Source: Thalassospiraceae bacterium LMO-JJ14 (lineage in GTDB: Bacteria; Pseudomonadota; Alphaproteobacteria; Rhodospirillales; Casp-alpha2). Taken from it: 64,000 nucleotides of DNA. Where the stretch lies: contig CP134604.1 of NCBI GenBank assembly GCA_021555105.2, positions 744,001 through 808,000 of the forward strand, written 5' to 3'. The position numbers and the translations under genes were made by a program. The first letter of the stretch is position 1; each line of letters begins with the position of its first letter. The notes below the pieces were generated by a model. It was given only the letters and a program-made list of their open reading frames with translations. It was not told the origin of the DNA and did no database searches. This document shows, one piece after another, positions 1 to 64,000 of the stretch.

Positions 1-514
1 CCGTGCTCAGAGTGTCGGCATCGGCCGTCCACATGGTGTCGAGATCCGGCATCGGCTGCCCTTCGGCGCCGGTCCAGCCATAGCCGACATAATAGGCCTC
101 AACCGAACCGCGCGGCGACAGCAGAACGATTTCCGGGCTCTCGCGGTCGATGGTCGTGCGATAATCGATCATCGTCAGATCGTCGATCAGGCCGCCCTTG
201 AGCGAGATCGAGCCATGCAGCCGGGGAGCATCGATATCGACACGCTGGACATTCTCAAGGGCTGCCTTGCGGCTTTGTTCAACAAGGACCTGGGTACTTG
301 CGATGGGCGCCGTCCCGGGGATGGCGGGCGCTTGCGGCAGGGCGTCGTTTGAGGGGCCGGCCGGCACGCCACCCTGAGTGGGGGCGCTTTGCGCCGCCTG
401 CTGCTCAGCGGTCTGCTGCGGCGGCACCGAACTGGTGTTAAAGAAAGTCTCGAACAGCACCAGAATGGCAACCGATAAGGCGATGGCCAGGATCATGTTC
501 TTTTGGTCGTTCAT
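1..514 (-). CDS. yidC: Membrane protein insertase YidC, N-terminal part (cut by window edge)
   Basis: YidC inserts and folds inner-membrane proteins with or without the Sec translocon. About 171 N-terminal codons are visible; the C-terminal insertase core lies beyond the left edge. The product starts [13 protein letters not shown] and has one hydrophobic segment at residues 7-24. A Gln/Ala/Pro-rich linker follows, then the start of the periplasmic beta domain, as in Gram-negative YidC. The start codon overlaps the yidD stop (ATGA), so the two genes are translationally coupled. The upstream order rpmH-rnpA-yidD is the conserved bacterial arrangement and supports the call. Confidence 0.93.
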
Positions 515-834
515 GGGTGTTCAGGGCTCCCTTTTCGGTCTGCCAGGTCGACCGGGTCGGCGGCGGGGACGGGATCGTATCCCGAACCCCCCCATGGGTG
601 ACAACGTAAGATTCGTTTTACGGCAAGAAAACTTCCGCGCCATGCGCCATGTTCATGCAGAGCCTCTTCGGCATAGCATGAGCAACTGGGGTGAAACCGG
701 CAGCTGCCGGGCATGAAAGGGGAAATTCCGTAGCGGTATAGCATAACGAGCGCATGCAGAGGTGCACGGACAAGTCTTTCGGCAACACGTTCAGGCATCT
801 CAGGCGCCTCGCTCGGAAGCGGCAATGCAGGCAT
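511..834 (-). CDS. yidD: Membrane protein insertion efficiency factor YidD
   Basis: This 107-residue protein belongs to the small YidD family, which binds the inner membrane and assists YidC-dependent insertion. The family core is clear: an amphipathic stretch ([20 protein letters not shown]), the three Cys of the [11 protein letters not shown] segment at residues 49-59, then the [18 protein letters not shown] motif. The C-terminal tail is short and charged. The gene overlaps the 3' end of rnpA by 35 nt and the yidC start by 4 nt, so rnpA, yidD and yidC very likely share one transcript. Confidence 0.93.
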
Positions 835-1192
835 CGAGTTTCTTCAGGCTTTTCAAAAAATCGTCCTTCAGGTCCTCGAACGGGCGTGCCGGGGTGGCAG
901 CGCGGCCGATAATCACGATATCCAGGCCCGGCTTTACCTGACCTGGCAGTACCGCATCGACGCAGGCGCGCAGACGGCGGCGGGCACGGTTTCGCACCAC
1001 GGCGTTCCCCACCTTGCGGCTGGTTGTATAGCCGACGCGAACCAGATCTTTTCCAGCTTCACCGGCTGGACGCTTGCGGACCTGCACTACCATACCAGGC
1101 GTTGCCCATTTGCGCTTGGCTCCGGCAACAGCAAGAAATTCACGCCTTTTTTTCAGGCGCGCATGACCGGGCTGTGTGGAGGTCAGGGACAT
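800..1192 (-). CDS. rnpA: Ribonuclease P protein component
   Basis: RnpA is the basic protein subunit of RNase P and helps the RNA subunit mature tRNA 5' ends. The 130-residue product starts MSLTSTQPG; a longer reading is possible, but this start matches the usual family length. The signature RNRARRRLR sits near residue 75, preceded by the [17 protein letters not shown] strand-helix that binds precursor RNA. The gene lies 25 nt downstream of rpmH on the same strand. No strong ribosome-binding site precedes the chosen start, so the exact start is less certain than the identity. Confidence 0.92.
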
Positions 1193-1217
1193 GCGGACGC
1201 GGAACGACCGCCCGCCC

Positions 1218-1352
1218 TTAAGCGGACAGGCGCTTACGGCCCTTGGTACGGCGGTTTGCAAGCACGCGGCGACCACCAACCGTCGCCATACGGTGACGGA
1301 AGCCGTGACGGCGCTTGCGAATAAGCTTGCTTGGCTGATACGTGCGTTTCAC
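1218..1352 (-). CDS. rpmH: 50S ribosomal protein L34
   Basis: The 44-residue, extremely basic product ([20 protein letters not shown], ending GRKRLSA) has the full canonical length and sequence of L34. The start is GTG, which is decided by an AAGGAG ribosome-binding site 6 nt upstream and by the invariant KRTYQPS beginning. The longer in-frame ATG upstream would add residues not found in the family. It is the first gene of the rpmH-rnpA-yidD-yidC unit and has its own strong promoter just upstream. Confidence 0.97.
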
Positions 1353-1379
1353 GGAACTTCTCCTTGCAAAATCGCCCGC

Positions 1380-1408
1380 TGTATACGGTCTTGGCGCAGG
1401 CAAGTCAA
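1380..1408 (-). promoter_or_regulatory. Sigma-70-type promoter for rpmH operon
   Basis: On the minus strand TTGACT (1408-1403) and TATACA (1385-1380) are separated by exactly 17 nt, close to the sigma-70 consensus. Transcription would begin around 1373, leaving a leader of about 20 nt with the AAGGAG site before the rpmH GTG. The rest of the interval up to 1661 shows no convincing gene. Confidence 0.75.
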
Positions 1409-1661
1409 CGATGACAATGCTGTTTTCGCACGATTAACCAAAGTATTTTCCCTGTGCGGATTCGGTGGGCATCCGCATTTGGCGGCCGTTCACGCGAACT
1501 TGACCCGATGTTGATGGAACGTTGGTTGCTCTTGGCGGCACAATTGCGAGAATGCAGCTGCATCGCCGCCTTTGGGCGCGAGGAGAAAATGCCGTTTCTT
1601 TGCCGCCTGTAATCATCTGGCTGGCTGGTGGCGGGGAAGCAGTTTATCCAGGAACAGGGAC

Positions 1662-2447
1662 ATGCAAATGAGTGTGCGCGGTCAGGAAACAGAGCCTGAA
1701 ACGCAAAAGCTGGGCGCACCGGGTTCTGCCGTGAAACGTCTGGTCCCGCTGGCTATCGTCGTGGCGGGGATGGCGGCTGTCTTTATTTTCGACCTGGACC
1801 GGTTCCTGTCTTTTCAGGCATTGCAGGAGCACCGGGAGTTTCTACTCGGTTGGACGGCCAACAATCGTATCCTGGCGGCTGTACTGTTTATTGCCGGATA
1901 TTGCGTGATGGTGGCACTTTCCGTGCCCGGCGCAGTCTGGGCGACGCTTGCGGGCGGTTTTGTGTTTGGCACCGTTGTTGGCGGGATATATGTGATCATC
2001 GGCGCAACGCTGGGTGCGACGGCGATTTTTCTGATTGCCCGTTATGCCCTCGCCGACATGCTTCGGGCAAAGACCGGCAATGCAATCAAAAAAATGGAGG
2101 CGGGCTTTAATGAGAATGCCTTGAGTTACATGTTTGTACTCAGGCTTGTGCCACTGTTTCCTTTCTGGCTGGTTAATCTGGTGCCGGCGTTTCTGGGTGT
2201 GCCGCTCAGGATCTATGTGATTGGCACGCTTTTCGGGATCATACCGGGATCGATTGTTTATGTCAGTGTCGGGAGCGGTCTCGGCAGCGTTTTTGAGAAG
2301 GGCGGCACGCCCGACCTCGGGATTATTTTCACACCAGAGGTGCTGCTGCCGATTCTGGGGCTGGCGGCCTTGTCTCTGGTGCCGGTATTCTACAAGCGTA
2401 TCAAAGGCGGCAAGGCCGCCGGCGCACCTGAGGGGGATCAGGGATGA
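1662..2447 (+). CDS. TVP38/TMEM64 family (DedA-like) membrane protein
   Basis: This 261-residue polytopic inner-membrane protein has hydrophobic segments near residues 20-37, 62-84, 90-118, 163-182, 190-212 and 226-244. The central part, with FVFGTVVGGIYVIIGATLGA and later FVLRLVPLFPFWLVNLVPA, is typical of the VTT/SNARE-associated (TVP38, DedA-related) domain. These proteins are linked to lipid or small-solute movement, but the substrate is unknown. The start ATG at 1662 follows an AGGGA-like site; a second ATG lies 6 nt on. The stop overlaps the start of the flavoprotein gene (ATGA), implying coupled synthesis. Confidence 0.82.
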   Translation: MQMSVRGQETEPETQKLGAPGSAVKRLVPLAIVVAGMAAVFIFDLDRFLSFQALQEHREFLLGWTANNRILAAVLFIAGYCVMVALSVPGAVWATLAGGFVFGTVVGGIYVIIGATLGATAIFLIARYALADMLRAKTGNAIKKMEAGFNENALSYMFVLRLVPLFPFWLVNLVPAFLGVPLRIYVIGTLFGIIPGSIVYVSVGSGLGSVFEKGGTPDLGIIFTPEVLLPILGLAALSLVPVFYKRIKGGKAAGAPEGDQG

Positions 2448-3871
2448 GCGGGCATATCAAGACCGATATCTGTGTTATCGGCGCCGGGTCTGGCGGCCTT
2501 TCCGTCGCGGCGGGTGCGCAGCAGATGGGTGCCGACACGGTCCTGATCGAAAAGAATAAAATGGGCGGCGATTGCCTGAATTTCGGCTGTGTGCCGTCCA
2601 AGGCGTTGCTGGCGGCGGGTCACGCGGCGCAGCATATTCGCGCTGCCGGACGCTTTGGCGTCGATGCGGGCGCGCCGCAAATAGATGCTAAACGCGTGTT
2701 TGAGCACGTGCATGGCGTTATCGCCGCCATCGAGCCCAATGATTCCGTGGAGCGCTTTACCGGCCTTGGCGTTAATGTGATCGAAGCCGCCGGACGTTTC
2801 ATCGACGAAAGAACCGTCGAAGCGGGTGGAAAGCGGATCTCAGCGAGGCGTTTCGTGATCGCCACCGGATCGTCGGCGTTCGTGCCGCCGATCGACGGGC
2901 TGGACAGTGTGCCTTATTACACGAATGAAACGGTTTTTTATACCGATGTGCTGCCCGAACACCTGATCGTCATCGGCGGCGGGCCGATCGGCATCGAGCT
3001 TGCACAGGCGCATCGCCAGCTCGGTTGCATGGTAACGGTCCTGGAAATGTTCACGGTCATGCCAAAGGACGACCCGGAGTTGGTCGATGTGGTGCGTCGG
3101 GCGCTGGATCAGGACGGTGTCGTTTTGCGCGAAGGTATCAAGATCGCGCGGGTTGAAAAATCTGCCGAAGGCGCGACGGTCGTGCTTGAAACAGATAGTG
3201 GTGAAGAAAAAATCAGCGGATCGCACCTGCTTGTCGCCACCGGGCGCCGGGCCAATGTGGACAGCCTTGATCTGGAAGCGGCCGGGGTCCGTTACTCGCC
3301 CAAGGGTATAGACGTCGATGCGCGTCTTAGAACATCGAACAAAAAGATTTTTGCCATCGGCGATGTTGCGGGCGGGCTGCAGTTTACGCATGTCGCCGGG
3401 TATCATGCCGGGATCGTCATCAAAAACGCACTGTTCAGGCTTCCGGCGAAGGCCGATCACAGCAACGTGCCGTGGGTAACGTATACATCGCCGGAACTGG
3501 CGCAGGTCGGACTGACGGAAGCCCAGGCAAAGGAAAAACACGGCGGCGATATCCGTATTCTGCGGTGGCCATTTCATGAAAACGATCGCGCTCAGGCAGA
3601 AGGTGAAACCGAAGGTATGGTCAAGGCCGTGACAACGAAAAAAGGCGTCATTCTGGGTTGCGGGATAGCCGGGCCGCATGCCGGCGAATTGATCCAGATA
3701 TGGATTCTGGCGATGACGAACAAGATCAAGATCGGCGGCGTGGCTACCATGATTGCACCGTATCCAACATTTGGCGAAGTCAACAAACGCGCTGCCGGCA
3801 GCTTCTATACGCCGTCGCTGTTCAGTGATAAAACACGGAAAATCGTTCGTTTTCTGGCTAAATTCGGCTGA
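2444..3871 (+). CDS. Mercuric-reductase-like FAD/NAD(P) pyridine nucleotide-disulfide oxidoreductase
   Basis: A 475-residue flavoprotein disulfide reductase. It has an N-terminal GAGSGG FAD motif (residues 13-18), the redox-active disulfide in MGGDCLNFGCVPSKAL (Cys 46 and 51), a central GGGPIGIELA NAD(P) motif, the second FAD motif ending in FAIGDVAGG, and a C-terminal dimerisation domain. It lacks the heavy-metal-associated N-domain and the C-terminal Cys pair of true mercuric reductase, so mercury reduction is not supported. It overlaps the TVP38-type gene by 4 nt; this pairing (sometimes a fusion) recurs in bacteria. The physiological substrate is unknown. Confidence 0.85.
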   Translation: MSGHIKTDICVIGAGSGGLSVAAGAQQMGADTVLIEKNKMGGDCLNFGCVPSKALLAAGHAAQHIRAAGRFGVDAGAPQIDAKRVFEHVHGVIAAIEPNDSVERFTGLGVNVIEAAGRFIDERTVEAGGKRISARRFVIATGSSAFVPPIDGLDSVPYYTNETVFYTDVLPEHLIVIGGGPIGIELAQAHRQLGCMVTVLEMFTVMPKDDPELVDVVRRALDQDGVVLREGIKIARVEKSAEGATVVLETDSGEEKISGSHLLVATGRRANVDSLDLEAAGVRYSPKGIDVDARLRTSNKKIFAIGDVAGGLQFTHVAGYHAGIVIKNALFRLPAKADHSNVPWVTYTSPELAQVGLTEAQAKEKHGGDIRILRWPFHENDRAQAEGETEGMVKAVTTKKGVILGCGIAGPHAGELIQIWILAMTNKIKIGGVATMIAPYPTFGEVNKRAAGSFYTPSLFSDKTRKIVRFLAKFG

Positions 3872-3891
3872 ATGGGCGTAAAACGACAGTC

Positions 3892-5331
3892 ATGAACGAC
3901 GAGCAAGGCAAACCGCAAAAGCGCTTTATCAACCTGTCGGCCCGGCTTTTGATCCTGACGGTCAGTTTTGTAATGCTGGCGGAGGTGTTGATCTGGACAC
4001 CTTCGGTGGCGCGTTTCCGCAAAAGCTATATCGATGATTTCATCGCCCGTTCGTATCTGTCGATGGTGGCGCTGGATGCGATGCCGGAAACCCAGCCGAA
4101 TCAGGATCTGGAAAATGCGCTTCTGCATCAGACCGATGCGCTTGCGATCATCGTCAACCGCCCGGACCGGCGCATGCTGATGGTCGGCGGCGATATGCCG
4201 CCGGCGGTCGATTTGTCCGTCGACATGCGCAAGGAGAACTTCCTTTCCATGATCGCGGCAGCTTTTGATACCTTGTCCAGAACCGATAACCGGGTGATCC
4301 GGGCCATCGGCATGCCGCCCAGACAGCCTGATCTGACCGTCGAGGTGCTGTTTGAGGAAAAAACGATGCGGGCCGCCATGCTCGAGTTTTCCTGGCGGAT
4401 ATTCAATCTTTCACTAGTCATATCCCTGATCACAGCGTCGCTGGTGTATCTGGCCCTGCAGTGGATGATCGTGCGGCCGATCCGCCGCCTGACCCATGCC
4501 ATGATCGGATTTCGCGACAATCCCGAAGATGCGACCCGCATTATCACGCCGACCCCGCGTGGCGACGAGATCGGCGTGGCGCAACGCGAACTGGCGGAAA
4601 TGCAAAGCCAGGTACAGATGTCGCTGAAACAGAAGAACCGGCTGGCAGCGATGGGCAGCGCCATGACCAAGATCAATCATGATCTGAGGAATACCCTGGC
4701 GACCGCCGTTCTGGTTTCCGACAGGCTTCAGTTAATCGAGGACCCGGAGGTCAAACGCGTCACGCCACGTCTGATGAAGGCGATCGACCGCGCCATCGAT
4801 TTGTGCAGCCAGACGCTGAATTACGCCGCTGACGAAATGTTGCAGCTTCGGCCCCGGTTGTTTGTGCTTCGCGATCTGGTCGAGGAACTGCGGGGCATTC
4901 TTGAAATGTCCGAGGAAATGACGGCAACGGCTTGGCAGGTCGATATCGACCCGGATCTGGAAATCGTTGCCGACCGACGTCACTTGTTGCGCGCACTGCA
5001 TAATCTCTGTGTGAACGCCATTCAGTCAGGCGCGGTGACGTTAACGCTCAGCGCGAGAACAGACGATGGCCGGATCGTCATCGATGTCACAGATAATGGT
5101 CCGGGTCTGCCGGAAAAGGCGCGCGAGAACCTTTTCCAGGCATTTGCGGGGTCCGGCCGCAAGGGCGGTACAGGCCTTGGCCTTGTGATCGTGCGTGAGG
5201 TTGTCATAGAGCATGGAGGAGATGTTCAATTGCTGCATACGGGCCCCGACGGCACCATGTTCAGGATTATTATTCCCGACGATATTCCGCCGTATGTGGC
5301 GGAAATGGACGGATCATCAAAGTCTGACTGA
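3892..5331 (+). CDS. Orphan sensor histidine kinase (HAMP, HisKA-like, HATPase)
   Basis: The 479-residue kinase has a first membrane segment at about residues 18-36, a periplasmic sensor of about 120 residues with no recognised fold, and a second segment near 170-192. A HAMP linker follows, then a phosphoacceptor helix with His263 in NHDLRNTLATAV. The ATPase domain carries an N box (HNLCVNAIQSG), a G1 box (DNGPGLP) and a G2 box (GTGLGLVIVREV). No response regulator is adjacent. It lies 20 nt after the flavoprotein gene on the same strand, so it could be co-transcribed and sense a related redox or envelope cue; that is inference. Confidence 0.87.
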   Translation: MNDEQGKPQKRFINLSARLLILTVSFVMLAEVLIWTPSVARFRKSYIDDFIARSYLSMVALDAMPETQPNQDLENALLHQTDALAIIVNRPDRRMLMVGGDMPPAVDLSVDMRKENFLSMIAAAFDTLSRTDNRVIRAIGMPPRQPDLTVEVLFEEKTMRAAMLEFSWRIFNLSLVISLITASLVYLALQWMIVRPIRRLTHAMIGFRDNPEDATRIITPTPRGDEIGVAQRELAEMQSQVQMSLKQKNRLAAMGSAMTKINHDLRNTLATAVLVSDRLQLIEDPEVKRVTPRLMKAIDRAIDLCSQTLNYAADEMLQLRPRLFVLRDLVEELRGILEMSEEMTATAWQVDIDPDLEIVADRRHLLRALHNLCVNAIQSGAVTLTLSARTDDGRIVIDVTDNGPGLPEKARENLFQAFAGSGRKGGTGLGLVIVREVVIEHGGDVQLLHTGPDGTMFRIIIPDDIPPYVAEMDGSSKSD

Positions 5332-5340
5332 TCGTTTTCG

Positions 5341-7080
5341 TTATTCCCCCAGCACGACACCTTCGCGTCGCGGATCGGCGCCGCCGTTCATCATTCCATC
5401 CACAAATTGAATACCGTGAAGGCCACTCGTCATTTCGCGCAGTTTGACCGTATGGCCAAGCGCTTCCAGCGCCGGTTTCAGGGCTTCGGCGGGTGTGCCG
5501 GCTTCAATATCGACGGGACCGCCGCGGCTGACGATATTGGGGGCGGCGATGGCGTCGGCGACATGCATGTTCCAGTCGATGACGCCGAGAATCGCTTTCA
5601 GCGTATACCCGGCAATACGCGAGCCGCCGGGCGAACCGATCGCCAGTACCGGCTTGCCGTTCGCATCGAAGACAATTGTCGGTGACATGGTGCTGCGGGG
5701 CCGCTTGCCGGGGGCCGGTGCATTGGCGACGGGATGCCCATCCGATCTCGGCCGGAAGGAGAAATCCGTCAGTTCGTTATTCAGCAGAAACCCTTGAGAC
5801 ATATGCTTGGAGCCGAATGCCCGCTCAATGCTGGCAGTCATGGACACCACATTGCCGTATGAATCGCGGACCGAAAAATGTGTCGTTGAAAGCCCTTTGG
5901 TGGCGTCATCTTCGGCGCCCCAATCCCATACCGTGCGCCCGGCACGTCCGGGCCCGACAAATTCCATGCGTTTAGCGGGGCTGATCTGCCGCGCCCGTGC
6001 GGCCAGATACGTTTGGTCGAGCAAGCCGGCCACCGGAACCGGCACGTAATCGCTGTCGGCGACATAAAGCGCACGGTCGGCAAAGGCGAGACGGCTGGCC
6101 TCGACAAGCAGATGCACGGCGTCGGCGGAGAACGGCTCAAGCGCGCCCAGATCGAAATGCTCCAGCATGCCGAGGATCTGACCGACCAGAATGCCGCCGG
6201 ACGACGGCGGGCCCATGCCGCAGACCCGGTAAGTGCGATATGGCACGCAGACGGGGCCGCGTGCTTTCGCAGTATATCCGGCAAGATCTTCCACCGTCAT
6301 CACGGCCGGGTTGAATGCGGCGGTAGAGACGGTTTCAGCGATGCCTTTGGCAATCTCGCCGGTATAAAAAGCGGCGGCGCCGGCTTCGGCAATACTGCGC
6401 AGGACACCGGCCAGTGCGGGGTTTTTAAGGGTTGTGCCAACCTTGAGCGGCTGCCCGCCGGGGTAGAAATAGTCACGCGTGGCGGGGATTTTCGGCATCT
6501 CCGTATCCGCCGCCAATAATCCGGCCAGTCTTGGTGTGACATCAAAGCCGTCTTCGGCAAGGCGGACGGCCGGCTTAAACAGGTCTTGCCATGGCAGTAC
6601 GCCGTGCTTGGCGTGCGCCAGCGCCAGCATGCGGAGCAGGCCCGGCACACCGACGGCGCGCCCGCCAAGGGCTGCTTGCGGCCACGGGATGGGTTGGCCG
6701 GCGGCATCCAGAAACATGTCCGGCGATGCCGAAGCCGGTGCCTTTTCACGGCCGTCATAGGTTTCGGTATTATTCAGCGAGGCATCGTAATGCACCATGA
6801 AAGCCCCCCCGCCGATCCCCGACGATTGCGGTTCGACGAGTGTCAGGACCATCTCGGCGGCAATGGCGGCATCGACGGCGCTGCCGCCCTCGGCAAGGAT
6901 ATCATGTCCGGTTCTTGCTGCCAGCGGATGCGCAATGGCGATCATGAAGTCTTCAGCGGACCCGCGCCGGTGTGCATCGATATCGATGCCGTCGTCGCAC
7001 GCGGACAATCCGGCAGTCATGCCGAATATCAATAACGCGGCGAAAAGCAAACGCGGTGGCGGCGATTCTCGCATGGTCAT
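5341..7080 (-). CDS. ggt: Gamma-glutamyltransferase (lipoprotein-type signal)
   Basis: GGT cleaves or transfers the gamma-glutamyl group of glutathione in the periplasm and matures by self-cleavage. The 579-residue precursor contains the large-subunit segments AEGGSAVDAAIAAEMVLTLV and SSGIGGGAFMVHYD. The autoprocessing and catalytic Thr is Thr399 in GLSTTHFSVRD, and the late GSPGGSRI loop binds substrate. The N-terminus has a lipobox (LSAC), suggesting a membrane-anchored form. Starts at 7080 (MTMRES) or 7074 are both possible. It is convergent with the histidine kinase gene, with 9 nt between the stops. Confidence 0.93.
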   Translation of the reverse strand: MTMRESPPPRLLFAALLIFGMTAGLSACDDGIDIDAHRRGSAEDFMIAIAHPLAARTGHDILAEGGSAVDAAIAAEMVLTLVEPQSSGIGGGAFMVHYDASLNNTETYDGREKAPASASPDMFLDAAGQPIPWPQAALGGRAVGVPGLLRMLALAHAKHGVLPWQDLFKPAVRLAEDGFDVTPRLAGLLAADTEMPKIPATRDYFYPGGQPLKVGTTLKNPALAGVLRSIAEAGAAAFYTGEIAKGIAETVSTAAFNPAVMTVEDLAGYTAKARGPVCVPYRTYRVCGMGPPSSGGILVGQILGMLEHFDLGALEPFSADAVHLLVEASRLAFADRALYVADSDYVPVPVAGLLDQTYLAARARQISPAKRMEFVGPGRAGRTVWDWGAEDDATKGLSTTHFSVRDSYGNVVSMTASIERAFGSKHMSQGFLLNNELTDFSFRPRSDGHPVANAPAPGKRPRSTMSPTIVFDANGKPVLAIGSPGGSRIAGYTLKAILGVIDWNMHVADAIAAPNIVSRGGPVDIEAGTPAEALKPALEALGHTVKLREMTSGLHGIQFVDGMMNGGADPRREGVVLGE

Positions 7081-7194
7081 CCTAAATCCTGTACAATGAC
7101 GGTGAACGTTAGAGCGCCCGTCCTTGATGTTCAAACATCGGATGCAGGGCGGCGAAGTGAATGCGATTGGAAAATTGTCAGAGGTTGCCGGGCG

Positions 7195-7341
7195 ATGATG
7201 CCGCTACTCAGAGAGCATTTTGTGATTATTTTGCTGGTGCTGTTTGCTGGCGTACTTTTCTGGGCCTTCAAACCGAGAAAAAACAAAAAGAATCATATCC
7301 TTGAAAATGACTCTTCAAGTACTGATGAAGATCTAGTATGA
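7195..7341 (+). CDS. Small single-pass membrane protein, CcoQ-like
   Basis: The 48-residue product begins MMPLLREHFVIILLVLFAGV: one hydrophobic helix (about residues 8-24), then a Lys/Arg-rich segment (KPRKNKKN) and an acidic tail (SSSTDEDLV). This layout, and the phrase FWAFKPRKNKK, resemble CcoQ/FixQ, the small subunit of cbb3 cytochrome oxidase. No other oxidase genes are near, so the assignment is tentative. No strong ribosome-binding site is seen. It sits divergent from ggt and just before the DnaA-box-like sites. Confidence 0.45.
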   Translation: MMPLLREHFVIILLVLFAGVLFWAFKPRKNKKNHILENDSSSTDEDLV

Positions 7342-7345
7342 GAAG

Positions 7346-7376
7346 TTATCCACACTCTTTCTGAAAGATATCCACA
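7346..7376 (+). promoter_or_regulatory. Two DnaA-box-like sites
   Basis: TTATCCACA at 7346-7354 is a perfect match to the DnaA box consensus, and ATATCCACA at 7368-7376 differs at one position. They are in the same orientation, 22 nt apart, in the 173-nt interval before panB. The interval also contains a TATAAA at 7427-7432 and an imperfect inverted repeat at 7439-7453. They may bind DnaA for regulation or titration; two sites are few for an origin. Confidence 0.4.
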
Positions 7377-7514
7377 TAAGGTTGAGCGCTAATACCTTGG
7401 TATAGAGTGTTTTTTGAGCCCATGCCTATAAATTGTCTATTGTGCAGCGCAATAATTTCGGGATAGGTTCTGCGCGGGAAAACGTTCAATACGGGGAGAG
7501 GAGCAGCCATCGAC

Positions 7515-8333
7515 ATGGCGGTATCCAGACTTCAATCGACGGACATTCGCGGTCGCAAGGGTGCGGGTGAACTGGTATGCCTGACGGCTTACGACACGCC
7601 GATGGCCAAGCGTGTCGATTCGCACTGCGACCTGGTGCTGGTCGGTGATTCGCTGGCAATGGTGGTCTATGGGTTGGAAACCACACGCGGCGTGACCCTG
7701 GATATCATGATCGCACATGGCCAGGCCGTGATGCGCGGTACGGAGCGAGCCTGCGTCGTTGTCGACTTGCCGCATGGCAGTTACGAGGATAGCCCGGAAC
7801 AGGGAGTCGCGTCTGCGAAGCGGGTAATGCAGGAGACTGGCTGTCAGGCTGTGAAGCTGGAAGGTGGCGAAGAGATGGCCGCAACGGTTGCCGCCATTGT
7901 CGGCGCAGGTGTGCCGGTTCTCGGGCATATCGGACTATTACCGCAAAAGGCTGAACATCGGGGCGGATTCAAGATTCAGGGGAAGGACGACGCCGGCGCC
8001 AATCAGGTTTACCGCGATGCGACCGCAATTGAACAAGCCGGCGCTTTTGCCATTGTTATCGAGGGTACCGTGGAAGCCGTGGCACGCGAGGTGACGGCCA
8101 GAAGCGGCGTGCCGATGATCGGTATCGGCGCCTCTCCGGCTTGTGATGGGCAGATTCTCGTGACGCAGGATATGGTCGGCCTATTTGCCGATTTCACACC
8201 AAAATTCGTCAAGCGCTACGGCGATGCCGGGAAGTTGATTGAGGATGCGGTTGCCGCCTATGCGTCGGATGTTCGGGCCGGTGATTTTCCAACGCTGGAG
8301 CACTGCTTCGGCGTCGGACAGAAGAAGGACTGA
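7515..8333 (+). CDS. panB: 3-methyl-2-oxobutanoate hydroxymethyltransferase
   Basis: PanB transfers a hydroxymethyl group from methylenetetrahydrofolate to 2-oxoisovalerate, giving ketopantoate, the first committed step to pantothenate and coenzyme A. The 272-residue protein has the family landmarks: LTAYDTPMAKRVD near the N-terminus, the metal and substrate site LVGDSLAMVVYG, VKLEGGEE, GHIGLLPQ, and IGIGASPACDGQILV near the C-terminus. A GGGGAGAGG-like purine-rich ribosome-binding region precedes the ATG. panC follows 4 nt after the stop, so the pair forms a pantothenate operon. Confidence 0.96.
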   Translation: MAVSRLQSTDIRGRKGAGELVCLTAYDTPMAKRVDSHCDLVLVGDSLAMVVYGLETTRGVTLDIMIAHGQAVMRGTERACVVVDLPHGSYEDSPEQGVASAKRVMQETGCQAVKLEGGEEMAATVAAIVGAGVPVLGHIGLLPQKAEHRGGFKIQGKDDAGANQVYRDATAIEQAGAFAIVIEGTVEAVAREVTARSGVPMIGIGASPACDGQILVTQDMVGLFADFTPKFVKRYGDAGKLIEDAVAAYASDVRAGDFPTLEHCFGVGQKKD

Positions 8334-8337
8334 TCGG

Positions 8338-9171
8338 ATGGAGGTCGTTCGTACCGTTGCTGAAATGCGCGAGCGGACAGGGGCTTGGCGGTTAGGCGGC
8401 GAACGTATCTCGCTGGTGCCGACCATGGGGGCGTTGCATGACGGCCACATGTCGCTGGTACGGCGTGCTGCGGAGCAATCGGAGCGGCAGGTCGTCTCGA
8501 TCTTCGTCAATCCGACGCAGTTCTCGCCGAGCGAAGATTTCAATACCTATCCGCGCGATGAACAGCGCGATCTGGCGATGCTGGAACAAGCAGATGTCGA
8601 TCTCGTCTTCGCACCGGAAATGTCGCAGATGTACCGTGACGATCATCGCACGAAAGTCGAAGTGCAGGGGTTGAGCCAGACACTCGAAGGTGAATTCAGG
8701 CCGCATTTCTTCATCGGCGTTGCCACGGTTTGCGCCAAACTGCTGATACAAACGATGCCGGATAGCGCGTACTTCGGCGAGAAGGATTATCAACAACTTT
8801 GCGTGATCCGTGCCATGGCGCGCGATCTTGATCTGCCGGTGCAGATCATTGGCGGCGAGACGGTTCGCGAAAGCGATGGTCTCGCCATGTCATCCAGGAA
8901 CACTTACCTCAGCAATACCGAACGTACGTTGGCGCCGCGTTTGCATCATGAAATCAGCGATGTCGCCCATCGTGTCGCGGGGGGCGATCCGATTGAAATC
9001 GCCTGCGCAGACGCCACGGAGAAGTTGGATGAAGCCGGGTTCAGCAGCGTCGATTATGTCGCTGTGCGCGACGCCGAAACCCTCGAGTTGCCGGCGCGGG
9101 GCCGCCCGATGCGGGTCCTGGCCGCCGCGTGGCTCGGCAAGACCCGCCTGATCGACAACATCGCCGTCTAG
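8338..9171 (+). CDS. panC: Pantothenate synthetase (pantoate-beta-alanine ligase)
   Basis: PanC joins pantoate and beta-alanine with ATP, via pantoyl-adenylate. The 277-residue product has the HIGH-type ATP motif in PTMGALHDGHMSLVR, the pantoate-binding VNPTQFSPSEDF, the segment FGEKDYQQL, and the KMSKS-like SDGLAMSSRN. The usual RPGHFRGV sequence reads RPHFFIGV here, a small local deviation. The ATG at 8338 starts the protein at the conserved N-terminus; a longer upstream reading would overlap panB. Its short spacing to panB indicates one transcript. Confidence 0.96.
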   Translation: MEVVRTVAEMRERTGAWRLGGERISLVPTMGALHDGHMSLVRRAAEQSERQVVSIFVNPTQFSPSEDFNTYPRDEQRDLAMLEQADVDLVFAPEMSQMYRDDHRTKVEVQGLSQTLEGEFRPHFFIGVATVCAKLLIQTMPDSAYFGEKDYQQLCVIRAMARDLDLPVQIIGGETVRESDGLAMSSRNTYLSNTERTLAPRLHHEISDVAHRVAGGDPIEIACADATEKLDEAGFSSVDYVAVRDAETLELPARGRPMRVLAAAWLGKTRLIDNIAV

Positions 9172-9180
9172 TTTCCGACT

Positions 9181-9939
9181 CTAGTGGGCAAAAAAATGCA
9201 TGCCGCCGTCGACCGGAATGACGGCGCCGGTGATGTAGCTTGCCAGCGGTGACGCAAGAAACGCCACCAGCGGGGCGACATCTTCGGGATCGCCGAAATA
9301 ACCCATCGGAATATTCGATTCGATAAACTTTTTGCGTGATTCCTCGCTCGGATACAGCCGTTCCAGAATCTGCTCGCTGTTGATACGCCCAGGCGGGATG
9401 CAGTTGACCGTGATGCCGTCCTTGGCAACCTGGCAGGACAGCCCCTTGGCCCAAAGATGCAGCGCGGCCTTGGCGGAAATCGCGGCATTGATGACGCGGG
9501 GTTCCATGGAGCCGGAAAAATTGATGATGCGCCCCCATCCCTGTTTCTGCATTGCCGGCAGAAGGGCCTGGGTCAGGCGGCGGACGGCGGTAAAATTGAG
9601 TTCGATAGACTGGTCCCAGGTTTCGTCATCGGCGAACATGTCAATCGGCAGCGACGCCCCCGCCGCATTGACCAGAATATCGACAGCACGCCCGTCCGGT
9701 TGAGCCGCCTTCACGATGCCGCTCAGTTGCTGCCGGTCCGTCAGGTCGGCAGAAATAATCCGAGGCCGTGGTTGCCCGGCGGCAGCGATGCCGTCGGCAA
9801 TTTCCGCCATAAGTTGTTCGCGCCGCGCCAGCATGGTGACGCTGGCGCCCTCTGCGGCCAGGGTCCGGACGATTTCAGCACCGATGCCGGTACTGGCGCC
9901 GGTGACGAGCGCCGTTCGGCCGCCAAGTTGAAGTTCCAT
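9181..9939 (-). CDS. SDR-family oxidoreductase lacking the catalytic Tyr
   Basis: A 252-residue Rossmann-fold protein of the short-chain dehydrogenase/reductase family. The cofactor motif TGASTGIG is at residues 13-20, NAAG at 91-94, and the Ser-bearing strand IINFSGS at 138-144. In the active-site helix Lys157 is kept, but the Tyr four residues before it is Ala (Ala153, in NAAISAKAAL). Classical SDR chemistry needs that Tyr, so the reaction may differ or be lost. The C-terminus (VIPVDGGMHFF) is normal. It is convergent with panC, with 9 nt between. The substrate is unknown. Confidence 0.8.
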   Translation of the reverse strand: MELQLGGRTALVTGASTGIGAEIVRTLAAEGASVTMLARREQLMAEIADGIAAAGQPRPRIISADLTDRQQLSGIVKAAQPDGRAVDILVNAAGASLPIDMFADDETWDQSIELNFTAVRRLTQALLPAMQKQGWGRIINFSGSMEPRVINAAISAKAALHLWAKGLSCQVAKDGITVNCIPPGRINSEQILERLYPSEESRKKFIESNIPMGYFGDPEDVAPLVAFLASPLASYITGAVIPVDGGMHFFAH

Positions 9940-9953
9940 GAAATACGTTCCGC

Positions 9954-10754
9954 TTATTTTTTCGGCGCAACATCAAGGCGCACGACCTTGCCTTCAAGAT
10001 CTGGTGACGGTGCCGGGTAGAAATCAAGCACTTGCGGGTCGTGACCGGGCACGATCAGGTCTTCATTGCCGGCCGCGAGACGACGCAGCTTGTCATGACC
10101 TTCCATCATGTCACCGATATGCAGCACAGTGCGGAACGGGTTCTTGTCCCACATATTGTGATACAGGTGCGAGGCATCGGATGCGACGACGACGCGGCCG
10201 CGTGCTGTTTCGACCGTGACCGACTGCAGCCCCATCGTGTGACCGCCGATGAAATGCAGGCCGATGCCGGGGAACAGTTCCGTGTCGCCATCGTGAAAAA
10301 CGACGCGTTCCTTATAGACTTCACGGACCATGCCGACCACGTGCTCGATGTCGAACGAGTGACGCAGCGTTTTGTGCGCCATATAGCGCCCTGTGGCGTA
10401 CTGCATTTCCTTGTCCTGAAGATGAAAGCGCGCCTTCGGGAACAGATCGAAGTTGCCGACATGGTCGTAATGCAGGTGCGTGATGATGATGTCTTCGACT
10501 TCGTTCGCATCGACCCCAACCAGGCTCAGCGATTCCGCCGGACAGCGGATCAGCTCGCGCCCGCGTTCAGCGGCTGCCTTGGCGTTGAAGCCGGTATCGA
10601 TCACGACCGTGCGGTTCTTGTTGATCGCCACCCAGACGAAATAATCGAGTGGCATGTTACCCTCGTGCGGGTCGGGATCGTCGATGAAGTTCGCGCTGGC
10701 ATCGCGGTCGTGGTGGGCGTATTTGATGGCAAACAGCTCGTAAGTCTCGGACAT
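9954..10754 (-). CDS. MBL-fold hydrolase, N-acyl-homoserine-lactonase-like
   Basis: A 266-residue metallo-beta-lactamase-fold enzyme. The zinc motif is THLHYDHVGN with His93, His95, Asp97 and His98. Further ligands are expected from the HTMGLQSV region and the C-terminal VPGHDPQV. Overall length and the FVWVAINKNRTVVIDTGF start resemble AHL lactonases and related esterases, so quorum-signal hydrolysis is possible but not proven. It ends 14 nt before the SDR gene start on the same strand, and the two may be co-transcribed. Confidence 0.82.
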   Translation of the reverse strand: MSETYELFAIKYAHHDRDASANFIDDPDPHEGNMPLDYFVWVAINKNRTVVIDTGFNAKAAAERGRELIRCPAESLSLVGVDANEVEDIIITHLHYDHVGNFDLFPKARFHLQDKEMQYATGRYMAHKTLRHSFDIEHVVGMVREVYKERVVFHDGDTELFPGIGLHFIGGHTMGLQSVTVETARGRVVVASDASHLYHNMWDKNPFRTVLHIGDMMEGHDKLRRLAAGNEDLIVPGHDPQVLDFYPAPSPDLEGKVVRLDVAPKK

Positions 10755-10894
10755 GGATGGCTCTCCGGGTTATTTGGCCGAGAGTTTGCCATCTTGGTGC
10801 GAACTGTACCAGACCCTGTATAGAACAAGTGCGGGCCTTGCACAGGGTCTTTCGGGGCGGCTATTGTTGTATAGGCAAACAAAAGGAGCCGGTC

Positions 10895-11083
10895 ATGGCA
10901 TTCGACGACCTGGACGCTGAAATCACCTATCTGATGGATGTCATGGAGGGCGATCAGGGGGATCTTCGCGAGATTGAGTTCCGGCTCCGACAGGTGATTT
11001 CGACGTTACGCGCCGAAGGTCTGCCGGTGCCGGATGACCTCAAGAAACTGGAAGCCGATCTGGACCAATTGCTGTCCAAATAA
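10895..11083 (+). CDS. Hypothetical small acidic helical protein
   Basis: A 62-residue acidic protein, MAFDDLDAEITYLMDVMEGD..., predicted to be almost all helix with heptad-like Leu spacing (EIEFRLRQVISTLRAEGL). An AAAGGAG ribosome-binding site 9 nt upstream supports this start over an upstream in-frame ATG. I do not recognise the family. It may form a dimer or bind a partner. It is convergent with the bactofilin gene, with only 3 nt between the stops, and divergent from the lactonase-like gene. Confidence 0.65.
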   Translation: MAFDDLDAEITYLMDVMEGDQGDLREIEFRLRQVISTLRAEGLPVPDDLKKLEADLDQLLSK

Positions 11084-11086
11084 ACA

Positions 11087-11644
11087 CTACTCTGCGGCTT
11101 CGCTGGCAGGACGTTCAGCGGTTTCCGTATCGTCTTTCTTTTCAGATGCCGGTTTTTGCGGCGTGCCGAGTTCGTCTAGATCGCCATGCACACGCCCGCC
11201 CTCGTCGATGGCAAGGCGCCCGTAGCGGATTTTGCCCTTCACATCGCCGGTGGCGTGCACAATAAGGCGTTCGCGTGCGGTTAACTCACCTTCGAAACGG
11301 CCTTTGACGATGGCGATGTCAATTTCGACAGTGCCCTTGTAGACTCCCGTCTCGGAAATTTCGATGACGCGGGAATCCATGGATGCTTCAACATAGCCTT
11401 CGACGACAAGGGTGTCGCAGTCTTCTATCTCGACCCCTTTGAGCTTGATGTTCGGACCGACGATCAGGCGGCTTTCCGACGGCCTGGCGTCTTCATCGCG
11501 ATTGTTCTCCGACATGCCCGGTCTGGGCGGGCGGTTTTGTTCATCGAGATGTTTGCTGGGCGGCATGCCGAGCAGACTGGCTGGCGGCGTTTTCGGTGCG
11601 GGCTTGCTGGGGATCGGGTTTACGTCTTTTTGAAACAGCGCCAT
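11087..11644 (-). CDS. Bactofilin (polymer-forming cytoskeletal protein)
   Basis: Bactofilins assemble into filaments without nucleotide and position cell-envelope enzymes or appendages. The 185-residue product has a Pro-rich N-terminal arm, then the beta-helical core at about residues 55-155. The core shows short repeated strands such as LIVGPNIKLKGVEIEDCDTL, GTVEIDIAIVKGRFEGEL and GDVKGKIRYGRLAIDEGG. A polar acidic tail follows. The start ATG is preceded by GGAGGA. No peptidoglycan hydrolase neighbour is present, so its cargo cannot be told. Confidence 0.88.
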   Translation of the reverse strand: MALFQKDVNPIPSKPAPKTPPASLLGMPPSKHLDEQNRPPRPGMSENNRDEDARPSESRLIVGPNIKLKGVEIEDCDTLVVEGYVEASMDSRVIEISETGVYKGTVEIDIAIVKGRFEGELTARERLIVHATGDVKGKIRYGRLAIDEGGRVHGDLDELGTPQKPASEKKDDTETAERPASEAAE

Positions 11645-11760
11645 GGAGTCCTCCGTAATGCGGTGCATGTTATGGTGATAAGGCAGCCCGATTGATCGCA
11701 GGAGATTGCGGTCGGCTGTTGTTCAAATCATGACGATTTAGGGGCGTGTGCGGAGCGTGA

Positions 11761-12255
11761 TCAGTCGCGGCCGTCGGCGAGCGGGCGGGCGTACTGTGGC
11801 TCGGTGTCCCAGGGGAAGAATATCCACACGTCCTGATCGATGTCGTGAACATAGGTATCGATCAACTCGATGGCTTTGGGTTTGGCGTAAACGGTGGCGA
11901 AGTGTGCATTGGGCAGGATTTCGCGGGCGGCCTTCATGGTCGTGCCGGTATCGACCAGATCATCGATCAGAAGCCAGCCTTCGCCGCCATTGGCTAACGC
12001 GGCTTCGGGTTTTTTCAGGATGTTGAGGCGGCCCTGTACCTGTTCGTCATAGCTGGTGATGCACAGTGTATCGACGACATGGATCGACATTTCACGGGCA
12101 ACGATGGCAGCCGGGACAAGCCCGCCCCGGGTCAGGGCAACGATGCCTTGCCACGGGCCTTTGCCGAGCAGGCGGCGCACAAGGATGCGGGTGTCGCGAT
12201 GCACCTCGGCCCAGGTGACGATGTGATGTTCGATGTCGTCGCGAAGCTGCACCAT
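11761..12255 (-). CDS. gpt: Xanthine-guanine phosphoribosyltransferase
   Basis: This enzyme salvages guanine, xanthine and hypoxanthine to nucleotides using PRPP. The 164-residue protein matches the E. coli Gpt type in length. It has the ALTRGGLVPA strand-loop, the PRPP-binding motif LLIDDLVDTGTTMKAAREI at about residues 95-114, and the C-terminal WIFFPWDTE segment seen in Gpt. It lies between the bactofilin gene and the OmpA-like lipoprotein gene on the same strand, 47 nt after the latter. Confidence 0.92.
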   Translation of the reverse strand: MVQLRDDIEHHIVTWAEVHRDTRILVRRLLGKGPWQGIVALTRGGLVPAAIVAREMSIHVVDTLCITSYDEQVQGRLNILKKPEAALANGGEGWLLIDDLVDTGTTMKAAREILPNAHFATVYAKPKAIELIDTYVHDIDQDVWIFFPWDTEPQYARPLADGRD

Positions 12256-12302
12256 GGCGTTATCCCATGTGCTCCATCATTTCCGGATTAAACGGGACGT
12301 CC

Positions 12303-13451
12303 TCAGCGGACGTACAGGTGCACTTCGTTATTTGCGACCTGCTGTTCGGTTTTCGCCGATACAGCGACACGGTTCGGCGGCAGGCCCATTTCGACCAGTG
12401 AACGCATGACGTTTTCGGCATGCTGGCGTGCCTTTTGCGAGTTAAGCGCGATCCGTGCGGCACCACCGGTGGTGGGTGCCACGGCGACCAGATCGAACAT
12501 CGCATTGGGGCGGCGCTCGAGGGTCTTGGAAACGGCGGTATAGAGCGCCTGTTCATACGGCACGTCCGCGCGGTCGAAACGGATCACAACGAGCGGTGTG
12601 CGGCCAACGGTCGAAAGCGGGGTATTGGTATAGTTCGCCTGGCCGCTGTTCGACAGCACGGCACGGTTGACGAGCGAGCCGCCGAACAGTTCACCCGACT
12701 TGATACCGGCCGAAATCAGATTGAGGTTGGCGCGTTCCGTCGTCACATAGTTGGTCTGGCGGCGCACGTCCGACGTCAGTTCCTTGAGCAGACGGTCGAT
12801 CAGAACCGCGGTACGGTTGCCCTCGTCCTCAAGGATCGCCAGCTGACGGTGATCTTCGTCAACGGCACCCGAAACCGAGAACGCCGCACGTGCGGCTTCG
12901 GCCATATACGCCGACAGCGTCGAGTTGTTGGCAACGGCGGCGGTGAGGTTGTTCATGTTGTCGATTTCCTGGGCGATGCGGTCAAGATCGGCCTGTGCGC
13001 TCTTGAACTGCTGAACCAGGATCGGGTTGCCCGGCGTGGTGCCGACCTGCAGACGCGAATTCACGGCGGCGATGGTGCCGTGATACTGCTGCGAGTTCTG
13101 CACGAGCTGCGTGCGCAGGCGCTGCAGCTCTTCGTTCTGCTGGGCGATGGAATTCTGCAGGCGGGTCAGTTCCTCGCGGAGTTGAACGACTTTTTCGCCG
13201 ACAAAGGTACCGGTCGGTTCGCCCGGCGTGACGCCCGGGGGCACGAACTGGGTCGCGCCGATCGGCGGTTGTCCGCCGCCGATGACCTGTACCTGGCCAT
13301 CGCCGGTTGCCGCTTGTGCGGTTTCGGTATTGGCTTCAGGCTCGGCATCGGATGCCGGCCAAAGCAGGTTGTCTCCATATGAGCAGGCGCCCAGCGTCAA
13401 CGCTGCGCCGACTACGAGAAATCGTAGCGAATTGAAATCCGATAATCTCAT
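12303..13451 (-). CDS. Lipoprotein with coiled coil and OmpA-like C-terminal domain
   Basis: The 382-residue product begins with a signal peptide and lipobox (LGAC at about residues 20-23), so it is probably a lipoprotein facing the periplasm. A long helical region around residues 90-145 (LREELTRLQNSIAQQNEEL) predicts a coiled coil, and another helix bundle follows. The last 100 residues (VVIRFDRADVPYEQALYTAV to the C-terminus) have the strand-helix order of an OmpA-like peptidoglycan-binding domain. I know no exact name; an envelope-tethering role is likely. Confidence 0.7.
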   Translation of the reverse strand: MRLSDFNSLRFLVVGAALTLGACSYGDNLLWPASDAEPEANTETAQAATGDGQVQVIGGGQPPIGATQFVPPGVTPGEPTGTFVGEKVVQLREELTRLQNSIAQQNEELQRLRTQLVQNSQQYHGTIAAVNSRLQVGTTPGNPILVQQFKSAQADLDRIAQEIDNMNNLTAAVANNSTLSAYMAEAARAAFSVSGAVDEDHRQLAILEDEGNRTAVLIDRLLKELTSDVRRQTNYVTTERANLNLISAGIKSGELFGGSLVNRAVLSNSGQANYTNTPLSTVGRTPLVVIRFDRADVPYEQALYTAVSKTLERRPNAMFDLVAVAPTTGGAARIALNSQKARQHAENVMRSLVEMGLPPNRVAVSAKTEQQVANNEVHLYVR

Positions 13452-13757
13452 CCCTGAAGACCGCCCCTTTGTGGTTTAGGGAAACTCGACAACGGCGCAC
13501 CTAAATTGCACACCTTTACGATCACTAACACGTCCCCCTGTCGTTGTCGCGATATTAATCAAACGCCAGCATGGCGACAAGATGATTGTTTTACTTGGCG
13601 AATCTTTAATTTTCCTAAATTTTAAGGGGGTATTGCGATACAATTTCAGGCTGATTGCCGCCACGCGCCCGCAACTGCGAAAAGCATAGATTGGGGGGTT
13701 GTCACGAATGAGCGCGTGGAGTAGGTTCTCGCCGCCTCGCAAGAGGCCCAATGCGCG
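13452..13757. other. Intergenic region upstream of tRNA-Arg
   Basis: About 300 nt without a supported gene. It is AT-richer than its surroundings around 13560-13640 and should hold the promoter of the leftward lipoprotein gene. A TTGTCA at 13699-13704 lies about 17 nt before a weak -10 (TAGGTT) and could drive the tRNA. A small hairpin (GCCTCGCAAGAGGC) lies just before the tRNA. Confidence 0.5.
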
Positions 13758-13834
13758 GCGCCCGTAGCTCAGTTGGATAGAGTACTTGACTACGAATCAA
13801 GGGGTCGGGAGTTCGAATCTTCCCGGGCGCGCCA
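13758..13834 (+). tRNA. tRNA-Arg (anticodon ACG)
   Basis: A complete 77-nt cloverleaf including an encoded CCA. The acceptor stem pairs GCGCCCG with CGGGCGC, with discriminator G. The anticodon stem CTTGA/TCAAG holds the loop CTACGAA, giving anticodon ACG (read as ICG after deamination, decoding CGU, CGC and CGA). The T arm contains GTTCGAAT. This is the major arginine tRNA type in bacteria. Confidence 0.96.
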
Positions 13835-13892
13835 TTTCTCCCCAAAGACAGCTTTTCGAACCCGCGCCCAGGTTTTTGTGTTTTCGAACAAG

Positions 13893-13913
13893 GTTCGACG
13901 GGGCGCGCCATTT
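13893..13913 (+). repeat. Degenerate copy of the tRNA-Arg 3' end
   Basis: GTTCGA (13893-13898) followed by GGGCGCGCCATTT (13901-13913) repeats the T-loop and the 13-nt 3' end plus flank of the tRNA (13811-13816 and 13825-13837). The spacing between the two blocks is 6 nt shorter. It may be the footprint of an old integration at the tRNA or of a lost tandem tRNA. The following interval to 14025 holds only a CTCACA/TGTGAG inverted repeat at 13944-13959. Confidence 0.5.
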
Positions 13914-14025
13914 TCCCTCCAGATCACCGATTAATGCGCCGCCCTCACAACAGTGTGAGCCGTAGTGTACTGTTTTTGCACCGGTTTTGCGCTTATGTTC
14001 CGGGTTCTACAGTAGGAGAACCGTC

Positions 14026-14643
14026 ATGGACCGGACATCGGAACGAAAGTTCGTCAGCGACATCGCCTTTACGGCACAGGTGAAAGCCGAGCAGGAAAAG
14101 CGCGGCTCGCGTACGGGCTATGCGAAGATGGAACAGCGGGCAGGCTGGCGGGACGTTATCACCGGGGACCTTGCCGGCTATCTTGGCGAGCGTGACTCGT
14201 TCTATCTGGCAACCGCCAATGCTGACGGCCAGCCGTACATTCAGCATCGTGGCGGCAGACCCGGTTTCTTGAAGGTGCTGGATGAAAAGCACCTCGCCTT
14301 CGCCGACTTCGCCGGCAACAGGCAGTACATTTCCATCGGCAATGCCGCCGAGAATTCCAAAGCCTTTATCTTTGCCATGGATTACCGCAACCGGCGCCGC
14401 ATAAAACTCTGGGGAACCCTGAAGGTGGTCGAAAACGACCCGGACCTGATGGCCCGGCTGGTTGACAGTGAATATGACGCAAAGCCGGAGCGGGCCTTCG
14501 TCTTTTCCGTCGAGGCATGGGATTCAAACTGTCCGCAGCATATTACCCAACGCTGGACGGAGCACGAGATCGCGCCGGTGATCGAGGCCATGCAGCAGAA
14601 GATCGAAGAACTGGAAGCGGAGGTGGCGCGGCTGAAAGGCTAA
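14026..14643 (+). CDS. Pyridoxamine 5'-phosphate oxidase-like FMN-binding protein
   Basis: A 205-residue split-barrel flavoprotein. The segment FYLATANADGQPYIQHRGG followed by LAFADFAGNRQYISIGNA is the hallmark FMN-binding part of the PNPOx-like family, including the stress-type members linked to pyridoxal or to detoxifying reductions. The last 20 residues form a helix (EELEAEVARLKG) that could be a coiled coil. A TAGGAG site lies 7 nt before the ATG. The substrate is unknown. Its stop overlaps the stop of the convergent MaoC-family gene by 4 nt. Confidence 0.8.
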   Translation: MDRTSERKFVSDIAFTAQVKAEQEKRGSRTGYAKMEQRAGWRDVITGDLAGYLGERDSFYLATANADGQPYIQHRGGRPGFLKVLDEKHLAFADFAGNRQYISIGNAAENSKAFIFAMDYRNRRRIKLWGTLKVVENDPDLMARLVDSEYDAKPERAFVFSVEAWDSNCPQHITQRWTEHEIAPVIEAMQQKIEELEAEVARLKG

Positions 14644-15113
14644 GCGCCCGGTCTCACCCACACCGAAAGATATTCGGCGACGACGCAGGGCTTTTCGCTA
14701 TCGTCGCCTTCGATCTCGAACGCATGCCCGGTGCGGGTGAAAAGTCCGGCGTCATGCATTTCCGCTGCGATCAATGATATCCGGTCGCGCACCCGAAACC
14801 CGTCGCCGATCGGCATGGGTTTCAGAAAGCGGACTTTGTCGACACCGTAGTTCAGCGCGTACGGGCTGTCGGTGGGACGGAGACCGCACTGGTCGATGGC
14901 ATGATTGATCAGGCTCAAGATCAGAAATCCGTGCGCCACCGTGCCACCATATCTGCCGTCGGCTTTGGCGCGTGCCGGGTCCGTGTGCAGCCAGTGGGTG
15001 TGGTGCGTGGCATCGGCAAAGGCATCGACGCGGGTCTGATCTATGTCGATCCACCCGGATACGGCAAGCGGCCCCCCCGGGGCCGCCGCCAGTTCCGCCA
15101 TATTGCGGTTCAT
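14640..15113 (-). CDS. MaoC-family hot-dog dehydratase
   Basis: The 157-residue protein has the MaoC/R-hydratase-type hot-dog fold. The hydratase motif is in VDAFADATHHTHWLHTDPARA (Asp and His in the usual positions), followed by GGTVAHGFLILSL and YGVDKVRFLKPMPIGD. Such enzymes hydrate enoyl-CoA esters to (R)-3-hydroxyacyl-CoA, for example feeding polyester synthesis. The exact acyl chain cannot be told. Starts at residue 1 or Met5 are both possible. Confidence 0.85.
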   Translation of the reverse strand: MNRNMAELAAAPGGPLAVSGWIDIDQTRVDAFADATHHTHWLHTDPARAKADGRYGGTVAHGFLILSLINHAIDQCGLRPTDSPYALNYGVDKVRFLKPMPIGDGFRVRDRISLIAAEMHDAGLFTRTGHAFEIEGDDSEKPCVVAEYLSVWVRPGA

Positions 15114-15154
15114 AGAATAATCGCTCAGGTCAATGTCGATCTGATCACGGCCGC

Positions 15155-15658
15155 TCAGGCCGCTTTGATCGGGGTGCGCGTGATGTGGTCGCAGTTCTGA
15201 CCTTCGACGCGGATCAGGCGCGTCGGCCCGTTTCTGAGCGGCGCATGTACGGCGCCGGCCGGATAGGCATGCGCATCGCCGGGCTTGAGTGCATAGGAAC
15301 GGGTCTGCTTGACCAGTGCGGGCTCATCGCCTTCGGCCGGTTTAATGATTTCCCAGTCGGTCATTTCCGTTTCGCCGACGGCCTGACCGTAAATCGCCCA
15401 TGTCGGCCCATGGTCATGCGGGAAGCCATCTTTCGGCCCCTGATAAACGTGCGCACAAATGCAGAATTTATAATCCGGATCTTCGTACAGGATGCGGCGT
15501 TCCTTGTCGGCATCAGGCGGTAGATGTTCGGCGATCAGTGCTTCATCCTTCAGTGCCTTCTCGACATAGGTGCGGACTTTCTCGACCCCTGCCGGGCCGT
15601 TGTCCTCTGCCAGGGCATTGCGACAGTCGGCGGCAAATTCATCAAGCGTATAAGACAT
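15155..15658 (-). CDS. Cupin-like, cysteine-dioxygenase-like protein
   Basis: A 167-residue protein with a helical N-terminus and a cupin core. The metal-binding strand contains FPHDHGPTWAIYGQAVGETE, and a second motif lies at DAHAYPAGAVHAPLRNG. The layout recalls thiol dioxygenases and other small mononuclear-iron cupins; the substrate is not known. It is divergently transcribed from the spermidine-synthase-like gene. A perfect 22-bp palindrome lies 25 nt upstream of its start, so it is probably controlled from that site. Confidence 0.7.
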   Translation of the reverse strand: MSYTLDEFAADCRNALAEDNGPAGVEKVRTYVEKALKDEALIAEHLPPDADKERRILYEDPDYKFCICAHVYQGPKDGFPHDHGPTWAIYGQAVGETEMTDWEIIKPAEGDEPALVKQTRSYALKPGDAHAYPAGAVHAPLRNGPTRLIRVEGQNCDHITRTPIKAA

Positions 15659-15682
15659 TCATTCCTCCGGTGGTCATCCTTA

Positions 15683-15704
15683 CGTATTCTATATATAGAA
15701 TACG
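15683..15704. promoter_or_regulatory. Perfect 22-bp palindrome, probable operator
   Basis: CGTATTCTATA is followed directly by its exact reverse complement TATAGAATACG. The site lies between two divergent genes, 25 nt before the cupin gene start and 108 nt before the spermidine-synthase-like start. Such a symmetric AT-centred element suits binding by a dimeric repressor, for example of the GntR or TetR type. Confidence 0.6.
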
Positions 15705-15811
15705 ACATTCGAAAACGGAACGCACCTCCGGCGTTTTGCTTTTCATTCGAATTGCGGACCGGGAAAACGGCCGGGACAGACAAAAAAGAGTCAGGGACGG
15801 GAACAGGCAGC

Positions 15812-17341
15812 ATGAATTTATCTGGTCGAATCGGCCTTGCAGCGGCGTTGTTCGCATCGTCTGCCGTCGGTCTTATTTTGGAAATTGTCGCTGCGCGCCT
15901 GATCGCGCCTTATGTCGGCATGTCCATTTACACCTGGACGGCGATTATCGCTACCGTGCTGGCCGGCATGTCAGCCGGCCACTGGATCGGCGGCCGGCTG
16001 TCGGAGCGTCCCGACCGCAACGGGCTTTCGATCATCGCCTTGATGCTGGCACTGGCGACTCTCAACGTCCTGGCCATCCCGTTGTTACTGCGCTGGGCGG
16101 GGCCGGTGCTGATTTCGGCCGACGTGGCGATCGTTGTTGCCGTCATCGGTCTGTCGACGGTGTTGTTTTTTGTGCCGAGCCTGTTGATCGCGGGGGTCAC
16201 ACCGATCCTGACGCGTATCGCCATCGATACCGAGCCGGACAACCGCGGCATCGTTATCGGGCGGATGTTTGCGCTCGGTGCCGGCGGGGCAATTCTCGGC
16301 ACGCTGACGGCAGGCTTTGTTTTCATCTCGTGGATCGGCTCACAGGGCACGTTGATCGCCGTCGCCGCGGCTCTAGGATTGATGTCGGCAGGCTTTGCTG
16401 CATGGGCCAGACACTTGAAACTGTCGCATGCTGCTTTGGCATTGGTTATTGCCGCCGGTGTGCTGGCGGTCCTTCGGGCCGATGATCTGCTGGCCAGCGT
16501 ATGCGATGCGGAGAGCCGCTATTACTGTATCCGGGTTATCGACTACAGCCACGAAACGGAGAGTGAAAGCCGCCTCATGGTACTTGATCACATGGGGCAC
16601 GGCATCAATGACAGGGACGACCCTGTGCGTCTGCACAGTTCCTATACAGAGTTGCTGGACAGAATGGTCCAGATACGGTTCCCCGAACGCGACGACCTCT
16701 CAACCTATTTTATCGGCGGCGGTGCCTACACGATCCCCCGTGCATGGGCGGTGACATATCCAAGAGGTCGTCATGAAGTTGCCGAGGTCGATCCAATGGT
16801 AACGAAGCTTGCGCAGGACATGATGTGGTTCGAGCCGCATCCGTCGATCCGCATTGCGCATGCGGATGCACGGGTACAGTTACGGCAGATGTCAGGTAAT
16901 TCGCTGGATGTGGTCGTTGGCGATGCCTTCCACGATATTTCGGTGCCGCAGCATCTGGTGACGGTGGAGTTCGCCCGCGAAATCAGGGCCAAGCTCAACC
17001 CCGATGGTGTTTATGTGATGAATGTGATCGACGGTGCACGCGAACCAAAGTTTCTCCTCGCCATGCTGAAGACCCTGTACGAGGTCTTTCCGGTCGTCGA
17101 GATTTGGGTGGATACCCAGCAGATGGGCGGCGGCGAACGGCTGACGTATCTGTTGTCTGCGGCGGCGACACCGGTCCCGGTTCCGGTTCTTGTATCGCGC
17201 CATGCAGAAGGCCGCCGCTGGCAACGGGTCAATCCGGGTGATATCGCCGGAACGCTTACGCCCGACGATGTGCCGGTGCTGACGGATGACCTGGCGCCCG
17301 TCGACCGGCTGATCGGTGCTGTCGCCGAGCGTGCGCGCTAG
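15812..17341 (+). CDS. Membrane-fused spermidine-synthase-like protein
   Basis: A 509-residue fusion. The N-terminal half (about 1-215) is a multi-spanning membrane region (SSAVGLILEIVAARLIAPYV and about seven more segments) like the MFS-like part of fused spermidine synthases. The C-terminal half carries the aminopropyltransferase/SAM fold: YFIGGGAYTIPRAW, the acidic EVDPMV loop, and VVVGDAFHDISVP. The usual GGGDG loop reads GGGAY, so the donor may differ from decarboxylated SAM or activity may be altered. It is convergent with, and overlaps by 4 nt, a PuuD-like amidohydrolase gene. Confidence 0.82.
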   Translation: MNLSGRIGLAAALFASSAVGLILEIVAARLIAPYVGMSIYTWTAIIATVLAGMSAGHWIGGRLSERPDRNGLSIIALMLALATLNVLAIPLLLRWAGPVLISADVAIVVAVIGLSTVLFFVPSLLIAGVTPILTRIAIDTEPDNRGIVIGRMFALGAGGAILGTLTAGFVFISWIGSQGTLIAVAAALGLMSAGFAAWARHLKLSHAALALVIAAGVLAVLRADDLLASVCDAESRYYCIRVIDYSHETESESRLMVLDHMGHGINDRDDPVRLHSSYTELLDRMVQIRFPERDDLSTYFIGGGAYTIPRAWAVTYPRGRHEVAEVDPMVTKLAQDMMWFEPHPSIRIAHADARVQLRQMSGNSLDVVVGDAFHDISVPQHLVTVEFAREIRAKLNPDGVYVMNVIDGAREPKFLLAMLKTLYEVFPVVEIWVDTQQMGGGERLTYLLSAAATPVPVPVLVSRHAEGRRWQRVNPGDIAGTLTPDDVPVLTDDLAPVDRLIGAVAERAR

Positions 17342-18018
17342 GCGCTCATTCTGTCCCGCGCGGCGCGGACCAGTTCATTGAATAGCCGCTGCTGGCGCGG
17401 TTGCCATAAAAGAAATTCCGGATGCCACTGCACACCCAGCAGAAACCGCCGGCCATGCCGTGCAATTCCCTGAACCATCCCGTGTTCGTCACGGGCACAT
17501 ACATGAAAACCGTTGCCCGGTTCAGAGACGGCCTGATGGTGCAAGCTGTTGACGTCGCAGTGATCGACGCCCATGAGCATTGACAGGCGGGAGCCGGAAA
17601 CAATATCGACGCACTTTTTCGGGAGTACGGTACGGATTTGCGGGGCGTCCTTGAAGACCTCGTGGATTTCCGTGTGCAATGAGCCGCCATAAAAGACGTT
17701 CATGATCTGCGATCCGCGGCAGATGCCGAGAACCGGAATATTCATCGAATCGCAAACCCGTAGAGCCTCCATTTCGATTTCATCGCGTCTGGGATCGACA
17801 CGGACATCAACTTGAATTTCGCCGCCGTATAGTGATGCCGAAATATCATCGCCGCCGCCGATCACCAGACCGTCGAGTTTGTCGATAGGATAGGGCTTGT
17901 CCCAGGTGATGCGGACACTTCGTCCGCCGGCACGCCAGACCGCAAGGCGGTTGAGAAACGTCATAATGCGGCCCTTGCGTCTTGACCCGGTGACGCCGAT
18001 GAGGGGCTTATCAAGCAT
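17338..18018 (-). CDS. Class I glutamine amidotransferase-like (PuuD-type) hydrolase
   Basis: The 226-residue protein has the gamma-glutamyl-GABA hydrolase layout. Its nucleophile elbow is LGICRG with Cys100, with DGLVIGGGDDI before it and a His-x-Glu pair in GVQWHPEF near residue 197. PuuD removes glutamate from gamma-glutamyl-GABA in putrescine catabolism, and the neighbouring polyamine-type synthase gene fits a polyamine link. The genes are on opposite strands, so this is only contextual. Confidence 0.82.
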   Translation of the reverse strand: MLDKPLIGVTGSRRKGRIMTFLNRLAVWRAGGRSVRITWDKPYPIDKLDGLVIGGGDDISASLYGGEIQVDVRVDPRRDEIEMEALRVCDSMNIPVLGICRGSQIMNVFYGGSLHTEIHEVFKDAPQIRTVLPKKCVDIVSGSRLSMLMGVDHCDVNSLHHQAVSEPGNGFHVCARDEHGMVQGIARHGRRFLLGVQWHPEFLLWQPRQQRLFNELVRAARDRMSA

Positions 18019-18133
18019 ACGTCTGTCATGTAGGGACAGGAGACGCGGTTTTCAAACCGCAGGCCATCTAGGGACTTGCCGCCCGCCTACCGTTCATGGA
18101 CATTTGTCGCGTCGAAAAAAGGAAAATCATCTG

Positions 18134-19360
18134 ATGCACGCGCCCGATCAAACCCAACCTCACCTTGCCAAGGCCTTGGCCCATGTCCGGGTGCTTGATC
18201 TGACAAACGTCCTGGCGGGTCCTTTCTGTTGCCATCAATTGGCGCATATGGGCGCGGATGTAATCAAGGTCGAAGTCCCCGGTTCGGGTGATCTGGCCCG
18301 GCAACTGGGCGGCGATCCTGCGCTCAATGATAAGAAAATGGGAATCTCGTTCCTGGCCCAGAACGCCGGCAAACGCTCCATCGAGATCAATCTGAAAAGC
18401 GCCCGTGGCAAGGAACTTTTCCGCGAACTGGTAAAGACCGCAGATGTGGTGGTTGAGAATTTCCGTCCCGGCGTCATGGACAGGCTCGGTGTCGGCTTTG
18501 AGGTGCTGAGAACCGATAACCCGAAGCTGATCTATTGTGCGATCTCGGGCTTTGGGCAGGATGGACCGCTTCGCGATCTGCCGGCCTACGATCAGATCGT
18601 GCAGGGAATGTCGGGGGTCATGAGCATTACCGGAGATCCGGATACGGCCCCTTACCGGGTCGGTTATCCGGTATCCGATACCGTCGGCGGCATGACGGCG
18701 GCATTCGCCATTGCTGCTCAACTCGCCGAACCGGACCGGTGCGCACATTTCATCGACGTGTCGATGCTGGAGGCCTCGTTGGCGACCATGGGGTGGGTTG
18801 TATCGAATTATCTGGTTGCCGGGAATGTGCCGAAACCGATGGGCAACGAAAATTTTACGGCGAGCCCTTCGGGCACTTTTAAAACCGGTGACGGCTTGCT
18901 CAATATCGCGGCCAACAAACAAGAGCAGTTCGAAGCCGTGTGCGATGTTGTCGGGCTGGCGGACCTCAAAACCGATCCCCGCTTTGCCAAGCGCCAGGAC
19001 CGACTGGATAACCGGGGGCTGCTGAAAGAAATACTGGAAGAGGCGATGACCACGGCATCCGCTGGCGAATGGCGCCAGCGCCTGAACGATGCCGGGGTGC
19101 CGGCAGGCGAGGTGCTGAGTGTGCCCGATGCGCTTGCGCATCCGCAGATCGCCGATCGCGGTATGATCGCCGAATTCAAAGACCCGCCCGGCGTCGGCCG
19201 CGACATCAAGCTGGCGCGGACAGGTTTCAAGATCGATGGCGAACCGGCCAGCGTCGACGCACCGCCGCCGGTTCTGGGACAACATGCCGAGGATATACTG
19301 GGCGAGCTTGGCTACGACGCCGGTGCCATAGTCAGATTACGTGAGGAAAAAGCGATATGA
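18134..19360 (+). CDS. Class III CoA-transferase (CaiB/BaiF family)
   Basis: A 408-residue enzyme that moves CoA between carboxylic acids through an enzyme-bound aspartyl anhydride. The conserved start VRVLDLTNVLAGPFCCHQLAHMGADVIKVE, the VVVENFRPGVMDRLG segment and the catalytic Asp153 in PAYDQIVQGMSGVMS are present. The gene overlaps by 4 nt the citryl-CoA-lyase-like gene that follows. This suggests that it activates the acid which that lyase then cleaves. Donor and acceptor are unknown. Confidence 0.87.
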   Translation: MHAPDQTQPHLAKALAHVRVLDLTNVLAGPFCCHQLAHMGADVIKVEVPGSGDLARQLGGDPALNDKKMGISFLAQNAGKRSIEINLKSARGKELFRELVKTADVVVENFRPGVMDRLGVGFEVLRTDNPKLIYCAISGFGQDGPLRDLPAYDQIVQGMSGVMSITGDPDTAPYRVGYPVSDTVGGMTAAFAIAAQLAEPDRCAHFIDVSMLEASLATMGWVVSNYLVAGNVPKPMGNENFTASPSGTFKTGDGLLNIAANKQEQFEAVCDVVGLADLKTDPRFAKRQDRLDNRGLLKEILEEAMTTASAGEWRQRLNDAGVPAGEVLSVPDALAHPQIADRGMIAEFKDPPGVGRDIKLARTGFKIDGEPASVDAPPPVLGQHAEDILGELGYDAGAIVRLREEKAI

Positions 19361-20184
19361 GCGACGACGAGGTCGACAAAAAAGTCCGCGATTGGTGGCA
19401 AACGGATATTACCGAAATGGCGCCGGGTATGCTGCGCTATCACGGCTATGCGATTGAGGATCTGATCGGCAATGTCGGTTTCCCCGGCATGGCGTGGCTA
19501 TTGTTGAAAGGCGAGTTGCCGAGCGCGGGTGAGGAAAAACTGTTCGGCTATGCCCTTACCGCCGGGGTCGATCATGGCCCGCAGGCGCCGAGCATCGCCA
19601 TTGCACGGATGGCTGCGACCTGTGGTGTCGGACTGAACAACGCCATGGCGTCCGCGCTCAATGTCTTGGGCGATGTACATGGGGGCGCCGGCGAACAGGC
19701 GGTCGAAATTTATCAGGAAATCCTTGCCGATCTGGAAACGAACGGCGGCGATGCCGAAGCAGGCGTGACGCGGTTCCTCGACAAGTTCTTTGCGGAAGGC
19801 GGCAAATATATTCCGGGTTTCGGGCATCGCTTTCACAAGGTCGATCCCCGCACCGGCAGGCTGATGGAACTGATCGAAGAGTCCGAGAAAGACGGTGTGG
19901 TCTCGGGGCGGGTCCGCGTCATCGCGCAGGAAATGGAACGCCAAGTCAGTGCGCGCAAGAACCGCGAGATCAACATGAACATCGATGGGGCGACAGCGGT
20001 TGTGTATGCCGAACTGGGCTTTCCCGCACCGTTGGCGCGTGGTTTTTTCTGCATGTCGCGTTCCGTCGGCATCCTTGCGCATGCCTGGGAACAGATGCAG
20101 CAGGGCGGACGCAACAAGGGGCCTATTCCGCGCGACATGATCTGGAGTTACACCGGGAAACCGCATCGCAAGGTCGAGCGGTGA
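19357..20184 (+). CDS. Citryl-CoA lyase-like short citrate synthase homologue
   Basis: The 275-residue protein is far shorter than citrate synthase and matches the size of stand-alone citryl-CoA lyases, which split citryl-CoA into acetyl-CoA and oxaloacetate. All three citrate-synthase-type catalytic positions are present: His108 in GDVHGGAGEQ, His157 in PGFGHRFHKVDPRT, and Asp210 in NMNIDGATAVVYAELG. The ARGFFCMSRSVGILAHAWEQ segment is the usual CoA-binding end. Start overlaps the CoA-transferase stop (ATGA). Citramalyl-CoA or a related acid is an alternative substrate. Confidence 0.8.
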   Translation: MSDDEVDKKVRDWWQTDITEMAPGMLRYHGYAIEDLIGNVGFPGMAWLLLKGELPSAGEEKLFGYALTAGVDHGPQAPSIAIARMAATCGVGLNNAMASALNVLGDVHGGAGEQAVEIYQEILADLETNGGDAEAGVTRFLDKFFAEGGKYIPGFGHRFHKVDPRTGRLMELIEESEKDGVVSGRVRVIAQEMERQVSARKNREINMNIDGATAVVYAELGFPAPLARGFFCMSRSVGILAHAWEQMQQGGRNKGPIPRDMIWSYTGKPHRKVER

Positions 20185-20263
20185 TTTAACGCCGCTCGCC
20201 ATTGCCACTTGTGGGCGGCTCATTAATACTGCTGCAGGCTTGATATTTGAGCGAGGGATTCTG

Positions 20264-21160
20264 ATGAGCATCGACTGGCAAGGCGTGTTTCCGGCGCTGA
20301 TGACGGAATTCAAGGCGGATGGGGCGCTCGACCTTGAAGCGACACAGCGTCATATCCAGTCATGCATGGACGCGGGCATCGAGGGTCTGGTGATGCTGGG
20401 GACACTCGGCGAAAATCCGTCGCTCACCCCTGATGAAAAAGAACAGGTTCTGCGCGCCGCCGTCGAAGTAACGGCCGGAAAGATTCCCGTGCTGACGGGG
20501 GTCGCAGAATACACGACGGCATTCGGGATCGAATTTGTCAGGCGCGCCGAACGCGCCGGCTGCGCCGGACTGATGGCGCTGCCGTGCATGGTTTATCAGC
20601 AGGACTCGCAGGAAGCTGTGACACATTTCAGGACCCTCGCCACCGCTACCGATCTGCCGATCATGATCTATAATAACCGCGTCGCCTATAAGGTTGATCT
20701 CAGCCCGCAGGATTTTGCCGATCTGGCTGATGTCGAGAACATCGTCGCGGTCAAGGAATCCTCGCACGACAGTCGCCGTATCACCGATATGTTCAACGAG
20801 GTCGGGGACCGCTACGTGATTTTCTGCGGCGTTGACGATCTGGTGCTGGAAAACGCCCTGTTCGGTGCCAAAGGTTGGGTCTGCGGCTTGGTCAATACGT
20901 TCCCGAGGGAAGCCGTGCAGCTTTTCCGTCTGGCCCGTGAAGGCAAGGTCGCCGAAGCCTATGAGCTATATAAGTGGTTCATGCCGCTGTTGCATCTGGA
21001 TGTCGATGTGAAGCTGGTGCAGATGATCAAGCTCGCCAATCAACTGACGGGTGAGGGTTCCGAGAACGTTCGCCCGCCGCGCCTGCAACTGGCGGGCAGC
21101 GAGCGCGCCATGGTCGAACAGGTGGTCGCCCGCGCACTTGAAACGCGCCCCGATATCTGA
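20264..21160 (+). CDS. DapA-family lyase/deaminase, probably in hydroxyproline catabolism
   Basis: A 298-residue dihydrodipicolinate-synthase-superfamily TIM barrel. Catalytic Tyr136 (IMIYNN) and Schiff-base Lys164 (VAVKESSHD) are in place. The substrate loop reads GTLGE at 46-50 instead of the usual GTTGE. The next genes are a D-amino-acid dehydrogenase and a 4-hydroxyproline epimerase. In that pathway a DapA homologue deaminates pyrroline-4-hydroxy-2-carboxylate to 2-oxoglutarate semialdehyde. That role is inferred from context. Start ATG follows GCGAGGGA. Confidence 0.82.
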   Translation: MSIDWQGVFPALMTEFKADGALDLEATQRHIQSCMDAGIEGLVMLGTLGENPSLTPDEKEQVLRAAVEVTAGKIPVLTGVAEYTTAFGIEFVRRAERAGCAGLMALPCMVYQQDSQEAVTHFRTLATATDLPIMIYNNRVAYKVDLSPQDFADLADVENIVAVKESSHDSRRITDMFNEVGDRYVIFCGVDDLVLENALFGAKGWVCGLVNTFPREAVQLFRLAREGKVAEAYELYKWFMPLLHLDVDVKLVQMIKLANQLTGEGSENVRPPRLQLAGSERAMVEQVVARALETRPDI

Positions 21161-21173
21161 CCCGCAGACCTTG

Positions 21174-22439
21174 ATGCCCGAACAGGAAGAAGCCTCAAAA
21201 TACGCGGTCACGGTGCTCGGCAACGGCATTGTCGGTCTTGCCGTCGCCTATGCGCTGATCGAAGACGGACATACTGTCACGGTGATCGACCGGGGGGCTG
21301 TCGACGACGGAACATCGACCGGGAACGCCGGCGCCATCGCCGTCGCCGAAATGATTCCCATTGCCGAGCCGGGATTGTGGAAACGTATCCCGGCGATGCT
21401 TGTGGATCCGGTCGGGCCGTTGTATTTGCGCGCAACTCACGTGCCGTTTCTGCTGCCGTGGTTTTTCCGTTTCATGCAGGCGTGCCGGCCGCAAAATCAC
21501 AAACGGGGTATTGCGGCGTTGGCCGGGCTGCTGGGCGGTTCCATGGAAGCACACCTTGCCATGCTGCAAAGGATCGGTGCCGGGGATATGCTGAATCGCG
21601 ATGGCACGCTGTTCATCTATCGCTCTGAACAGGCTTACAGAAATGAGGCGCATCACTGGCAGGCGCGCCGGGATCACGGCATTGATGCGGTGCCCCTTGA
21701 TCGCGAGGATATTGCCGCGCGCGAACCGGCGCTGGGACCGGAAGCACGGTTTGGGTATTTCTCTTCGGACTGGGCGCACTATCGCGACCCCAGGGAGCTT
21801 GTCGTTGCACTTGCCGAGCATCTGCGCGCGCGCGGCGTGCGCTTCGAGCAGGCGGAAATCACCGATGTTAAATTATCAAATGGCGGCGTATCAGCGCTGA
21901 TTGCCGATGACGGCCGCGCGTTTCCCGTTGCGCGCCTGATCGTCGCCGCCGGGGCATGGTCCGGGCGGCTTTCGAAACGGATCGGCGATCCGTACCCGAT
22001 TGAAGCCGACCGCGGCTACAATACGACGCTGCCTGATCCCGGCGTCGACATCCGCACAATGGTGACCTTTTCCGAAGACAACTTCGTCATGACGCCGATG
22101 AGTGTCGGTCTGCGTATCGGCGGTTCCGTCGAGATGGGGGGGCTTGATGCGCCGCCGAATTACCAGCGTTCCCGCGCCCTTATCCAGTTGGCTAAGCGCT
22201 ACATACCCGATCTGAACGTCACGGGTGGAACGGAATGGATGGGACATCGACCGGGCTCGCCGGATTCGGTTCCGGTCATTTCCGCCTCTCCCCATGCCGC
22301 CAATGTGCACTATGCTTTCGGACACGGACATCTGGGATTGAGCATGTCGGTGATTACCGGGCGCATCATCGCCGACATGATTGCCGGTCGCGATCCGGGA
22401 CTGGATATGTCACCTTATCGTATTGACCGTTTCCGCTGA
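21174..22439 (+). CDS. FAD-dependent D-amino-acid (cis-4-hydroxy-D-proline) dehydrogenase
   Basis: A 421-residue flavoprotein of the DadA/DAO type. The dinucleotide motif LGNGIVGLAVAYALIEDGH is at about residues 15-33, followed by an acidic VID end and the GTSTGNAGAI substrate loop. The late IVAAGAWSGRL and the C-terminal GHGHLGLSMSVITGRIIADM complete the FAD site. It lies 13 nt after the DapA-type gene and 11 nt before the epimerase gene. The context indicates oxidation of cis-4-hydroxy-D-proline. Confidence 0.86.
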   Translation: MPEQEEASKYAVTVLGNGIVGLAVAYALIEDGHTVTVIDRGAVDDGTSTGNAGAIAVAEMIPIAEPGLWKRIPAMLVDPVGPLYLRATHVPFLLPWFFRFMQACRPQNHKRGIAALAGLLGGSMEAHLAMLQRIGAGDMLNRDGTLFIYRSEQAYRNEAHHWQARRDHGIDAVPLDREDIAAREPALGPEARFGYFSSDWAHYRDPRELVVALAEHLRARGVRFEQAEITDVKLSNGGVSALIADDGRAFPVARLIVAAGAWSGRLSKRIGDPYPIEADRGYNTTLPDPGVDIRTMVTFSEDNFVMTPMSVGLRIGGSVEMGGLDAPPNYQRSRALIQLAKRYIPDLNVTGGTEWMGHRPGSPDSVPVISASPHAANVHYAFGHGHLGLSMSVITGRIIADMIAGRDPGLDMSPYRIDRFR

Positions 22440-22450
22440 GGGAGGACGCC

Positions 22451-23452
22451 ATGGCGGGCCATACATTTTTCTGTGTCGATGGGCACACCTGCGGCAATCC
22501 GGTGCGCATGGTCGTTGGCGGCGCGCCGCATCTCAAGGGCGCGAACATGATCGAGCGCCGCAAGAATTTTGTCGCCGAATATGACTGGATCCGCACCGCA
22601 TTGATGTTCGAGCCGCGCGGCCATGACGTCATGTCCGGCTCGATCCTGTATCCGCCGACCCGCGACGATTGCGACGTGGCGATTTTGTATATCGAAGTGT
22701 CGGGCTGTCTGCCGATGTGCGGTCACGGCACCATCGGCACCGTAACGTTCATGATCGAGCGCGGCATCGTGACCCCGGCGACACCGGGAATTGTCCGCCT
22801 CGACACGCCCGCCGGCGTCGTCGAAGCGCAATATGAAATGAACGGGGATCACGTCGACAGCGTGCGCATCAGGAATGTCGCCTGCTTCCTCGCCGGTACG
22901 GACCTTGAGGTCAATGTGCCGGGGCTCGGCATGATCTCATTCGATGTTTCATACGGCGGCAATTTCTATGCGATCATCGAGCCTCAGCAGAACATGCGCG
23001 ACATGGCGGACCTGACGCCCGGCGACATTCAGCGTCTGAGCCCGATCGTGCGTGACCTCATCAACGAGAAGTACGATTTCGTACACCCTGAAGAACCGCT
23101 CATTCACGGTGTCAGTCACATCATGTGGACCGGTGCGCCGACGCAGGCAGGCGTGCACGGCAGGAATGCGGTCTTTTACGGCGACAAGGCCATCGACCGC
23201 TCACCGTGTGGTACCGGCACATCGGCGCGCATGGCGCAGCGGCATGCCAAGGGCCTGCTTAATGTCGGCGATGACTATCGTCACGAAAGCATCATCGGGT
23301 CGATTTTCGATGGCCGCGTCGAAGCGGATGCGAGCGTTGGCGGCAAGCCGGCGATGATCCCGTCCATCGGCGGATGGGCCCGGATGCACGGACTCAACAC
23401 GATTTTTGTCGATGAACGCGACCCGTTCATGCACGGGTTCGTGCTGAAGTGA
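22451..23452 (+). CDS. 4-hydroxyproline 2-epimerase (proline racemase family)
   Basis: The 333-residue enzyme has both catalytic Cys of the family: Cys90 in PMCGHGTIGTV and Cys253 in RSPCGTGTSARM. The presence of both Cys argues for an epimerase or racemase, since the trans-3-hydroxyproline dehydratases replace the second by Thr. It would convert trans-4-hydroxy-L-proline to cis-4-hydroxy-D-proline for the adjacent dehydrogenase. A GGAGGA site lies 6 nt upstream of the ATG. It is the last gene of the four or five gene run. Confidence 0.9.
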   Translation: MAGHTFFCVDGHTCGNPVRMVVGGAPHLKGANMIERRKNFVAEYDWIRTALMFEPRGHDVMSGSILYPPTRDDCDVAILYIEVSGCLPMCGHGTIGTVTFMIERGIVTPATPGIVRLDTPAGVVEAQYEMNGDHVDSVRIRNVACFLAGTDLEVNVPGLGMISFDVSYGGNFYAIIEPQQNMRDMADLTPGDIQRLSPIVRDLINEKYDFVHPEEPLIHGVSHIMWTGAPTQAGVHGRNAVFYGDKAIDRSPCGTGTSARMAQRHAKGLLNVGDDYRHESIIGSIFDGRVEADASVGGKPAMIPSIGGWARMHGLNTIFVDERDPFMHGFVLK

Positions 23453-23474
23453 CGGTGTAAAGAGAAACGAATAT

Positions 23475-23498
23475 CGTCACGCCCGCGAAAGCGGGAGC
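23475..23498. repeat. REP-like hairpin element
   Basis: CCCGC-GAAA-GCGGG (23482-23495), flanked by CGTCACG and AGC, forms a 5-bp GC stem with a GNRA loop. The sequence is very close to the short intergenic repeat (gtcattcccgcgaaagcggga type) scattered in many proteobacterial genomes. It lies between the convergent epimerase and PhyH genes and may protect or end their mRNAs. Confidence 0.55.
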
Positions 23499-23528
23499 GG
23501 CAGCTATCGTTTGCCCTGGGTATTTGCC

Positions 23529-24371
23529 CTAAATATTCGTATGCGCGGGCTTGCCCGCGACGCCCTTGTAGAGCACGCCTTGACGCAGCGCCATGATGCG
23601 GTCGTGCTCGGCCCTGGCGGCGGCGTCCATGTCGGCTGCGGGCGGCGTTTCGTGTATGAAGTTGCCGTACGTATCTTCGCCGCGTACCAGCCAGGCGCTG
23701 TCGCCGTCGGCATTGACCTGACTGACATGCGGTGCGATGTAGCGGACTGCGATGCCGATACGGCGGTCATTGGACTGGTTCGGCGCCGAGGCGTGCACGG
23801 TGCGTATGTTGTGCAGGGATATTTCACCGGGCTCAAGTTCCAGATACGCAGCCTTTTCCTCGTCGACATCGACGGCGATTTCCTGACCGCGCGTCAGCAG
23901 GTTTTCCTGAGCCAGTGTGTCCTTGTGTTCGATCTGCTCCCATTTATGGGTGCCCGGCATCATCTTCATGCAGCCCGATTGCCGATTGGCCGGCGACAGC
24001 GCAATCCATGCCGTGACCACGTCGGGTTTCGACAGCCCCCAATACGTGCTGTCCTGATGCCATGACACGTATGACGGCGTGCCAGCGTCCTTGATGAACA
24101 GGCTCAACCCCCAGACCATCAGGTTCGGGCCGAGGACGTCTTCCACCGCATCGAGGATTTTCGGGTGACTGCCCAGGTCGCGCGCCCAGGTCTGCAGCAA
24201 GTACAGTTTCTGTCCCTTGGACATTTCGTACCAGCCTTCGTGCTGGGCTTCATAAGCTTCAAATTTACGGCGGAAATCGGCCGCCGTGTCCGTGTCCATG
24301 ACGCGGACCGGCGCGAAATAGCCGTCGCGGTGATACTGTGCGATTTGCGCGTTCGTCAGTGCCTTACCCAT
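23529..24371 (-). CDS. Phytanoyl-CoA dioxygenase (PhyH) family oxygenase
   Basis: A 280-residue non-haem iron, 2-oxoglutarate oxygenase. The metal triad is visible as His/Asp in SWHQDSTYWG and the distal His in NIRTVHASAPNQSNDRR, whose Arg should hold 2-oxoglutarate. Family members hydroxylate fatty acyl-CoA, ectoine, phosphonates or quaternary amines; the substrate is not evident. It is divergent from a LysR gene (149 nt between), its likely regulator, and convergent with the hydroxyproline genes. An AGGA site precedes the ATG at 24371. Confidence 0.83.
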   Translation of the reverse strand: MGKALTNAQIAQYHRDGYFAPVRVMDTDTAADFRRKFEAYEAQHEGWYEMSKGQKLYLLQTWARDLGSHPKILDAVEDVLGPNLMVWGLSLFIKDAGTPSYVSWHQDSTYWGLSKPDVVTAWIALSPANRQSGCMKMMPGTHKWEQIEHKDTLAQENLLTRGQEIAVDVDEEKAAYLELEPGEISLHNIRTVHASAPNQSNDRRIGIAVRYIAPHVSQVNADGDSAWLVRGEDTYGNFIHETPPAADMDAAARAEHDRIMALRQGVLYKGVAGKPAHTNI

Positions 24372-24519
24372 GATGTTCCTCGATTTCGGGCCGCTTTGGT
24401 GCGGCAATTGGCGGCAGCTTACACGCAAGGGATGGGGCAGGCTATTTTTACAAACTATAAATATTACTTATGCTAAGGTGCAAGCTTGCGGTCCGGCATT
24501 TAGGCAAGGAGCATCCGAA

Positions 24520-25491
24520 ATGAACTGGCCGACGGGCCTCGACCTGCGGGCTTTAAACGTTTTTCTTGAAACTGCGCGAGCCGGAAACATGACCGAAGCG
24601 GCAAGACGGCTGGGCATGACACAGCCGGCCGTCTCGCAATACATAAGTAAAGCCGAAGATGAAATCGGCGCGCAACTGCTCGATCGCAGCCTTCGGCCGA
24701 TCCGCCTGACACCGGCTGGTGAGGTATTGCGCGACCGTGCCGAAGCGTTGATGGTCTCTGCCGAAGCGGCCGTGGCGGCAGCCAGGAGCGTCGGTGACCA
24801 GCCGCTGGCGGCACTCCGGATCGGCGTGCCGAATTCATTGGCGACGACACTGACGCCCTGGCTGTATGAAAAGGTTATGGCCGAAATGCGGCCCGGGAAC
24901 TTTGCGCTCCGCGCCGGTCAGTCGGGCGATCACGTGCGCGCCTTGATGGAACGCGAGGTGGATTTGATCATCGCCACCGATGCCGCCGAGAATCTGGGCG
25001 GTATCGCCCGCTTCCAGCTGTTTCGCGAGCCGTTCATGCTAATGCTGCCGGCGGGCTACGTGGCAGGCAGCAAGACACTGGCCGAGATCGCCCGCGATTT
25101 GCCGCTGATCCGCTTCGCCGGGCACAATATCGTTGGCCAAATGGTGGAGCGTCATCTCAGGCGGATCCGTGTGCATGCGCCGCGTATCTGTGAATTCGAC
25201 ACGGCCCAGGCGGTGTCGGCAATGGTCGCGGCAGGTCACGGTTTCGCCTTGGCGACGCCGATGTGCGTCTTCGAAGGGGCGGCGCTGGGATATGATGTGG
25301 TGACAGCGCCGCTGCCGGGCCCGGCCTTCGCGCGGACCTTGCACGTTCTGGCGCGGGGTCACGAGCTGGGTCAGCAAGCGGCGGTCTTCGCGCGCCTCTG
25401 CCGAGGCGTGCTTGCCGAGCGGATCTGCCCAATGTGCGCTCAGCGCATGCCGTGGGTCGGCGAGGGGTTCCGCGTTTTTGCCGGGGACTGA
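24520..25491 (+). CDS. LysR-type transcriptional regulator
   Basis: A 323-residue regulator. The winged helix-turn-helix is at residues 8-66 (ALNVFLETARAGNMTEAARR, then MTQPAVSQYISKAEDEIGAQ), followed by LTPAGEVL and an effector-binding domain of about 210 residues. The start ATG is set by AAGGAG 9 nt upstream. It is divergent from the PhyH oxygenase gene and probably controls it. It ends just before a strong terminator. Confidence 0.9.
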   Translation: MNWPTGLDLRALNVFLETARAGNMTEAARRLGMTQPAVSQYISKAEDEIGAQLLDRSLRPIRLTPAGEVLRDRAEALMVSAEAAVAAARSVGDQPLAALRIGVPNSLATTLTPWLYEKVMAEMRPGNFALRAGQSGDHVRALMEREVDLIIATDAAENLGGIARFQLFREPFMLMLPAGYVAGSKTLAEIARDLPLIRFAGHNIVGQMVERHLRRIRVHAPRICEFDTAQAVSAMVAAGHGFALATPMCVFEGAALGYDVVTAPLPGPAFARTLHVLARGHELGQQAAVFARLCRGVLAERICPMCAQRMPWVGEGFRVFAGD

Positions 25492-25524
25492 GGGCGCTGG
25501 TTCGAGGCGAGTACAGAAAAAATT

Positions 25525-25554
25525 AAAAAGGGCGGCATTTCTGCCGCCCTTTTT
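25525..25554 (+). terminator. Rho-independent terminator (bidirectional)
   Basis: AAAAAGGGCGGCA (25525-25537) pairs fully with TGCCGCCCTTTTT (25542-25554) around a TTTC loop. The 13-bp stem has a run of T on the plus strand and of A before it, so it can stop both the LysR transcript and the leftward peroxiredoxin transcript. Confidence 0.9.
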
Positions 25555-25638
25555 TGCATGACGCCGAGGGTTAGGGGAGGGGGGAACGGCGCCTGCTTTT
25601 GTCGTGTCCGCTGCGGCCGGTACTTTCCGGCCGTTTGC

Positions 25639-26181
25639 TTACGCAGCTTGTGCGGAGGCTTTGCTCTTGAGGTATTTGAGCATGGTGTCGGCGTCGGAAA
25701 CCTCGAACGGGTCGGTCGGGCAGTTGTCCCCGAAATCCGGTTCGACGAACATCTGTTCGATCTGACCATTATCGACGACCATCGAATAACGCCATGACCG
25801 CATGCCGAAACCGAGGTTCGACTTGTCGACGAGCATCCCCATCTTGCGCGAGAACTCGGCGTTGCCGTCCGGCAGCAGGAACACGTTCTTGGCGTTCTGC
25901 GATTTGCCCCACTGATACATGGTGAAGGCATCGTTGACGGACAGGCAGATAACCTGATCGACGCCAAGTGCGGCGAATTCTTCATACAGTTCTTCATAAC
26001 GCGGCAGGTGGCTGGTCGAGCACGTCGGCGTGAAGGCGCCGGGGAGTGCGAACAAAACGACACGCTTGCCGTTAAAAATTTCTTCGGTGGAAAGGTCTTT
26101 CCACTCGAACGGGTTATCGCCCTCGATGGCATCGTTGCGAACGCGGGTTTTGAAAACAACGCTGGGGACTTGTCTTTGCAT
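25639..26181 (-). CDS. Peroxiredoxin, Prx5 type
   Basis: A thiol peroxidase of 180 residues that reduces H2O2 and organic hydroperoxides, usually with glutathione/glutaredoxin. The peroxidatic Cys54 is in PGAFTPTCSTSHLP, the Prx5 signature. A second Cys lies in GDNCPTDPFEV near residue 153. The ATG at 26181 is chosen because AAGGTGA lies about 8 nt upstream; a GTG 9 nt further up is less well placed. The upstream 26191-26428 interval is very AT-rich and must hold its promoter. Confidence 0.9.
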   Translation of the reverse strand: MQRQVPSVVFKTRVRNDAIEGDNPFEWKDLSTEEIFNGKRVVLFALPGAFTPTCSTSHLPRYEELYEEFAALGVDQVICLSVNDAFTMYQWGKSQNAKNVFLLPDGNAEFSRKMGMLVDKSNLGFGMRSWRYSMVVDNGQIEQMFVEPDFGDNCPTDPFEVSDADTMLKYLKSKASAQAA

Positions 26182-26428
26182 GGTGGTCACCTTGTCTATC
26201 TATGTTTTACGAAACGCCCAACGGGCGACTGGGGTGACTATGCTGCATCGCATAACATAAATAAAATCGTTTAAATTTATATATATAATAGGCATTACTT
26301 ATTATTAGAGTTTTTTAAGAGGTAACCTAAAATATGTGCGATCATGCATCTGGATGACGGGTGGAAAACCACAACTATGCTGCCTTGCGGCTGGAATTTA
26401 AGCTCTTTTTCAATGTGGAGAATTGCCG

Positions 26429-26725
26429 ATGTACGAGAACCGCCAGCACGAACGTCAGAGCACGGCCCTTACTGGCATGGTACGCACGGATGGAGCAAAT
26501 CCAGCGCCGAAACATTGCGAAATCGTCGACCTGTCACCGGGCGGCGCGAGGATCAAAATCGACACCCGCCTCGAGAAGGGGGCCGTCGTTTTTCTGCAAA
26601 TCGAGGAAATGGGCGAGTACGAAGTCGGCATTGCCTGGTTTCGCCGACCGATGGCGGGTCTCAATTTTAACGTCGCGCCCGAGATCATGACGGAAGTCGT
26701 CATGGCCATCGCCATGTATCGTTAA
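26429..26725 (+). CDS. PilZ-domain protein
   Basis: A single-domain 98-residue protein. The c-di-GMP-binding signature is present: an Arg-rich start (RQHERQ, residues 5-10) and DLSPGGARI at about 36-44, then a beta barrel to the end. PilZ proteins pass on c-di-GMP signals to motility, secretion or polysaccharide machinery. The ATG at 26429 has GGAG 8 nt upstream; a TTG two codons earlier is too close to it. No diguanylate cyclase is nearby. Confidence 0.85.
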   Translation: MYENRQHERQSTALTGMVRTDGANPAPKHCEIVDLSPGGARIKIDTRLEKGAVVFLQIEEMGEYEVGIAWFRRPMAGLNFNVAPEIMTEVVMAIAMYR

Positions 26726-26812
26726 GCGGCTTAAAAATCCACCCTTCCACCGTTGCCACGACCCTTGAGCTTCATGCATAGTTTGCACCAAGCAGTTCAA
26801 GGGAGAAAATTC

Positions 26813-27922
<1,110 letters not shown>

Positions 27923-27931
27923 GGGCGTCAC

Positions 27932-28900
27932 TTGGCCGATAACACATACGATTCCGGCCGCCTGAATCTGCCGTTTGTCGGCCACTGCACGTTTGCCAAG
28001 CAGCCTGTGGTGCTGGATTGGGATGGACTGAACGGCGCCGATGTCTGTGTGCTGGGCGCCCCTTTCGACATGGGAACGCAGTACCGGGCCGGCGCGCGGT
28101 TCGGTCCCAGGGCGATCCGCGAAGCCTCGACCCTGTTTTCGTTCGGCCATGCCGGCATGTACGATTTCGAGGACGACATTACATACCTGCCGCAGGGCGG
28201 GGTTAAAATCGTCGATATCGGCGATGCCGACATGGTGCACACCGACACCATCAAGTCGCATGACAATATCGAGTTTGCGGTTCGCAAAATTCTGGCAGCC
28301 GGGGCCATGCCGGTGACGCTGGGCGGCGATCACTCGGTGCACATCCCCTGCATCCGGGCATTCGACGATCAAGAGCCGGTGCACATTATTCATATCGATG
28401 CGCACCTGGATTTTGTCGATGAACGGCATGGGGTGCGCTACGGACACGGCAATCCGCTCCGCCGGGCCTCGGAAATGAACCACGTCACCGGTTTTACGCA
28501 ACTCGGAATCCGTTTCGTATCGTCATCGAACCGCGACGATTATGAAGCGGCGAGAAAAGCCGGATCGGACATCCTCAGCGTCCGCGATGTGCGTAGGCTC
28601 GGTGCCGAGGGTGTTCTGGCCCGCATCCCCAAGGGTAAACGCTATTACTGCACCATCGATATCGACGGATTCGATCCGTCCATTGCACCCGGCACCGGCA
28701 CGCCGAGCCACGGCGGTTTCCTGTATTATGAGGTGTTGGAAATTCTCAAAGGCCTTGCCGGGCTGGGCGAGGTTGCGGGAATCGATCTGGTCGAGGTCGC
28801 GCCCGATTATGACCGTGACGGCACCACGGCGTTCCTCGCCGCGCAACTGCTGCTGAGTTTCCTGGGCTACATTTTTCATGCCAGGGGAGTAAGCGCATGA
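27932..28900 (+). CDS. Agmatinase-family ureohydrolase
   Basis: A 322-residue binuclear-manganese hydrolase. Metal ligands are visible: His134 in GGDHSVH, Asp156, His158 and Asp160 in IDAHLDF, and Asp243 and Asp245 in TIDIDGFDPS. The start is TTG at 27932 with GAGGG 7 nt before. The family includes agmatinase, guanidinobutyrase and guanidine hydrolases, so the substrate is open. It sits between adhC (9 nt) and fghA (4-nt overlap), so it is made together with formaldehyde-detoxifying enzymes. Confidence 0.85.
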   Translation: MADNTYDSGRLNLPFVGHCTFAKQPVVLDWDGLNGADVCVLGAPFDMGTQYRAGARFGPRAIREASTLFSFGHAGMYDFEDDITYLPQGGVKIVDIGDADMVHTDTIKSHDNIEFAVRKILAAGAMPVTLGGDHSVHIPCIRAFDDQEPVHIIHIDAHLDFVDERHGVRYGHGNPLRRASEMNHVTGFTQLGIRFVSSSNRDDYEAARKAGSDILSVRDVRRLGAEGVLARIPKGKRYYCTIDIDGFDPSIAPGTGTPSHGGFLYYEVLEILKGLAGLGEVAGIDLVEVAPDYDRDGTTAFLAAQLLLSFLGYIFHARGVSA

Positions 28901-29742
28901 CCTATGAAACCGTTTCCGAACAGGCCTGCTTCGCAGGCATCCAGGGGGTTTACAGCCACACCTCACAGGAACTCGACTGCGAGATGCGGTTCGCGGTCTT
29001 CACGCCGCCCCAGGCGGCAAGCGAGCCGCGTCCTGTGGTGTTCTGGCTATCCGGCCTGACGTGCACCGAGGAAAACTTCACGGTGAAGGCAGGCGCGCAA
29101 CGCGTTGCCGCCGAACTGGGTCTCGTGATCGTGGCGCCAGATACCAGCCCCAGGGGCGATGACGTGCCGGATGACAAGGACTCGTACGATTTCGCGAAGG
29201 GTGCGGGATTTTATCTAGATGCGACGCGACAGCCGTGGGCGAAAAACTACCGCATGTACAGCTACATCACTGGCGAGTTGCCGGCACTGATCTTCAAGCA
29301 TTTTCCAGCGCGCGCCGACCGGCAGGGTATTATGGGGCATTCCATGGGCGGGCACGGTGCACTGACGATTGCGCTGAAAAATCCCGAAACTTTTGCCAGT
29401 GTGTCCGCATTCTCGCCGATCGTTGCGCCCTCACAGGTGCCGTGGGGCGAGAAAGCGTTTAGCGGATATCTGGGCGATGACCGCGACGCATGGGCCGACT
29501 ATGACGCAACGGCGCTGATCAAGGCCGGTAACAGCTTCGATGGCACGATCCTGATCGATCAGGGGGAGGCGGATAATTTTCTGGATGAGCAATTGCGCCC
29601 GGAACTTTTCATCGAGGCGTGTGCTGACGTAGGCCAATCGGTCAAGCTACGCATGCAGCCCGGATACGACCATTCATATTACTTTATCGCCAGTTTTATC
29701 GAAGACCACCTGCGTCACCACGCGGCAGTACTCTGCGAATAA
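28897..29742 (+). CDS. fghA: S-formylglutathione hydrolase
   Basis: FghA hydrolyses S-formylglutathione to formate and glutathione. The 281-residue alpha/beta hydrolase has the family-specific VVFWLSGLTCTEENF, the APDTSPRGDDVPDD segment, the nucleophile elbow GHSMGGHGAL (Ser near residue 149) and the C-terminal HSYYFIASFIEDHL bearing the catalytic His. Its start overlaps the ureohydrolase stop by 4 nt, and adhC is two genes upstream. Confidence 0.95.
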   Translation: MTYETVSEQACFAGIQGVYSHTSQELDCEMRFAVFTPPQAASEPRPVVFWLSGLTCTEENFTVKAGAQRVAAELGLVIVAPDTSPRGDDVPDDKDSYDFAKGAGFYLDATRQPWAKNYRMYSYITGELPALIFKHFPARADRQGIMGHSMGGHGALTIALKNPETFASVSAFSPIVAPSQVPWGEKAFSGYLGDDRDAWADYDATALIKAGNSFDGTILIDQGEADNFLDEQLRPELFIEACADVGQSVKLRMQPGYDHSYYFIASFIEDHLRHHAAVLCE

Positions 29743-29839
29743 AATCAGCGCTTTCCGTTTCACGAATAAATGACTTGCGCCGTAAATCCATGAGGCGTAA
29801 ACGCGCCGGATATTGAACCCGTGTGCCAAGGTCTGCGCC

Positions 29840-31102
29840 ATGTTTTCGACGCTCCGTCTCGTTTCATCACTGCTCACCGGCGTTGCCTTCCTGATGGTCG
29901 GCGCCGGCGGCTTGTCGACGATTCTGGCGTTCCGGATGGGTGAAGCCGGCCTGCCTTCGACGGTGGTCGGGATTGTGACGTCGATGTACTTCGTTGGCCT
30001 TGTGCTCGGCACCGGCTATTGCCACAGACTGATCACCACTGTTGGTCATATCCGCGCCTTTGCGGCACTGGGGTCCGTCATGTCGGCTGCGACGTTGGCG
30101 CATGCGCTGACGCCGGACCCATGGGTGTGGGGGGCACTCCGTTTCATTGTCGGCTTCACAACGGTCGGCATGTACATGTGTACGGAAAGTTGGCTCAACG
30201 AAAAATCGTCAAACGAGATCAGGGGGCAGGTGTTCTCTCTGTATCAGGTCGTTCTGTATCTGGGGCAAGGTGTGGGACAGTTCCTCATTAATATTCCCGA
30301 CCAGACGGGCATGGTGTTGTATATTTTCACATCGATTCTGATGTCACTGGCGATTCTGCCGGTGGCGATCACGCGGGTCAGCGCGCCGGAACTGCCCAAG
30401 CCGGTACGTTTCCGGCTCAGCCGACTTTGGGGTATCTCACCCACCGGGATGACGGCCTCCATGGCGTCCGGTGCGTTGATGGGGGCATTTTACGGTCTCG
30501 GGGCGCTGTTCGCGCAACAAGCCGGGCTGGCAACGCACCAGACGGCGGAGTTCATGGGGGCGGTCATTATCGGTGGTCTGGTCCTGCAATGGCCCATCGG
30601 CAAACTATCCGACATGTTCGACCGGCGGCTTGTCATGGTTGGCGTGGCATCGGCGACGGCGCTGGTGTGTTTCCTGATCATGAGCAAGGACGTGCATAAC
30701 GGTAGCGGCCTGCTGGCGCTGGGGGCGTTATTCGGCGGCCTGTCGTTTACGCTGTATCCGCTCGCGGTCGCCTATACCAACGATTACACCGATGGTGATG
30801 ACCGGGTCCCGGCATCTGGCGGTCTGATGATGTCGTACGGCATCGGCGCTTCGCTCGGACCGACCGGCGGTGCCGTGTTTATGGATTTATTGGGGGCGCC
30901 GGGGCTTTTTATTTTTATCGGGCTAATCGTCATTACGCTGATGGTTTTCATCATGTGGCGGATCACGCAGCGGCAGAGTATGCCGCTTGCTGAACAAGGG
31001 GATTATCAGACCCTGCAGCGGACGTCACAGGTCGTCTATGAGATGTATCCGGAGAGCGGCGAAGAGGCGGAAAACGACCCGGAAGACGAAACCCGCTGCT
31101 GA
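29840..31102 (+). CDS. MFS transporter, YcaD-like, with ESWLNE motif
   Basis: A 420-residue, 12-segment transporter. TM segments run from FLMVGAGGLSTILAFRMG through the last at LFIFIGLIVITLMVFIMWRI. The TESWLNEKSSNEIRGQVFSLY loop between segments 4 and 5 and the central FDRRLVMVGVASATA match the second MFS protein of this window at 48850-50148. The last 45 residues form an acidic cytoplasmic tail. The ATG at 29840 follows AAGGT; a TTG 27 nt upstream is another option. The substrate is unknown. Confidence 0.82.
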   Translation: MFSTLRLVSSLLTGVAFLMVGAGGLSTILAFRMGEAGLPSTVVGIVTSMYFVGLVLGTGYCHRLITTVGHIRAFAALGSVMSAATLAHALTPDPWVWGALRFIVGFTTVGMYMCTESWLNEKSSNEIRGQVFSLYQVVLYLGQGVGQFLINIPDQTGMVLYIFTSILMSLAILPVAITRVSAPELPKPVRFRLSRLWGISPTGMTASMASGALMGAFYGLGALFAQQAGLATHQTAEFMGAVIIGGLVLQWPIGKLSDMFDRRLVMVGVASATALVCFLIMSKDVHNGSGLLALGALFGGLSFTLYPLAVAYTNDYTDGDDRVPASGGLMMSYGIGASLGPTGGAVFMDLLGAPGLFIFIGLIVITLMVFIMWRITQRQSMPLAEQGDYQTLQRTSQVVYEMYPESGEEAENDPEDETRC

Positions 31103-31112
31103 AATATGACTG

Positions 31113-31604
31113 TCAACTGATGGCGGCCACATATCCGACCGAGACGATGACACCGGCAACGGTCTTCGAATAAGTGTGCTTGATGCCAGGCTCGCCGCTG
31201 CGCGCATCCGTCCAATGATATTGTGTCCACACGCCGATCCCGTGCGCGTCACTGGCTGCCTGGATCAGGTTGCGGATGAACGGTGTGCCTCGCGTATCAT
31301 GACTGGCGATCACGTTCCGCCCCTCTCCGCGTCTGTCGGGGTGTAACAATAAATTCCCCTCGGGATCGAGAACAAAGACATACAATCCGAGATCCGGACG
31401 TGACCACAAGTTGCGATCGGTACGGTTTAGGGCGCGTGGAAACCCGTATTCGGTAATTGCGGAGGTGGCGGCCTCGACCATCGAGATGACGCTGTCGCGG
31501 ACACTGCCGGTGGGGACAGTCCCGGCCCGGACGGGCTGGGGCGCTATCCCCATCAGAAGCCCCGCCCCCATCAGAAAAAGTGTATGCCGTCTGTCGTACC
31601 TCAT
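31113..31604 (-). CDS. Exported single-Cache-domain protein
   Basis: The 163-residue product begins with a signal peptide (MRYDRRHTLFLMGAGLLMGI..., possibly of Tat type because of the paired Arg) cut near residue 28. The rest is one Cache-type sensor fold, including LGLYVFVLDPEGNLLLHPD, GTPFIRNLIQ and HTYSKTVAGVIVSVGY. Such domains usually sit on chemoreceptors or kinases, but here nothing follows it. A periplasmic ligand-binding role is likely. It ends 5 nt after the hydrolase gene stop region on the same strand. Confidence 0.75.
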   Translation of the reverse strand: MRYDRRHTLFLMGAGLLMGIAPQPVRAGTVPTGSVRDSVISMVEAATSAITEYGFPRALNRTDRNLWSRPDLGLYVFVLDPEGNLLLHPDRRGEGRNVIASHDTRGTPFIRNLIQAASDAHGIGVWTQYHWTDARSGEPGIKHTYSKTVAGVIVSVGYVAAIS

Positions 31605-31609
31605 TGCGC

Positions 31610-32470
31610 TTACTTTAGCATATTCGCTTTCAGATGCGCATCGACGGCGGTGGCATAGAACGCCGGCGATTCCTGCATCACGTAATGGCCGGCGTTGGCG
31701 CTGACGACGATCTTCAGGTTCGGATACCATTTAGCGAAAGTGCTTTTGATGTAATCGGGCTGAAAGAACGGCAAATCGTTTTCGCCCAGGATCACCGTGA
31801 CCGGGACCATGAGGCCGTCGACATCGCTGTGAAAATCCTCCAGGTCGAACATGTCGAGATAACCGATCCGGGCGGCTTCCGTGCTCGACGACATGGCACG
31901 GGCCGTCTTGAACGCGGCCCAGGTGTCGGACAGGCGTTTGCCGGTCAGCGCATGGATCGCGGCGGAGGTGACTTTCGGGTCCTTGGCGGCGGCTTCGAGG
32001 AATCCACGCGTCTTGGGATCGGTGTGCATGCCGTTGGCGGCCACCGGGGTCGTTGCGATGACGGAAATCACGCGCTCTGGCGCGTCGGCGGCGACGCGCT
32101 GCACGACCATGCCGGTCATGGAATGTCCGATAATGTGAAATCTTTGCCAGCCCAGATGATCGGCGAGTTTGAGAGTATCGGCGGCAGCCTCGGCGGCAGT
32201 GAATTTACCTTTCATGCCGATGGAGTCGCCATAACCGCGCAGATCGGCGAAGGCATAGGTGAAACTGTCGGTGTCCAGATAAGGGCGAGCGTCATCGTAA
32301 TTTCGCCGGTCGCCGAGCCAGTTGTGCAGGACAATGACCTTGTCGGCGCCACTGCCGGTGACGTCGTGGGCGAGAATGCCGGTTTGCTGCGGCATGCCTG
32401 CACAGCCCGCCATCAGGGCCAGCAACGCGATCAGTGGAAAGAACCGGGACAGTTTCGAAAACAGGCGCAT
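31610..32470 (-). CDS. Alpha/beta hydrolase, lipoprotein
   Basis: A 286-residue exported hydrolase. A lipobox (LMAGC near residue 23) follows a hydrophobic signal. The fold shows VIVLHNWLGDRRNYDD, FADLRGYGDS, the nucleophile elbow IIGHSMTGMVVQ, an acid position in LGENDLPFF and the catalytic His in SANAGHYVMQE. GGAGGATACG precedes the ATG. The substrate is unknown. It is divergent from a LysR gene (89 nt between), which probably regulates it together with the Cache gene downstream. Confidence 0.84.
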   Translation of the reverse strand: MRLFSKLSRFFPLIALLALMAGCAGMPQQTGILAHDVTGSGADKVIVLHNWLGDRRNYDDARPYLDTDSFTYAFADLRGYGDSIGMKGKFTAAEAAADTLKLADHLGWQRFHIIGHSMTGMVVQRVAADAPERVISVIATTPVAANGMHTDPKTRGFLEAAAKDPKVTSAAIHALTGKRLSDTWAAFKTARAMSSSTEAARIGYLDMFDLEDFHSDVDGLMVPVTVILGENDLPFFQPDYIKSTFAKWYPNLKIVVSANAGHYVMQESPAFYATAVDAHLKANMLK

Positions 32471-32559
32471 CGTATCCTCCATGAAATCAGCGAGGACAGC
32501 AGAATCGGCGTGAGAAATAAAATTTACCAATGAATAAAAAATATAATTAAAATAAAATA

Positions 32560-33471
32560 ATGAATATTGATATAAAGGCCGAGACCTTTGACCTCAACCT
32601 GCTGAAGGCCATGGTGGCGATCTATGAAGAGCGCCAGATCACCGCTGCCGCCGAACGGCTGGGCATAACCCAGCCGGGCCTGAGCCATATCCTGTCCCGG
32701 CTCCGTGCCACTTTCGGTGACGAGTTGTTCATTCGCGGTGCGGGCGGGATGAAGCCGACGGCGCTGGCCGAAGACCTGTATGCGCGTATTCGGCCCGGCC
32801 TCAAGCAGTTGCAGGACAGCCTCGGCGTGGCCGAAGCGCTCCGTCCGGAAACCCTGGAACGGACCTTCGTGCTCGGCATGAACGATTACGGCGCGTCGGT
32901 TATTCTGCCGCTGCTGATTCGTCTGATCGCCAGGGTAGCGCCCGGTGTTCGGCTGAAGACACGGCACTATGCGCATGGCGCGCAGTACGAGGACCTGCGT
33001 GGCGGTAACATCGATTTGTCGATCTCGGTTGCCGGGGAGCATCCGGGGTGGGCACATGCTGCGGTGTTGTTCCGTGAAGATGCCCGGGTTGTCGCCGCTA
33101 CCGACAACCCGGCGCTCAAGGGCAAATTGACCCTCAAGAAATATACGGCCTGCCCGCACGTTATCATGGCGGCGGATGGCAGCGACAGGAACTGGGTCGA
33201 CGATCATCTGGCGGACCTTGGTCTTGAGCGGACCGTGCAGCATGCAGTGCCGCACTTCTTTGCAATTCCGCCGATCATTCGGGGCTCGTCGATGATCTCG
33301 ACCTTGCCCGGACGTATCGCCGAGACGCTTGGGCGCGACGACGGACTGGTGACGTATCCGTTGCCGTTCTCGGCGCCGGCGCACAGCATCGTGCAACTCT
33401 GGCCGCGGCGTCTCGACCGTGACCCGCTGCATAAATGGTTGCGCGCGCGTGTTGCGGAATGTGTTGTGTGA
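32560..33471 (+). CDS. LysR-type transcriptional regulator
   Basis: A 303-residue regulator with the DNA-binding domain at residues 7-66 (NLLKAMVAIYEERQITAAAE, then ITQPGLSHILSRLRATFGDE). The NodD-like effector domain runs from FVLGMNDYGASVILPLLIRL to the C-terminus. It is divergent from the lipoprotein hydrolase gene. The short, very AT-rich spacer between them holds both promoters. tRNA-Gly lies in opposite orientation after it. Confidence 0.88.
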   Translation: MNIDIKAETFDLNLLKAMVAIYEERQITAAAERLGITQPGLSHILSRLRATFGDELFIRGAGGMKPTALAEDLYARIRPGLKQLQDSLGVAEALRPETLERTFVLGMNDYGASVILPLLIRLIARVAPGVRLKTRHYAHGAQYEDLRGGNIDLSISVAGEHPGWAHAAVLFREDARVVAATDNPALKGKLTLKKYTACPHVIMAADGSDRNWVDDHLADLGLERTVQHAVPHFFAIPPIIRGSSMISTLPGRIAETLGRDDGLVTYPLPFSAPAHSIVQLWPRRLDRDPLHKWLRARVAECVV

Positions 33472-33489
33472 AATAAAACCGGAAAAGAT

Positions 33490-33563
33490 TGGAGCGGGTG
33501 AAGGGAATCGAACCCTCGTCTAAAGCTTGGGAAGCTTTCGTTCTACCATTGAACTACACCCGC
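33490..33563 (-). tRNA. tRNA-Gly (anticodon CCC)
   Basis: A complete 74-nt cloverleaf on the minus strand with encoded CCA. Acceptor GCGGGTG pairs with CACCCGC; anticodon stem AAAGC/GCTTT encloses TTCCCAA, giving anticodon CCC for GGG codons. The T loop has GTTCGATT. Confidence 0.95.
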
Positions 33564-33585
33564 AGAAGATGCCGCTCAGGCTCCT

Positions 33586-33615
33586 CTAATAAGGGCGCAG
33601 GCACCGTCATGGCAA
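33586..33615 (-). promoter_or_regulatory. Probable promoter of tRNA-Gly
   Basis: On the minus strand TTGCCA (33615-33610) and TATTAG (33591-33586) are separated by 18 nt, placing transcription start about 15 nt before the tRNA 5' end. Confidence 0.5.
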
Positions 33616-33676
33616 GTGGAATAAAGGTGCGTGCAGCGCGCAAGAAGATGTCACGTGGGTTTCCCCGACCGTTCGA

Positions 33677-34549
33677 TTACACCGGCCGTTCGCCGATGCA
33701 GGTGGTGCGCTCCATGTAGCGGGGCTGATCGCCGTAATCCATGACCGCGTAGTGCATCAGGCAACGGTTATCCCATACAATGACGTCGTGCGCCTGCCAG
33801 GTGTGGCGATAAAGGTTCTCGGGGCGCGTTGCATGGCGGTACAGGGGGCCCAGAATCCAGCGGCTTTCATCGGCATCGAAACCGTCGAGATGCGAGGTGA
33901 AACCCGGATTGACGTAAAGGCTTTGCCTGCCGGTATCGGCATGGGTGCGGACCACCGGGTGCAACGCCTTGTTGGCGCCGGCCATGTCATTCTCGACGAC
34001 GATCGGTTTTGCGTACTGGGTCCGCGCCGCAACCTCGAAATCGTGCCAGGCGTGCAAGGGGCGCAGCATTTCTTTCATCGGTGCCGACAGGTCCTCGAAG
34101 GCCTTGGTCATGTTGGCGAAGATCGTGTCGCCGCCGATCTCCGGAATTTCGACGCCGTGCAAAACAGATGCGCCTGCCGGCGTTTCGCGGAAACTGACAT
34201 CGGAATGCCAATAGGTCCCGGCGCCCTTGCGGCCGAGTGGCTGTCCGGTGCCGTCGAGCTTGTTGGACACACGATAGATCTCCGGATGGTCAGGGTGAAT
34301 ATAACGGCTCACCGTATCTTGCAGCGGTGACTGGCCCGCTGCACCGAACAGCGGCCCAAAGGCCGCGCCGAAAGCGATATGTGCCTCGGTCGACAGATTC
34401 TTCTGTCCCCGGATCACCATCAGGCCACCATGCCCGCCCCATATACGTTTCAGGGCGCCGATGACGTTATCGCCGGGGCTGTCGTTCAGGTCGAGACCGG
34501 TAATCTCCGCCCCCAGATGTGTCGACAGGGGCCGTACATTGAAATCCAT
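33677..34549 (-). CDS. TauD/TfdA-family 2-oxoglutarate dioxygenase
   Basis: A 290-residue iron/2-oxoglutarate oxygenase. The HxD pair is His115/Asp117 in YWHSDVSFRE, the distal His lies in WDNRCLMHYAV, and the 2-oxoglutarate Arg is in RYMERTTCIGERP. Known family members release sulfite from taurine or open aryloxyalkanoates; nothing here fixes the substrate. Start ATG at 34549 has AGGAGGA upstream. It is divergent from the radical SAM gene (149 nt between). Confidence 0.88.
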   Translation of the reverse strand: MDFNVRPLSTHLGAEITGLDLNDSPGDNVIGALKRIWGGHGGLMVIRGQKNLSTEAHIAFGAAFGPLFGAAGQSPLQDTVSRYIHPDHPEIYRVSNKLDGTGQPLGRKGAGTYWHSDVSFRETPAGASVLHGVEIPEIGGDTIFANMTKAFEDLSAPMKEMLRPLHAWHDFEVAARTQYAKPIVVENDMAGANKALHPVVRTHADTGRQSLYVNPGFTSHLDGFDADESRWILGPLYRHATRPENLYRHTWQAHDVIVWDNRCLMHYAVMDYGDQPRYMERTTCIGERPV

Positions 34550-34698
34550 CGTGTGTGTCCTCCTGACGCCATTATGGAATTTCTGACGCCCCCTGCAATG
34601 CTTGTGCGCCGCGCCGCTCACGATAGGTTTATTTGAGTTGAGAACAGCACTCGGCTAAGCCATCCTTAGACGTCACCGACAGGAGCTTGCTCAGAACA

Positions 34699-35646
34699 AT
34701 GCCCGATTCCAGCCGTGCACTCGATCCGAAAAAATTTCTTGATCCGCTGATCACCGCCGACGGGCAGCAACGCGCGGTTGTCGCGCTAACTCACCTGACG
34801 ACGCTGTGGTTCAACACCGGATCTCTGTGCAACATCACGTGCGTCAATTGCTATATGGATTCGTCACCCAGGAACGACGCGCTGGCATACATCTCCCTGG
34901 CCGAAATGCGTGCCTATCTGGACGAAATCGCCGACGCACAAATGCAGGTCGAGGAAATCGCCTTTACCGGCGGCGAGCCGTTCATGAACCCGGATATCAT
35001 TCCAATGATCGGCGAGGCGTTGTCCAGGGGCTACAAGGTGCTGGTGCTGACCAATGCCATGAAACCGCTGCTAAACAAGCGTGATAAGCTGCTTGTGTTG
35101 AAACATACCCACGGCGACGCCCTGTCAATCCGAGTCTCGGTAGATCACTATACCCGCCAGGGACATGAAGAAATCCGCGGTAAGGATACCTGGCCGCCGA
35201 TGCTCGAAGGACTGCGCTGGCTGGCCGGGAACGGCTTCAACATGGCTGTGGCCGGGCGTACCTGCTGGGACGAGGGCGAGGAAGCCGGCCGCGCCGGGTA
35301 CGCACGTCTGTTCGCAAATGAAAACATTCCCGTCGATGCCGCAGACCGCGCCCGTCTGGTGTTGTTCCCGGAAATGGACACCGATGCCGATGTCCCCGAA
35401 ATCACCGTGCATTGTTGGGATATTTTGGGCATTCAACCCGAAAGCATGATGTGTGCTTCGTCGCGGATGGTCGTCAAACGGAAGGGAGCGGACAAGCCCG
35501 TTGTGATGCCCTGTACATTGCTGCCCTATGACGAAGCGTTCGAGTTGGGCAATGCACTCGGCGATTCCAACAAGGCCGTGCAGCTCAATCATCCCCACTG
35601 CGCCAAATTCTGTGTGCTGGGCGGTGCTTCATGCAGTCCGGATTGA
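34699..35646 (+). CDS. Radical SAM enzyme with Cys-rich C-terminus
   Basis: A 315-residue enzyme. The iron-sulfur triad is Cys44, Cys48 and Cys51 (LCNITCVNCYMD), and the SAM-binding FTGGEPFMNPD is near 89-99. Five more Cys near the C-terminus (252, 272, 301, 305, 312) could hold an auxiliary cluster, as in SPASM/twitch enzymes that modify peptides or proteins. No precursor peptide is seen next to it. The gene ends 7 nt before the phosphoesterase-like gene, so the two form an operon. The ATG is set by AGGAG 13 nt upstream. The reaction is unknown. Confidence 0.85.
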   Translation: MPDSSRALDPKKFLDPLITADGQQRAVVALTHLTTLWFNTGSLCNITCVNCYMDSSPRNDALAYISLAEMRAYLDEIADAQMQVEEIAFTGGEPFMNPDIIPMIGEALSRGYKVLVLTNAMKPLLNKRDKLLVLKHTHGDALSIRVSVDHYTRQGHEEIRGKDTWPPMLEGLRWLAGNGFNMAVAGRTCWDEGEEAGRAGYARLFANENIPVDAADRARLVLFPEMDTDADVPEITVHCWDILGIQPESMMCASSRMVVKRKGADKPVVMPCTLLPYDEAFELGNALGDSNKAVQLNHPHCAKFCVLGGASCSPD

Positions 35647-35653
35647 ACGGATC

Positions 35654-36529
35654 ATGATGTTTTCAGATACGGTTCGCGACCTTGGTGAATTGACCGGTCC
35701 CATCCTTGTGTTCGGCGGGCCGTATTCCAACCTGCAGGCGACGCAGGCAATGATCTGCGAAGCGGATCGCCTGGGGATCGCTCCGGAAAATATCATCTGT
35801 ACCGGGGACGTTGTCGCTTATGCAGCGGATCCGGCCGCCACCACGGATGCCATCATGGATTGGGGTATTGTCACGGTGATGGGCAACTGCGAGGAAAGCT
35901 TCGGCGCGGAAGCGGATGATTGCGGGTGTGGCTTCGAGGAAGGCACCGCCTGCGATGTCATGTCCCGGCAATGGTATGCCTATGCCAACGCCTGCCTGAC
36001 GCCTGAACATCGGGCCTGGATGCGGGAATTGCCGCGCAGGCTCGGCTTTACGCTCGGCGGACGCCGTTTTGCCGTGCTGCATGGCAGCGCGCAATCGATT
36101 AACGAGTTCGTTTTCGAAGCATCCGATGATGACGTGAAATATTCGGGGCTAGAAATGCTCGCTGTCGATGCTGTGATCGGCGGGCATTCCGGCGTGCCGT
36201 TTACGCAGTTAACCGGTGGTGGGCTTTGGCACAATGCCGGGGTCATCGGTATGCCGGCCAACGATGCGACACCCCGCGTGTGGTATTCGATTTTGCGCAC
36301 AACGGATCAGGGAATCGAGATCGAAATTTGTCCGCTCGAGTATGACCATGCCGCAGCTGCCCGTGCCATGCGCGACAGGAAACTGCCCGAGGGGTATGCG
36401 TCCTGTCTGGAGACGGGGCTTTGGCCGAACATGGACGTGATGCCCCAAGCCGAGCGCGCACGCGCCGGGCAACCGCTTGCCGCCGGGACGGTGTTGTGGC
36501 CCCGGCACGTCACCGCCGCCGCCGAGTAA
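35654..36529 (+). CDS. Metallophosphoesterase-fold protein with degraded motif I and Cys insert
   Basis: A 291-residue member of the calcineurin-like phosphoesterase superfamily (YfcE/ApaH side). TGDVVAYAADP, MGNCEESFG, LHGSAQSINEF and GGHSGVPFTQL match metal-binding motifs II-V. But motif I, normally SDIHGNL, reads GGPYSNL (residues 21-27), which removes the Asp and His ligands. A Cys-rich segment ADDCGCGFEEGTACD follows motif III. Catalysis may use a single metal or a bound cofactor, or may be lost. It is coupled to the radical SAM gene. Confidence 0.75.
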   Translation: MMFSDTVRDLGELTGPILVFGGPYSNLQATQAMICEADRLGIAPENIICTGDVVAYAADPAATTDAIMDWGIVTVMGNCEESFGAEADDCGCGFEEGTACDVMSRQWYAYANACLTPEHRAWMRELPRRLGFTLGGRRFAVLHGSAQSINEFVFEASDDDVKYSGLEMLAVDAVIGGHSGVPFTQLTGGGLWHNAGVIGMPANDATPRVWYSILRTTDQGIEIEICPLEYDHAAAARAMRDRKLPEGYASCLETGLWPNMDVMPQAERARAGQPLAAGTVLWPRHVTAAAE

Positions 36530-36653
36530 ACGCACACGGCCTTATTCATCGCGGTCTGCCCCGAAATCATCATCAGCGCGCCATAATCGGCCATCGTTTT
36601 GCCGGATGTGCAGGGTATTCAGGTTTCCAACAGCATGGAAACAGGAGCCCCAG

Positions 36654-37520
36654 ATGTTCAACAAACCGACAACCAAGAATTTAACGGCTGCAGGCTGCCT
36701 TCTGGCCTTCGCCGCAGTTTTAAGTGCCTGCGCCAATCCGGAAATCGAAGCGGCGCGTGAGCTTGATATACGTGGCCGTGATGTCAGTGCCGAGGCCGCA
36801 CGGGAATACAAGCGCCTTGCATATTTCGAAGACAAACAGATGTGGGACAAGGCCTCTGCCATCGCCTTCTCCGAAAAGGCGATGGCCGCCGCCGCCGGCC
36901 TGGTCGGGGCCGAACCCGGCAAAGAGCTTGCTAACGCCGAGATTGCAGCCGCTTACAGATACCTCAATCACATGCGAGCACTGGGCGCGGACCGTGTCGC
37001 ACCGATAGCAACCGGCCAGGCGATTGCCAGGCTCGATTGCTGGGCCGAACAGGCGGCCGAAGGGGATCAGCCGCTGGATATCGGCTTCTGTCGCGACGGC
37101 TTTATGGAATACGCGAGCGAAACCGCCGTTGCCCTGAAAGCCGCCGGCAAGACGGTCGCTGCCCAGACCGCCGCTTTGAAATCCTTCAATGTAACGTTTC
37201 CCCTGGGTTCGAGCATGCCTGCCGTCGGTGCCGACCGTGTCCTGGATAAAGCCGCCGAGTATGCAAAATCGGCACGTAACATGCGAATTGTGCTGGGCGG
37301 TCATGCCGACAAGTCCGGCTCGGCCAGACTTAATCAGCATCTTTCTCAAGCCCGTGCCGAACGGGTTGCCGGGATGCTCAGGGCGCGAGGCGTGTCAGCC
37401 GGACAGATCAGCACCATCGGATTCGGCGAAACATACCCCCGCGTCGTGACGCCGGATGGCCAGAAAAGCGATGAGAACCGCCGTGTCGAGATCGTCATCG
37501 GTCCGGATAAATTGTTGTAA
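36654..37520 (+). CDS. OmpA-family lipoprotein
   Basis: A 288-residue lipoprotein with a lipobox LSAC near residue 25. A helical middle part with one Cys pair (DCWAEQ and GFCRDGF) follows. The C-terminal OmpA peptidoglycan-binding domain runs from FNVTFPLGSSMPAVGADRVL to NRRVEIVIG, including GGHADKSGSARLNQHLSQAR, with HADKSGS matching the family GHTD-type loop. It probably links the outer membrane to peptidoglycan. A CAGGAG site precedes the ATG. Confidence 0.88.
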   Translation: MFNKPTTKNLTAAGCLLAFAAVLSACANPEIEAARELDIRGRDVSAEAAREYKRLAYFEDKQMWDKASAIAFSEKAMAAAAGLVGAEPGKELANAEIAAAYRYLNHMRALGADRVAPIATGQAIARLDCWAEQAAEGDQPLDIGFCRDGFMEYASETAVALKAAGKTVAAQTAALKSFNVTFPLGSSMPAVGADRVLDKAAEYAKSARNMRIVLGGHADKSGSARLNQHLSQARAERVAGMLRARGVSAGQISTIGFGETYPRVVTPDGQKSDENRRVEIVIGPDKLL

Positions 37521-37645
37521 GGGTGGGGACGGATTAGCGCTTACGCGGCACCTTACACGGTGGCTGGACAAGGCCCCGGTGCTCCGGCTTAATGCAGCCG
37601 CGAGCGCCGGGCGATACTCGGGCCGCATCCGCGAAAGGGCCATTG

Positions 37646-38053
37646 ATGAACGAGTTTCCGACCTTCGAACAGACCACCGACGGCATCCGCGTGCAGGTTG
37701 CCTCAGCCTATATCGACTCCCAGTCGGATCCCGACGAAAACCGCCATGTCTGGGCCTATCAGGTTCGGGTCGAAAACCTCGGCGAGGAAACGGTACAGCT
37801 TCTGACCCGCCGCTGGCGGATTACCGATGGGAACGGCCGCGCCCATGAGGTTATCGGCGACGGTGTTGTCGGTGAAAAACCGGTGCTGGAACCCGGGGAT
37901 CATTATGAATATTCCAGCGGCACCCCGTTGGCGACGTCGACCGGCTTCATGACCGGTATATTCCAGATGATTGATGCTTCGGGGCGGCGTTTTGCCGTGC
38001 AGGTGCCGGCATTCTCGCTCGACGGCCCGGAACCGCCGCGCGCCGTGCATTAA
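37646..38053 (+). CDS. apaG: ApaG protein
   Basis: The 135-residue product has the ApaG fold throughout: VASAYIDSQSDPDENRHVWA, YQVRVENLGEETVQLLTRRW, then the GEKPVLEPGDHYEYSSGTPL motif and GFMTGIFQM. ApaG proteins are associated with divalent cation resistance, and the domain recurs in F-box proteins; the molecular role is unsettled. The gene lies 76 nt before folE on the same strand. Confidence 0.93.
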   Translation: MNEFPTFEQTTDGIRVQVASAYIDSQSDPDENRHVWAYQVRVENLGEETVQLLTRRWRITDGNGRAHEVIGDGVVGEKPVLEPGDHYEYSSGTPLATSTGFMTGIFQMIDASGRRFAVQVPAFSLDGPEPPRAVH

Positions 38054-38129
38054 TCTGATCCATACGTTATATTTGCCCGTAATGAACAAGCATAACGAGG
38101 GCACCAGGTCAGAGAAGTTAGGATAAACC

Positions 38130-38798
38130 GTGACAGATCATAAACCGCTGAGCATGGCTTCCGCCAACACGCACAAGCATGTATCCCCGGAACTCGACAA
38201 GGGCCCCGATGTCGAGCGGCCGGCCCGCGAGGAAGCCGAAGCCGCTGTGCGCACGCTAATCCGCTGGGCCGGTGACGACCCCGAGCGTGAGGGACTCCTG
38301 GAAACCCCGGCCAGAGTGGTCCGCGCCTATGAAGAATTCTTCAACGGCTACGACGTCTGCCCGAGAAGCTATCTGGAAAAAACCTTCGAGGAAACCGAAG
38401 GCTACGACGAGATCGTTCTGCTGAAAGATATTCGTCTGGAAAGCCATTGCGAACATCACATGGTGCCGTTTATCGGCAAGGCGCATGTCGCCTATTTGCC
38501 GGACCGCCGTGTCGTCGGTATTTCCAAGCTGGCCCGTGTGGTCGAGGCCTATGGCAAAAGGCTGCAAATTCAGGAGAAGCTGACGGCGCAGATTGCCAAT
38601 ACGATCGATGAAGTGCTGGAGCCGCGCGGTGTGGCGGTTATCGTCGAAGCCGTGCACCAGTGCATGACCATGCGCGGCGTTCACAAACCGGGTGTGTCGC
38701 TGGTGACGAGTCGTATGCTCGGCGCGTTCCGTGACGATCCGGCAACCCGGCGCGAGTTCTTGTCCATGGTCAATCACGACGGCGGCAACTTCGCCTGA
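38130..38798 (+). CDS. folE: GTP cyclohydrolase I
   Basis: FolE converts GTP to dihydroneopterin triphosphate, the first step of folate synthesis. The 222-residue product has the zinc site in [20 protein letters not shown] (Cys and His) and a further Cys in HQCMTMRGV, with [19 protein letters not shown] between them. The N-terminal 40 residues are variable. Start is GTG, preceded by AGGATA 5 nt upstream. TrkH follows 122 nt downstream. Confidence 0.96.
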
Positions 38799-38920
38799 TA
38801 TTTTCCTTAGCAGCCAGTAAGGCATGCCATCAGTTGCCGCTGTCTGGGCTTGACCCGCTTCGCGCCGCGCGCTTTTGTATCTTGAGGGCCTGAAACAGGC
38901 GGACGGGGACCGGATTTTCA

Positions 38921-40366
38921 ATGGATTTTCGACCGGCAATCTTTATCGTCGGCTTGCTGCTGGCGACGCTTGCGGTTGTGATGTGCCTGCCGGCCATTGC
39001 CGATTTTGCCTATGGGCATCCCGATTGGCAGGTTTTTGCGATGGCGGCCAGTACCACGTTCTTCGTCGGCGTCACTATGGCGCTGACGTCGAAGGTCCGT
39101 GGTCTGAAACTGACCATCCGTCATGCATTCATGATTACCACGGCAAGCTGGGCGACGATGACGCTGTTTGCGGCGCTGCCGTTCGTGTTTTCCGAGTTGG
39201 ACATGAATTTTACCGATGCGCTGTTCGAGGCCATGTCCGGAATTACCACAACCGGGTCCACGGTGATTGTCGGGCTCGACAATGCACCTCCCGGCATCTT
39301 GTTGTGGCGTGCCCTGCTGCAGTGGCTCGGCGGGATCGGTATCATCGTCATGGGCATTGCCGTGCTGCCGTTGCTGCAGGTCGGCGGGATGCAGTTGTTC
39401 CGCATGGAAAGCTCGGATCAGTCCGACAAGGCGATGCCGCGCGCGGCACAGATTGCTTCAGCCATCGGTGTTATCTATTTCGGCCTGACCATGTTGTGGA
39501 CAGGTTTTTACTGGCTTGCCGGCATGGACGGTTTCGATGCCGTCGTGCATGCGATGACGACGATTGCCACGGGCGGGTTCTCTTCGCATGACGCTTCAAT
39601 CGCACATTTCGAATCCGCGACCATCGATTACATCGCCACCGCCGGGATGTTGGTTGGTGCCTTGCCGTTCATTTTGTATCTGCGCACGTTGCAGGGCAAT
39701 CTGATGGCCGTGGTCAACGACAGTCAGGTGCAGTGGTTCATTGTATTCGTTGCCTGCGTGATTGCGGCAATCACGGGATGGCTGGTTCTGGAAATCGGCG
39801 AGCAGCCGTTGGAAGCGCTTCGGCTCGCGGCCTTCAATATTGCTTCGATAATTACCGGCACCGGCTACGCCACTGACGATTATGGGCTGTGGGGATCATT
39901 CTCGCCGGTGATTTTCTTCTTCATCATGTTTATCGGCGGCTGTGCCGGGTCGACCACTTGCGGCATCAAGGTGTTCCGCTTTCAGGTCCTGTACGCCGCC
40001 GCCCGTACACAGATCCACCACCTTTTGCAGCCCCACGGTGTTTTTATCCCGTACTTCAACAAGCGGCCGATCTCGGAAGAGATCATCATCTCCGTGCTGT
40101 CGTTCTTTTTCATGTGGTTCTTTACCTTTGCCCTGCTGACACTGGGCTTGAGCTTGCTCGGCCTCGACTTCATGACGGCGTTTTCATCCGCGGCCACGTC
40201 GATCGCCAACGTCGGGCCGGCACTGGGACCGATTGCCGGGCCGGCCGGCAATTTCTCGACATTCCCGGATGCCGCCAAGTGGCTGATGTCGCTCGGTATG
40301 CTGTTGGGGCGGCTTGAGCTGTTTACCGTGATCGTTCTGTTCAGCCGCAGTTTCTGGCGGCCATAA
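38921..40366 (+). CDS. trkH: TrkH-type potassium uptake protein
   Basis: A 481-residue membrane channel subunit for K+ uptake. The four selectivity-filter loops are readable: SGITTTGST, TTIATGGFSS, IITGTGYAT and SIANVGPAL, each with the key Gly. About ten transmembrane segments and P-helices surround them. It needs a cytoplasmic TrkA/KtrA partner, which is not in this window. The ATG follows GGGGA 13 nt upstream. Confidence 0.94.
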   Translation: MDFRPAIFIVGLLLATLAVVMCLPAIADFAYGHPDWQVFAMAASTTFFVGVTMALTSKVRGLKLTIRHAFMITTASWATMTLFAALPFVFSELDMNFTDALFEAMSGITTTGSTVIVGLDNAPPGILLWRALLQWLGGIGIIVMGIAVLPLLQVGGMQLFRMESSDQSDKAMPRAAQIASAIGVIYFGLTMLWTGFYWLAGMDGFDAVVHAMTTIATGGFSSHDASIAHFESATIDYIATAGMLVGALPFILYLRTLQGNLMAVVNDSQVQWFIVFVACVIAAITGWLVLEIGEQPLEALRLAAFNIASIITGTGYATDDYGLWGSFSPVIFFFIMFIGGCAGSTTCGIKVFRFQVLYAAARTQIHHLLQPHGVFIPYFNKRPISEEIIISVLSFFFMWFFTFALLTLGLSLLGLDFMTAFSSAATSIANVGPALGPIAGPAGNFSTFPDAAKWLMSLGMLLGRLELFTVIVLFSRSFWRP

Positions 40367-40370
40367 TCCG

Positions 40371-40841
40371 ATGAATCCCTTTGCCGGAATGATGCGCGGT
40401 TGGGCGCAGAAACGATATCGCAAGGAGGCGGTGCGCCTGATCGAACACCTTCGCACCCTCGATGATGAAAGTATCGGTCTTGTGCTGGCCATCGCCACGC
40501 ATCACAGGAATGCTCTGTTTAATGAAGGCGCCGACCTCAGGGATCTGACGGCGTTGGCTGGCGCGCAGCCGATGTATCAGCATGAACTGGCCAAGGCGGT
40601 GAATGTCCTGACCCGAAACAAGCGTCAGCACGATTCCCTTGGTCTGCAGATCTGGGTGCACTCACTGCGTTGCGTTGCCGATCCATCGCTGTTTGGGCAG
40701 GGGGTGACGTTGTGGCGGGAACTGCACCGGGGTCAACCCCATGTCGCTAAAGCCCGCAAGCTGGTCAAAAAAGAAACCGGGTTCGATCTCGATATCACCA
40801 TGGCCAATGAAGTGCCGGCTGAATTCGCCGACGACATCTGA
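40371..40841 (+). CDS. Conserved hypothetical protein
   Basis: A 156-residue, mostly helical, soluble protein starting 4 nt after the trkH stop and so probably co-transcribed with it. The middle contains VRLIEHLRTLDDESIGLVLA and LQIWVHSLRCVADPSLFGQG. There is no signal peptide or known motif. I do not recognise a function. A link with K+ uptake is only positional. Confidence 0.7.
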   Translation: MNPFAGMMRGWAQKRYRKEAVRLIEHLRTLDDESIGLVLAIATHHRNALFNEGADLRDLTALAGAQPMYQHELAKAVNVLTRNKRQHDSLGLQIWVHSLRCVADPSLFGQGVTLWRELHRGQPHVAKARKLVKKETGFDLDITMANEVPAEFADDI

Positions 40842-40869
40842 ACGCTCCGGCCGGGCCCCGGCGGCGGCC

Positions 40870-41478
40870 TCAGCGTATGAAGTCGGCCAGATGTTTGCGG
40901 ATCGATGCCGACATTTGCGGATCGAAATCCTTCATCGCCTGCTCGGTCAGATTGAACAGGGTTTCGTCTCGGACGTTGACCGAGGCGTTTTCGGAGATGG
41001 TCTGTGAACGCGTGATGTCGGCTTCGGCGTAGGCTTCGCTGACACGGGGCACACCCTCCAGACGAACCAGGACCTTTACGCCGACGTCATAGCGTTGCGC
41101 CTGTTCGGTGGTGAAGACGCCGGTCAGGCCCTTGGAGCGGGCAAGCTCGGTTTCCGTGACCGAAGCATTCTCAATAATGAATTTCGCAACACCGGATACG
41201 CCATTGGCACGCAATCGGTCGCGGGCCCAGTTTTTCAGCGCACGTTCGGGCGTGACGGGCATACGGTTCTCGACATGTTTCGGATCGGATGGCGGCGTGA
41301 AGTTGTCGACGATTTCGATGTTTGCGACACCAAGAGTGATCGCCGGCAGATGCGTGAACGTCAGCTCGGGAAATTGCGGCTTTGGCGGGGGTGGTGTCAC
41401 ACAGGCGCCAACGCTGCCAAGAACGAAAAGCGCGCAGGTGAGCAGGGCGATTTTGCGAAACAGGCGTAAGGGGCGCAT
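40870..41478 (-). CDS. Conserved lipoprotein of unknown function
   Basis: A 202-residue product with a signal peptide and lipobox (VGAC near residue 25), followed by a Pro-rich linker (CVTPPPPKPQFPEL). The globular part begins ITLGVANIEIVDNFTPP and includes RALKNWARDRLRANG and an ADITRSQTISEN strand. Lipoproteins of this make-up are, from memory, common in Rhodospirillales; no function is known. It is upstream-adjacent to hslO in reverse order on the same strand, with 44 nt between. Confidence 0.72.
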   Translation of the reverse strand: MRPLRLFRKIALLTCALFVLGSVGACVTPPPPKPQFPELTFTHLPAITLGVANIEIVDNFTPPSDPKHVENRMPVTPERALKNWARDRLRANGVSGVAKFIIENASVTETELARSKGLTGVFTTEQAQRYDVGVKVLVRLEGVPRVSEAYAEADITRSQTISENASVNVRDETLFNLTEQAMKDFDPQMSASIRKHLADFIR

Positions 41479-41522
41479 ATGGAAGGTCTCCGGTTGAAAA
41501 TCTGGTCTGGTTTGATCCGAGT

Positions 41523-42455
41523 TCAGGTCCCAGACGGGGGTTCGGTAAAAAGATCATCGAGACGGTCCGCATCGTATACGTAGTCGGTTCTGCAGAACTC
41601 GCAAGTGACGGTAATAAGACCGTCGTCCGCCATGTCGTCGATTTCGGCGCGTGGGAATGAGCGCAGCGTACGGCTGACGCGCTCTTCCGAACAACGGCAT
41701 TCATGTCTTAAAACGCGCTGCACGTAAAGCCGCACTCCGTCCTCGTGATACAGGCGGTAAAGAATCTGCGATGCACTGAGCGCGGGGTCGAGAAGCTCTG
41801 CGGACGTGATCGAACTCATCAGGACGACGGCGCGCCGCCAGTTCTCTTCTTCCTGTTCACCGTCTTTCGAGGCGGGCAAGCGTTGCAGCATCAGACCGGC
41901 GGCATGCACGGGTGTGCCTTCTTCGCCGCCACTGGCGGTGATGGCGATTGCCGTCTCAAGTTGTTCGGATTGGCGGAAATAGTTATGTGCGCAATCGGCG
42001 AGCGTGGCACCGGTCAATTCGGTGATGCCCTGATAGCGTTCCGTGTCGGGGCCCTGATCGACGGTGAACGCCATGCGTCCGGCGCCGAGGGTCTGCGGAA
42101 TGGATCCCCCGGTGATGTCGGATTCGCTGACACCCTCTCTGAGCTTGGCATAGGCGCGCATGGCGCCGTCCGACGTAATATCGGCCATGATCAGGCTGAC
42201 CGGCCCGTCGCCTTGTACCTGCAGCGTAAAGACACCGTCATATTTAAGGGCGCTCGCCAGGATGGCGGTCAGCACCATGGTTTCGCCGATCAGGTGCTTG
42301 ATGGCCGGCGGATAACCGTGCTGTCTGATTGCTTCGTTAAAGGCATCATCGAGACGGATCAGGCGTCCGCGGATATTCAGATCCTCGATCTGAAAGGTCT
42401 GGACGAAGTCGCCGAAATCGCTTTGTGCAGGTATGTCGTTCAAGGTCGGTTCCAA
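41523..42455 (-). CDS. hslO: Redox-regulated chaperone Hsp33
   Basis: Hsp33 is a holdase activated by oxidation of its zinc-binding Cys. The 310-residue protein has the FQIEDLNIRGRLIRLDD start, the GETMVLTAILASALKYDG helix, and the C-terminal zinc switch CRCSEERV...CEFCRTDY (CxC and CxxC). The start is TTG at 42455, or TTG four codons later; neither has a strong ribosome-binding site. It overlaps the end of the GNAT gene by 16 nt, so coupling is likely. Confidence 0.94.
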   Translation of the reverse strand: MEPTLNDIPAQSDFGDFVQTFQIEDLNIRGRLIRLDDAFNEAIRQHGYPPAIKHLIGETMVLTAILASALKYDGVFTLQVQGDGPVSLIMADITSDGAMRAYAKLREGVSESDITGGSIPQTLGAGRMAFTVDQGPDTERYQGITELTGATLADCAHNYFRQSEQLETAIAITASGGEEGTPVHAAGLMLQRLPASKDGEQEEENWRRAVVLMSSITSAELLDPALSASQILYRLYHEDGVRLYVQRVLRHECRCSEERVSRTLRSFPRAEIDDMADDGLITVTCEFCRTDYVYDADRLDDLFTEPPSGT

Positions 42456-43270
42456 AGTGTGCGGTAATGATATCCGTAGACGCCTCGAAAGCCGAGGTTT
42501 TCATAAAATCGGCGCGCTACGGGATTGTCGTCTTCCACCTGCAGATAGACACCAAAGGCGCCGCGATCAACCGCCTTGCGGGCCAACGCGTGGATGATGC
42601 GGGTCCCGTGGCCCGATTTGCGGGCTTCGGTGCGTGTATACATACCGAAAAGACCCAGCCAGTTCCCCCCTATGATGCCCAGGCCGATGGCATCCTGCAG
42701 GGCCGGTATTGCATCTTGATTGCGAGGAATGCCGGCGAACAGGGGGGTGTCGGCCGCCCGCGCCGCAACCCCGCGGGCATCGCGGTTGAAGCCTTCTATA
42801 TACAAGTCCCACCAGCCCTCAGGGGCGGCTTCCAGCACGTCTGCCCTGTCGTCCCTGTCGTCCCTGTCGTCCCTGGCGAGCGTCCATGCATCGGCGATCA
42901 TGATCGTGACAGCGGATTCCCGGGTGTATCCGCATTCGGCAAGAATGCTGTCGATGCCCGCCGGTTCCGCTGCGGGAGAGATCTGTACACGTGGTGGCAG
43001 GTCATGGGAGCGGTAAAATTCTTCGGTGTGAGCGATCAGATCATCGACGGAAACGTTTGCTTCGGGGGGAAGCGGAGCGGCGGAATTTGCGCGCCGGCTG
43101 ACACCGGCGGCGAATCTGAAAAGCCATCCGCCGAAATGTTCCTGTTCCGGCGCGGCCCATGCGGCGATGGCCAGGCGGTCGAGCGCAAGAATATCTTCCC
43201 GGGACAGTGACGGACGGCTGAAGACGGTTTCGTCCGGACCCGAAACAATTGGTACTAACTCAGACACCAC
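42440..43270 (-). CDS. GNAT-family N-acetyltransferase
   Basis: A 276-residue protein whose C-terminal half has the GNAT acetyl-CoA site ([20 protein letters not shown], residues about 210-229) and the [20 protein letters not shown] motif. The N-terminal half resembles a second, degenerate GNAT domain. Between them (about residues 132-141) lies a repeated DDRDDRDDR acidic/basic tract encoded by a 9-bp tandem repeat. GTG starts at 43270 or the next codon overlap the argF 3' end. The substrate is unknown. Confidence 0.8.
42844..42875. repeat. 9-bp tandem repeat inside GNAT gene
   Basis: Three exact copies of CCCTGTCGT (42844-42870) and a partial fourth. The unit is a multiple of three, so copy-number change keeps the frame and adds or removes Asp-Asp-Arg. 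Confidence 0.85.
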
Positions 43271-44166
43271 GCCAGTATGGCTTTCTGGACGTGCAGCCGG
43301 TTCTCGGCCTCGTCCCAGACCACCGATTGTGGCCCGTCGATGACGGACTCCATGACTTCCTCGCCGCGATGTGCCGGCAGGCAGTGCATGAACAGCGCAT
43401 CTTTATCGGCTTTCGCCATCAGTGCGTCGTCGACACGGTACGGCGTCAGCATGTTGTGGCGCGTACCGGCATCCTTGTCGCCCATGGAGACCCAGGTGTC
43501 GGTGACGACAAGATCGGCGCCGCTGACCGCTTCGCCCGGATCTTCCGTCAGTACGACTTTAGCCCCTTGGTCGGCGGCCCAGTCGATGATCTGCTGGCTG
43601 GGCTTCAGCTCATCCGGCGTGGCCACGCGCATTTCGAAACCGAACCGGGCGGCGGCATGAATCCAGCTCGCCACCACATTGTTGCCGTCGCCGGTCCAGG
43701 CCACGGCACGATCCTTGATAGAACCGCGGTGTTCCTCGAACGTCATGATATCGGCCATGATCTGGCATGGGTGCGATGAATCGGTAAGGCCGTTGATGAC
43801 CGGCACGGTGGCATAGGCCTCAAGCTCGGCCAGCTTCGCCGGATCGTCGGTGCGGATCATGATCGCATCGGCATATCGCGACAGCACACGCGCCGTGTCG
43901 GCGACAGTTTCACCGCGGCCCAGTTGCGATTGTTCATCGGTCAGCAGGACCGTGAATCCGCCCAGTTCCTGCATGCCGACCTGAAACGAGACCCAGGTAC
44001 GCGTCGATGGTTTTTCAAAAATCATGACCAGCGATTTGCCGTCGAGCGGCTTCGGCGCGGCGCCTGAGCGGCGTGCCTGTTTCAGGTCGTGCCCAAGCTT
44101 GAGAATGCTGTTCAGCGTATCGCTATCGAGGCGGTCGATATCGAGAAAGTGTTTCGGTGCCGTCAT
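43255..44166 (-). CDS. argF: Ornithine carbamoyltransferase
   Basis: ArgF makes citrulline from ornithine and carbamoyl phosphate in arginine synthesis. The 303-residue protein has the carbamoyl phosphate motif [15 protein letters not shown], the [12 protein letters not shown] segment, ornithine-site DTWVSMGD, and the [11 protein letters not shown] motif with catalytic Cys. Start ATG lies 1 nt after the argD stop, so argD-argF form one operon. The GNAT gene overlaps the end. Confidence 0.95.
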
Positions 44167-44167
44167 G

Positions 44168-45355
44168 TCAGGCTGCACCTTTTTCCAGTTCGATGCTGGC
44201 GGCATCGATGATGGACAGCGCTTCCTTGACGTTTTCGGACGTGATCACCAGCGGTGGCACGAAACGCACAACATTGTCGCCGGCGGGGACGGACAGCAGG
44301 CCGTGCTGCATGAGTTTCGCAACGACGTCGCCGTTGACCGTGCCGCTTGTGCACTTGAGTCCCAGCATCAGGCCGGTACCGCGGGCATCCTCATACAAGG
44401 ACGCATGGCGGGACGCGATGTCTTCCAGGCCTGTTTTCAACTCGGCGGCAACTTTCCGGACGCTTTCCATGAAGCCTTGTTCAAGCAAGACGTCGAGCAC
44501 GGCATTCCCTGCCGCCATGGCCAGCGGATTGCCGCCATACGTGGATCCATGTGAGCCCGCGGTCATGGCGGCGGCGACTTTCTCTGTCGCCATCGTCGCG
44601 CCCAGTGGGAACCCGCCACCGATGCCTTTGGCCGAGGCCAGGATATCGGGATGAATGCCGGACCATTCGTAGGCAAACAGCTTGCCGGTCCGTCCGACGC
44701 CGCACTGCACCTCGTCGAACATCAACAGCAGGTCAAACTCGTCGGCGATGGCGCGAAGACTCTGAAGATACGCCTTGCTCATCGGGCGGATGCCGCCTTC
44801 GCCCTGCACCGGCTCGACCAGAATACCGGCAGTCTCGGGGCCGATGGCGGCTTTCAGCTCGTTCAGGTTATCGAACGCAACCTGATCGAAGCCGTCGACT
44901 TCGGGACCGAAACCCTTCAGGTGCTTTTCCTGTTTGCCGGCGGACAACATGGCGAGCGAACGGCCGTGAAATGCGCCATTGACGGTAATCACCCGGTAGC
45001 GTTCCGGATGTCCGTTGGCATAATGATACCGGCGCATCATCTTGACGCCCATCTCAACCGCTTCATTGCCGGAATTGTTGAAGAACACGGCATCGGCAAA
45101 GGTGTTTTCGACCAGCCGGTCGGCCAGCCGTTCCTGGCCCGGAATGTGATACAGGTTCGACGTGTGCATCAGCTTACCGGCCTGCTCGCGGATCGCCTCG
45201 ACCAGATGCGGATGACAATGGCCGATGGACGCGACGGCGATGCCTGCGCCGAAGTCGAGATAACGTCGGCCTTCGGTATCCCACAAATACGCGCCTTCGC
45301 CGTGATCGAAGGCAAGATCGTAACGGGCGTATGTGGGCATAACTGCCGGTATCAT
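44168..45355 (-). CDS. argD: Acetylornithine aminotransferase
   Basis: ArgD transfers the amino group from glutamate to N-acetylglutamate semialdehyde. The 395-residue class III PLP enzyme has [20 protein letters not shown], the [12 protein letters not shown] helix, the [20 protein letters not shown] segment, and the PLP Lys in [19 protein letters not shown] lies upstream of the ATG at 45355. It also fits succinyldiaminopimelate use, as is common for ArgD. Confidence 0.94.
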
Positions 45356-45464
45356 GACCTTTGCTCCTGCATATGGGGGGCCTGCATGGGCCCCGGGAAA
45401 GCCGAGGAGTATCGTGACGCGGCTTGTCGCTGTCAATCAGGACGTTGATTGCGCAACGAGAATG

Positions 45465-46787
45465 TCACGTGCGGATGAAATGAAGCCCGGTGAAACGTTG
45501 GCGCATCCGGCGCGTCTCTTCGGCGACAGCACGGGCGTCGTTCCCGGTCAGGCCGCGATGGATCAGCGACGCCAGTTCCGCCATATCGTCGATGCCCATG
45601 CCGATGCGCGCAATTTCCGGCGTGCCGATCCTGAGGCCGTTAACGTCTCCTGCAACGTCCGTTATCGGCAGGCCAATACCGCAAGTCAGGATGTTTGCGT
45701 CTCTCAGGCGTTTTGCCGCGTGTTGGCCGCCTGCAAAGGTTTGTGCTTCGATGGCAAACTGGTGCGAGGTGGTGAACCCTTGATCCTTGGCGTAAACCGG
45801 CAAGCCGAGGGCATCGAGTTCTGTGGCGAGCTTGGACGACAGTTCGCACATCCTTTGGGCATATGCCTCGCCGTATTGACGCCAGTCCAGCAGGGTGATC
45901 GCCAAGGCCGCCGATTTCGCGGCGTCGAAATTGGCGGTCAATCCCGGGAAGGCGATCCTGTCCAGCCGTTCGGCGATCGCGGCGTTATTGCTGACAATCA
46001 GGCCGCCGGCAGGACCGCCAAGGCTTTTGTACGTGCTCATGGTCATGATGTCGGCGCCTTGGGTGAGCGGGTTTTCCCATGCGCGCCCGGCGATCATGCC
46101 GCACAGATGCGCGGCATCGAAAAGCACCTTGGCACCGACCCGGTCAGCGATCACACGGATGTCGGCGAGCGGGTGGGCAAAAAGATTAAGGCTGCCGCCA
46201 ATGGTGATCAGCACGGGCTTAACCTGATCGGCGAGAATACTGAGCGCATCCACATCGACGCTATAGCCGTCTGCAAGCACCGGGGCCGGGTGGATGTCGA
46301 CGCCGTACAGGCCGGCGGCACCGGCCTCGTGGTGCGTCACGTGCCCGCCGATACTGGACGGCGGGACGATGACGGCGTCGCCCGGTTTTGTCGTCGCCAT
46401 GAAGGCATACAGATTGGCAAGCGCCCCGGACCCGACGCGGATTTCCGCGTATGCGGCCTGGAAAATTTCTGCTGCCAGCTCGGCGCAGATCACCTCGATC
46501 TGTTCGATCGCTTCCAGACCCATTTCATACTTGTCGCCCGGATATCCGAGTGATGGGCGCGAGCCCAGGCCGGATGCCAATGCGGCTTCGGCGCGTGGGT
46601 TCATGATATTCGTGGCCGGATTGAGGTTGATGCAGTCGACTTCATGAATTCGCCTGTTTTCTGCAATCAGACCGTGAATGCGTGCATCCACCGTATCTGC
46701 ATCGGCAGACGCGGTCTCGCCGGCAATCTGTTGAACATAGGCTTCACAGGCTTCAGGCGTCCATGTACGGCGGGCTAGGTGCGTCAT
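45465..46787 (-). CDS. Serine hydroxymethyltransferase-like PLP enzyme
   Basis: A 440-residue fold-type I PLP enzyme related to SHMT. SHMT-like features are INLNPATNIMNPRAEAALAS, VGSGALANLYAFMATTKPGD, VLFDAAHLCGMIAGRAW and the internal-aldimine Lys in MTMSTYKSLGGPAGG. In ordinary SHMT the residue before this Lys is His and the loop is HKTLRGPRGG; here it is Tyr-Lys-Ser-Leu-Gly. That points to another member, such as an alpha-methylserine or other beta-hydroxy amino acid lyase. It is 109 nt upstream of argD on the same strand. Confidence 0.78.
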   Translation of the reverse strand: MTHLARRTWTPEACEAYVQQIAGETASADADTVDARIHGLIAENRRIHEVDCINLNPATNIMNPRAEAALASGLGSRPSLGYPGDKYEMGLEAIEQIEVICAELAAEIFQAAYAEIRVGSGALANLYAFMATTKPGDAVIVPPSSIGGHVTHHEAGAAGLYGVDIHPAPVLADGYSVDVDALSILADQVKPVLITIGGSLNLFAHPLADIRVIADRVGAKVLFDAAHLCGMIAGRAWENPLTQGADIMTMSTYKSLGGPAGGLIVSNNAAIAERLDRIAFPGLTANFDAAKSAALAITLLDWRQYGEAYAQRMCELSSKLATELDALGLPVYAKDQGFTTSHQFAIEAQTFAGGQHAAKRLRDANILTCGIGLPITDVAGDVNGLRIGTPEIARIGMGIDDMAELASLIHRGLTGNDARAVAEETRRMRQRFTGLHFIRT

Positions 46788-46977
46788 TTGGCAAAATCCG
46801 GATCGTTGAGCTTAGGCGATGATTTGTAGCGGCTTAAGGATGCCCGGGTACAGCTTAAAGACGGCGCAGGTGTCCGACATAGGGCGCCTTTTTTTTATGT
46901 CAGGTGTGATTTGCATCATTTAATCGAGAACCGTTTGCAACTATAGTATGAGTAATAATTGAGGGTAAGGACAACCA

Positions 46978-47325
46978 TTGGACGCATTCTTTCATCTTGT
47001 GAGTGTTTTTGCGCTGTTCTTCGGCATCGCTGGCATTGTGTTTTCGACGGAGATTTCCAAGCGCTGTCAGCTGATGATCGAAGAGCGGATGAATGAAGCT
47101 GAGACGACGCTTGCGGAGAAGGCGGTGAAGCAGGACCGGGTCATTAACGGTGCTGTTGAAATGCTGGCCAGAACCGCCAAGTCTCTTGAGGAATCCGAAT
47201 TGGCGCAGACGCGCGAAATTCACGCCATCAGTGATAAAATCGAACCGCTGCTTATCGCTTATGCGAAAGCCGAAGAAGAAAGCAAGAAGCAGCTCGCACG
47301 CAAGCTGACCGTCAACGGACGCTAG
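46978..47325 (+). CDS. Small membrane-anchored coiled-coil protein
   Basis: A 115-residue protein with one N-terminal membrane helix (about residues 4-23, HLVSVFALFFGIAGIVF) and a long charged helical tail with heptad-like spacing. Start is TTG at 46978; GAGGGTAAGG lies 7-16 nt upstream. I do not recognise the family. The 190-nt stretch before it holds weak hairpins and AT-rich promoter-like sequence (CTATAGTATG). Confidence 0.6.
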   Translation: MDAFFHLVSVFALFFGIAGIVFSTEISKRCQLMIEERMNEAETTLAEKAVKQDRVINGAVEMLARTAKSLEESELAQTREIHAISDKIEPLLIAYAKAEEESKKQLARKLTVNGR

Positions 47326-47340
47326 TCCGGGGATGCCGGG

Positions 47341-48120
47341 TCAGGGCTTAAGCTTGTACCCGCTTTTGAACATCCACGTGCAGACACTCCATAAAACCGC
47401 ATTCACCCCGGCCATCACCGCAATACCAAGCAAAGACGGCGCATCCGCATGGCCGATGAAGCCCGAACGGAAACCGTCGATCATATAGAAGAACGGATTC
47501 AGATGCGCGATCGCTTGTCCGATTTCCGGCAGGCGGTCGATGGAATAAAACGTCCCGGAAAGGAACGCCAGCGGGGTGATGACGAAGTTGGTAACGGCGG
47601 CCATGTGATCGAACTTGTCGGCCCAGATCCCGGCGATAATGCCAAGCAACGCCAACATCAGAGATGCCATCAGGGCATGATAGGCGATCAGGCAGATGCT
47701 TGAGATGGACAGACCGACAACCAGCGACATTGCCAGCGCGACCGAGATGCCGACGCAGACACCTCGCGTAACGCCGCCGAAGGCAATCCCGGTTACAAGC
47801 TCCAGCGGTGAAAACGGCGGCATCAGGGTATCGACTATATTGCCCTGAACCTTGGCGATCATGATCGAGCTTGATGTGTTGGCGAAAGCGTTTTGCGCAA
47901 TCGCCATCATGATCAGGCCGGGCGCCAGAAATTCGGAGAACGGGACGCCGTGCACATCGGGCCGGAATTTCCCGAGCGCCAGGGTAAAGACAGCCAGAAA
48001 CAACAGCGTGGTAATCACGGGTGCCAGCAGGGTCTGGGTATAAACCTTCATGAAGCGTCGCACTTCACGATTATACAATGTCCAAAGACCAATGGCGTTG
48101 GATGTCGTCGGTTGTTGCAT
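47341..48120 (-). CDS. ABC-2 type transporter permease
   Basis: A 259-residue, six-helix permease of the ABC-2 (NodJ/DrrB-like) type. It has FMKVYTQTLLAPVITTLLFL at the start, the conserved APGLIMMAIAQNAFANTSSS loop, and FVITPLAFLSGTFYSIDRLP near residue 180. These move drugs, polysaccharides or lipids when joined to an ATPase. No ATPase gene is next to it in this window, so the partner must be elsewhere. Confidence 0.87.
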   Translation of the reverse strand: MQQPTTSNAIGLWTLYNREVRRFMKVYTQTLLAPVITTLLFLAVFTLALGKFRPDVHGVPFSEFLAPGLIMMAIAQNAFANTSSSIMIAKVQGNIVDTLMPPFSPLELVTGIAFGGVTRGVCVGISVALAMSLVVGLSISSICLIAYHALMASLMLALLGIIAGIWADKFDHMAAVTNFVITPLAFLSGTFYSIDRLPEIGQAIAHLNPFFYMIDGFRSGFIGHADAPSLLGIAVMAGVNAVLWSVCTWMFKSGYKLKP

Positions 48121-48232
48121 GCAGGGCGTCTCGATTTGGATGTTCAGGTATTTCGTTTGTTATTCTTGCATGTCTATATAAAGACTGAGGAGAGCGGAAA
48201 CCAGTGTTGCAGTTTTTTAACCGGAACGGGAC

Positions 48233-48832
48233 ATGAGCGAAGACGGGGAAAGCAAGCCGGCGAAACGCCGCCGGGGACCGCGCAAGGCGACGGCCAGTTA
48301 TCTTGAAAATTCCGCGGCCCATTACCTTGGCCGCTTCGCAACCTCGAGTACGCATCTGCGTCAGTTGATGATGCAGAAAGTTAAGCGTTCGGTGGCGCAT
48401 CACGGCACCGATGCCGATGAAGGTGCCGGTTTCGTCGATGCCATTATCGCCAAGTTCGAGCGGTTGGGGTTCCTCAACGATCAGGCTTATGCCGAAATGC
48501 GGGCGCGTTCACTGCACGCCAAAGGCACGCCGGTGCGGGGCATCCGCTACAAATTGCAGCAAAAAGGATTGAGCGAAGACAATATCGATGCCGGACTTGC
48601 GGCGCTCGCTGCCGAGGTCGAGGTTCGGGATCTGGATTTGTCTGCGGCGCTCAGGCTGGCGCGTCGGCGTCGGCTCGGCCCTTATCTGTCTGAAGACAAG
48701 GACGTCCGCGAAGCCCGCCGCGACAAAGATATGGCGGTGCTCGCCCGGGCCGGGTTTTCTTATGATGTCGTCTGTCAGGTGTTGGATGCGGACAGTGCCG
48801 AAGAACTGGAACTGGCCGCCGCTTCCGATTAG
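48233..48832 (+). CDS. recX: Regulatory protein RecX
   Basis: RecX damps RecA filament activity. The 199-residue protein is a helical repeat. It has YLGRFATSSTHLRQLMMQKV, the GFLNDQAYAEMRARSLHAKG motif, and a C-terminal third repeat (AVLARAGFSYDVVCQVL). The basic N-terminal 25 residues are an extension. No recA is nearby; a separate recX locus is common in alphaproteobacteria. Confidence 0.88.
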   Translation: MSEDGESKPAKRRRGPRKATASYLENSAAHYLGRFATSSTHLRQLMMQKVKRSVAHHGTDADEGAGFVDAIIAKFERLGFLNDQAYAEMRARSLHAKGTPVRGIRYKLQQKGLSEDNIDAGLAALAAEVEVRDLDLSAALRLARRRRLGPYLSEDKDVREARRDKDMAVLARAGFSYDVVCQVLDADSAEELELAAASD

Positions 48833-48849
48833 CGGGCTTTGAGAGGGGC

Positions 48850-50148
48850 TTATCGGTTGATCTCGCCTTTCAGCAGGTCTGCGGCATCACGCCGCTCATT
48901 CGCTGATTCTTCCAGGAGCTCAGCGTGCGGGTCGAGTTCACCGGCAAGCGGTGTTGCCCCAGGGGTCGGCACGAAGTCGGTCTTGTCTTCGGCTTTCGGT
49001 GCGGCGCGGCGGGTCATCCGCCACAGGGCATAAACACCGACGAGGCTAAACACACCGCCGATATAGAAAAACAGGCCTTCGGCACCCAGCCTGTCCATAA
49101 TCGGTCCGGCAAGCAGTGGACCGACGATGGCACCGGCGCCATAGGTCAACAAGAGTGTGCCGCTGACAAGTACGCGCTCATCGGCGTTTACATAATCGTT
49201 GGCGTGCGACACCGTAACGGCGTAGATCGGGAATGTCGAAGCGCCGAAAATAATGGCCATGTAGAGCAATAGGTCCGGTTTTATCATGCCACCGGTGGCA
49301 ACCATGAACGACATCGCACCGCCGGCGAAGCAGGCGACGGCCAGCACGACCCGGCGATCGAAGTGGTCCGACAGCCAGCCCATGGGCCATTGCATCAGGC
49401 CGCCGCCGAGAATGCATAGTGACATAAACACGGCGATCCCGTTGACGTCGAGACCGACCAGTCCGGCGAACACCGGCGCAAGGCCCCAAAACGCGCCCAT
49501 CGCCAATCCATAGGCGAGGCAGCCGATAAAACCCAGCGGTGAGATCTTGAAAAGCCTGCGGATCGGCAGCGGTCGCGGTTTTTGCGGCACCGGCGCCTGT
49601 GTCCGGGTGACGGACACAGGGATAATGGCAATCGACACCAGTATTGAGACGATGCAGAAAAGGACGTAGCCGAGCGGGTCTGCTACCGAAATCAGGAACT
49701 GCCCGACGGTCAGCGATAACAGATTGACGATCATGTAGGCGGCCAGCACCTGGCCTCGGGTTTCATTTGTGGCGCGTTCGTTGAGCCAACTCTCGATCAC
49801 CATGTAGATGCCGGCGAAGCAGAAACCTGAAATGCCGCGAAAAACCGTCCATGCAATGGGATCGATAATGATGATATGGCCGAGCGCCGCTGCCGACGCC
49901 AACGACGCCAGGGCGGTAAAGCCGCGTATGTGCCCGGCGCGTTCGATCAGATAGGCCGTAACCATCGTACCGATGACGAAACCCAGAAAATAACCCGATG
50001 CCATGACGCCGATGGAATGCGGAGTGAAGGATTCGCCGACGGCGCGGATCGCAATCAACGTCCCTTGCAGGCTGTTGCCGATCAGCAGCATCGACATGCC
50101 TATCAGCAGCGACGAAATGGAAACGATCTGTTCGCGGACGGAATTCAA
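48850..50148 (-). CDS. MFS transporter, YcaD-like, paralogue of 29840-31102
   Basis: A 432-residue, 12-segment transporter. The IESWLNERATNETRGQVLAAY loop and the FDRRVVLAV stretch match the first MFS gene of the window, so the two are paralogues. The C-terminal tail is acidic and long (LDPHAELLEESANERRDAAD). The TTG start at 50148 is chosen because AGGGAG lies 6 nt upstream; a GTG 60 nt further up would add a polar extension. It is divergent from the CorA gene. Confidence 0.82.
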   Translation of the reverse strand: MNSVREQIVSISSLLIGMSMLLIGNSLQGTLIAIRAVGESFTPHSIGVMASGYFLGFVIGTMVTAYLIERAGHIRGFTALASLASAAALGHIIIIDPIAWTVFRGISGFCFAGIYMVIESWLNERATNETRGQVLAAYMIVNLLSLTVGQFLISVADPLGYVLFCIVSILVSIAIIPVSVTRTQAPVPQKPRPLPIRRLFKISPLGFIGCLAYGLAMGAFWGLAPVFAGLVGLDVNGIAVFMSLCILGGGLMQWPMGWLSDHFDRRVVLAVACFAGGAMSFMVATGGMIKPDLLLYMAIIFGASTFPIYAVTVSHANDYVNADERVLVSGTLLLTYGAGAIVGPLLAGPIMDRLGAEGLFFYIGGVFSLVGVYALWRMTRRAAPKAEDKTDFVPTPGATPLAGELDPHAELLEESANERRDAADLLKGEINR

Positions 50149-50240
50149 GTCGCTCTCCCTTTGTCTCTCCCAGTCGGCTATTCTAGTGTTTTGATGAGGC
50201 TGTGCCACCCGTTGCGGCTAAAAACCTGTGGAGAGATAGA

Positions 50241-51215
50241 ATGAGTGAGCAGGATGGTTTGATCGGCGCCTATGTGCTGGATGGTAAAGGCGGCGGCCGT
50301 GAGCTTAGTTGGCAGGATATCGAGCAAGGCACACCCGAGAATGCGCCGGTATGGCTGCATATGGACCGGAACGGTGAAAGAACCGAAGACTGGTTGCGGC
50401 AAAAAAGCGGTCTCAAGCATTTGCATGTCGATGCCTTGTTGGCCGGTGAGACACGGCCACGGGTCGCCTTCATGGACGATGGCATTCTGATGACCTTGCG
50501 CGGGGTCAATTTAAACCCCGGCGCCGATCCTGAGGATATGGTCAGTTTGCGGATATGGGTCGAACATGACCGAATCATCACCGTCCGGCTGCGCAGGCTT
50601 ATGGCCGTCAACGACGTTCGCGAGAAAATTGCCACCGGTAATGGCCCGGTAAACAGCAGCGATACACTACGGATGCTGGCACAGGGACTGGTGCAGCGGA
50701 TGGCGCCGGTGATCGAGGATATGAGTGACGAAATCGATTCTCTCGAAAACGACATGGTGGAAAACCCGACCGCCGATATCCGCCACCGACTCAAGGTACA
50801 CCGTCGCGAAGCGATTGCGCTCAGGCGTTATCTCGCACCGCAGCGCGAAGCGCTGGCCAGGGTGCAGGCCGAGAACATCGCCTGGATGGCGCCCGATCAC
50901 CGTATGGCGTTCCGCGAATGTGCCGATCAGGTCGCGCGCATCGTCGAGGACCTCGACGCCATGCGTGAACGCGCAGCAGTTATCCAGGATGAACTGGCCA
51001 ACCGCACGGCCGAACACATGAACCGCAACATGTACACGCTGAGCGTCGTTGCCGCGCTGATGCTGCCTCTGGGCGTGATCACCGGGATGCTCGGCATGAA
51101 CGTCGGCGGCGTGCCGTTGGCGGAAAACAAGGACGGCTTTCTTGTCATCATGATCCTGCTGGCAGCGGTCGTTGCACTGCAGGTATTGATCTTCCGCCGG
51201 CTCAAGTGGATTTAG
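50241..51215 (+). CDS. CorA/ZntB-family divalent metal transporter
   Basis: A 324-residue channel with a large soluble N-terminal domain, long helix with EIDSLENDMVENPTADIRHR, and two C-terminal membrane helices. The signature GMNVGG follows TLSVVAALMLPLGVITGMLG in helix 1. ZntB-type members export or take up Zn2+; CorA moves Mg2+. The residue pattern alone does not decide. GGAGA precedes the ATG. Confidence 0.9.
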   Translation: MSEQDGLIGAYVLDGKGGGRELSWQDIEQGTPENAPVWLHMDRNGERTEDWLRQKSGLKHLHVDALLAGETRPRVAFMDDGILMTLRGVNLNPGADPEDMVSLRIWVEHDRIITVRLRRLMAVNDVREKIATGNGPVNSSDTLRMLAQGLVQRMAPVIEDMSDEIDSLENDMVENPTADIRHRLKVHRREAIALRRYLAPQREALARVQAENIAWMAPDHRMAFRECADQVARIVEDLDAMRERAAVIQDELANRTAEHMNRNMYTLSVVAALMLPLGVITGMLGMNVGGVPLAENKDGFLVIMILLAAVVALQVLIFRRLKWI

Positions 51216-51291
51216 CCGTGCGGTTTGAAACCGGTGGAATTGTCGACTATCTCTCGTGCAATTGTTCGGGCCGTCGTAACGGAGACTTTTC

Positions 51292-52449
51292 TTGAACACG
51301 AATGATCTGAAAGATTTCTGGGCGCTAGTTGCCGATGTCTGGCGGAACGGCGTTGGCGGTGTCGATATCGGCCTGGCCATCAATGCGCTTTTGATCCTGT
51401 TCGCGTTCTTCGTGCTGCGCGGTCTGATCGCGAAGTTCCTGATCGGCTGGCTCCGGCGCATGGCGAAAAGCACGGCATGGAAAATCGATGACGCCATCGT
51501 CGACGCCATTGCCCCGCCGCTGCGTGCCATTCCCGTTGTCTTCGGGATTTTTGTCGCAACCAACTATCTGCAGTTCCAGGGCGTCGTCGAGACGATTGCC
51601 GAGAACATCACGCGGACATTGATCGCCGTCGTCATTTTCTGGGCGATGATGCGGGCGCTGGGGCCGCTTTCAAAGGCATTCGTAAAACTGGAAGAACTGC
51701 TGAGCCATGAACTGATCGAATGGATCATGAAGGCACTCCGTGTTGCCGTGGTTCTGGTCGGTGCGGCGACGGTGCTGCAGATCTGGGGGATTCAGATCGG
51801 CCCGATCATCGCAGGGGCCGGGCTATTCGGTGTTGCCGTGGCGCTTGGCGCGCAGGACCTGTTCAAGAACCTGATCGCGGGGATTCTGATTTTAGGTGAA
51901 AAAAGATTCCGCAAGGGCGACTGGATTCAGGTCGATGGTGTGGTCGAAGGCGTGGTCGAAACCATCGGTTTCCGCTCGACCGTGATCCGCCGTTTCGACA
52001 AGGCGCCGGTAATGGTGCCGAACGCGCAGTTGTCGGATACCGCCGTCACCAATTTCTCGGATATGACGTACCGCCGGATTTACTGGCACATCGGTGTCGA
52101 GTACAGCACCAGCATCGAGCAGCTTCGCGAAATTCGCGACAGCATTGCCGACTATATCGAAAACGGCGATGAATTTGTCGATGCCAGTGAAACGAACACT
52201 TTCGTTCGCATCGACCGCTTCAACGATTCATCGATCGATATTCTGGTTTACTGTTTTACGCATACCAAGGTTTGGGGCGAGTGGCTGGAAATCAAGGAAC
52301 GGCTGGCCTATAAGATCATGGATGTTGTGCACGGTGCCGGCACCGGTTTCGCCTTCCCGTCAACGTCTGTATATATCGAAAAAGTGCCGGGAGAAGCACC
52401 GGAATTGTTCGTTCCACCGCAACAGCAGCCGGCACAGCAAGACGACTAG
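51292..52449 (+). CDS. MscS-family mechanosensitive ion channel
   Basis: A 385-residue channel with four to five N-terminal helices. The pore helix and beta domain are clear: AGAGLFGVAVALGAQDLFKN, then FRKGDWIQVDGVVEGVVETI and VMVPNAQLSDTAVTNFS. It opens under membrane tension and protects from osmotic down-shock. The start is TTG with GGAGA 8 nt upstream. Its position after CorA may reflect shared osmotic/ion homeostasis. Confidence 0.9.
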   Translation: MNTNDLKDFWALVADVWRNGVGGVDIGLAINALLILFAFFVLRGLIAKFLIGWLRRMAKSTAWKIDDAIVDAIAPPLRAIPVVFGIFVATNYLQFQGVVETIAENITRTLIAVVIFWAMMRALGPLSKAFVKLEELLSHELIEWIMKALRVAVVLVGAATVLQIWGIQIGPIIAGAGLFGVAVALGAQDLFKNLIAGILILGEKRFRKGDWIQVDGVVEGVVETIGFRSTVIRRFDKAPVMVPNAQLSDTAVTNFSDMTYRRIYWHIGVEYSTSIEQLREIRDSIADYIENGDEFVDASETNTFVRIDRFNDSSIDILVYCFTHTKVWGEWLEIKERLAYKIMDVVHGAGTGFAFPSTSVYIEKVPGEAPELFVPPQQQPAQQDD

Positions 52450-52476
52450 AAAATCCCGAATTTTTGGAGGTTCCCT

Positions 52477-52818
52477 ATGGCGATAACGATTTATCACAAC
52501 CCGAGGTGTTCGAAATCGCGTCAGACACTGGCGATTCTGGAAGACAGTAAAGCGGAATTTACGGTGGTCGAATACCTCACGACGCCGCCCTCTAAAACTG
52601 AACTGAAACGGATACTCGGCCTGTTGGGCATGAAGGCCCACGATATTATTCGCAAAAAAGAAGCGAAGGAAGCCGGTCTCGACATTGCCGCGATGAGTGA
52701 AGCGGCGCTGATCGACGCGATGGTCAAGACACCGGTCATCATTGAACGGCCGATCGTAGTCGGCGCTGACAAGGCGGTCATGGGCCGTCCGCCGGAAAAC
52801 GTGAACTCTCTAATTTGA
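52477..52818 (+). CDS. arsC: Arsenate reductase family (ArsC, glutaredoxin type)
   Basis: A 113-residue thioredoxin-fold protein. The catalytic Cys is in the P-loop-like NPRCSKSRQT near residues 9-16. The C-terminal KTPVIIERPIVVGADKAV carries the Arg residues that hold arsenate, consistent with glutathione/glutaredoxin-linked ArsC. GGAGG precedes the ATG. No arsB or arsR gene is adjacent. Some relatives of this family reduce other substrates, so arsenate is not certain. Confidence 0.88.
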   Translation: MAITIYHNPRCSKSRQTLAILEDSKAEFTVVEYLTTPPSKTELKRILGLLGMKAHDIIRKKEAKEAGLDIAAMSEAALIDAMVKTPVIIERPIVVGADKAVMGRPPENVNSLI

Positions 52819-52934
52819 TTAAAATTCGAGGCAAATAAGCGCAGGCCCTTGCGCATGGCCGTGCAGAGCGCTTGCGGTTGGATAAAACCCCTTGCAATAT
52901 GCCTGTAAGGAAATGCCAACGGGGGGCGGCCAAA

Positions 52935-54458
52935 ATGGCGAAACAGTCCGGGAAGGCCAAAGCGGCGCCGAAAAAGCGCGCCAAGGCGGTGCTTCGTCCA
53001 CGTGAGAATAAAGAACCGGCGGCGACGGTAGAGTCGCGCCCGCATACGGTCGACCCTGAAAAGCTGGAAATGTGGCGGTCCCTGCCCGAGGATCAGCGCG
53101 CCGCATTGCGTGAACGCGAAGCGGCCAGGATGTTCAGCAACGCCGCCGCGATGCACCGTGAAGGCAAGCTTGATCAGGCCATCGAAGCCTATGGCAAGTC
53201 CTTGCTTCTCAATCCCAAGCAGCCCGATGTCTACAACAACATGGGCGTCGCGCTACGATCGCTTGGCAAGCTGGAAGCCGCTGTTGCCTGCTATCGCCGC
53301 TCGCTGGTTCTGAAGCCGAACAATTCCGGCGTTTATTCGAACATGGGCAATGCTCTTCGCGAGTTGGGCCGGCTCGAGGTCTCGATGGCCTCGCATCAAC
53401 AGGCTGTCCGCTTGGCGCCGCGTTCGACCGAAGCTTATTACAACCTGGGACTTGTGCTGCGTGATCTCGGTCAGACGGAAGCCGCGTTGAGCTGTCTCGA
53501 AAAGGCACTGGCGCTGAATGAAAATCATGTCGATTGCCAGTGGGACCGCGCCTTGACGCTGCTTGAAATGGGCCGGCTCGAAGAAGGCTTCGAAGGGTAT
53601 GAGAGCCGCTGGCTGCTGGAGCGCTCGCCGCCCCGCCAGTTCGACCAGCCGCGCTGGGATGGCGCCGAGCTCAAGGGTAAGACAGTGCTTGTGCATCATG
53701 AACAGGGGTTCGGCGACATGATTCAGTTCGCTCGCTACCTGCCGATGATCAAGGCGCGTGGCGGTCAGGTGGTGGTCGAGGTGCAGCCCGAACTGGCGCG
53801 CCTCATCGGTTCCGTCGATGGTGTCAGCAAGGTCTTTAACCGCGGGCAGACGCCACCCAAGTTCGATTACTGGATTCCGATGATGTCTTTGGCGCACATC
53901 TTTGGGACAGGGTTGGATACCATTCCGGCCGATGTGCCCTACGTCGGGCCGCTTGACCCCGGCGCGGTGCAGTTGCCATCGTCGCTGGGCCGCATCAAAC
54001 GTGTCGGTATTGCCTGGGCCGGACGTCCGACGCACAGGAACGACGTTAACCGCTCTTCCGGTTTCAAGCATTTCATTGAAATACTCGGCCTGCCGGGAAT
54101 GTCGGTCTATTCGCTGCAGAAAGGCGCACCTGCTGCCGATATCAAGGAGCACGGATGCGAAGCGCTGGTCACCGACCTGGGCGAGCGTTTGCGGGACTTC
54201 TCGGATACTGCCGCGGTGGTCGCCCAACTGGACCTGGTGATCACGGTGGATACCGCGCTGGCACACCTGGCCGGCGCCATGGGCAAGCCGGTATGGGTCG
54301 CCGTGCCGTTCGCCCCTGACTGGCGTTGGATGCGGAGTGGCGATACCTCGCCCTGGTATCCGAGCATGCGGCTGTTTCGCCAGAAACGCCATGGCGCCTG
54401 GGCCGGGGTTTTCGGCGATATCAGGCGCGCCTTGCGTGACGAAATCGTCGAGCGCTAG
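52935..54458 (+). CDS. TPR protein with glycosyltransferase-9-like C-terminal domain
   Basis: A 507-residue product. After a basic, Ala-rich N-terminal stretch come about five TPR motifs (residues about 60-200: QAIEAYGKSLLLNPKQPDVY, AAVACYRRSLVLKPNN). The rest has a heptosyltransferase-like fold: HHEQGFGDMIQFARYLPMIK, GIAWAGRPTHRNDVNRS and DTALAHLAGAMGKPVWV. This combination is common in proteins of polysaccharide or flagellin glycosylation loci, but no such locus is here. The ATG at 52935 has only a GGGGG-type site; an ATG 36 nt further up is an alternative. Confidence 0.78.
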   Translation: MAKQSGKAKAAPKKRAKAVLRPRENKEPAATVESRPHTVDPEKLEMWRSLPEDQRAALREREAARMFSNAAAMHREGKLDQAIEAYGKSLLLNPKQPDVYNNMGVALRSLGKLEAAVACYRRSLVLKPNNSGVYSNMGNALRELGRLEVSMASHQQAVRLAPRSTEAYYNLGLVLRDLGQTEAALSCLEKALALNENHVDCQWDRALTLLEMGRLEEGFEGYESRWLLERSPPRQFDQPRWDGAELKGKTVLVHHEQGFGDMIQFARYLPMIKARGGQVVVEVQPELARLIGSVDGVSKVFNRGQTPPKFDYWIPMMSLAHIFGTGLDTIPADVPYVGPLDPGAVQLPSSLGRIKRVGIAWAGRPTHRNDVNRSSGFKHFIEILGLPGMSVYSLQKGAPAADIKEHGCEALVTDLGERLRDFSDTAAVVAQLDLVITVDTALAHLAGAMGKPVWVAVPFAPDWRWMRSGDTSPWYPSMRLFRQKRHGAWAGVFGDIRRALRDEIVER

Positions 54459-54556
54459 ATCACTCGAATCCTGTATTGAGCCTCGTTTCCGGGGCTTTCG
54501 TTAATATCATCTTCACACTTTGAAGGCCACCATAGGGGCGCCTGGGCGCATAGACG

Positions 54557-54570
54557 TACGCGTGCGCGTA
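54557..54570. promoter_or_regulatory. Inverted repeat TACGCG-TG-CGCGTA
   Basis: A symmetric 14-nt element ending one nt before the TAGGAG site of the next gene. It could be an operator. Nothing else is recognised in 54459-54582. Confidence 0.35.
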
Positions 54571-54582
54571 TAGGAGAGACGG

Positions 54583-56499
54583 GTGGCAACCAAAGAGTTC
54601 AAATCCGGCGACATTTTGCTCGCCGAAGGCAGCGTGCCTGAAACAGCTTATCGTATCCTGCAGGGTTCGGTTGAGTTGTCTCGTGACGCCGATGGCATGT
54701 CGATGCCGACGGCTGTGCTCGACCGCGGGTCGCTGATCGGCGCTGAAGAGTTGATCGATGGCCGCGTCATGGACGATACGGTGCAGGCGCTCGGTGCGCT
54801 CACCGCCGAGTTGGTCAGCAAGGAACAGGCAGCGGGCCTGCTCGGCAAGCAGCCGGCAAAGAAACAGTCAAAACCGAAAAGAAATCTCCCGGCCCTGAGT
54901 GAGGACAAATCCGCATCCGGCGAACAATCAACGTCACGTGCGCTGGTTGCGCTGTCGGCATCGACCGCCGGTGAATTTCATGAAGAAGATGCCGCCTCCA
55001 GCGTCCTCAAACCCGGCCTGCTGAGACGCATCCTCAAGCCGGATTTCGCGGATGTCTATGATCGCCTGGATGTTCGTATATCGGCACTTGAGGGAGACGG
55101 CGGCGAACAGGCCGCGGCTTACCTGATTTCCGAGCTGTCAAAGCGTCGCGGCTTGCGCGCGCGCGCCATGAACTCAAAGGTCATGCTGGAATTTGAAACG
55201 GATCCGATCGGCGCCATGCGTGAATTGAAGCGCGCGTCGGAACGTTGGCTCGTCGACAACGGCGGCGACATCATTGTCTGGGGTGCGGTCGCAAATGCCG
55301 GCACGCTGTTGCATCTCAGGTTTTTCGTGCGCGAAGAAGCCCTTGTCGATCAGTTCCGCATGGGGGGCGGCTGGACGCTGTTGATCCTGCCTTTGCCTCT
55401 GGATGCGGCATCGGCACACCGGTTGCATGCCGCACTTCTGGCGACCGTGCGGACCAAACAGGCGGGCAAGCTTCTGACGGTACGCCGCGATCTTGACGTG
55501 CTGTTGCTCGATGCCCGCGAGCAGTTGTTGCAGGAAGTCCCGCATCTCGATCCGATCGCGCGGGCCGAGGAAAGAGCCACGGTGGCGCGCACGTTTGCCA
55601 GTGCCACACGCTTTAAGCGCCGTGCCGAAGATGCGCAGACGGCGATGCAACTCTTCGACAGCTCCCTTGAAGCCTTCAGTGCGGACAGAACGCCGTTGGA
55701 ATGGGCCTTCGTGCATCGGGACCGAGCTTATCTGGGACAGTTTATTGCGGAACGCACCAACGATACGAACGCGCTCAGGGATTCCATCGACGATCTGGAC
55801 GCGGCATTGCGGGTGATCGGCCCGGACGCCTTTCCCTATGACTGGGCGGCCATGAACAATCGCCTGGGGCTGGCATTGTACCGCCTCGATTTTGACAATG
55901 GGGATGCCGATACGCTGGAGCGCGCGCTGGTGGCATTCGAAAATACGCTCACAATCTATGACAAGAAAAAGACCCCGTCCGAGTGGGCCGAAGCGATGGG
56001 ACACTTCGGTCAGGTGGCGCTGGTCATCGGTCGTGAAAACCGCAACCCGGCCATGCTGTTGCAGGCGGTCGAAGCCTGTAACGCCGTTGTCTCTGCGCGT
56101 GACCGCAGACATATGCCGCTGCACTGGGCGTCGGCACAGAACAATCTTGGCTCGGCACTGTTCCTGTATGGCCGCATTGCCGGCGATACCAGCGCCCTTC
56201 AGGGCGCGCGCGATGCCTTCCGCACGGCGCGTGCGATCTATGTTGAGAAAGGCGCCGACCGAATGGCCGGCATTGCCGAAAAGAATCTTCGCCATGTCGA
56301 CAAGGCAATGTCGCGGGGACGTGAAAAATCAACGCCGCCGGAACTGCCCTGGGAAGGGCGTGGCGATGAACCGCCGCCATTACCCTGGGAATTCGGACCC
56401 GGCGCAAGTGGCGGGACAAGTGGTGTTTCCGGTGCTGATGTGCCGGCATCCGGCCCCCGCTCGAAAACCGATACCTGGCTCGACGAGCGTCTGCGTTGA
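54583..56499 (+). CDS. Degenerate cyclic-nucleotide-fold protein with helical repeats
   Basis: A 638-residue protein. The first 90 residues (FKSGDILLAEGSVPETAYRI, then DRGSLIGAEELIDG) look like a Crp/cyclic-nucleotide-binding fold, but the Arg-containing phosphate cassette is absent. A basic, Ser-rich linker follows, then a mixed alpha/beta domain (about 170-330), then TPR-like helical repeats (about 340-590). The C-terminal tail has two LPWE motifs. The start is GTG with TAGGAGAG upstream. The architecture is unfamiliar to me; signalling or assembly is a guess. Confidence 0.65.
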   Translation: MATKEFKSGDILLAEGSVPETAYRILQGSVELSRDADGMSMPTAVLDRGSLIGAEELIDGRVMDDTVQALGALTAELVSKEQAAGLLGKQPAKKQSKPKRNLPALSEDKSASGEQSTSRALVALSASTAGEFHEEDAASSVLKPGLLRRILKPDFADVYDRLDVRISALEGDGGEQAAAYLISELSKRRGLRARAMNSKVMLEFETDPIGAMRELKRASERWLVDNGGDIIVWGAVANAGTLLHLRFFVREEALVDQFRMGGGWTLLILPLPLDAASAHRLHAALLATVRTKQAGKLLTVRRDLDVLLLDAREQLLQEVPHLDPIARAEERATVARTFASATRFKRRAEDAQTAMQLFDSSLEAFSADRTPLEWAFVHRDRAYLGQFIAERTNDTNALRDSIDDLDAALRVIGPDAFPYDWAAMNNRLGLALYRLDFDNGDADTLERALVAFENTLTIYDKKKTPSEWAEAMGHFGQVALVIGRENRNPAMLLQAVEACNAVVSARDRRHMPLHWASAQNNLGSALFLYGRIAGDTSALQGARDAFRTARAIYVEKGADRMAGIAEKNLRHVDKAMSRGREKSTPPELPWEGRGDEPPPLPWEFGPGASGGTSGVSGADVPASGPRSKTDTWLDERLR

Positions 56500-56624
56500 G
56501 CGAGCTGCGATTGCTGCTGTTAGAGGTTCGAGCCTAAGCGAGTCTATACGAAAGATGGATGGCTGAATATTGGAACCGGACAAACAGGTTCATCAAGCCA
56601 TACCCGCCGAAGTAATCCCTACAT

Positions 56625-57050
56625 TCAGGTTTTTGATGCGAAATGCCGGACAAGATCGGTGGCACTGATCATGCCTGCCAGAAAGCCGTTGTCGACGATC
56701 GGCAGATGGCGGAAATGGCGTTCGGCCATAATTCTTGCGACATCCACGGCGCGGTCGGTGTCGGAACAGGTAATGACCTCGCGTGCCATGAACATGTCTA
56801 CAGACATGTTGAGGGCGTGGTTGCCGTGTTCATATATCGCGCGGACCACGTCGCGTTCCGAGATGACACCGGCCAGCGCGCCATCCGATGCGATCACCAG
56901 GGTCAGACCAATCTTGTGATCGGCGAGAAAATCGACGGCTTCGCGCAAGGGCCGGCCGCCGGGAACGTGCAGCACGAAGTCTTCGTTTACGCCCTTTACG
57001 TCCTTAACGAGGGTATCGTCATAGGCGCGGCGCCGCTTTTCCTCAGCCAT
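56625..57050 (-). CDS. CBS-domain pair protein
   Basis: A 141-residue protein made of two CBS motifs: HVPGGRPLREAVDFLADHKI to GVISERDVVRAIYEHG, and FMAREVITCSDTDRAVDVAR to GMISATDLVRHF. Stand-alone CBS pairs bind adenine nucleotides or SAM and regulate partners. The first 24 residues form a basic arm. It is divergent from the LysR gene, with 141 nt between. Confidence 0.9.
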   Translation of the reverse strand: MAEEKRRRAYDDTLVKDVKGVNEDFVLHVPGGRPLREAVDFLADHKIGLTLVIASDGALAGVISERDVVRAIYEHGNHALNMSVDMFMAREVITCSDTDRAVDVARIMAERHFRHLPIVDNGFLAGMISATDLVRHFASKT

Positions 57051-57191
57051 TGATCATTCTCCGTATTTTGATGACATCACAAACTTCCGATGAACCGCAC
57101 CGACGGTCAACGCCGCAAAAGTGACAAATAGTTGCATCAGGTTTCACCAAGGGCCTTTTGCCGCTCCTGTGAAGCCATTAACCTGCGGCGC

Positions 57192-58100
57192 ATGGACTTA
57201 CGTCACCTCAAGACATTGATCGCGATCGCAGAGCACGGATCGTTCGCCGCTGCCGGCGAGGCTGTCGGTCTGACCCAGTCCGCTGTCAGCCTGCATGTCA
57301 AAGCGCTCGAGGAATATCTGGAAACAAAGCTGTTCGACCGGACCACGCGGCCGCCGCGCCTCAACACAAGGGGCCGCAATCTGGTCGACCGGGCGCGCGA
57401 TATCGTCGAGCAGTGCGAAAGCCTCACCGACATCGTTACCGGCGAAGCGCTCTCGGGCAGCCTGGATATCGGTTCGGTGCCGACGCTTCTGTCAGGCATA
57501 CTGCCGCCGGCATTGAGTGCGATCCGCGAGACGCACCCCGATCTTCGGATCCGTGTTTCCAGCGGCTTGTCTGCCGACCTGGTCGGGCGGGTGCACAAGG
57601 GGGAATTGGACGCCGCCGTGGTGACGGAACCGTCACAGCTTCAGACCGGGCTGAGCTGGCATATGTTCGCGGAAGAGCCGCTGATGGTCATCGCACCGAA
57701 GGGCACCAAAGGCTCGACCGATCGCGAGCTGCTCGACGCCGGGCCGTTTATCCGGTTCCAGCGGTTTGCCTGGGCCGGGCGGCTGATCGACACGCATCTC
57801 AAGGACCGGGGTATCCGCGTCAATACAGGGATGGAGATCGATTCTCTGGAGGCCATTGCCTCAATGGTGGCGCACGGGCTCGGCGTTTCCGTGGTCCCCG
57901 ATCGGGCCGGAGCCAAGTTGCCCGACGAGGTCGAGAAAATTCCTTTCGGGGATCCGCCGCTCAACCGGGTCATCGGTGTCGTCGAACGGCGCGATAATCC
58001 CAAGGCGCATTTAATCCGGGCGTTGGTTGAAATTCTCAGCGGTCTGGCCGGAGACAAACGGCCAAAGGGCATCGGGCGGCAGATTATAGGTGAGATTTAA
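57192..58100 (+). CDS. LysR-type transcriptional regulator of the downstream operon
   Basis: A 302-residue regulator that begins at the canonical LysR start, MDLRHLKTLIAIAEHGSFAA. The HTH (GEAVGLTQSAVSLHVKALEE) ends near 60, and the effector domain follows. An upstream in-frame ATG would add 20 residues that are not typical. It reads in the same direction as the CoA-transferase, acyl-CoA-dehydrogenase-fold and TPP-enzyme genes and probably controls them through the spacer at 58101-58194. Confidence 0.88.
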   Translation: MDLRHLKTLIAIAEHGSFAAAGEAVGLTQSAVSLHVKALEEYLETKLFDRTTRPPRLNTRGRNLVDRARDIVEQCESLTDIVTGEALSGSLDIGSVPTLLSGILPPALSAIRETHPDLRIRVSSGLSADLVGRVHKGELDAAVVTEPSQLQTGLSWHMFAEEPLMVIAPKGTKGSTDRELLDAGPFIRFQRFAWAGRLIDTHLKDRGIRVNTGMEIDSLEAIASMVAHGLGVSVVPDRAGAKLPDEVEKIPFGDPPLNRVIGVVERRDNPKAHLIRALVEILSGLAGDKRPKGIGRQIIGEI

Positions 58101-58137
58101 TCAAGTTTTTCGAAATAATAATTCGTTTTTATCAAGT
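58100..58137. promoter_or_regulatory. Candidate LysR operator region
   Basis: ATCAAGT occurs at 58100-58106 and again at 58131-58137, 31 nt apart (about three helical turns), around an imperfect inverted repeat CGAAATAATAATTCG (58111-58125). This AT-rich stretch is the only non-coding DNA before the operon. Confidence 0.4.
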
Positions 58138-58194
58138 AATATCTTCGGCTAAAACACAGGTGCGGTTCAAACCGTACGCGACAGAGGAACACCC

Positions 58195-59436
58195 ATGACG
58201 AATACTACGGAGAACAAAGGAACAGGCCCGCTTGAGGGCATCCGAATTCTCGATCTCACCCGCATCCTTGCCGGACCGACCTGCACGCAGCTACTGGGCG
58301 ATCTCGGCGCTGACATCATCAAGATCGAAAAGCCGGTCGACGGTGACGACACCCGGGGCTGGGGCCCGCCGTACCTGAAGGATACGGACGGCAACGACAC
58401 CCGCGAAAGCGCCTATTACATGGCGTCGAACCGCAACAAGCGCTCCGTCACCGTCGATATCGCCAAACCCGAAGGGGTCAGGTTGATCAAGGAAATGCTC
58501 AAGAGCTGCGACGCGCTTTGTCATAACTTCAAGGTCGGCGGTCTCGACAAATACGGCCTCGGTTATGATGAAATACATGCCGAATTTCCGGACAAGGTTT
58601 ATCTGCATATTTCGGGCTTCGGACGCACCGGGCCATATGCCAAGCGAGCCGGTTACGACATGCTGGCGCAGGGCATGGGCGGGGTCATGAGCCTGACCGG
58701 GCCTGTCGACGGCGATCCGCACAAAGTCGGTGTCGGCATTTCGGATGTGATGTGCGGGATGTATGCGACGACGGCGCTTCTTGCCGCGCTCCGCCATCGT
58801 GACAAAACAGGTCAGGGGCAGTTGATCGATCTGGCGCTGTTGGATACCTCCGTCGCCTGGCTGATTAACGAAGGCGTCAATTATTTGACGCACGGCAAGG
58901 AAAACGTGCGCCGCGCCAATGCACATTCCAACATTGTACCCTATGACGTTTATCCGACGGCGGATGGTTACGTTATTCTGGCGATCGGTAACGATGGTCA
59001 ATATCAGCGGTTTTGTGAATATGTCGGCAAACCGGAAATGGCGACCGACGAACGCTTTCGGACCAACGATCTGAGAGTCCGCAACCGCGATGCCATTACA
59101 CCGCTGATGCGACAGATCACGGTAATGAAGACGACCGCCGAGTGGGTCGACGGGCTGGCTCCGCTGGGTGTGCCGTCGGCGCCGGTCAACACTGTGCCGA
59201 TGGCTTTTGAAGATCCGCAGATCAATCATCGCGGCATGCGTATAGAAATGGATCATCCGATATCGGCCGACGGCAAGTGCCGGTTGATCGGCAATCCGAT
59301 CAAGTATTCGGAAACGCCCGTCACCTATCGCCGCCCGCCACCGATGACCGGAGAGCACACCGATGAAGTCCTGAAGGAAATGCTGAACCTGGATGCCGAC
59401 GCGGTTCAAAAGCTCCGCGACGACGGCGTCATTTGA
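58195..59436 (+). CDS. Class III CoA-transferase (CaiB/BaiF family)
   Basis: A 413-residue CoA-transferase. It has ILDLTRILAGPTCTQLLGDL, the ADIIKIEKP strand, the VCHNFKVGGLDKYG-like segment (ALCHNFKVGG), and catalytic Asp155 in RAGYDMLAQGMGGVMS. It is followed at once by the acyl-CoA-dehydrogenase-fold gene, whose AAGGAG lies across its stop. In known thiodipropionate degraders a class III CoA-transferase activates 3-sulfinopropionate for a desulfinase of the same fold as that neighbour; this is the basis for the proposed role. Confidence 0.88.
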   Translation: MTNTTENKGTGPLEGIRILDLTRILAGPTCTQLLGDLGADIIKIEKPVDGDDTRGWGPPYLKDTDGNDTRESAYYMASNRNKRSVTVDIAKPEGVRLIKEMLKSCDALCHNFKVGGLDKYGLGYDEIHAEFPDKVYLHISGFGRTGPYAKRAGYDMLAQGMGGVMSLTGPVDGDPHKVGVGISDVMCGMYATTALLAALRHRDKTGQGQLIDLALLDTSVAWLINEGVNYLTHGKENVRRANAHSNIVPYDVYPTADGYVILAIGNDGQYQRFCEYVGKPEMATDERFRTNDLRVRNRDAITPLMRQITVMKTTAEWVDGLAPLGVPSAPVNTVPMAFEDPQINHRGMRIEMDHPISADGKCRLIGNPIKYSETPVTYRRPPPMTGEHTDEVLKEMLNLDADAVQKLRDDGVI

Positions 59437-59447
59437 AGGAGACCCCA

Positions 59448-60665
59448 ATGTTTCATCTGAGCGAAACGCAATTGCAGATACAGGAAGCCGCGCGCCGGCT
59501 TGCGAGCGGCGTTATTGCCGAACGTGCCGCCGAGGTTGACCGGACCGAGCAATACCCCTGGCACAATGTCGAGGAACTCACCAAAGCCGGTTTCATGGGG
59601 ATGACAATCCCCAAGGAACATGGCGGTCAGGGACTGACGTTTTTCGATGCCGTGTTAGTCGTCGAACAGATGGCAAAGGTATGTGGCGTTTCTGCGCGCA
59701 TCGTCGTCGAAGCCAATATGGGGGCCGTCAGCGCGGTCATGAGATACGGCTCCGAGGAACAAAAGAAACTGGCCGCGTCGCTTGTCCTTGCGGGTGACAA
59801 ACCGGCGATCTGCATCACCGAACCGGGGGCTGGCTCGGCGGCGACCGACATGACCACCAAAGCCGTCAAGCGCGGCAGCGAATACGTCATCAACGGCACC
59901 AAGCACTGGATCACCGGGGGTGGTGTGTCGAAACTGCACCTGATCTTCGCGCGCGTGATCGAGGACGGAACCGACATGGGTATCGGCGGTTTCATTGCCG
60001 TCAGGGACGAAGCCGAAGGGCTGCGTGTCGGCACCCGTGAACCGGCGATGGGGCTTCGCGGTATTCCGGAATGCGAGATGATCTTCGAAGACCTCGTTAT
60101 CCCCGAAAGCATGGCGCTGATCCCGCCGGAGGGGATCAAACGAGGATTTGCCGGCCTCATGAACGCCTATAACTCGCAGCGCGTCGGCGCCGGAACGGTG
60201 GCGCTGGGTATTGCCGAAGGTGCGTATGAACAGGCGCTCAAATACGCCGGTGAACGCGAGCAGTTCGGCCGTCCGATCGCCGAGTTTCAGGGGCTGCAGT
60301 GGATGCTGGCCGACATGTCGGTGGGCCTCGCCGCGGCGCAGGCGCTGATCTACAAGGCGGCGACCTCGGCGGAAACGACGCAGGGCGGATTCCCCGACAT
60401 GCTGATGGCGGCGCAGGCGAAAATCCTCGCATCGGAAACGGCGATCAAGGTGACGTCGGATGCGTTGCAGGTCTTCGGTGCGGCGGGTTATTCCCGAAAT
60501 CTGCCGATGGAGCGCATGTACCGCGATGCGCGGATGTTCACCATCGGCGGCGGTACGGCGCAGGTGTTGCGCAATCTGGTCGCCGGCCAAATCCTCGACC
60601 GCAAACTGCCGCAGACCCGTGATGGATACACGAAACTGGCCGAGCGCGCCCGCGCTGCGGAATAA
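59448..60665 (+). CDS. Acyl-CoA-dehydrogenase-fold protein, desulfinase-like
   Basis: A 405-residue flavoprotein. The ACAD features ICITEPGAGSAATDM, HWITGGG, EREQFGRPIAEFQGLQWMLA and GAAGYSRNLPMERMYRD are present. But the catalytic Glu is missing at both positions used in the family: the EGT site reads GGGT (Gly368), and the isovaleryl-CoA-dehydrogenase-type site has Gln244 (YNSQRVGAG). Arg84 is in VSARIVVEAN. A Gln for Glu and an invariant Arg84 are, as I recall, marks of 3-sulfinopropionyl-CoA desulfinases. ATG at 59448 has AAGGAG upstream. Confidence 0.85.
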   Translation: MFHLSETQLQIQEAARRLASGVIAERAAEVDRTEQYPWHNVEELTKAGFMGMTIPKEHGGQGLTFFDAVLVVEQMAKVCGVSARIVVEANMGAVSAVMRYGSEEQKKLAASLVLAGDKPAICITEPGAGSAATDMTTKAVKRGSEYVINGTKHWITGGGVSKLHLIFARVIEDGTDMGIGGFIAVRDEAEGLRVGTREPAMGLRGIPECEMIFEDLVIPESMALIPPEGIKRGFAGLMNAYNSQRVGAGTVALGIAEGAYEQALKYAGEREQFGRPIAEFQGLQWMLADMSVGLAAAQALIYKAATSAETTQGGFPDMLMAAQAKILASETAIKVTSDALQVFGAAGYSRNLPMERMYRDARMFTIGGGTAQVLRNLVAGQILDRKLPQTRDGYTKLAERARAAE

Positions 60666-60678
60666 GGAACGACAGAAT

Positions 60679-62295
60679 ATGCCGAGCACATCCGACATCA
60701 TCGCGAAACGGCTTTATGACGCCGGGTGCCGCCACGCATTCGGCATTCCGGGCGGCGAGGTGCTGTCACTGATGGACGGGCTGGAAAGTGCCGGCATTCA
60801 GTTTCATCTGGTGAAGCACGAAAATGCCGGTGGGTTCATGGCCGAAGGCACGTACCACGCGACGGGTGCGCCGGGCATCCTGCTGGCGACGGTCGGGCCG
60901 GGTGTCGTTAATGCGGTTAACGTCGTCGCCAATGCATGGCAGGACCAGGTGCCGATGATCTTCCTGACCGGGTGTGTCGATGCCGCCGAAGCCGAAACCT
61001 ATACCCATCAGGTTTTCGATCATACGAAAGTAATCGAACCGATCTGCAAGGCCTCCATGGTCGTCGCCGACGGTGCCGTCGACGTGATGATCGACAAGGC
61101 GCTGGCCATCGCCATGCAGGATCCGCCGGGGCCGGTGCATCTGGATGTGCCGATCAATATCGCCGGAACCGAAGCGAAAGTGACGGGCTATCCCGGTCGC
61201 GCGCCGATGTCGAAAACGGCCCCCGCGCCGGGACCGGACCTTGAGCGTGCACGCAAAGCCATTGCCGGGGCCGAAAGGCCGCTGATGATCTGCGGTGTCG
61301 ATGTGCTGCATCACGATGCCGCCGCGGTTATCGATGAAGCGGTGCACAGGCTGAATATGCCGGTCCTTACATCCTATAAAGCCAAGGGTGTGGTTGCCGA
61401 GGACGATCCTCTTGCGCTCGGCGGGCATGGATTGTCGCCGAAGTCCTACAAGGCGCTGAAACCGCTGATCGACGATGCGGATGTTATTCTGCTGGCCGGG
61501 TACGATCCCATCGAAATGCGCATCGACTGGCGGAACGCCTGGCCGACGGGCATTGACGGTAAAACCGTGATCGAGGTCTCGGGACATGCCAACACCCATT
61601 ATGTGCATCAGGCCGATATCAACTTCATTTGCGACGTCGGCGCCGGGGTGAGCGCGTTGACGAGCGGTATCAACGGCAAGGACACCTGGAAAGGCGGCGA
61701 CATCGAAAAGATGAAGGCGGCGCTTCAAGGCGCCTTCCCCAGGGACGAGGCATGGGGCCCGGCGGCGGTCATTGATGCCGCGCGCACAGCATTCCCCAAA
61801 CAAGGTTTCGCCGCCGTCGATACCGGTGCGCACCGAATTCTGCTGAGCCAGCAATGGGAGTGCTATCAGCCACGGACACTGGCGCAGTCGACCGGGCTTT
61901 GCACCATGGGCTGCGCGCTGCCGATCGCCATGGGCCACAAGATCGCCAATCCGGACACGCCCGTTATCGCATTTACCGGCGACGGCGGCATGGAGATGAT
62001 CCTTGGCGAACTGGCGACGCTTCGCGACATGAAACTTGCGGTGGTCATTGTCGTCTTTGTCGACGAAAGCCTGGGGCTGATCGAATTGAAACAGCGTGCC
62101 AACAAACAGGATAATCTCGGCGTCGATTTCGGCGGTACGGATTTCGCCGCATTGGCGCGCGTCATGGGCGGCATCGGCGTCACGGCGAGCGACCGCGCAA
62201 CACTGGAAACGGCCATCGCGGACGGGATGAATGCGGATACCTTTACCCTGATCGCCTGCCCGATCGGCAGAAAAGCCTATGACGGCCGCTTCTGA
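60679..62295 (+). CDS. Thiamine-diphosphate-dependent enzyme (acetolactate-synthase-like)
   Basis: A 538-residue three-domain TPP enzyme. The catalytic Glu48 is in VKHENAGGFMAEG, and a central Rossmann-like domain follows. The TPP motif starts GDGGMEM at 434-440. The usual Asn-Asn end of that motif reads Val-Asp (461-462) in VFVDESLGLIE. The substrate is unknown; decarboxylation or ligation of a 2-oxo acid is expected. It lies 13 nt after the desulfinase-like gene and thus belongs to the same operon. Confidence 0.86.
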   Translation: MPSTSDIIAKRLYDAGCRHAFGIPGGEVLSLMDGLESAGIQFHLVKHENAGGFMAEGTYHATGAPGILLATVGPGVVNAVNVVANAWQDQVPMIFLTGCVDAAEAETYTHQVFDHTKVIEPICKASMVVADGAVDVMIDKALAIAMQDPPGPVHLDVPINIAGTEAKVTGYPGRAPMSKTAPAPGPDLERARKAIAGAERPLMICGVDVLHHDAAAVIDEAVHRLNMPVLTSYKAKGVVAEDDPLALGGHGLSPKSYKALKPLIDDADVILLAGYDPIEMRIDWRNAWPTGIDGKTVIEVSGHANTHYVHQADINFICDVGAGVSALTSGINGKDTWKGGDIEKMKAALQGAFPRDEAWGPAAVIDAARTAFPKQGFAAVDTGAHRILLSQQWECYQPRTLAQSTGLCTMGCALPIAMGHKIANPDTPVIAFTGDGGMEMILGELATLRDMKLAVVIVVFVDESLGLIELKQRANKQDNLGVDFGGTDFAALARVMGGIGVTASDRATLETAIADGMNADTFTLIACPIGRKAYDGRF

Positions 62296-62384
62296 GGCGG
62301 ATTTCACATTTGCGTGCGTTCGGCGGAAAACGCTGGAAGTCTTTTCCGTCCCGGATTACTTCGTGGTGTGAACCGGAGGACAGA

Positions 62385-62783
62385 ATGACGGACAAAGTTA
62401 GCAAATCCGAACAGGAATGGATGGACCAGCTCGGTTTCGAAGCGTTCAAGGTGCTGCGTATGAAAAGTACCGAACGTGCCGGCACCAGCCCGCTCAACCA
62501 CGAAAAGCGCAAGGGGGTCTTCGTTTGCGCCGGGTGTGGCGAGCCGCTTTTCACGTCAGAAAGCAAATTCGAGTCCGGCACCGGCTGGCCCAGCTTTTAT
62601 CAGCCGGTCAGCGACGAAGCCATTGGCGAGGAAATAGACAAGGGTTTCTTCATGACCCGGACCGAAGTGCATTGTGCGAAATGCGACGGGCATCTCGGCC
62701 ATGTGTTCCCGGACGGCCCGCAGCCGACCGGCCAGCGTTTCTGCATCAATGGTGTGTCGTTGAAATTCAGGCCGGAAGATTAA
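62385..62783 (+). CDS. msrB: Peptide-methionine (R)-S-oxide reductase
   Basis: MsrB repairs oxidised methionine in proteins. The 132-residue protein has the zinc-binding CxxC pairs (VCAGCGEPLF and HCAKCDGHLG), GTGWPSFYQPV, and catalytic Cys in QRFCINGVSL. GGAGGA precedes the ATG. It overlaps by 4 nt the stop of the convergent GST gene. Its position after the sulfinate-type operon is suggestive but it is separated by 89 nt and may be independent. Confidence 0.95.
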   Translation: MTDKVSKSEQEWMDQLGFEAFKVLRMKSTERAGTSPLNHEKRKGVFVCAGCGEPLFTSESKFESGTGWPSFYQPVSDEAIGEEIDKGFFMTRTEVHCAKCDGHLGHVFPDGPQPTGQRFCINGVSLKFRPED

Positions 62784-63388
62784 TCCGGCATCGTCATCGG
62801 CACATAACCCGCCAGCCCCTTGATCCGCGCGATCCATTTTTCCACGGCCGGATATCCGGACAGATCGAAGCCGCCCTCATCGGCGACATGGGTATAGGCG
62901 AACAGCGCGATGTCGGCGATGCTCGGGGCGTCGGCGACGAGCCAGTCATGCGTCGACAAATGATCATTCATCAACTTCAGTGCAGCAATGCCGTTGGCGT
63001 GTTTGCCCGGGATCTGAGCCTTTTGTGCGGCCTCGAGCTCGGGCAGGTGGTTCCAGAACCTGAGCGTTGCGATATTGGGTTCGTGTGAATACTGCTCGAA
63101 GAACATCCATTGCAGCACCTGTGCGTGGTGCAGCCGGTCGGTGGGCAGAAATGCCGAGCCGGCGGCCAGATAGTTCAGAATGGCGTTGGATTCCGCCAAA
63201 GGGGTACCGTCTTCGAGGATCAGCAGCGGTATCTTACCGTTCGGGTTGAGCTTCAGGAAATCCGCTGTGCGGGTCTCCGATTTCAAGATGTCATAGGCCT
63301 TGTATTCATAGGGTGTGCCGAGGAAAGCCAATAAAAGGCGCACCTTGTAGCCGTTACCGGAAATCGGATCGTCCAGAAGTTTCAGCAT
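62780..63388 (-). CDS. Glutathione S-transferase family protein
   Basis: A 202-residue GST. N-terminal thioredoxin-fold ([45 protein letters not shown] motif) and an all-helical C-terminal domain with [15 protein letters not shown] are present. A Ser near the start probably binds glutathione. AAGGAG precedes the ATG at 63388. The substrate is unknown. Confidence 0.9.
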
Positions 63389-63504
63389 CAAGTTCTCCTT
63401 GCCGCCCAGTGGATACTTGCCAATATCCTTTGATAGGACGCATTGCATGCCGGTTCAAAGCACGTTTTGTAATGCGGAAACGAGAGAATCTAATGGGGGA
63501 CGTC

Positions 63505-64000
63505 ATGGGAGATACATCGAAAATAGCCATTGTCACAGGCGCCGGGTCCGGTGTCGGGCGGGCCACCACACATGCCCTGCTTGATGACGGCTGGACCGTC
63601 GGGCTGGCTGGGCGGCGCGCCGATGCACTGGAAGAAACAATCTCACTCAGCTCCCAGCCGGCAAGGGCGCTTGCCGTGCCGACCGATGTCTCGGATCCGG
63701 ATCAGGTCGCGGCCCTGTTCAAGAAGGTCGTCGATACGTATGGCAGGCTCGATCTGTTGTTCAACAATGCCGGTGCCAACGCGCCGGGCATCTTGCTGGA
63801 GGATCTCACGTTTGAACAATGGAAGACCGTTGTCGATGTGAATCTCACCGGGTCGTTTCTGTGCCTGCAGGCGGCGTTCCGCGTCATGAAGGACCAGGAC
63901 CCGCAGGGCGGGCGCATCATCAACAACGGCTCGATTTCGGCACATGCGCCCAGACCCGACTCAATCCCCTACACGGCGACCAAACACGCCGTCACCGGCC
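63505..64000 (+). CDS. SDR-family oxidoreductase, N-terminal part (cut by window edge)
   Basis: About 165 residues are visible. The cofactor motif GAGSGVG and the D-strand [15 protein letters not shown], the Ser of NGSISAHAP and the active-site YTATK are all present, so this SDR is catalytically normal. The ATG at 63505 has GGGGGA 5 nt before; an in-frame ATG at 63493 is possible. The C-terminus is off the window. The substrate is unknown. Confidence 0.88.

Follow-up and report, generated by a model that had tools for sequence, protein, structure and literature searches.

Why is a radical SAM enzyme encoded directly upstream of a phosphoesterase-fold protein that lacks ligands of one metal site and carries a cysteine-rich insert? 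This question is raised by two adjacent genes in the window, the whole stretch of 64,000 nucleotides that was analysed. The original prediction took them for a pair that may be an uncharacterised modification system. Our analysis supports a conserved unit of two genes, not characterised so far, whose products both contain invariant cysteines. A search of one literature collection returned no paper describing the pair.

Organization of the locus

The two open reading frames lie on the same strand and are separated by 7 nt; the coordinates, strand and gap first assigned to them proved right. Their features are given below, the counts for the partner being taken from 58 aligned homologues and its residues being numbered from 35654.

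34699-35646, + strand: radical SAM protein (P0001), 315 aa; PF04055, E 1.8e-15
34828-34851, + strand: CX3CX2C motif of P0001, Cys44, 48 and 51; present in 110/111 rows, the remaining row being a gap
35413-35634, + strand: C-terminal six-cysteine module of P0001, Cys239, 252, 272, 301, 305 and 312, ending HCxxxC...SC; 111/111 homologues
35654-36529, + strand: metallophosphoesterase-fold partner (P0002), 291 aa; PF12850, E 2.7e-9
35714-35734, + strand: altered motif I, GGPYSNL; G22 57/58, Y24 55/58, N26 58/58; the Asp and His ligands are replaced by Gly22 and Tyr24
35804-35809, + strand: motif II, GD; Asp52, bridging/site-2 ligand, kept in 58/58
35882-35896, + strand: motif III, GNCEE; Asn78 58/58, Cys79 54/58
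35915-35953, + strand: cysteine-rich insert, DDCGCGF...C; Cys90, Cys92 and Cys100, each 58/58
36080-36085, + strand: motif IV, HG; His143, site-2 ligand, kept in 58/58
36182-36193, + strand: motif V, GHSG; His178 (site 2) 58/58; the second His (site 1) is replaced by Gly180, 58/58

Neither protein scores above any NCBIfam cut-off, and in the named record (Roseomonas) both carry generic names only. A divergent gene for a TauD/TfdA-family dioxygenase (33677-34621, minus strand) lies upstream and is kept alongside the pair in close relatives. Genes for an OmpA-family protein, ApaG and GTP cyclohydrolase I are found downstream, the ApaG, FolE and TrkH-like genes lying at 37649-40366. The apaG/folE/trkH order recurs beside the radical SAM gene in many genomes of the order, even those without the partner. 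A functional tie to the apaG/folE/trkH/metZ genes beside the radical SAM gene was considered and dropped as a main clue, as the arrangement looks like inherited order-level synteny.

The radical SAM protein

Judged from its sequence, P0001 is a member of an unnamed radical SAM family, distant from both ArsS and Rv1681: it reaches 81 bits against NF049973 (the Rv1681 family; cut-off 380) and 59 bits against TIGR04167/ArsS (cut-off 300). The CX3CX2C and GGE motifs expected of the superfamily are present in the PF04055 region. The cysteines of the CX3CX2C motif would hold the 4Fe-4S cluster that cleaves SAM. Five extra cysteines had been noted in the C-terminal part of the protein; these are real, but six rather than five are conserved, and all six, like the three core cysteines, are also kept in an outgroup at 31-38% identity. 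Besides the core and C-terminal cysteines, Cys189 is variable. With regard to a SPASM/twitch domain holding auxiliary 4Fe-4S clusters, the six invariant cysteines are seen, and the predicted structure of P0001 (pLDDT 67) is too poor to place them. In a quick tree of the radical SAM proteins, the partner-linked members are spread over several clades.

The partner protein

The AlphaFold2 model of P0002 has a pLDDT of 90, and its nearest folds are those of SapH (3qfm/3qfn), 1nnw, 2gju and 3rqz, with Z about 26, followed by rows at Z 16. Both the Pfam match and the fold search thus place P0002 in the metallophosphoesterase fold (PF12850/PF00149). A phmmer comparison with PDB sequences gave no direct match; by profile, P0002 matches 3rqz with an E value of 7e-11. 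The GGPYSNL of the partner, found where SDIHGNL had been expected, aligns to ISDVHANL of 3rqz, whose own motifs are ordinary (SDVHANL and GHTHVP). This replacement and the DDCGCGF insert after motif III are both as first described. The four other phosphoesterase motifs had also been considered intact, which holds for the site-2 ligands but not for the fifth motif, where GHxH has become GHSG.

The assignment of motif residues to metal sites 1 and 2 is established for the calcineurin-like phosphoesterase family. All three ligands that serve site 1 only are replaced, so that the ligand set of a dinuclear metallophosphoesterase is incomplete, and all four site-2 ligands (D52, N78, H143 and H178) are invariant (58/58). 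Among the remaining cysteines, Cys49 is present in 55/58 homologues. Relatives of the partner in another class, at 20-22% identity, keep GGxYxN, the site-2 ligands and CGC (Cys90 and Cys92). The metal-ligand loss and cysteine gain had been taken to suggest an iron-sulfur cluster. The loss of the site-1 ligands and the gain of cysteines stand, but the cluster reading is weakened, with only three cysteines invariant and two of them kept in the distant relatives. A four-cysteine Fe-S site common to all partner relatives was likewise weakened as a candidate, because Cys49 and Cys79 are not constant and just Cys90/92 are left in the distant relatives. The invariance of cysteines among homologues, on which the earlier proposal depended, was confirmed for six positions in the radical SAM protein and three in the partner. 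Because of the conservation levels of motifs and cysteines in both families, chance or an oddity of one genome can be excluded.

Distribution and linkage of the two genes

In an order-level sample of 100 genomes, the radical SAM gene was found in 75, the partner in 45 and both in 44. The two genes are adjacent and on one strand in 37 of these 44, mostly less than 70 nt apart; the pair is therefore conserved beyond this genome, as the original prediction had required. Across a class sample of 289 alphaproteobacterial genomes, 83 carry the radical SAM gene and 20 the partner, with 17 shared (p 9e-8, uncorrected for kinship; as the sampled genomes are kin, the co-occurrence p-values are too small). 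The genes are adjacent or fused in 9 of these 17. No partner accompanies the radical SAM gene in 66 of its 83 genomes, and only 3 of the 20 partner genomes have no P0001-type radical SAM gene: G113 and G245, which are both ArsS genomes, and G151, which is 87% complete. Incompleteness of metagenome-assembled genomes affects such absences. The dependence is one-way, the partner being found mostly only where the radical SAM gene or ArsS is present, and strict co-loss of the two genes, which had been suggested as a check, was not seen.

In one genome (G193), the partner and the radical SAM protein form the N-terminal and C-terminal parts, respectively, of a single 717-aa open reading frame (L137:5657-7810, minus strand), which is the reverse of the usual tandem order. 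This fusion belongs to a gene run that also holds MerA-like, TVP38 and symporter genes; the same genome has a second radical SAM gene by TIGR04282/TIGR04283 genes. No such fusion was found in the other genomes of a small sample around G193. A complete, streamlined 1.2-Mb genome (G196) keeps both genes unlinked (L135:7354-8181 and L136:7263-8171, both on the minus strand); its radical SAM gene lies in a run with genes named from sequence as metZ-like, metE-like, methylenetetrahydrofolate reductase-like and TVP38-like.

Gene neighbourhoods and arsenosugar-type genes

On plasmid p546-1 of Roseomonas haemaphysalidis, an operon comprises TIGR04282, DUF547, a second radical SAM protein, the P0001-type radical SAM protein, a PhnD/E/C-like importer and the partner. 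Alongside it are genes for MauE/DoxX, DUF547, FAD oxidoreductases, a VTT (TVP38) protein and a GT2, which reaches 165 bits against TIGR04283 (cut-off 182). The second radical SAM protein (L197:13592-14971, 459 aa) directly precedes the P0001-type protein and gives weak matches to TrsS and the tetraether lipid synthase Tes.

Where the partner is unlinked to the radical SAM gene, it often adjoins a Na+/solute symporter gene. Such a symporter lies at or near the partner in L079, L081, L085, L137, L149, L200 and L201; the genes overlap by 4 bp in L085 and L201, which belong to two classes. The order TVP38-MerA, radical SAM, symporter, partner-like gene was observed in another class. Divergent radical SAM members also keep company with ArsM-like genes: one (L198) follows TIGR04282 and TIGR04283 and has an ArsM-like gene and TVP38-MerA as its immediate neighbours, and another (L199) is flanked by MTAP on one side and by an ArsM-like gene plus TIGR04282 on the other.

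TIGR04283, whose "arsenosugar" name, like that of TIGR04282, is a curated inference of NCBI, scores over its cut-off in 72 of the 83 radical SAM genomes and in 20 of the 206 others (Fisher p 3e-37, uncorrected for kinship). It lies within 10 kb of the radical SAM gene in 10 genomes, with 0.45 expected. ArsM (E up to 1e-30) was found in 25 genomes, 21 of which have the P0001-type radical SAM gene, and in just 3 of the 20 partner-bearing genomes. True ArsS exceeds its cut-off in only 2 of the 289 genomes (G113 and G245). Neither has P0001, and in each of them the neighbours of the partner are ArsS, MTAP, a TIGR04283-like glycosyltransferase and a TVP38-MerA-like fusion. The arsenosugar gene company is thus found around relatives of the pair, and the genome of the window has TIGR04282 and TIGR04283 only, together and elsewhere on the chromosome, 67 kb from the pair. 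A search of this genome for a recognisable ArsM found none, the best match being 27 bits.

Proposed function and alternative explanations

We see an even chance that the two genes form the core of an alternative, ArsS-like arsenosugar-type pathway module with a thiolate-reworked phosphoesterase. Arsenic would then be the element, and the steps, in the order that we infer, would be as follows. P0001 would take the place of ArsS and cleave SAM at its core cluster, giving a 5'-deoxyadenosyl radical. In an adenosyl transfer, this radical could join a trivalent (methyl)arsenical held at the C-terminal cysteine region of P0001 to form 5'-deoxy-5'-arsino-adenosine, which MTAP-like and TIGR04282/TIGR04283 enzymes could convert to glycosides or lipids. 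The partner would have one metal site left (D52, N78, H143 and H178), with the invariant CxC...C thiolate set replacing the lost site-1 ligands. Next to the metal that remains, it may bind a trivalent arsenical or a metal with thiolate ligands, and it could either deliver substrate to the radical enzyme or cleave an arseno-sugar phosphate ester. Trivalent arsenic favours three-thiolate sites, as in ArsM/ArsR-type sites; as three thiolates have been gained, a partner that binds arsenicals or cleaves arseno-phosphoesters is favoured. The module reading draws on the observed conservation, adjacency, fusion, operon company and co-occurrence with TIGR04283, on the position of the partner next to true ArsS, and on the resemblance of P0001 to ArsS and of its surroundings to known ArsS clusters. 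Against it count the missing ArsM in the genome of the window and in most partner genomes, the 67 kb between the pair and TIGR04282/TIGR04283, the inferred naming of these two families, and the lack of a DUF3641 match in P0001.

The lack of a recognisable ArsM in the genome of the window could mean that methylated arsenicals are imported, that a methyltransferase has escaped recognition or that the element is a different one. Import is central to a catabolic alternative that we judge unlikely, though well worth considering, in which an imported organophosphorus or organoarsenical compound, e.g. an arsenosugar phosphodiester, would be processed by the partner with its adjacent importer and broken or remodelled by the radical SAM enzyme. 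The symporter genes adjoining the partner in several genomes where it is unlinked to the radical SAM gene, with 4-bp overlaps in two classes, are consistent with such salvage, as is its operon with PhnDEC-like genes in Roseomonas. Most partner genomes are without ArsM, which fits import better than synthesis from arsenite. However, the strong co-occurrence of the TIGR04282/TIGR04283 glycosyltransferases with the radical SAM gene points to synthesis. An analogous radical pathway that acts on phosphorus, selenium or some other element instead of arsenic and reuses arsenosugar-type glycosyltransferases appears improbable. The missing ArsM in the genome of the window and the PhnDEC-like importer of the Roseomonas operon would agree with it, but divergent radical SAM members share operons with ArsM-like genes, ArsM shows an enrichment in genomes with P0001 (21/25), and true ArsS has the partner at its side in two genomes.

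The original prediction also offered the partner as an Fe-S protein, or as a protein substrate of the radical enzyme within a modification system. Invariant cysteines in both proteins, tight linkage and a natural fusion agree with this idea, which we nevertheless consider improbable: the radical SAM gene does without the partner in 66/83 genomes, just three partner cysteines are invariant, and the relatives sit among genes for small-molecule enzymes (ArsM-like, MTAP and TIGR04282/TIGR04283) and transporters.

Returning to the arsenosugar-type module, the pair may tentatively be viewed as part of a second, independent radical SAM family forming carbon-metalloid bonds, widespread in Alphaproteobacteria, with a phosphoesterase fold whose O/N metal site became a thiolate site handling trivalent arsenic. 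Arsenosugars and arsenolipids are major organic forms of arsenic in marine life, and what is known of the bacterial genes for them comes mostly from ArsM/ArsS. Should the assignment hold, this route would be far commoner than annotation shows (ArsS in 2/289 and P0001-type radical SAM in 83/289 alphaproteobacterial genomes), and the partner would offer a rare instance of cysteines taking over one metal site in a phosphoesterase fold.

Comparison with known systems

ArsS is reported to adenosylate arsenic in oxo-arsenosugar biosynthesis (PMC12159101), and another radical SAM enzyme, ArsL, to make arsinothricin (PMC8552651). P0001 is homologous to ArsS over the radical SAM core (hhalign 98.7%), and the two share the C-terminal pattern MC...C...HCxxC...SC, which 0/200 column shuffles matched as well. 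The last five of the six C-terminal cysteines of P0001 have counterparts in ArsS, whereas Cys239 is an extra invariant cysteine of P0001. The relatives of P0001 have the same neighbours as ArsS (ArsM, MTAP, TIGR04282/TIGR04283, TVP38 and MerA-like genes). Of the ArsS clusters fetched for comparison, that of Pseudanabaena contains TVP38, mercuric reductase and ArsM, and that of Acinetobacter a TVP38/FAD fusion, DUF547, TIGR04283 and TIGR04282. In contrast, a homologue of P0001 (L170) scores 50 bits against TIGR04167, which, like the 59 bits of P0001 itself, is far from the 300 needed. DUF3641 (PF12345) matches the ArsS control at 184 bits and no P0001-type protein at E up to 10, and ArsS and P0001 never occur together among the 289 genomes. 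Because of its gene company we propose that P0001 may work like ArsS, and because the score and domain comparisons failed we do not file it as ArsS.

The Rv1681 family (NF049973) is the best NCBIfam match for the P0001-type core, at 81-109 bits, but these scores are far under the cut-off of 380 and the name of the model carries no function. The partner shares the whole fold and the site-2 ligands with SapH/Spr1479, an asymmetric Ap4A hydrolase and phosphodiesterase (3qfm), and with 3rqz, 1nnw and 2gju, but differs from them in being without the three site-1 ligands and in having the invariant CxC...C insert. VPS29, whose phosphoesterase fold was found by Foldseek, has degenerate catalysis and sets an example of this fold in a non-canonical role; unlike VPS29, the partner is bacterial, cysteine-rich and paired with a radical SAM enzyme.

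Follow-up and report, generated by a model that had tools for sequence, protein, structure and literature searches.

A probable desulfinase operon with an adjoining TPP enzyme in a marine alphaproteobacterium suggests a route to 3-sulfinopropionate from an amino acid

A four-gene operon in the marine alphaproteobacterium Thalassospiraceae bacterium LMO-JJ14 very probably serves to remove sulfite from a small sulfur compound. The operon lies in a window of 64,000 nucleotides (the whole stretch of DNA analysed, from contig CP134604.1). In this and many other bacteria a TPP enzyme is encoded beside the desulfinase, which suggests that a sulfur-containing amino acid is converted to that compound by an unrecorded route. 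The desulfinase is of a kind already known; the TPP step and the amino-acid source are the new, proposed part. In the literature consulted, 3-sulfinopropionate is described as arising from 3-mercaptopropionate, itself derived from thio- or dithiodipropionate. If the proposed role of the TPP enzyme is correct, a single decarboxylation would let many marine and soil bacteria use an oxidised amino acid for carbon and sulfur. A function would then be assigned to a TPP family at present annotated as acetolactate-synthase-like, and desulfinase genes without a dioxygenase would be explained.

Organisation of the locus

The lysR, CoA-transferase, flavoprotein and TPP genes (Table 1) are all read from the plus strand, and the gaps between them are 95, 11 and 13 bp; the preliminary description of a co-directional group with short gaps is thus borne out. 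Their order is retained genus-wide, and the flavoprotein and TPP genes are adjacent in 20 of the 20 family relatives inspected; the arrangement is therefore not a matter of chance. The LysR protein, which would regulate the operon, is 85-94% identical and found in the same position across the genus. The gap between lysR and the CoA-transferase gene contains a block, ATAATnnTTCGTTTTTATCAAG, which is conserved in all five congeners (5/5) and whose flanks diverge; it is probably a regulator or promoter site. An Rfam search gave no match, and promoter and terminator scans gave results at chance level.

In 15 of 20 relatives the TPP gene is followed by an msrB gene. MsrB is thus a frequent downstream neighbour in the family and may have a role in the pathway. 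A methionine/methional route involving MsrB was considered and rejected, as its sole support was the proximity of this gene. A GST-like gene faces msrB.

Table 1. Coordinates of the operon and adjoining features in the window
Feature	Position	Strand	Description
LysR-type regulator	57192..58100	+	302 aa; Pfam HTH_1 and LysR_substrate
lysR/CoA-transferase intergenic region with block ATAATnnTTCGTTTTTATCAAG	58101..58194	+	conserved in congeners
Class III CoA-transferase	58195..59436	+	413 aa; Pfam CoA_transf_3; candidate catalytic Asp184
Probable 3-sulfinopropionyl-CoA desulfinase, acyl-CoA-dehydrogenase fold	59448..60665	+	405 aa; NF042439, 5AF7; Arg84, Gln244, Gly368
TPP enzyme, acetolactate-synthase fold	60679..62295	+	538 aa; Pfam TPP_enzyme_N/M/C; predicted omega-anionic 2-oxo acid decarboxylase
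MsrB, peptide-methionine (R)-S-oxide reductase	62382..62783	+	TIGR00357 above cut-off

Desulfinase and CoA-transferase

The flavoprotein is very probably a 3-sulfinopropionyl-CoA desulfinase. It scores 668.1 bits (cut-off 600) against NF042439, the curated NCBI equivalog for 3-sulfinopropanoyl-CoA desulfinase. Among solved structures, its closest relative is that of the Advenella desulfinase (5AF7; E 2.4e-157), and it is 62% identical to the Advenella (DPN7) enzyme, which was assayed. Arg84, Gln244 and Gly368 had been read directly from the sequence and likened to desulfinase residues in the preliminary description. The reading was accurate and the likeness is upheld: all three are invariant in 102 of 102 family members, none of which has a Glu at either catalytic-base position (244, isovaleryl-type; 368, the common one). 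Among paralogs, position 244 is Glu or Gly and position 84 is A, T, S, L, F or D (10 of 11 paralogs listed). In the comparison with characterised enzymes that had been set beforehand, the flavoprotein did not cluster with true dehydrogenases. The case for a desulfinase is drawn from sequence, which leaves some room for an ordinary dehydrogenase or for an enzyme of a different beta-substituted acyl-CoA; however, the equivalog score, the identity to an assayed enzyme and the missing base Glu throughout the family make this highly improbable. The dehydrogenase reading in particular is rejected on the diagnostic residues in the 102 relatives. Genes for a class III CoA-transferase and a LysR protein neighbour the desulfinase gene, as in the known desulfinase systems and as had been noted earlier.

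The CoA-transferase contains a CoA_transf_3 domain (409.6 bits), and Asp184, within GISDVMCG, is the residue which we take to be the catalytic Asp of class III CoA-transferases. Class III membership is thereby supported. The best NCBIfam match is NF052585 (succinate--glutarate CoA-transferase) at 461 bits, which is below the cut-off of 750; the protein is not a member of that family.

Fold and residues of the TPP enzyme

Fold and ThDP-binding motifs are shared with acetolactate synthase, as judged by Pfam and a predicted model; the model has the AlsS fold (TM about 0.87) and is of low quality in the loops of the active site (465-484). The ThDP residues (Glu48, Asp435 and Asp462) and the proposed distal-anion contacts (Arg281, Arg386 and Lys471) are invariant across all 64 members linked to a desulfinase. 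AlsS, the closest fold at 26% identity, has Asp, Ala and Gln in place of the latter three. The best family is PRK08322 (AlsS), at 341 bits (cut-off 509), so the enzyme is not a member; a second acetolactate synthase comparison gave 265 bits (cut-off 510) and PRK07524 gave 235 bits (cut-off 500). Score and residues rule out a biosynthetic acetolactate synthase. The same genome has 15 further TPP-enzyme matches.

The nearest fold and family are those of catabolic acetolactate synthase, which is consistent with a carboligase (acetolactate-synthase or 2-hydroxyacyl-CoA-lyase like) acting on the propionyl-CoA or aldehyde side. This is quite unlikely, given that Arg281, Arg386 and Lys471 replace the AlsS residues, and that transaminases adjoining in five loci point to an amino-acid-derived 2-oxo acid. 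In a cyanobacterial 2-oxoglutarate decarboxylase, Lys386 and Lys471 were docked against 2-oxoglutarate (PMC10418658); Arg386, Lys471, Met410, Asp435 and Asp462 of the TPP enzyme agree with that study by residue number, not by alignment.

Linkage of the TPP and desulfinase genes

The TPP gene adjoins a desulfinase gene in 59 of 110 TPP relatives, from Proteobacteria, SAR324 and Streptomyces. In an even sample of the class, 14 of 24 genomes with the TPP gene also have a desulfinase, versus 35 of 360 without it (Fisher p 4e-8); the pair is 63-194 bp apart in 7 of the 14 genomes with both genes. Matches in an even phylum sample are confined to Alphaproteobacteria. These counts support the TPP enzyme as a new part of the locus whose linkage to the desulfinase is conserved. 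At 20 alphaproteobacterial loci, desulfinases without a TPP neighbour are nearly all orphans, and no conserved partner naming the sulfinate source was found.

Thirty of the 110 TPP relatives lie beside OpgC, a glucan succinyltransferase family, mostly with a succinate-type CoA-transferase and without a desulfinase; desulfinase-free relatives mostly adjoin a CoA-transferase and OpgC, OpgG or OpgH (glucan-modification) genes. Gene context is therefore compatible with more than one substrate of the TPP enzyme. The Arg/Lys distal-anion residues are identical in relatives with and without a desulfinase, and so do not single out sulfinate. Both observations would suit an enzyme that decarboxylates a C5 dicarboxylic 2-oxo acid such as 2-oxoglutarate and is linked to the desulfinase through common succinate-like acids, not through a sulfinated substrate. 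However, tight pairing with the desulfinase recurs in distant lineages, which a general 2-oxoglutarate decarboxylase does not explain, and this alternative is considered unlikely.

Proposed pathway

Under the favoured reading, homocysteinesulfinate would be converted to 4-sulfino-2-oxobutyrate, the sulfinate isostere of 2-oxoglutarate, by a transaminase acting in trans. The TPP enzyme would most likely decarboxylate this to 3-sulfinopropanal, which a succinate-semialdehyde-type dehydrogenase, also in trans, would oxidise to 3-sulfinopropionate. The CoA-transferase would then charge 3-sulfinopropionate with CoA (from, for example, succinyl-CoA), and the FAD enzyme would strip the sulfinate without net oxidation, yielding propionyl-CoA and sulfite. 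This pathway as a whole, in which the operon turns a C3 sulfinate into propionyl-CoA and sulfite and the TPP enzyme supplies the sulfinate, is given slightly less than an even chance. More tentative still is the specific proposal that homocysteinesulfinate catabolism copies the path from glutamate through 2-oxoglutarate and succinate semialdehyde to succinyl-CoA, a sulfinate standing where the distal carboxylate would be, with a new family of TPP 4-sulfino-2-oxobutyrate decarboxylases. Sequence tests back the desulfinase identity, CoA-transferase class, TPP fold and conserved linkage; we infer the TPP substrate, LysR regulation, the origin of the sulfinate in an amino acid, and the part played by a transaminase and a dehydrogenase acting in trans.

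The preliminary description suggested that the TPP enzyme could act upstream, on a sulfinated or other 2-oxo acid. Action on a sulfinated one gains support from the transaminase and semialdehyde dehydrogenase genes near it in other bacteria. The operon in the window has neither a transaminase nor an aldehyde dehydrogenase. Only C. necator N-1 has the full complement, with the genes for the transaminase, the TPP enzyme and an SSADH-type dehydrogenase inside 11 kb together with those for the CoA-transferase and the desulfinase. Clusters in Variovorax, Achromobacter and Streptomyces have the transaminase, CoA-transferase, desulfinase and TPP genes. The transaminase that joins TPP-desulfinase pairs is aspartate-type (Cupriavidus, Variovorax, Achromobacter, Streptomyces and a gammaproteobacterium); in the gammaproteobacterial MAG, a divergent transaminase gene follows the TPP gene. 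The genome of LMO-JJ14 encodes an SSADH (above cut-off) and methylmalonyl-CoA mutase. A YeiH-family putative sulfate exporter is present in the Variovorax and Mesorhizobium clusters and absent from the LMO-JJ14 genome. GABase, a combination of GABA transaminase and SSADH, turns homohypotaurine into 3-sulfinopropionate, and sulfinate was concluded to be a bioisostere of carboxylate (PMC11396700).

Another possible feed is oxidation of 3-mercaptopropionate as in Advenella and Variovorax TBEA6, with the TPP enzyme as an accessory of unrelated role. The published Advenella order (lysR, CoA-transferase, acd, mdo; PMC5373536) and acd-mdo pairs in Diaphorobacter are in keeping with it. Against this, the LMO-JJ14 genome contains no gene for a CDO-fold thiol dioxygenase, so the known 3-mercaptopropionate source appears to be missing. 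No Mdo is found near any TPP-desulfinase pair, and the sole Mdo-like match near a TPP gene is weak (25%) and belongs to a Bordetella trematum locus without a desulfinase; this feed is very unlikely. Weighing against the proposed pathway, the V. paradoxus TBEA6 cluster includes a gene for a putative acetolactate synthase that could be deleted with growth on thiodipropionate kept (PMC6370202). Thiodipropionate would enter below the TPP step; the deleted gene is a candidate relative of the TPP enzyme only.

Comparison with known systems

AruH-AruI, the arginine transaminase pathway, comprises a transaminase, a TPP 5-guanidino-2-oxopentanoate decarboxylase and an aldehyde dehydrogenase. The C. necator N-1 cluster is built on the same logic, with genes for a transaminase, a predicted ALS-like TPP decarboxylase and an aldehyde dehydrogenase. 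An AruHI-like transaminase beside the TPP gene is absent from the window and found at the five other loci. The TPP enzyme differs from the AruH-AruI system in its low PRK07524 score, and in that its substrate would be anionic, with CoA activation next. Catabolic AlsS has the same fold and ThDP motifs and differs at the three distal-anion positions. The cyanobacterial 2-oxoglutarate decarboxylase, which acts with an SSADH (a partner also present in C. necator N-1), is likewise ALS-like, with cationic residues at Lys386/Lys471 matched by numbering alone; the TPP enzyme in the window is tied to a desulfinase and not to the TCA cycle. The closest systems are those of Advenella mimigardefordensis DPN7 and Variovorax paradoxus TBEA6 (lysR, CoA-transferase, acd, mdo). 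They likewise cluster LysR, class III CoA-transferase and desulfinase genes, and their desulfinases have the same diagnostic residues (the 62% identity is to DPN7). The window differs from them in having no mdo and in having the TPP gene directly 3' of the desulfinase gene.

Operon layout and surroundings

The four genes of the proposed sulfinate-degrading operon are all present with the coordinates and strand assigned in the preliminary description. The gaps between lysR, the CoA-transferase, flavoprotein and TPP genes are 95, 11 and 13 bp, and msrB is the next gene. Most relatives (loci L029-L045) have a same-strand MsrB gene 3' of the TPP gene, at times several hundred bp away; how MsrB would fit into the pathway is not obvious. 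The lysR/CoA-transferase intergenic region contains a block, ATAATnnTTCGTTTTTATCAAG, that is kept in five congeners while its flanks have diverged; we infer that it is a likely regulator or promoter site. Among more distant family members, the gene immediately upstream of the operon often encodes a TauD-type dioxygenase, PhyH-type dioxygenase or ABC transporter ATPase, which may be another source of the sulfinate. The genome is a single contig of 3.89 Mb; the closest named relatives are Rhodospirillales MAGs.

Coordinates of the operon genes and of upstream genes in three related loci
Feature	Locus	Position	Direction
LysR	window	57192-58100	same as other three operon genes
Class III CoA-transferase	window	58195-59436	same as other three operon genes
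Acyl-CoA-dehydrogenase fold protein	window	59448-60665	same as other three operon genes
TPP enzyme	window	60679-62295	same as other three operon genes
MsrB	window	62382-62783	same strand as TPP gene
Upstream dioxygenase or ABC ATPase	L037	769-2423	
Upstream dioxygenase or ABC ATPase	L040	12049-13793	
Upstream dioxygenase or ABC ATPase	L045	5126-6864	

Flavoprotein and CoA-transferase

From its sequence, the flavoprotein is taken as a member of the known 3-sulfinopropionyl-CoA desulfinase family. It scores 668 bits against the NCBI equivalog model for 3-sulfinopropanoyl-CoA desulfinase, above the cut-off of 600; the second-best family gives 314 bits (cut-off 640). The best solved structure is the Advenella desulfinase 5AF7 (527 bits, runner-up 252), and alignment with this characterised enzyme, suggested earlier as a check, gives 62% identity. 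The 17 other matches in the genome score far lower, at most 315 bits. Arg84, Gln244 and Gly368, the residues first read as desulfinase-type, are unchanged in all 102 distinct relatives of at least 55% identity. Among 11 paralogs used for contrast, position 244 is Glu or Gly, and position 84 is not Arg in any of the ten with a residue listed. This pattern agrees with the literature on the desulfinase branch, where the catalytic Glu is absent (AGG motif) and the reaction is non-redox (PMC8360864). In Alphaproteobacteria, most desulfinases that have no TPP partner (L128-L145) are orphans, lacking conserved neighbours.

The CoA-transferase is a CaiB/BaiF protein nearest to succinate--glutarate CoA-transferases, below that family's cut-off (461 vs 750 bits). 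Its V. paradoxus counterpart is a class III enzyme (PMC6370202). Several relatives keep the desulfinase and TPP genes without an adjoining CoA-transferase; Advenella reportedly uses SucCD for CoA activation (PMC5373536).

Linkage of the TPP enzyme to the desulfinase

The desulfinase and TPP genes adjoin in 20 of 20 relatives of the same family, and 59 of 110 TPP relatives have a desulfinase within 400 bp. The pair occurs in several classes of Proteobacteria, in SAR324 and in Streptomyces coffeae. Since the 110 relatives were selected for their resemblance to the window, the collection is biased, and an even sample of the class (385 genomes) was also used, with the TPP enzyme called at >500 bits and the desulfinase over its cut-off. 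The TPP enzyme is found in 25 of these genomes and the desulfinase in 50; both are found in 14, against about 3 expected (Fisher p 4e-8, with the window's genome excluded and related genomes not independent). The two genes are 63-194 bp apart in half of these (7/14). Adjacency changes state at least 11 times on the tree, so the link has been made or broken many times.

The pair is present in SAR324 and deltaproteobacterial MAGs (L170, L171, L176, L179, L187), and in several of these an SDR gene and one resembling AMP ligases lie close by. L181, a 5.3 kb contig of a Nitrospinae CG11 MAG, has an operon 74-93% identical to that of the window; the contig is probably alphaproteobacterial and misbinned.

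Proposed pathway

Plasmid pBB1 of C. necator N-1 has a cluster of CoA-transferase, desulfinase, two LysR genes, an aspartate-type transaminase, the TPP enzyme, a succinate-semialdehyde dehydrogenase (SSADH)-type aldehyde dehydrogenase (TIGR01780, 606 bits, below the cut-off of 646) and an acetylornithine-deacetylase-type hydrolase. The same transaminase type (70-75% identical) accompanies CoA-transferase, desulfinase and TPP enzyme in Variovorax CF079, Achromobacter kerstersii and Streptomyces coffeae; in a gammaproteobacterial MAG a different transaminase (26% identical) is immediately 3' of the TPP gene. Read in sequence, these neighbours give a transaminase, a 2-oxo acid decarboxylase, a semialdehyde dehydrogenase, a CoA-transferase and a desulfinase, a series that points to homocysteinesulfinate as the amino acid giving 3-sulfinopropionate. 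The transaminase would yield 4-sulfino-2-oxobutyrate, the TPP enzyme would decarboxylate this to 3-sulfinopropanal, and the dehydrogenase would form 3-sulfinopropionate for the CoA-transferase and then the desulfinase. The same enzyme classes serve the series glutamate, 2-oxoglutarate, succinate semialdehyde, succinate and succinyl-CoA; the sulfinate would stand where the distal carboxylate stands. Such replacement is documented: homocysteinesulfinate is a substrate of E. coli glutamate decarboxylase, and GABase (GABA transaminase plus SSADH) converts homohypotaurine to 3-sulfinopropionate, a result read as sulfinate/carboxylate bioisosterism (PMC11396700).

A YeiH-family putative sulfate exporter lies inside the clusters of Variovorax and Mesorhizobium loti (the latter with no TPP gene in view). 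It also accompanies the TPP locus of Rhodococcus rhodnii NRRL B-16535 (L220; PF03601), which is near-identical to that of another actinobacterium, Kibdelosporangium aridum DSM 43828 (L221); either the locus was transferred recently or one of the two assemblies is contaminated.

The LMO-JJ14 genome has an SSADH over its cut-off, aspartate-type transaminases and, for propionyl-CoA, methylmalonyl-CoA mutases. The window operon has no transaminase gene, and no YeiH-type exporter was found in the genome. Nor does the genome contain a CDO-fold (thiol) dioxygenase, and the published route from 3-mercaptopropionate therefore appears to be missing.

Substrate of the TPP enzyme

Arg281, Arg386 and Lys471 are invariant among desulfinase-linked TPP enzymes, whereas AlsS (catabolic acetolactate synthase) has Asp, Ala and Gln there. 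A structure model confirmed the AlsS fold and did not confirm the pocket. In cyanobacterial TPP enzymes that decarboxylate 2-oxoglutarate, docking placed the substrate at Lys386 and Lys471 (PMC10418658). Going by residue number, Arg386 and Lys471 of the window enzyme may correspond to these two lysines, and its Met410, Asp435 and Asp462 may likewise be in register.

In 30 of the 110 relatives the TPP gene lies with OpgC and no desulfinase, mostly in the company of genes for a CoA-transferase, TPR protein and OpgG/OpgH. The cationic residues of these enzymes are the same as in the desulfinase-linked ones, and in this context their substrate may be 2-oxoglutarate or some other acid. Rhodobacteraceae-type loci (L186, L199, L203, L205, L207, L211, L215, L218, L227) and Rhizobiaceae plasmids (L231-L233) have such a desulfinase-free cluster of TPP enzyme, class III CoA-transferase, TTC38-like TPR protein, OpgC and often OpgG and OpgH. 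It possibly makes an acyl group for periplasmic glucans, a role of which we know no description.

In V. paradoxus TBEA6, the putative acetolactate synthase of the acd (desulfinase) cluster is abundant on 3-sulfinopropionate, and its deletion left growth on thiodipropionate unchanged (PMC6370202). The deletion result is neutral, since thiodipropionate would enter below the TPP step.

Comparison with known systems

Literature naming the 3-sulfinopropionyl-CoA ester at all is sparse. No bacterial pathway for the predicted intermediates or homocysteinesulfinate was found in the literature searched, which is weak evidence given mostly open-access coverage. The desulfinase is a further member of a kind already known; within the reach of these searches, neither the TPP enzyme as its conserved partner nor the amino acid predicted as source has been described. 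In Advenella the order is lysR, class III CoA-transferase, acd and the dioxygenase gene mdo (PMC5373536), whereas in the window operon the desulfinase gene is followed by the TPP gene.
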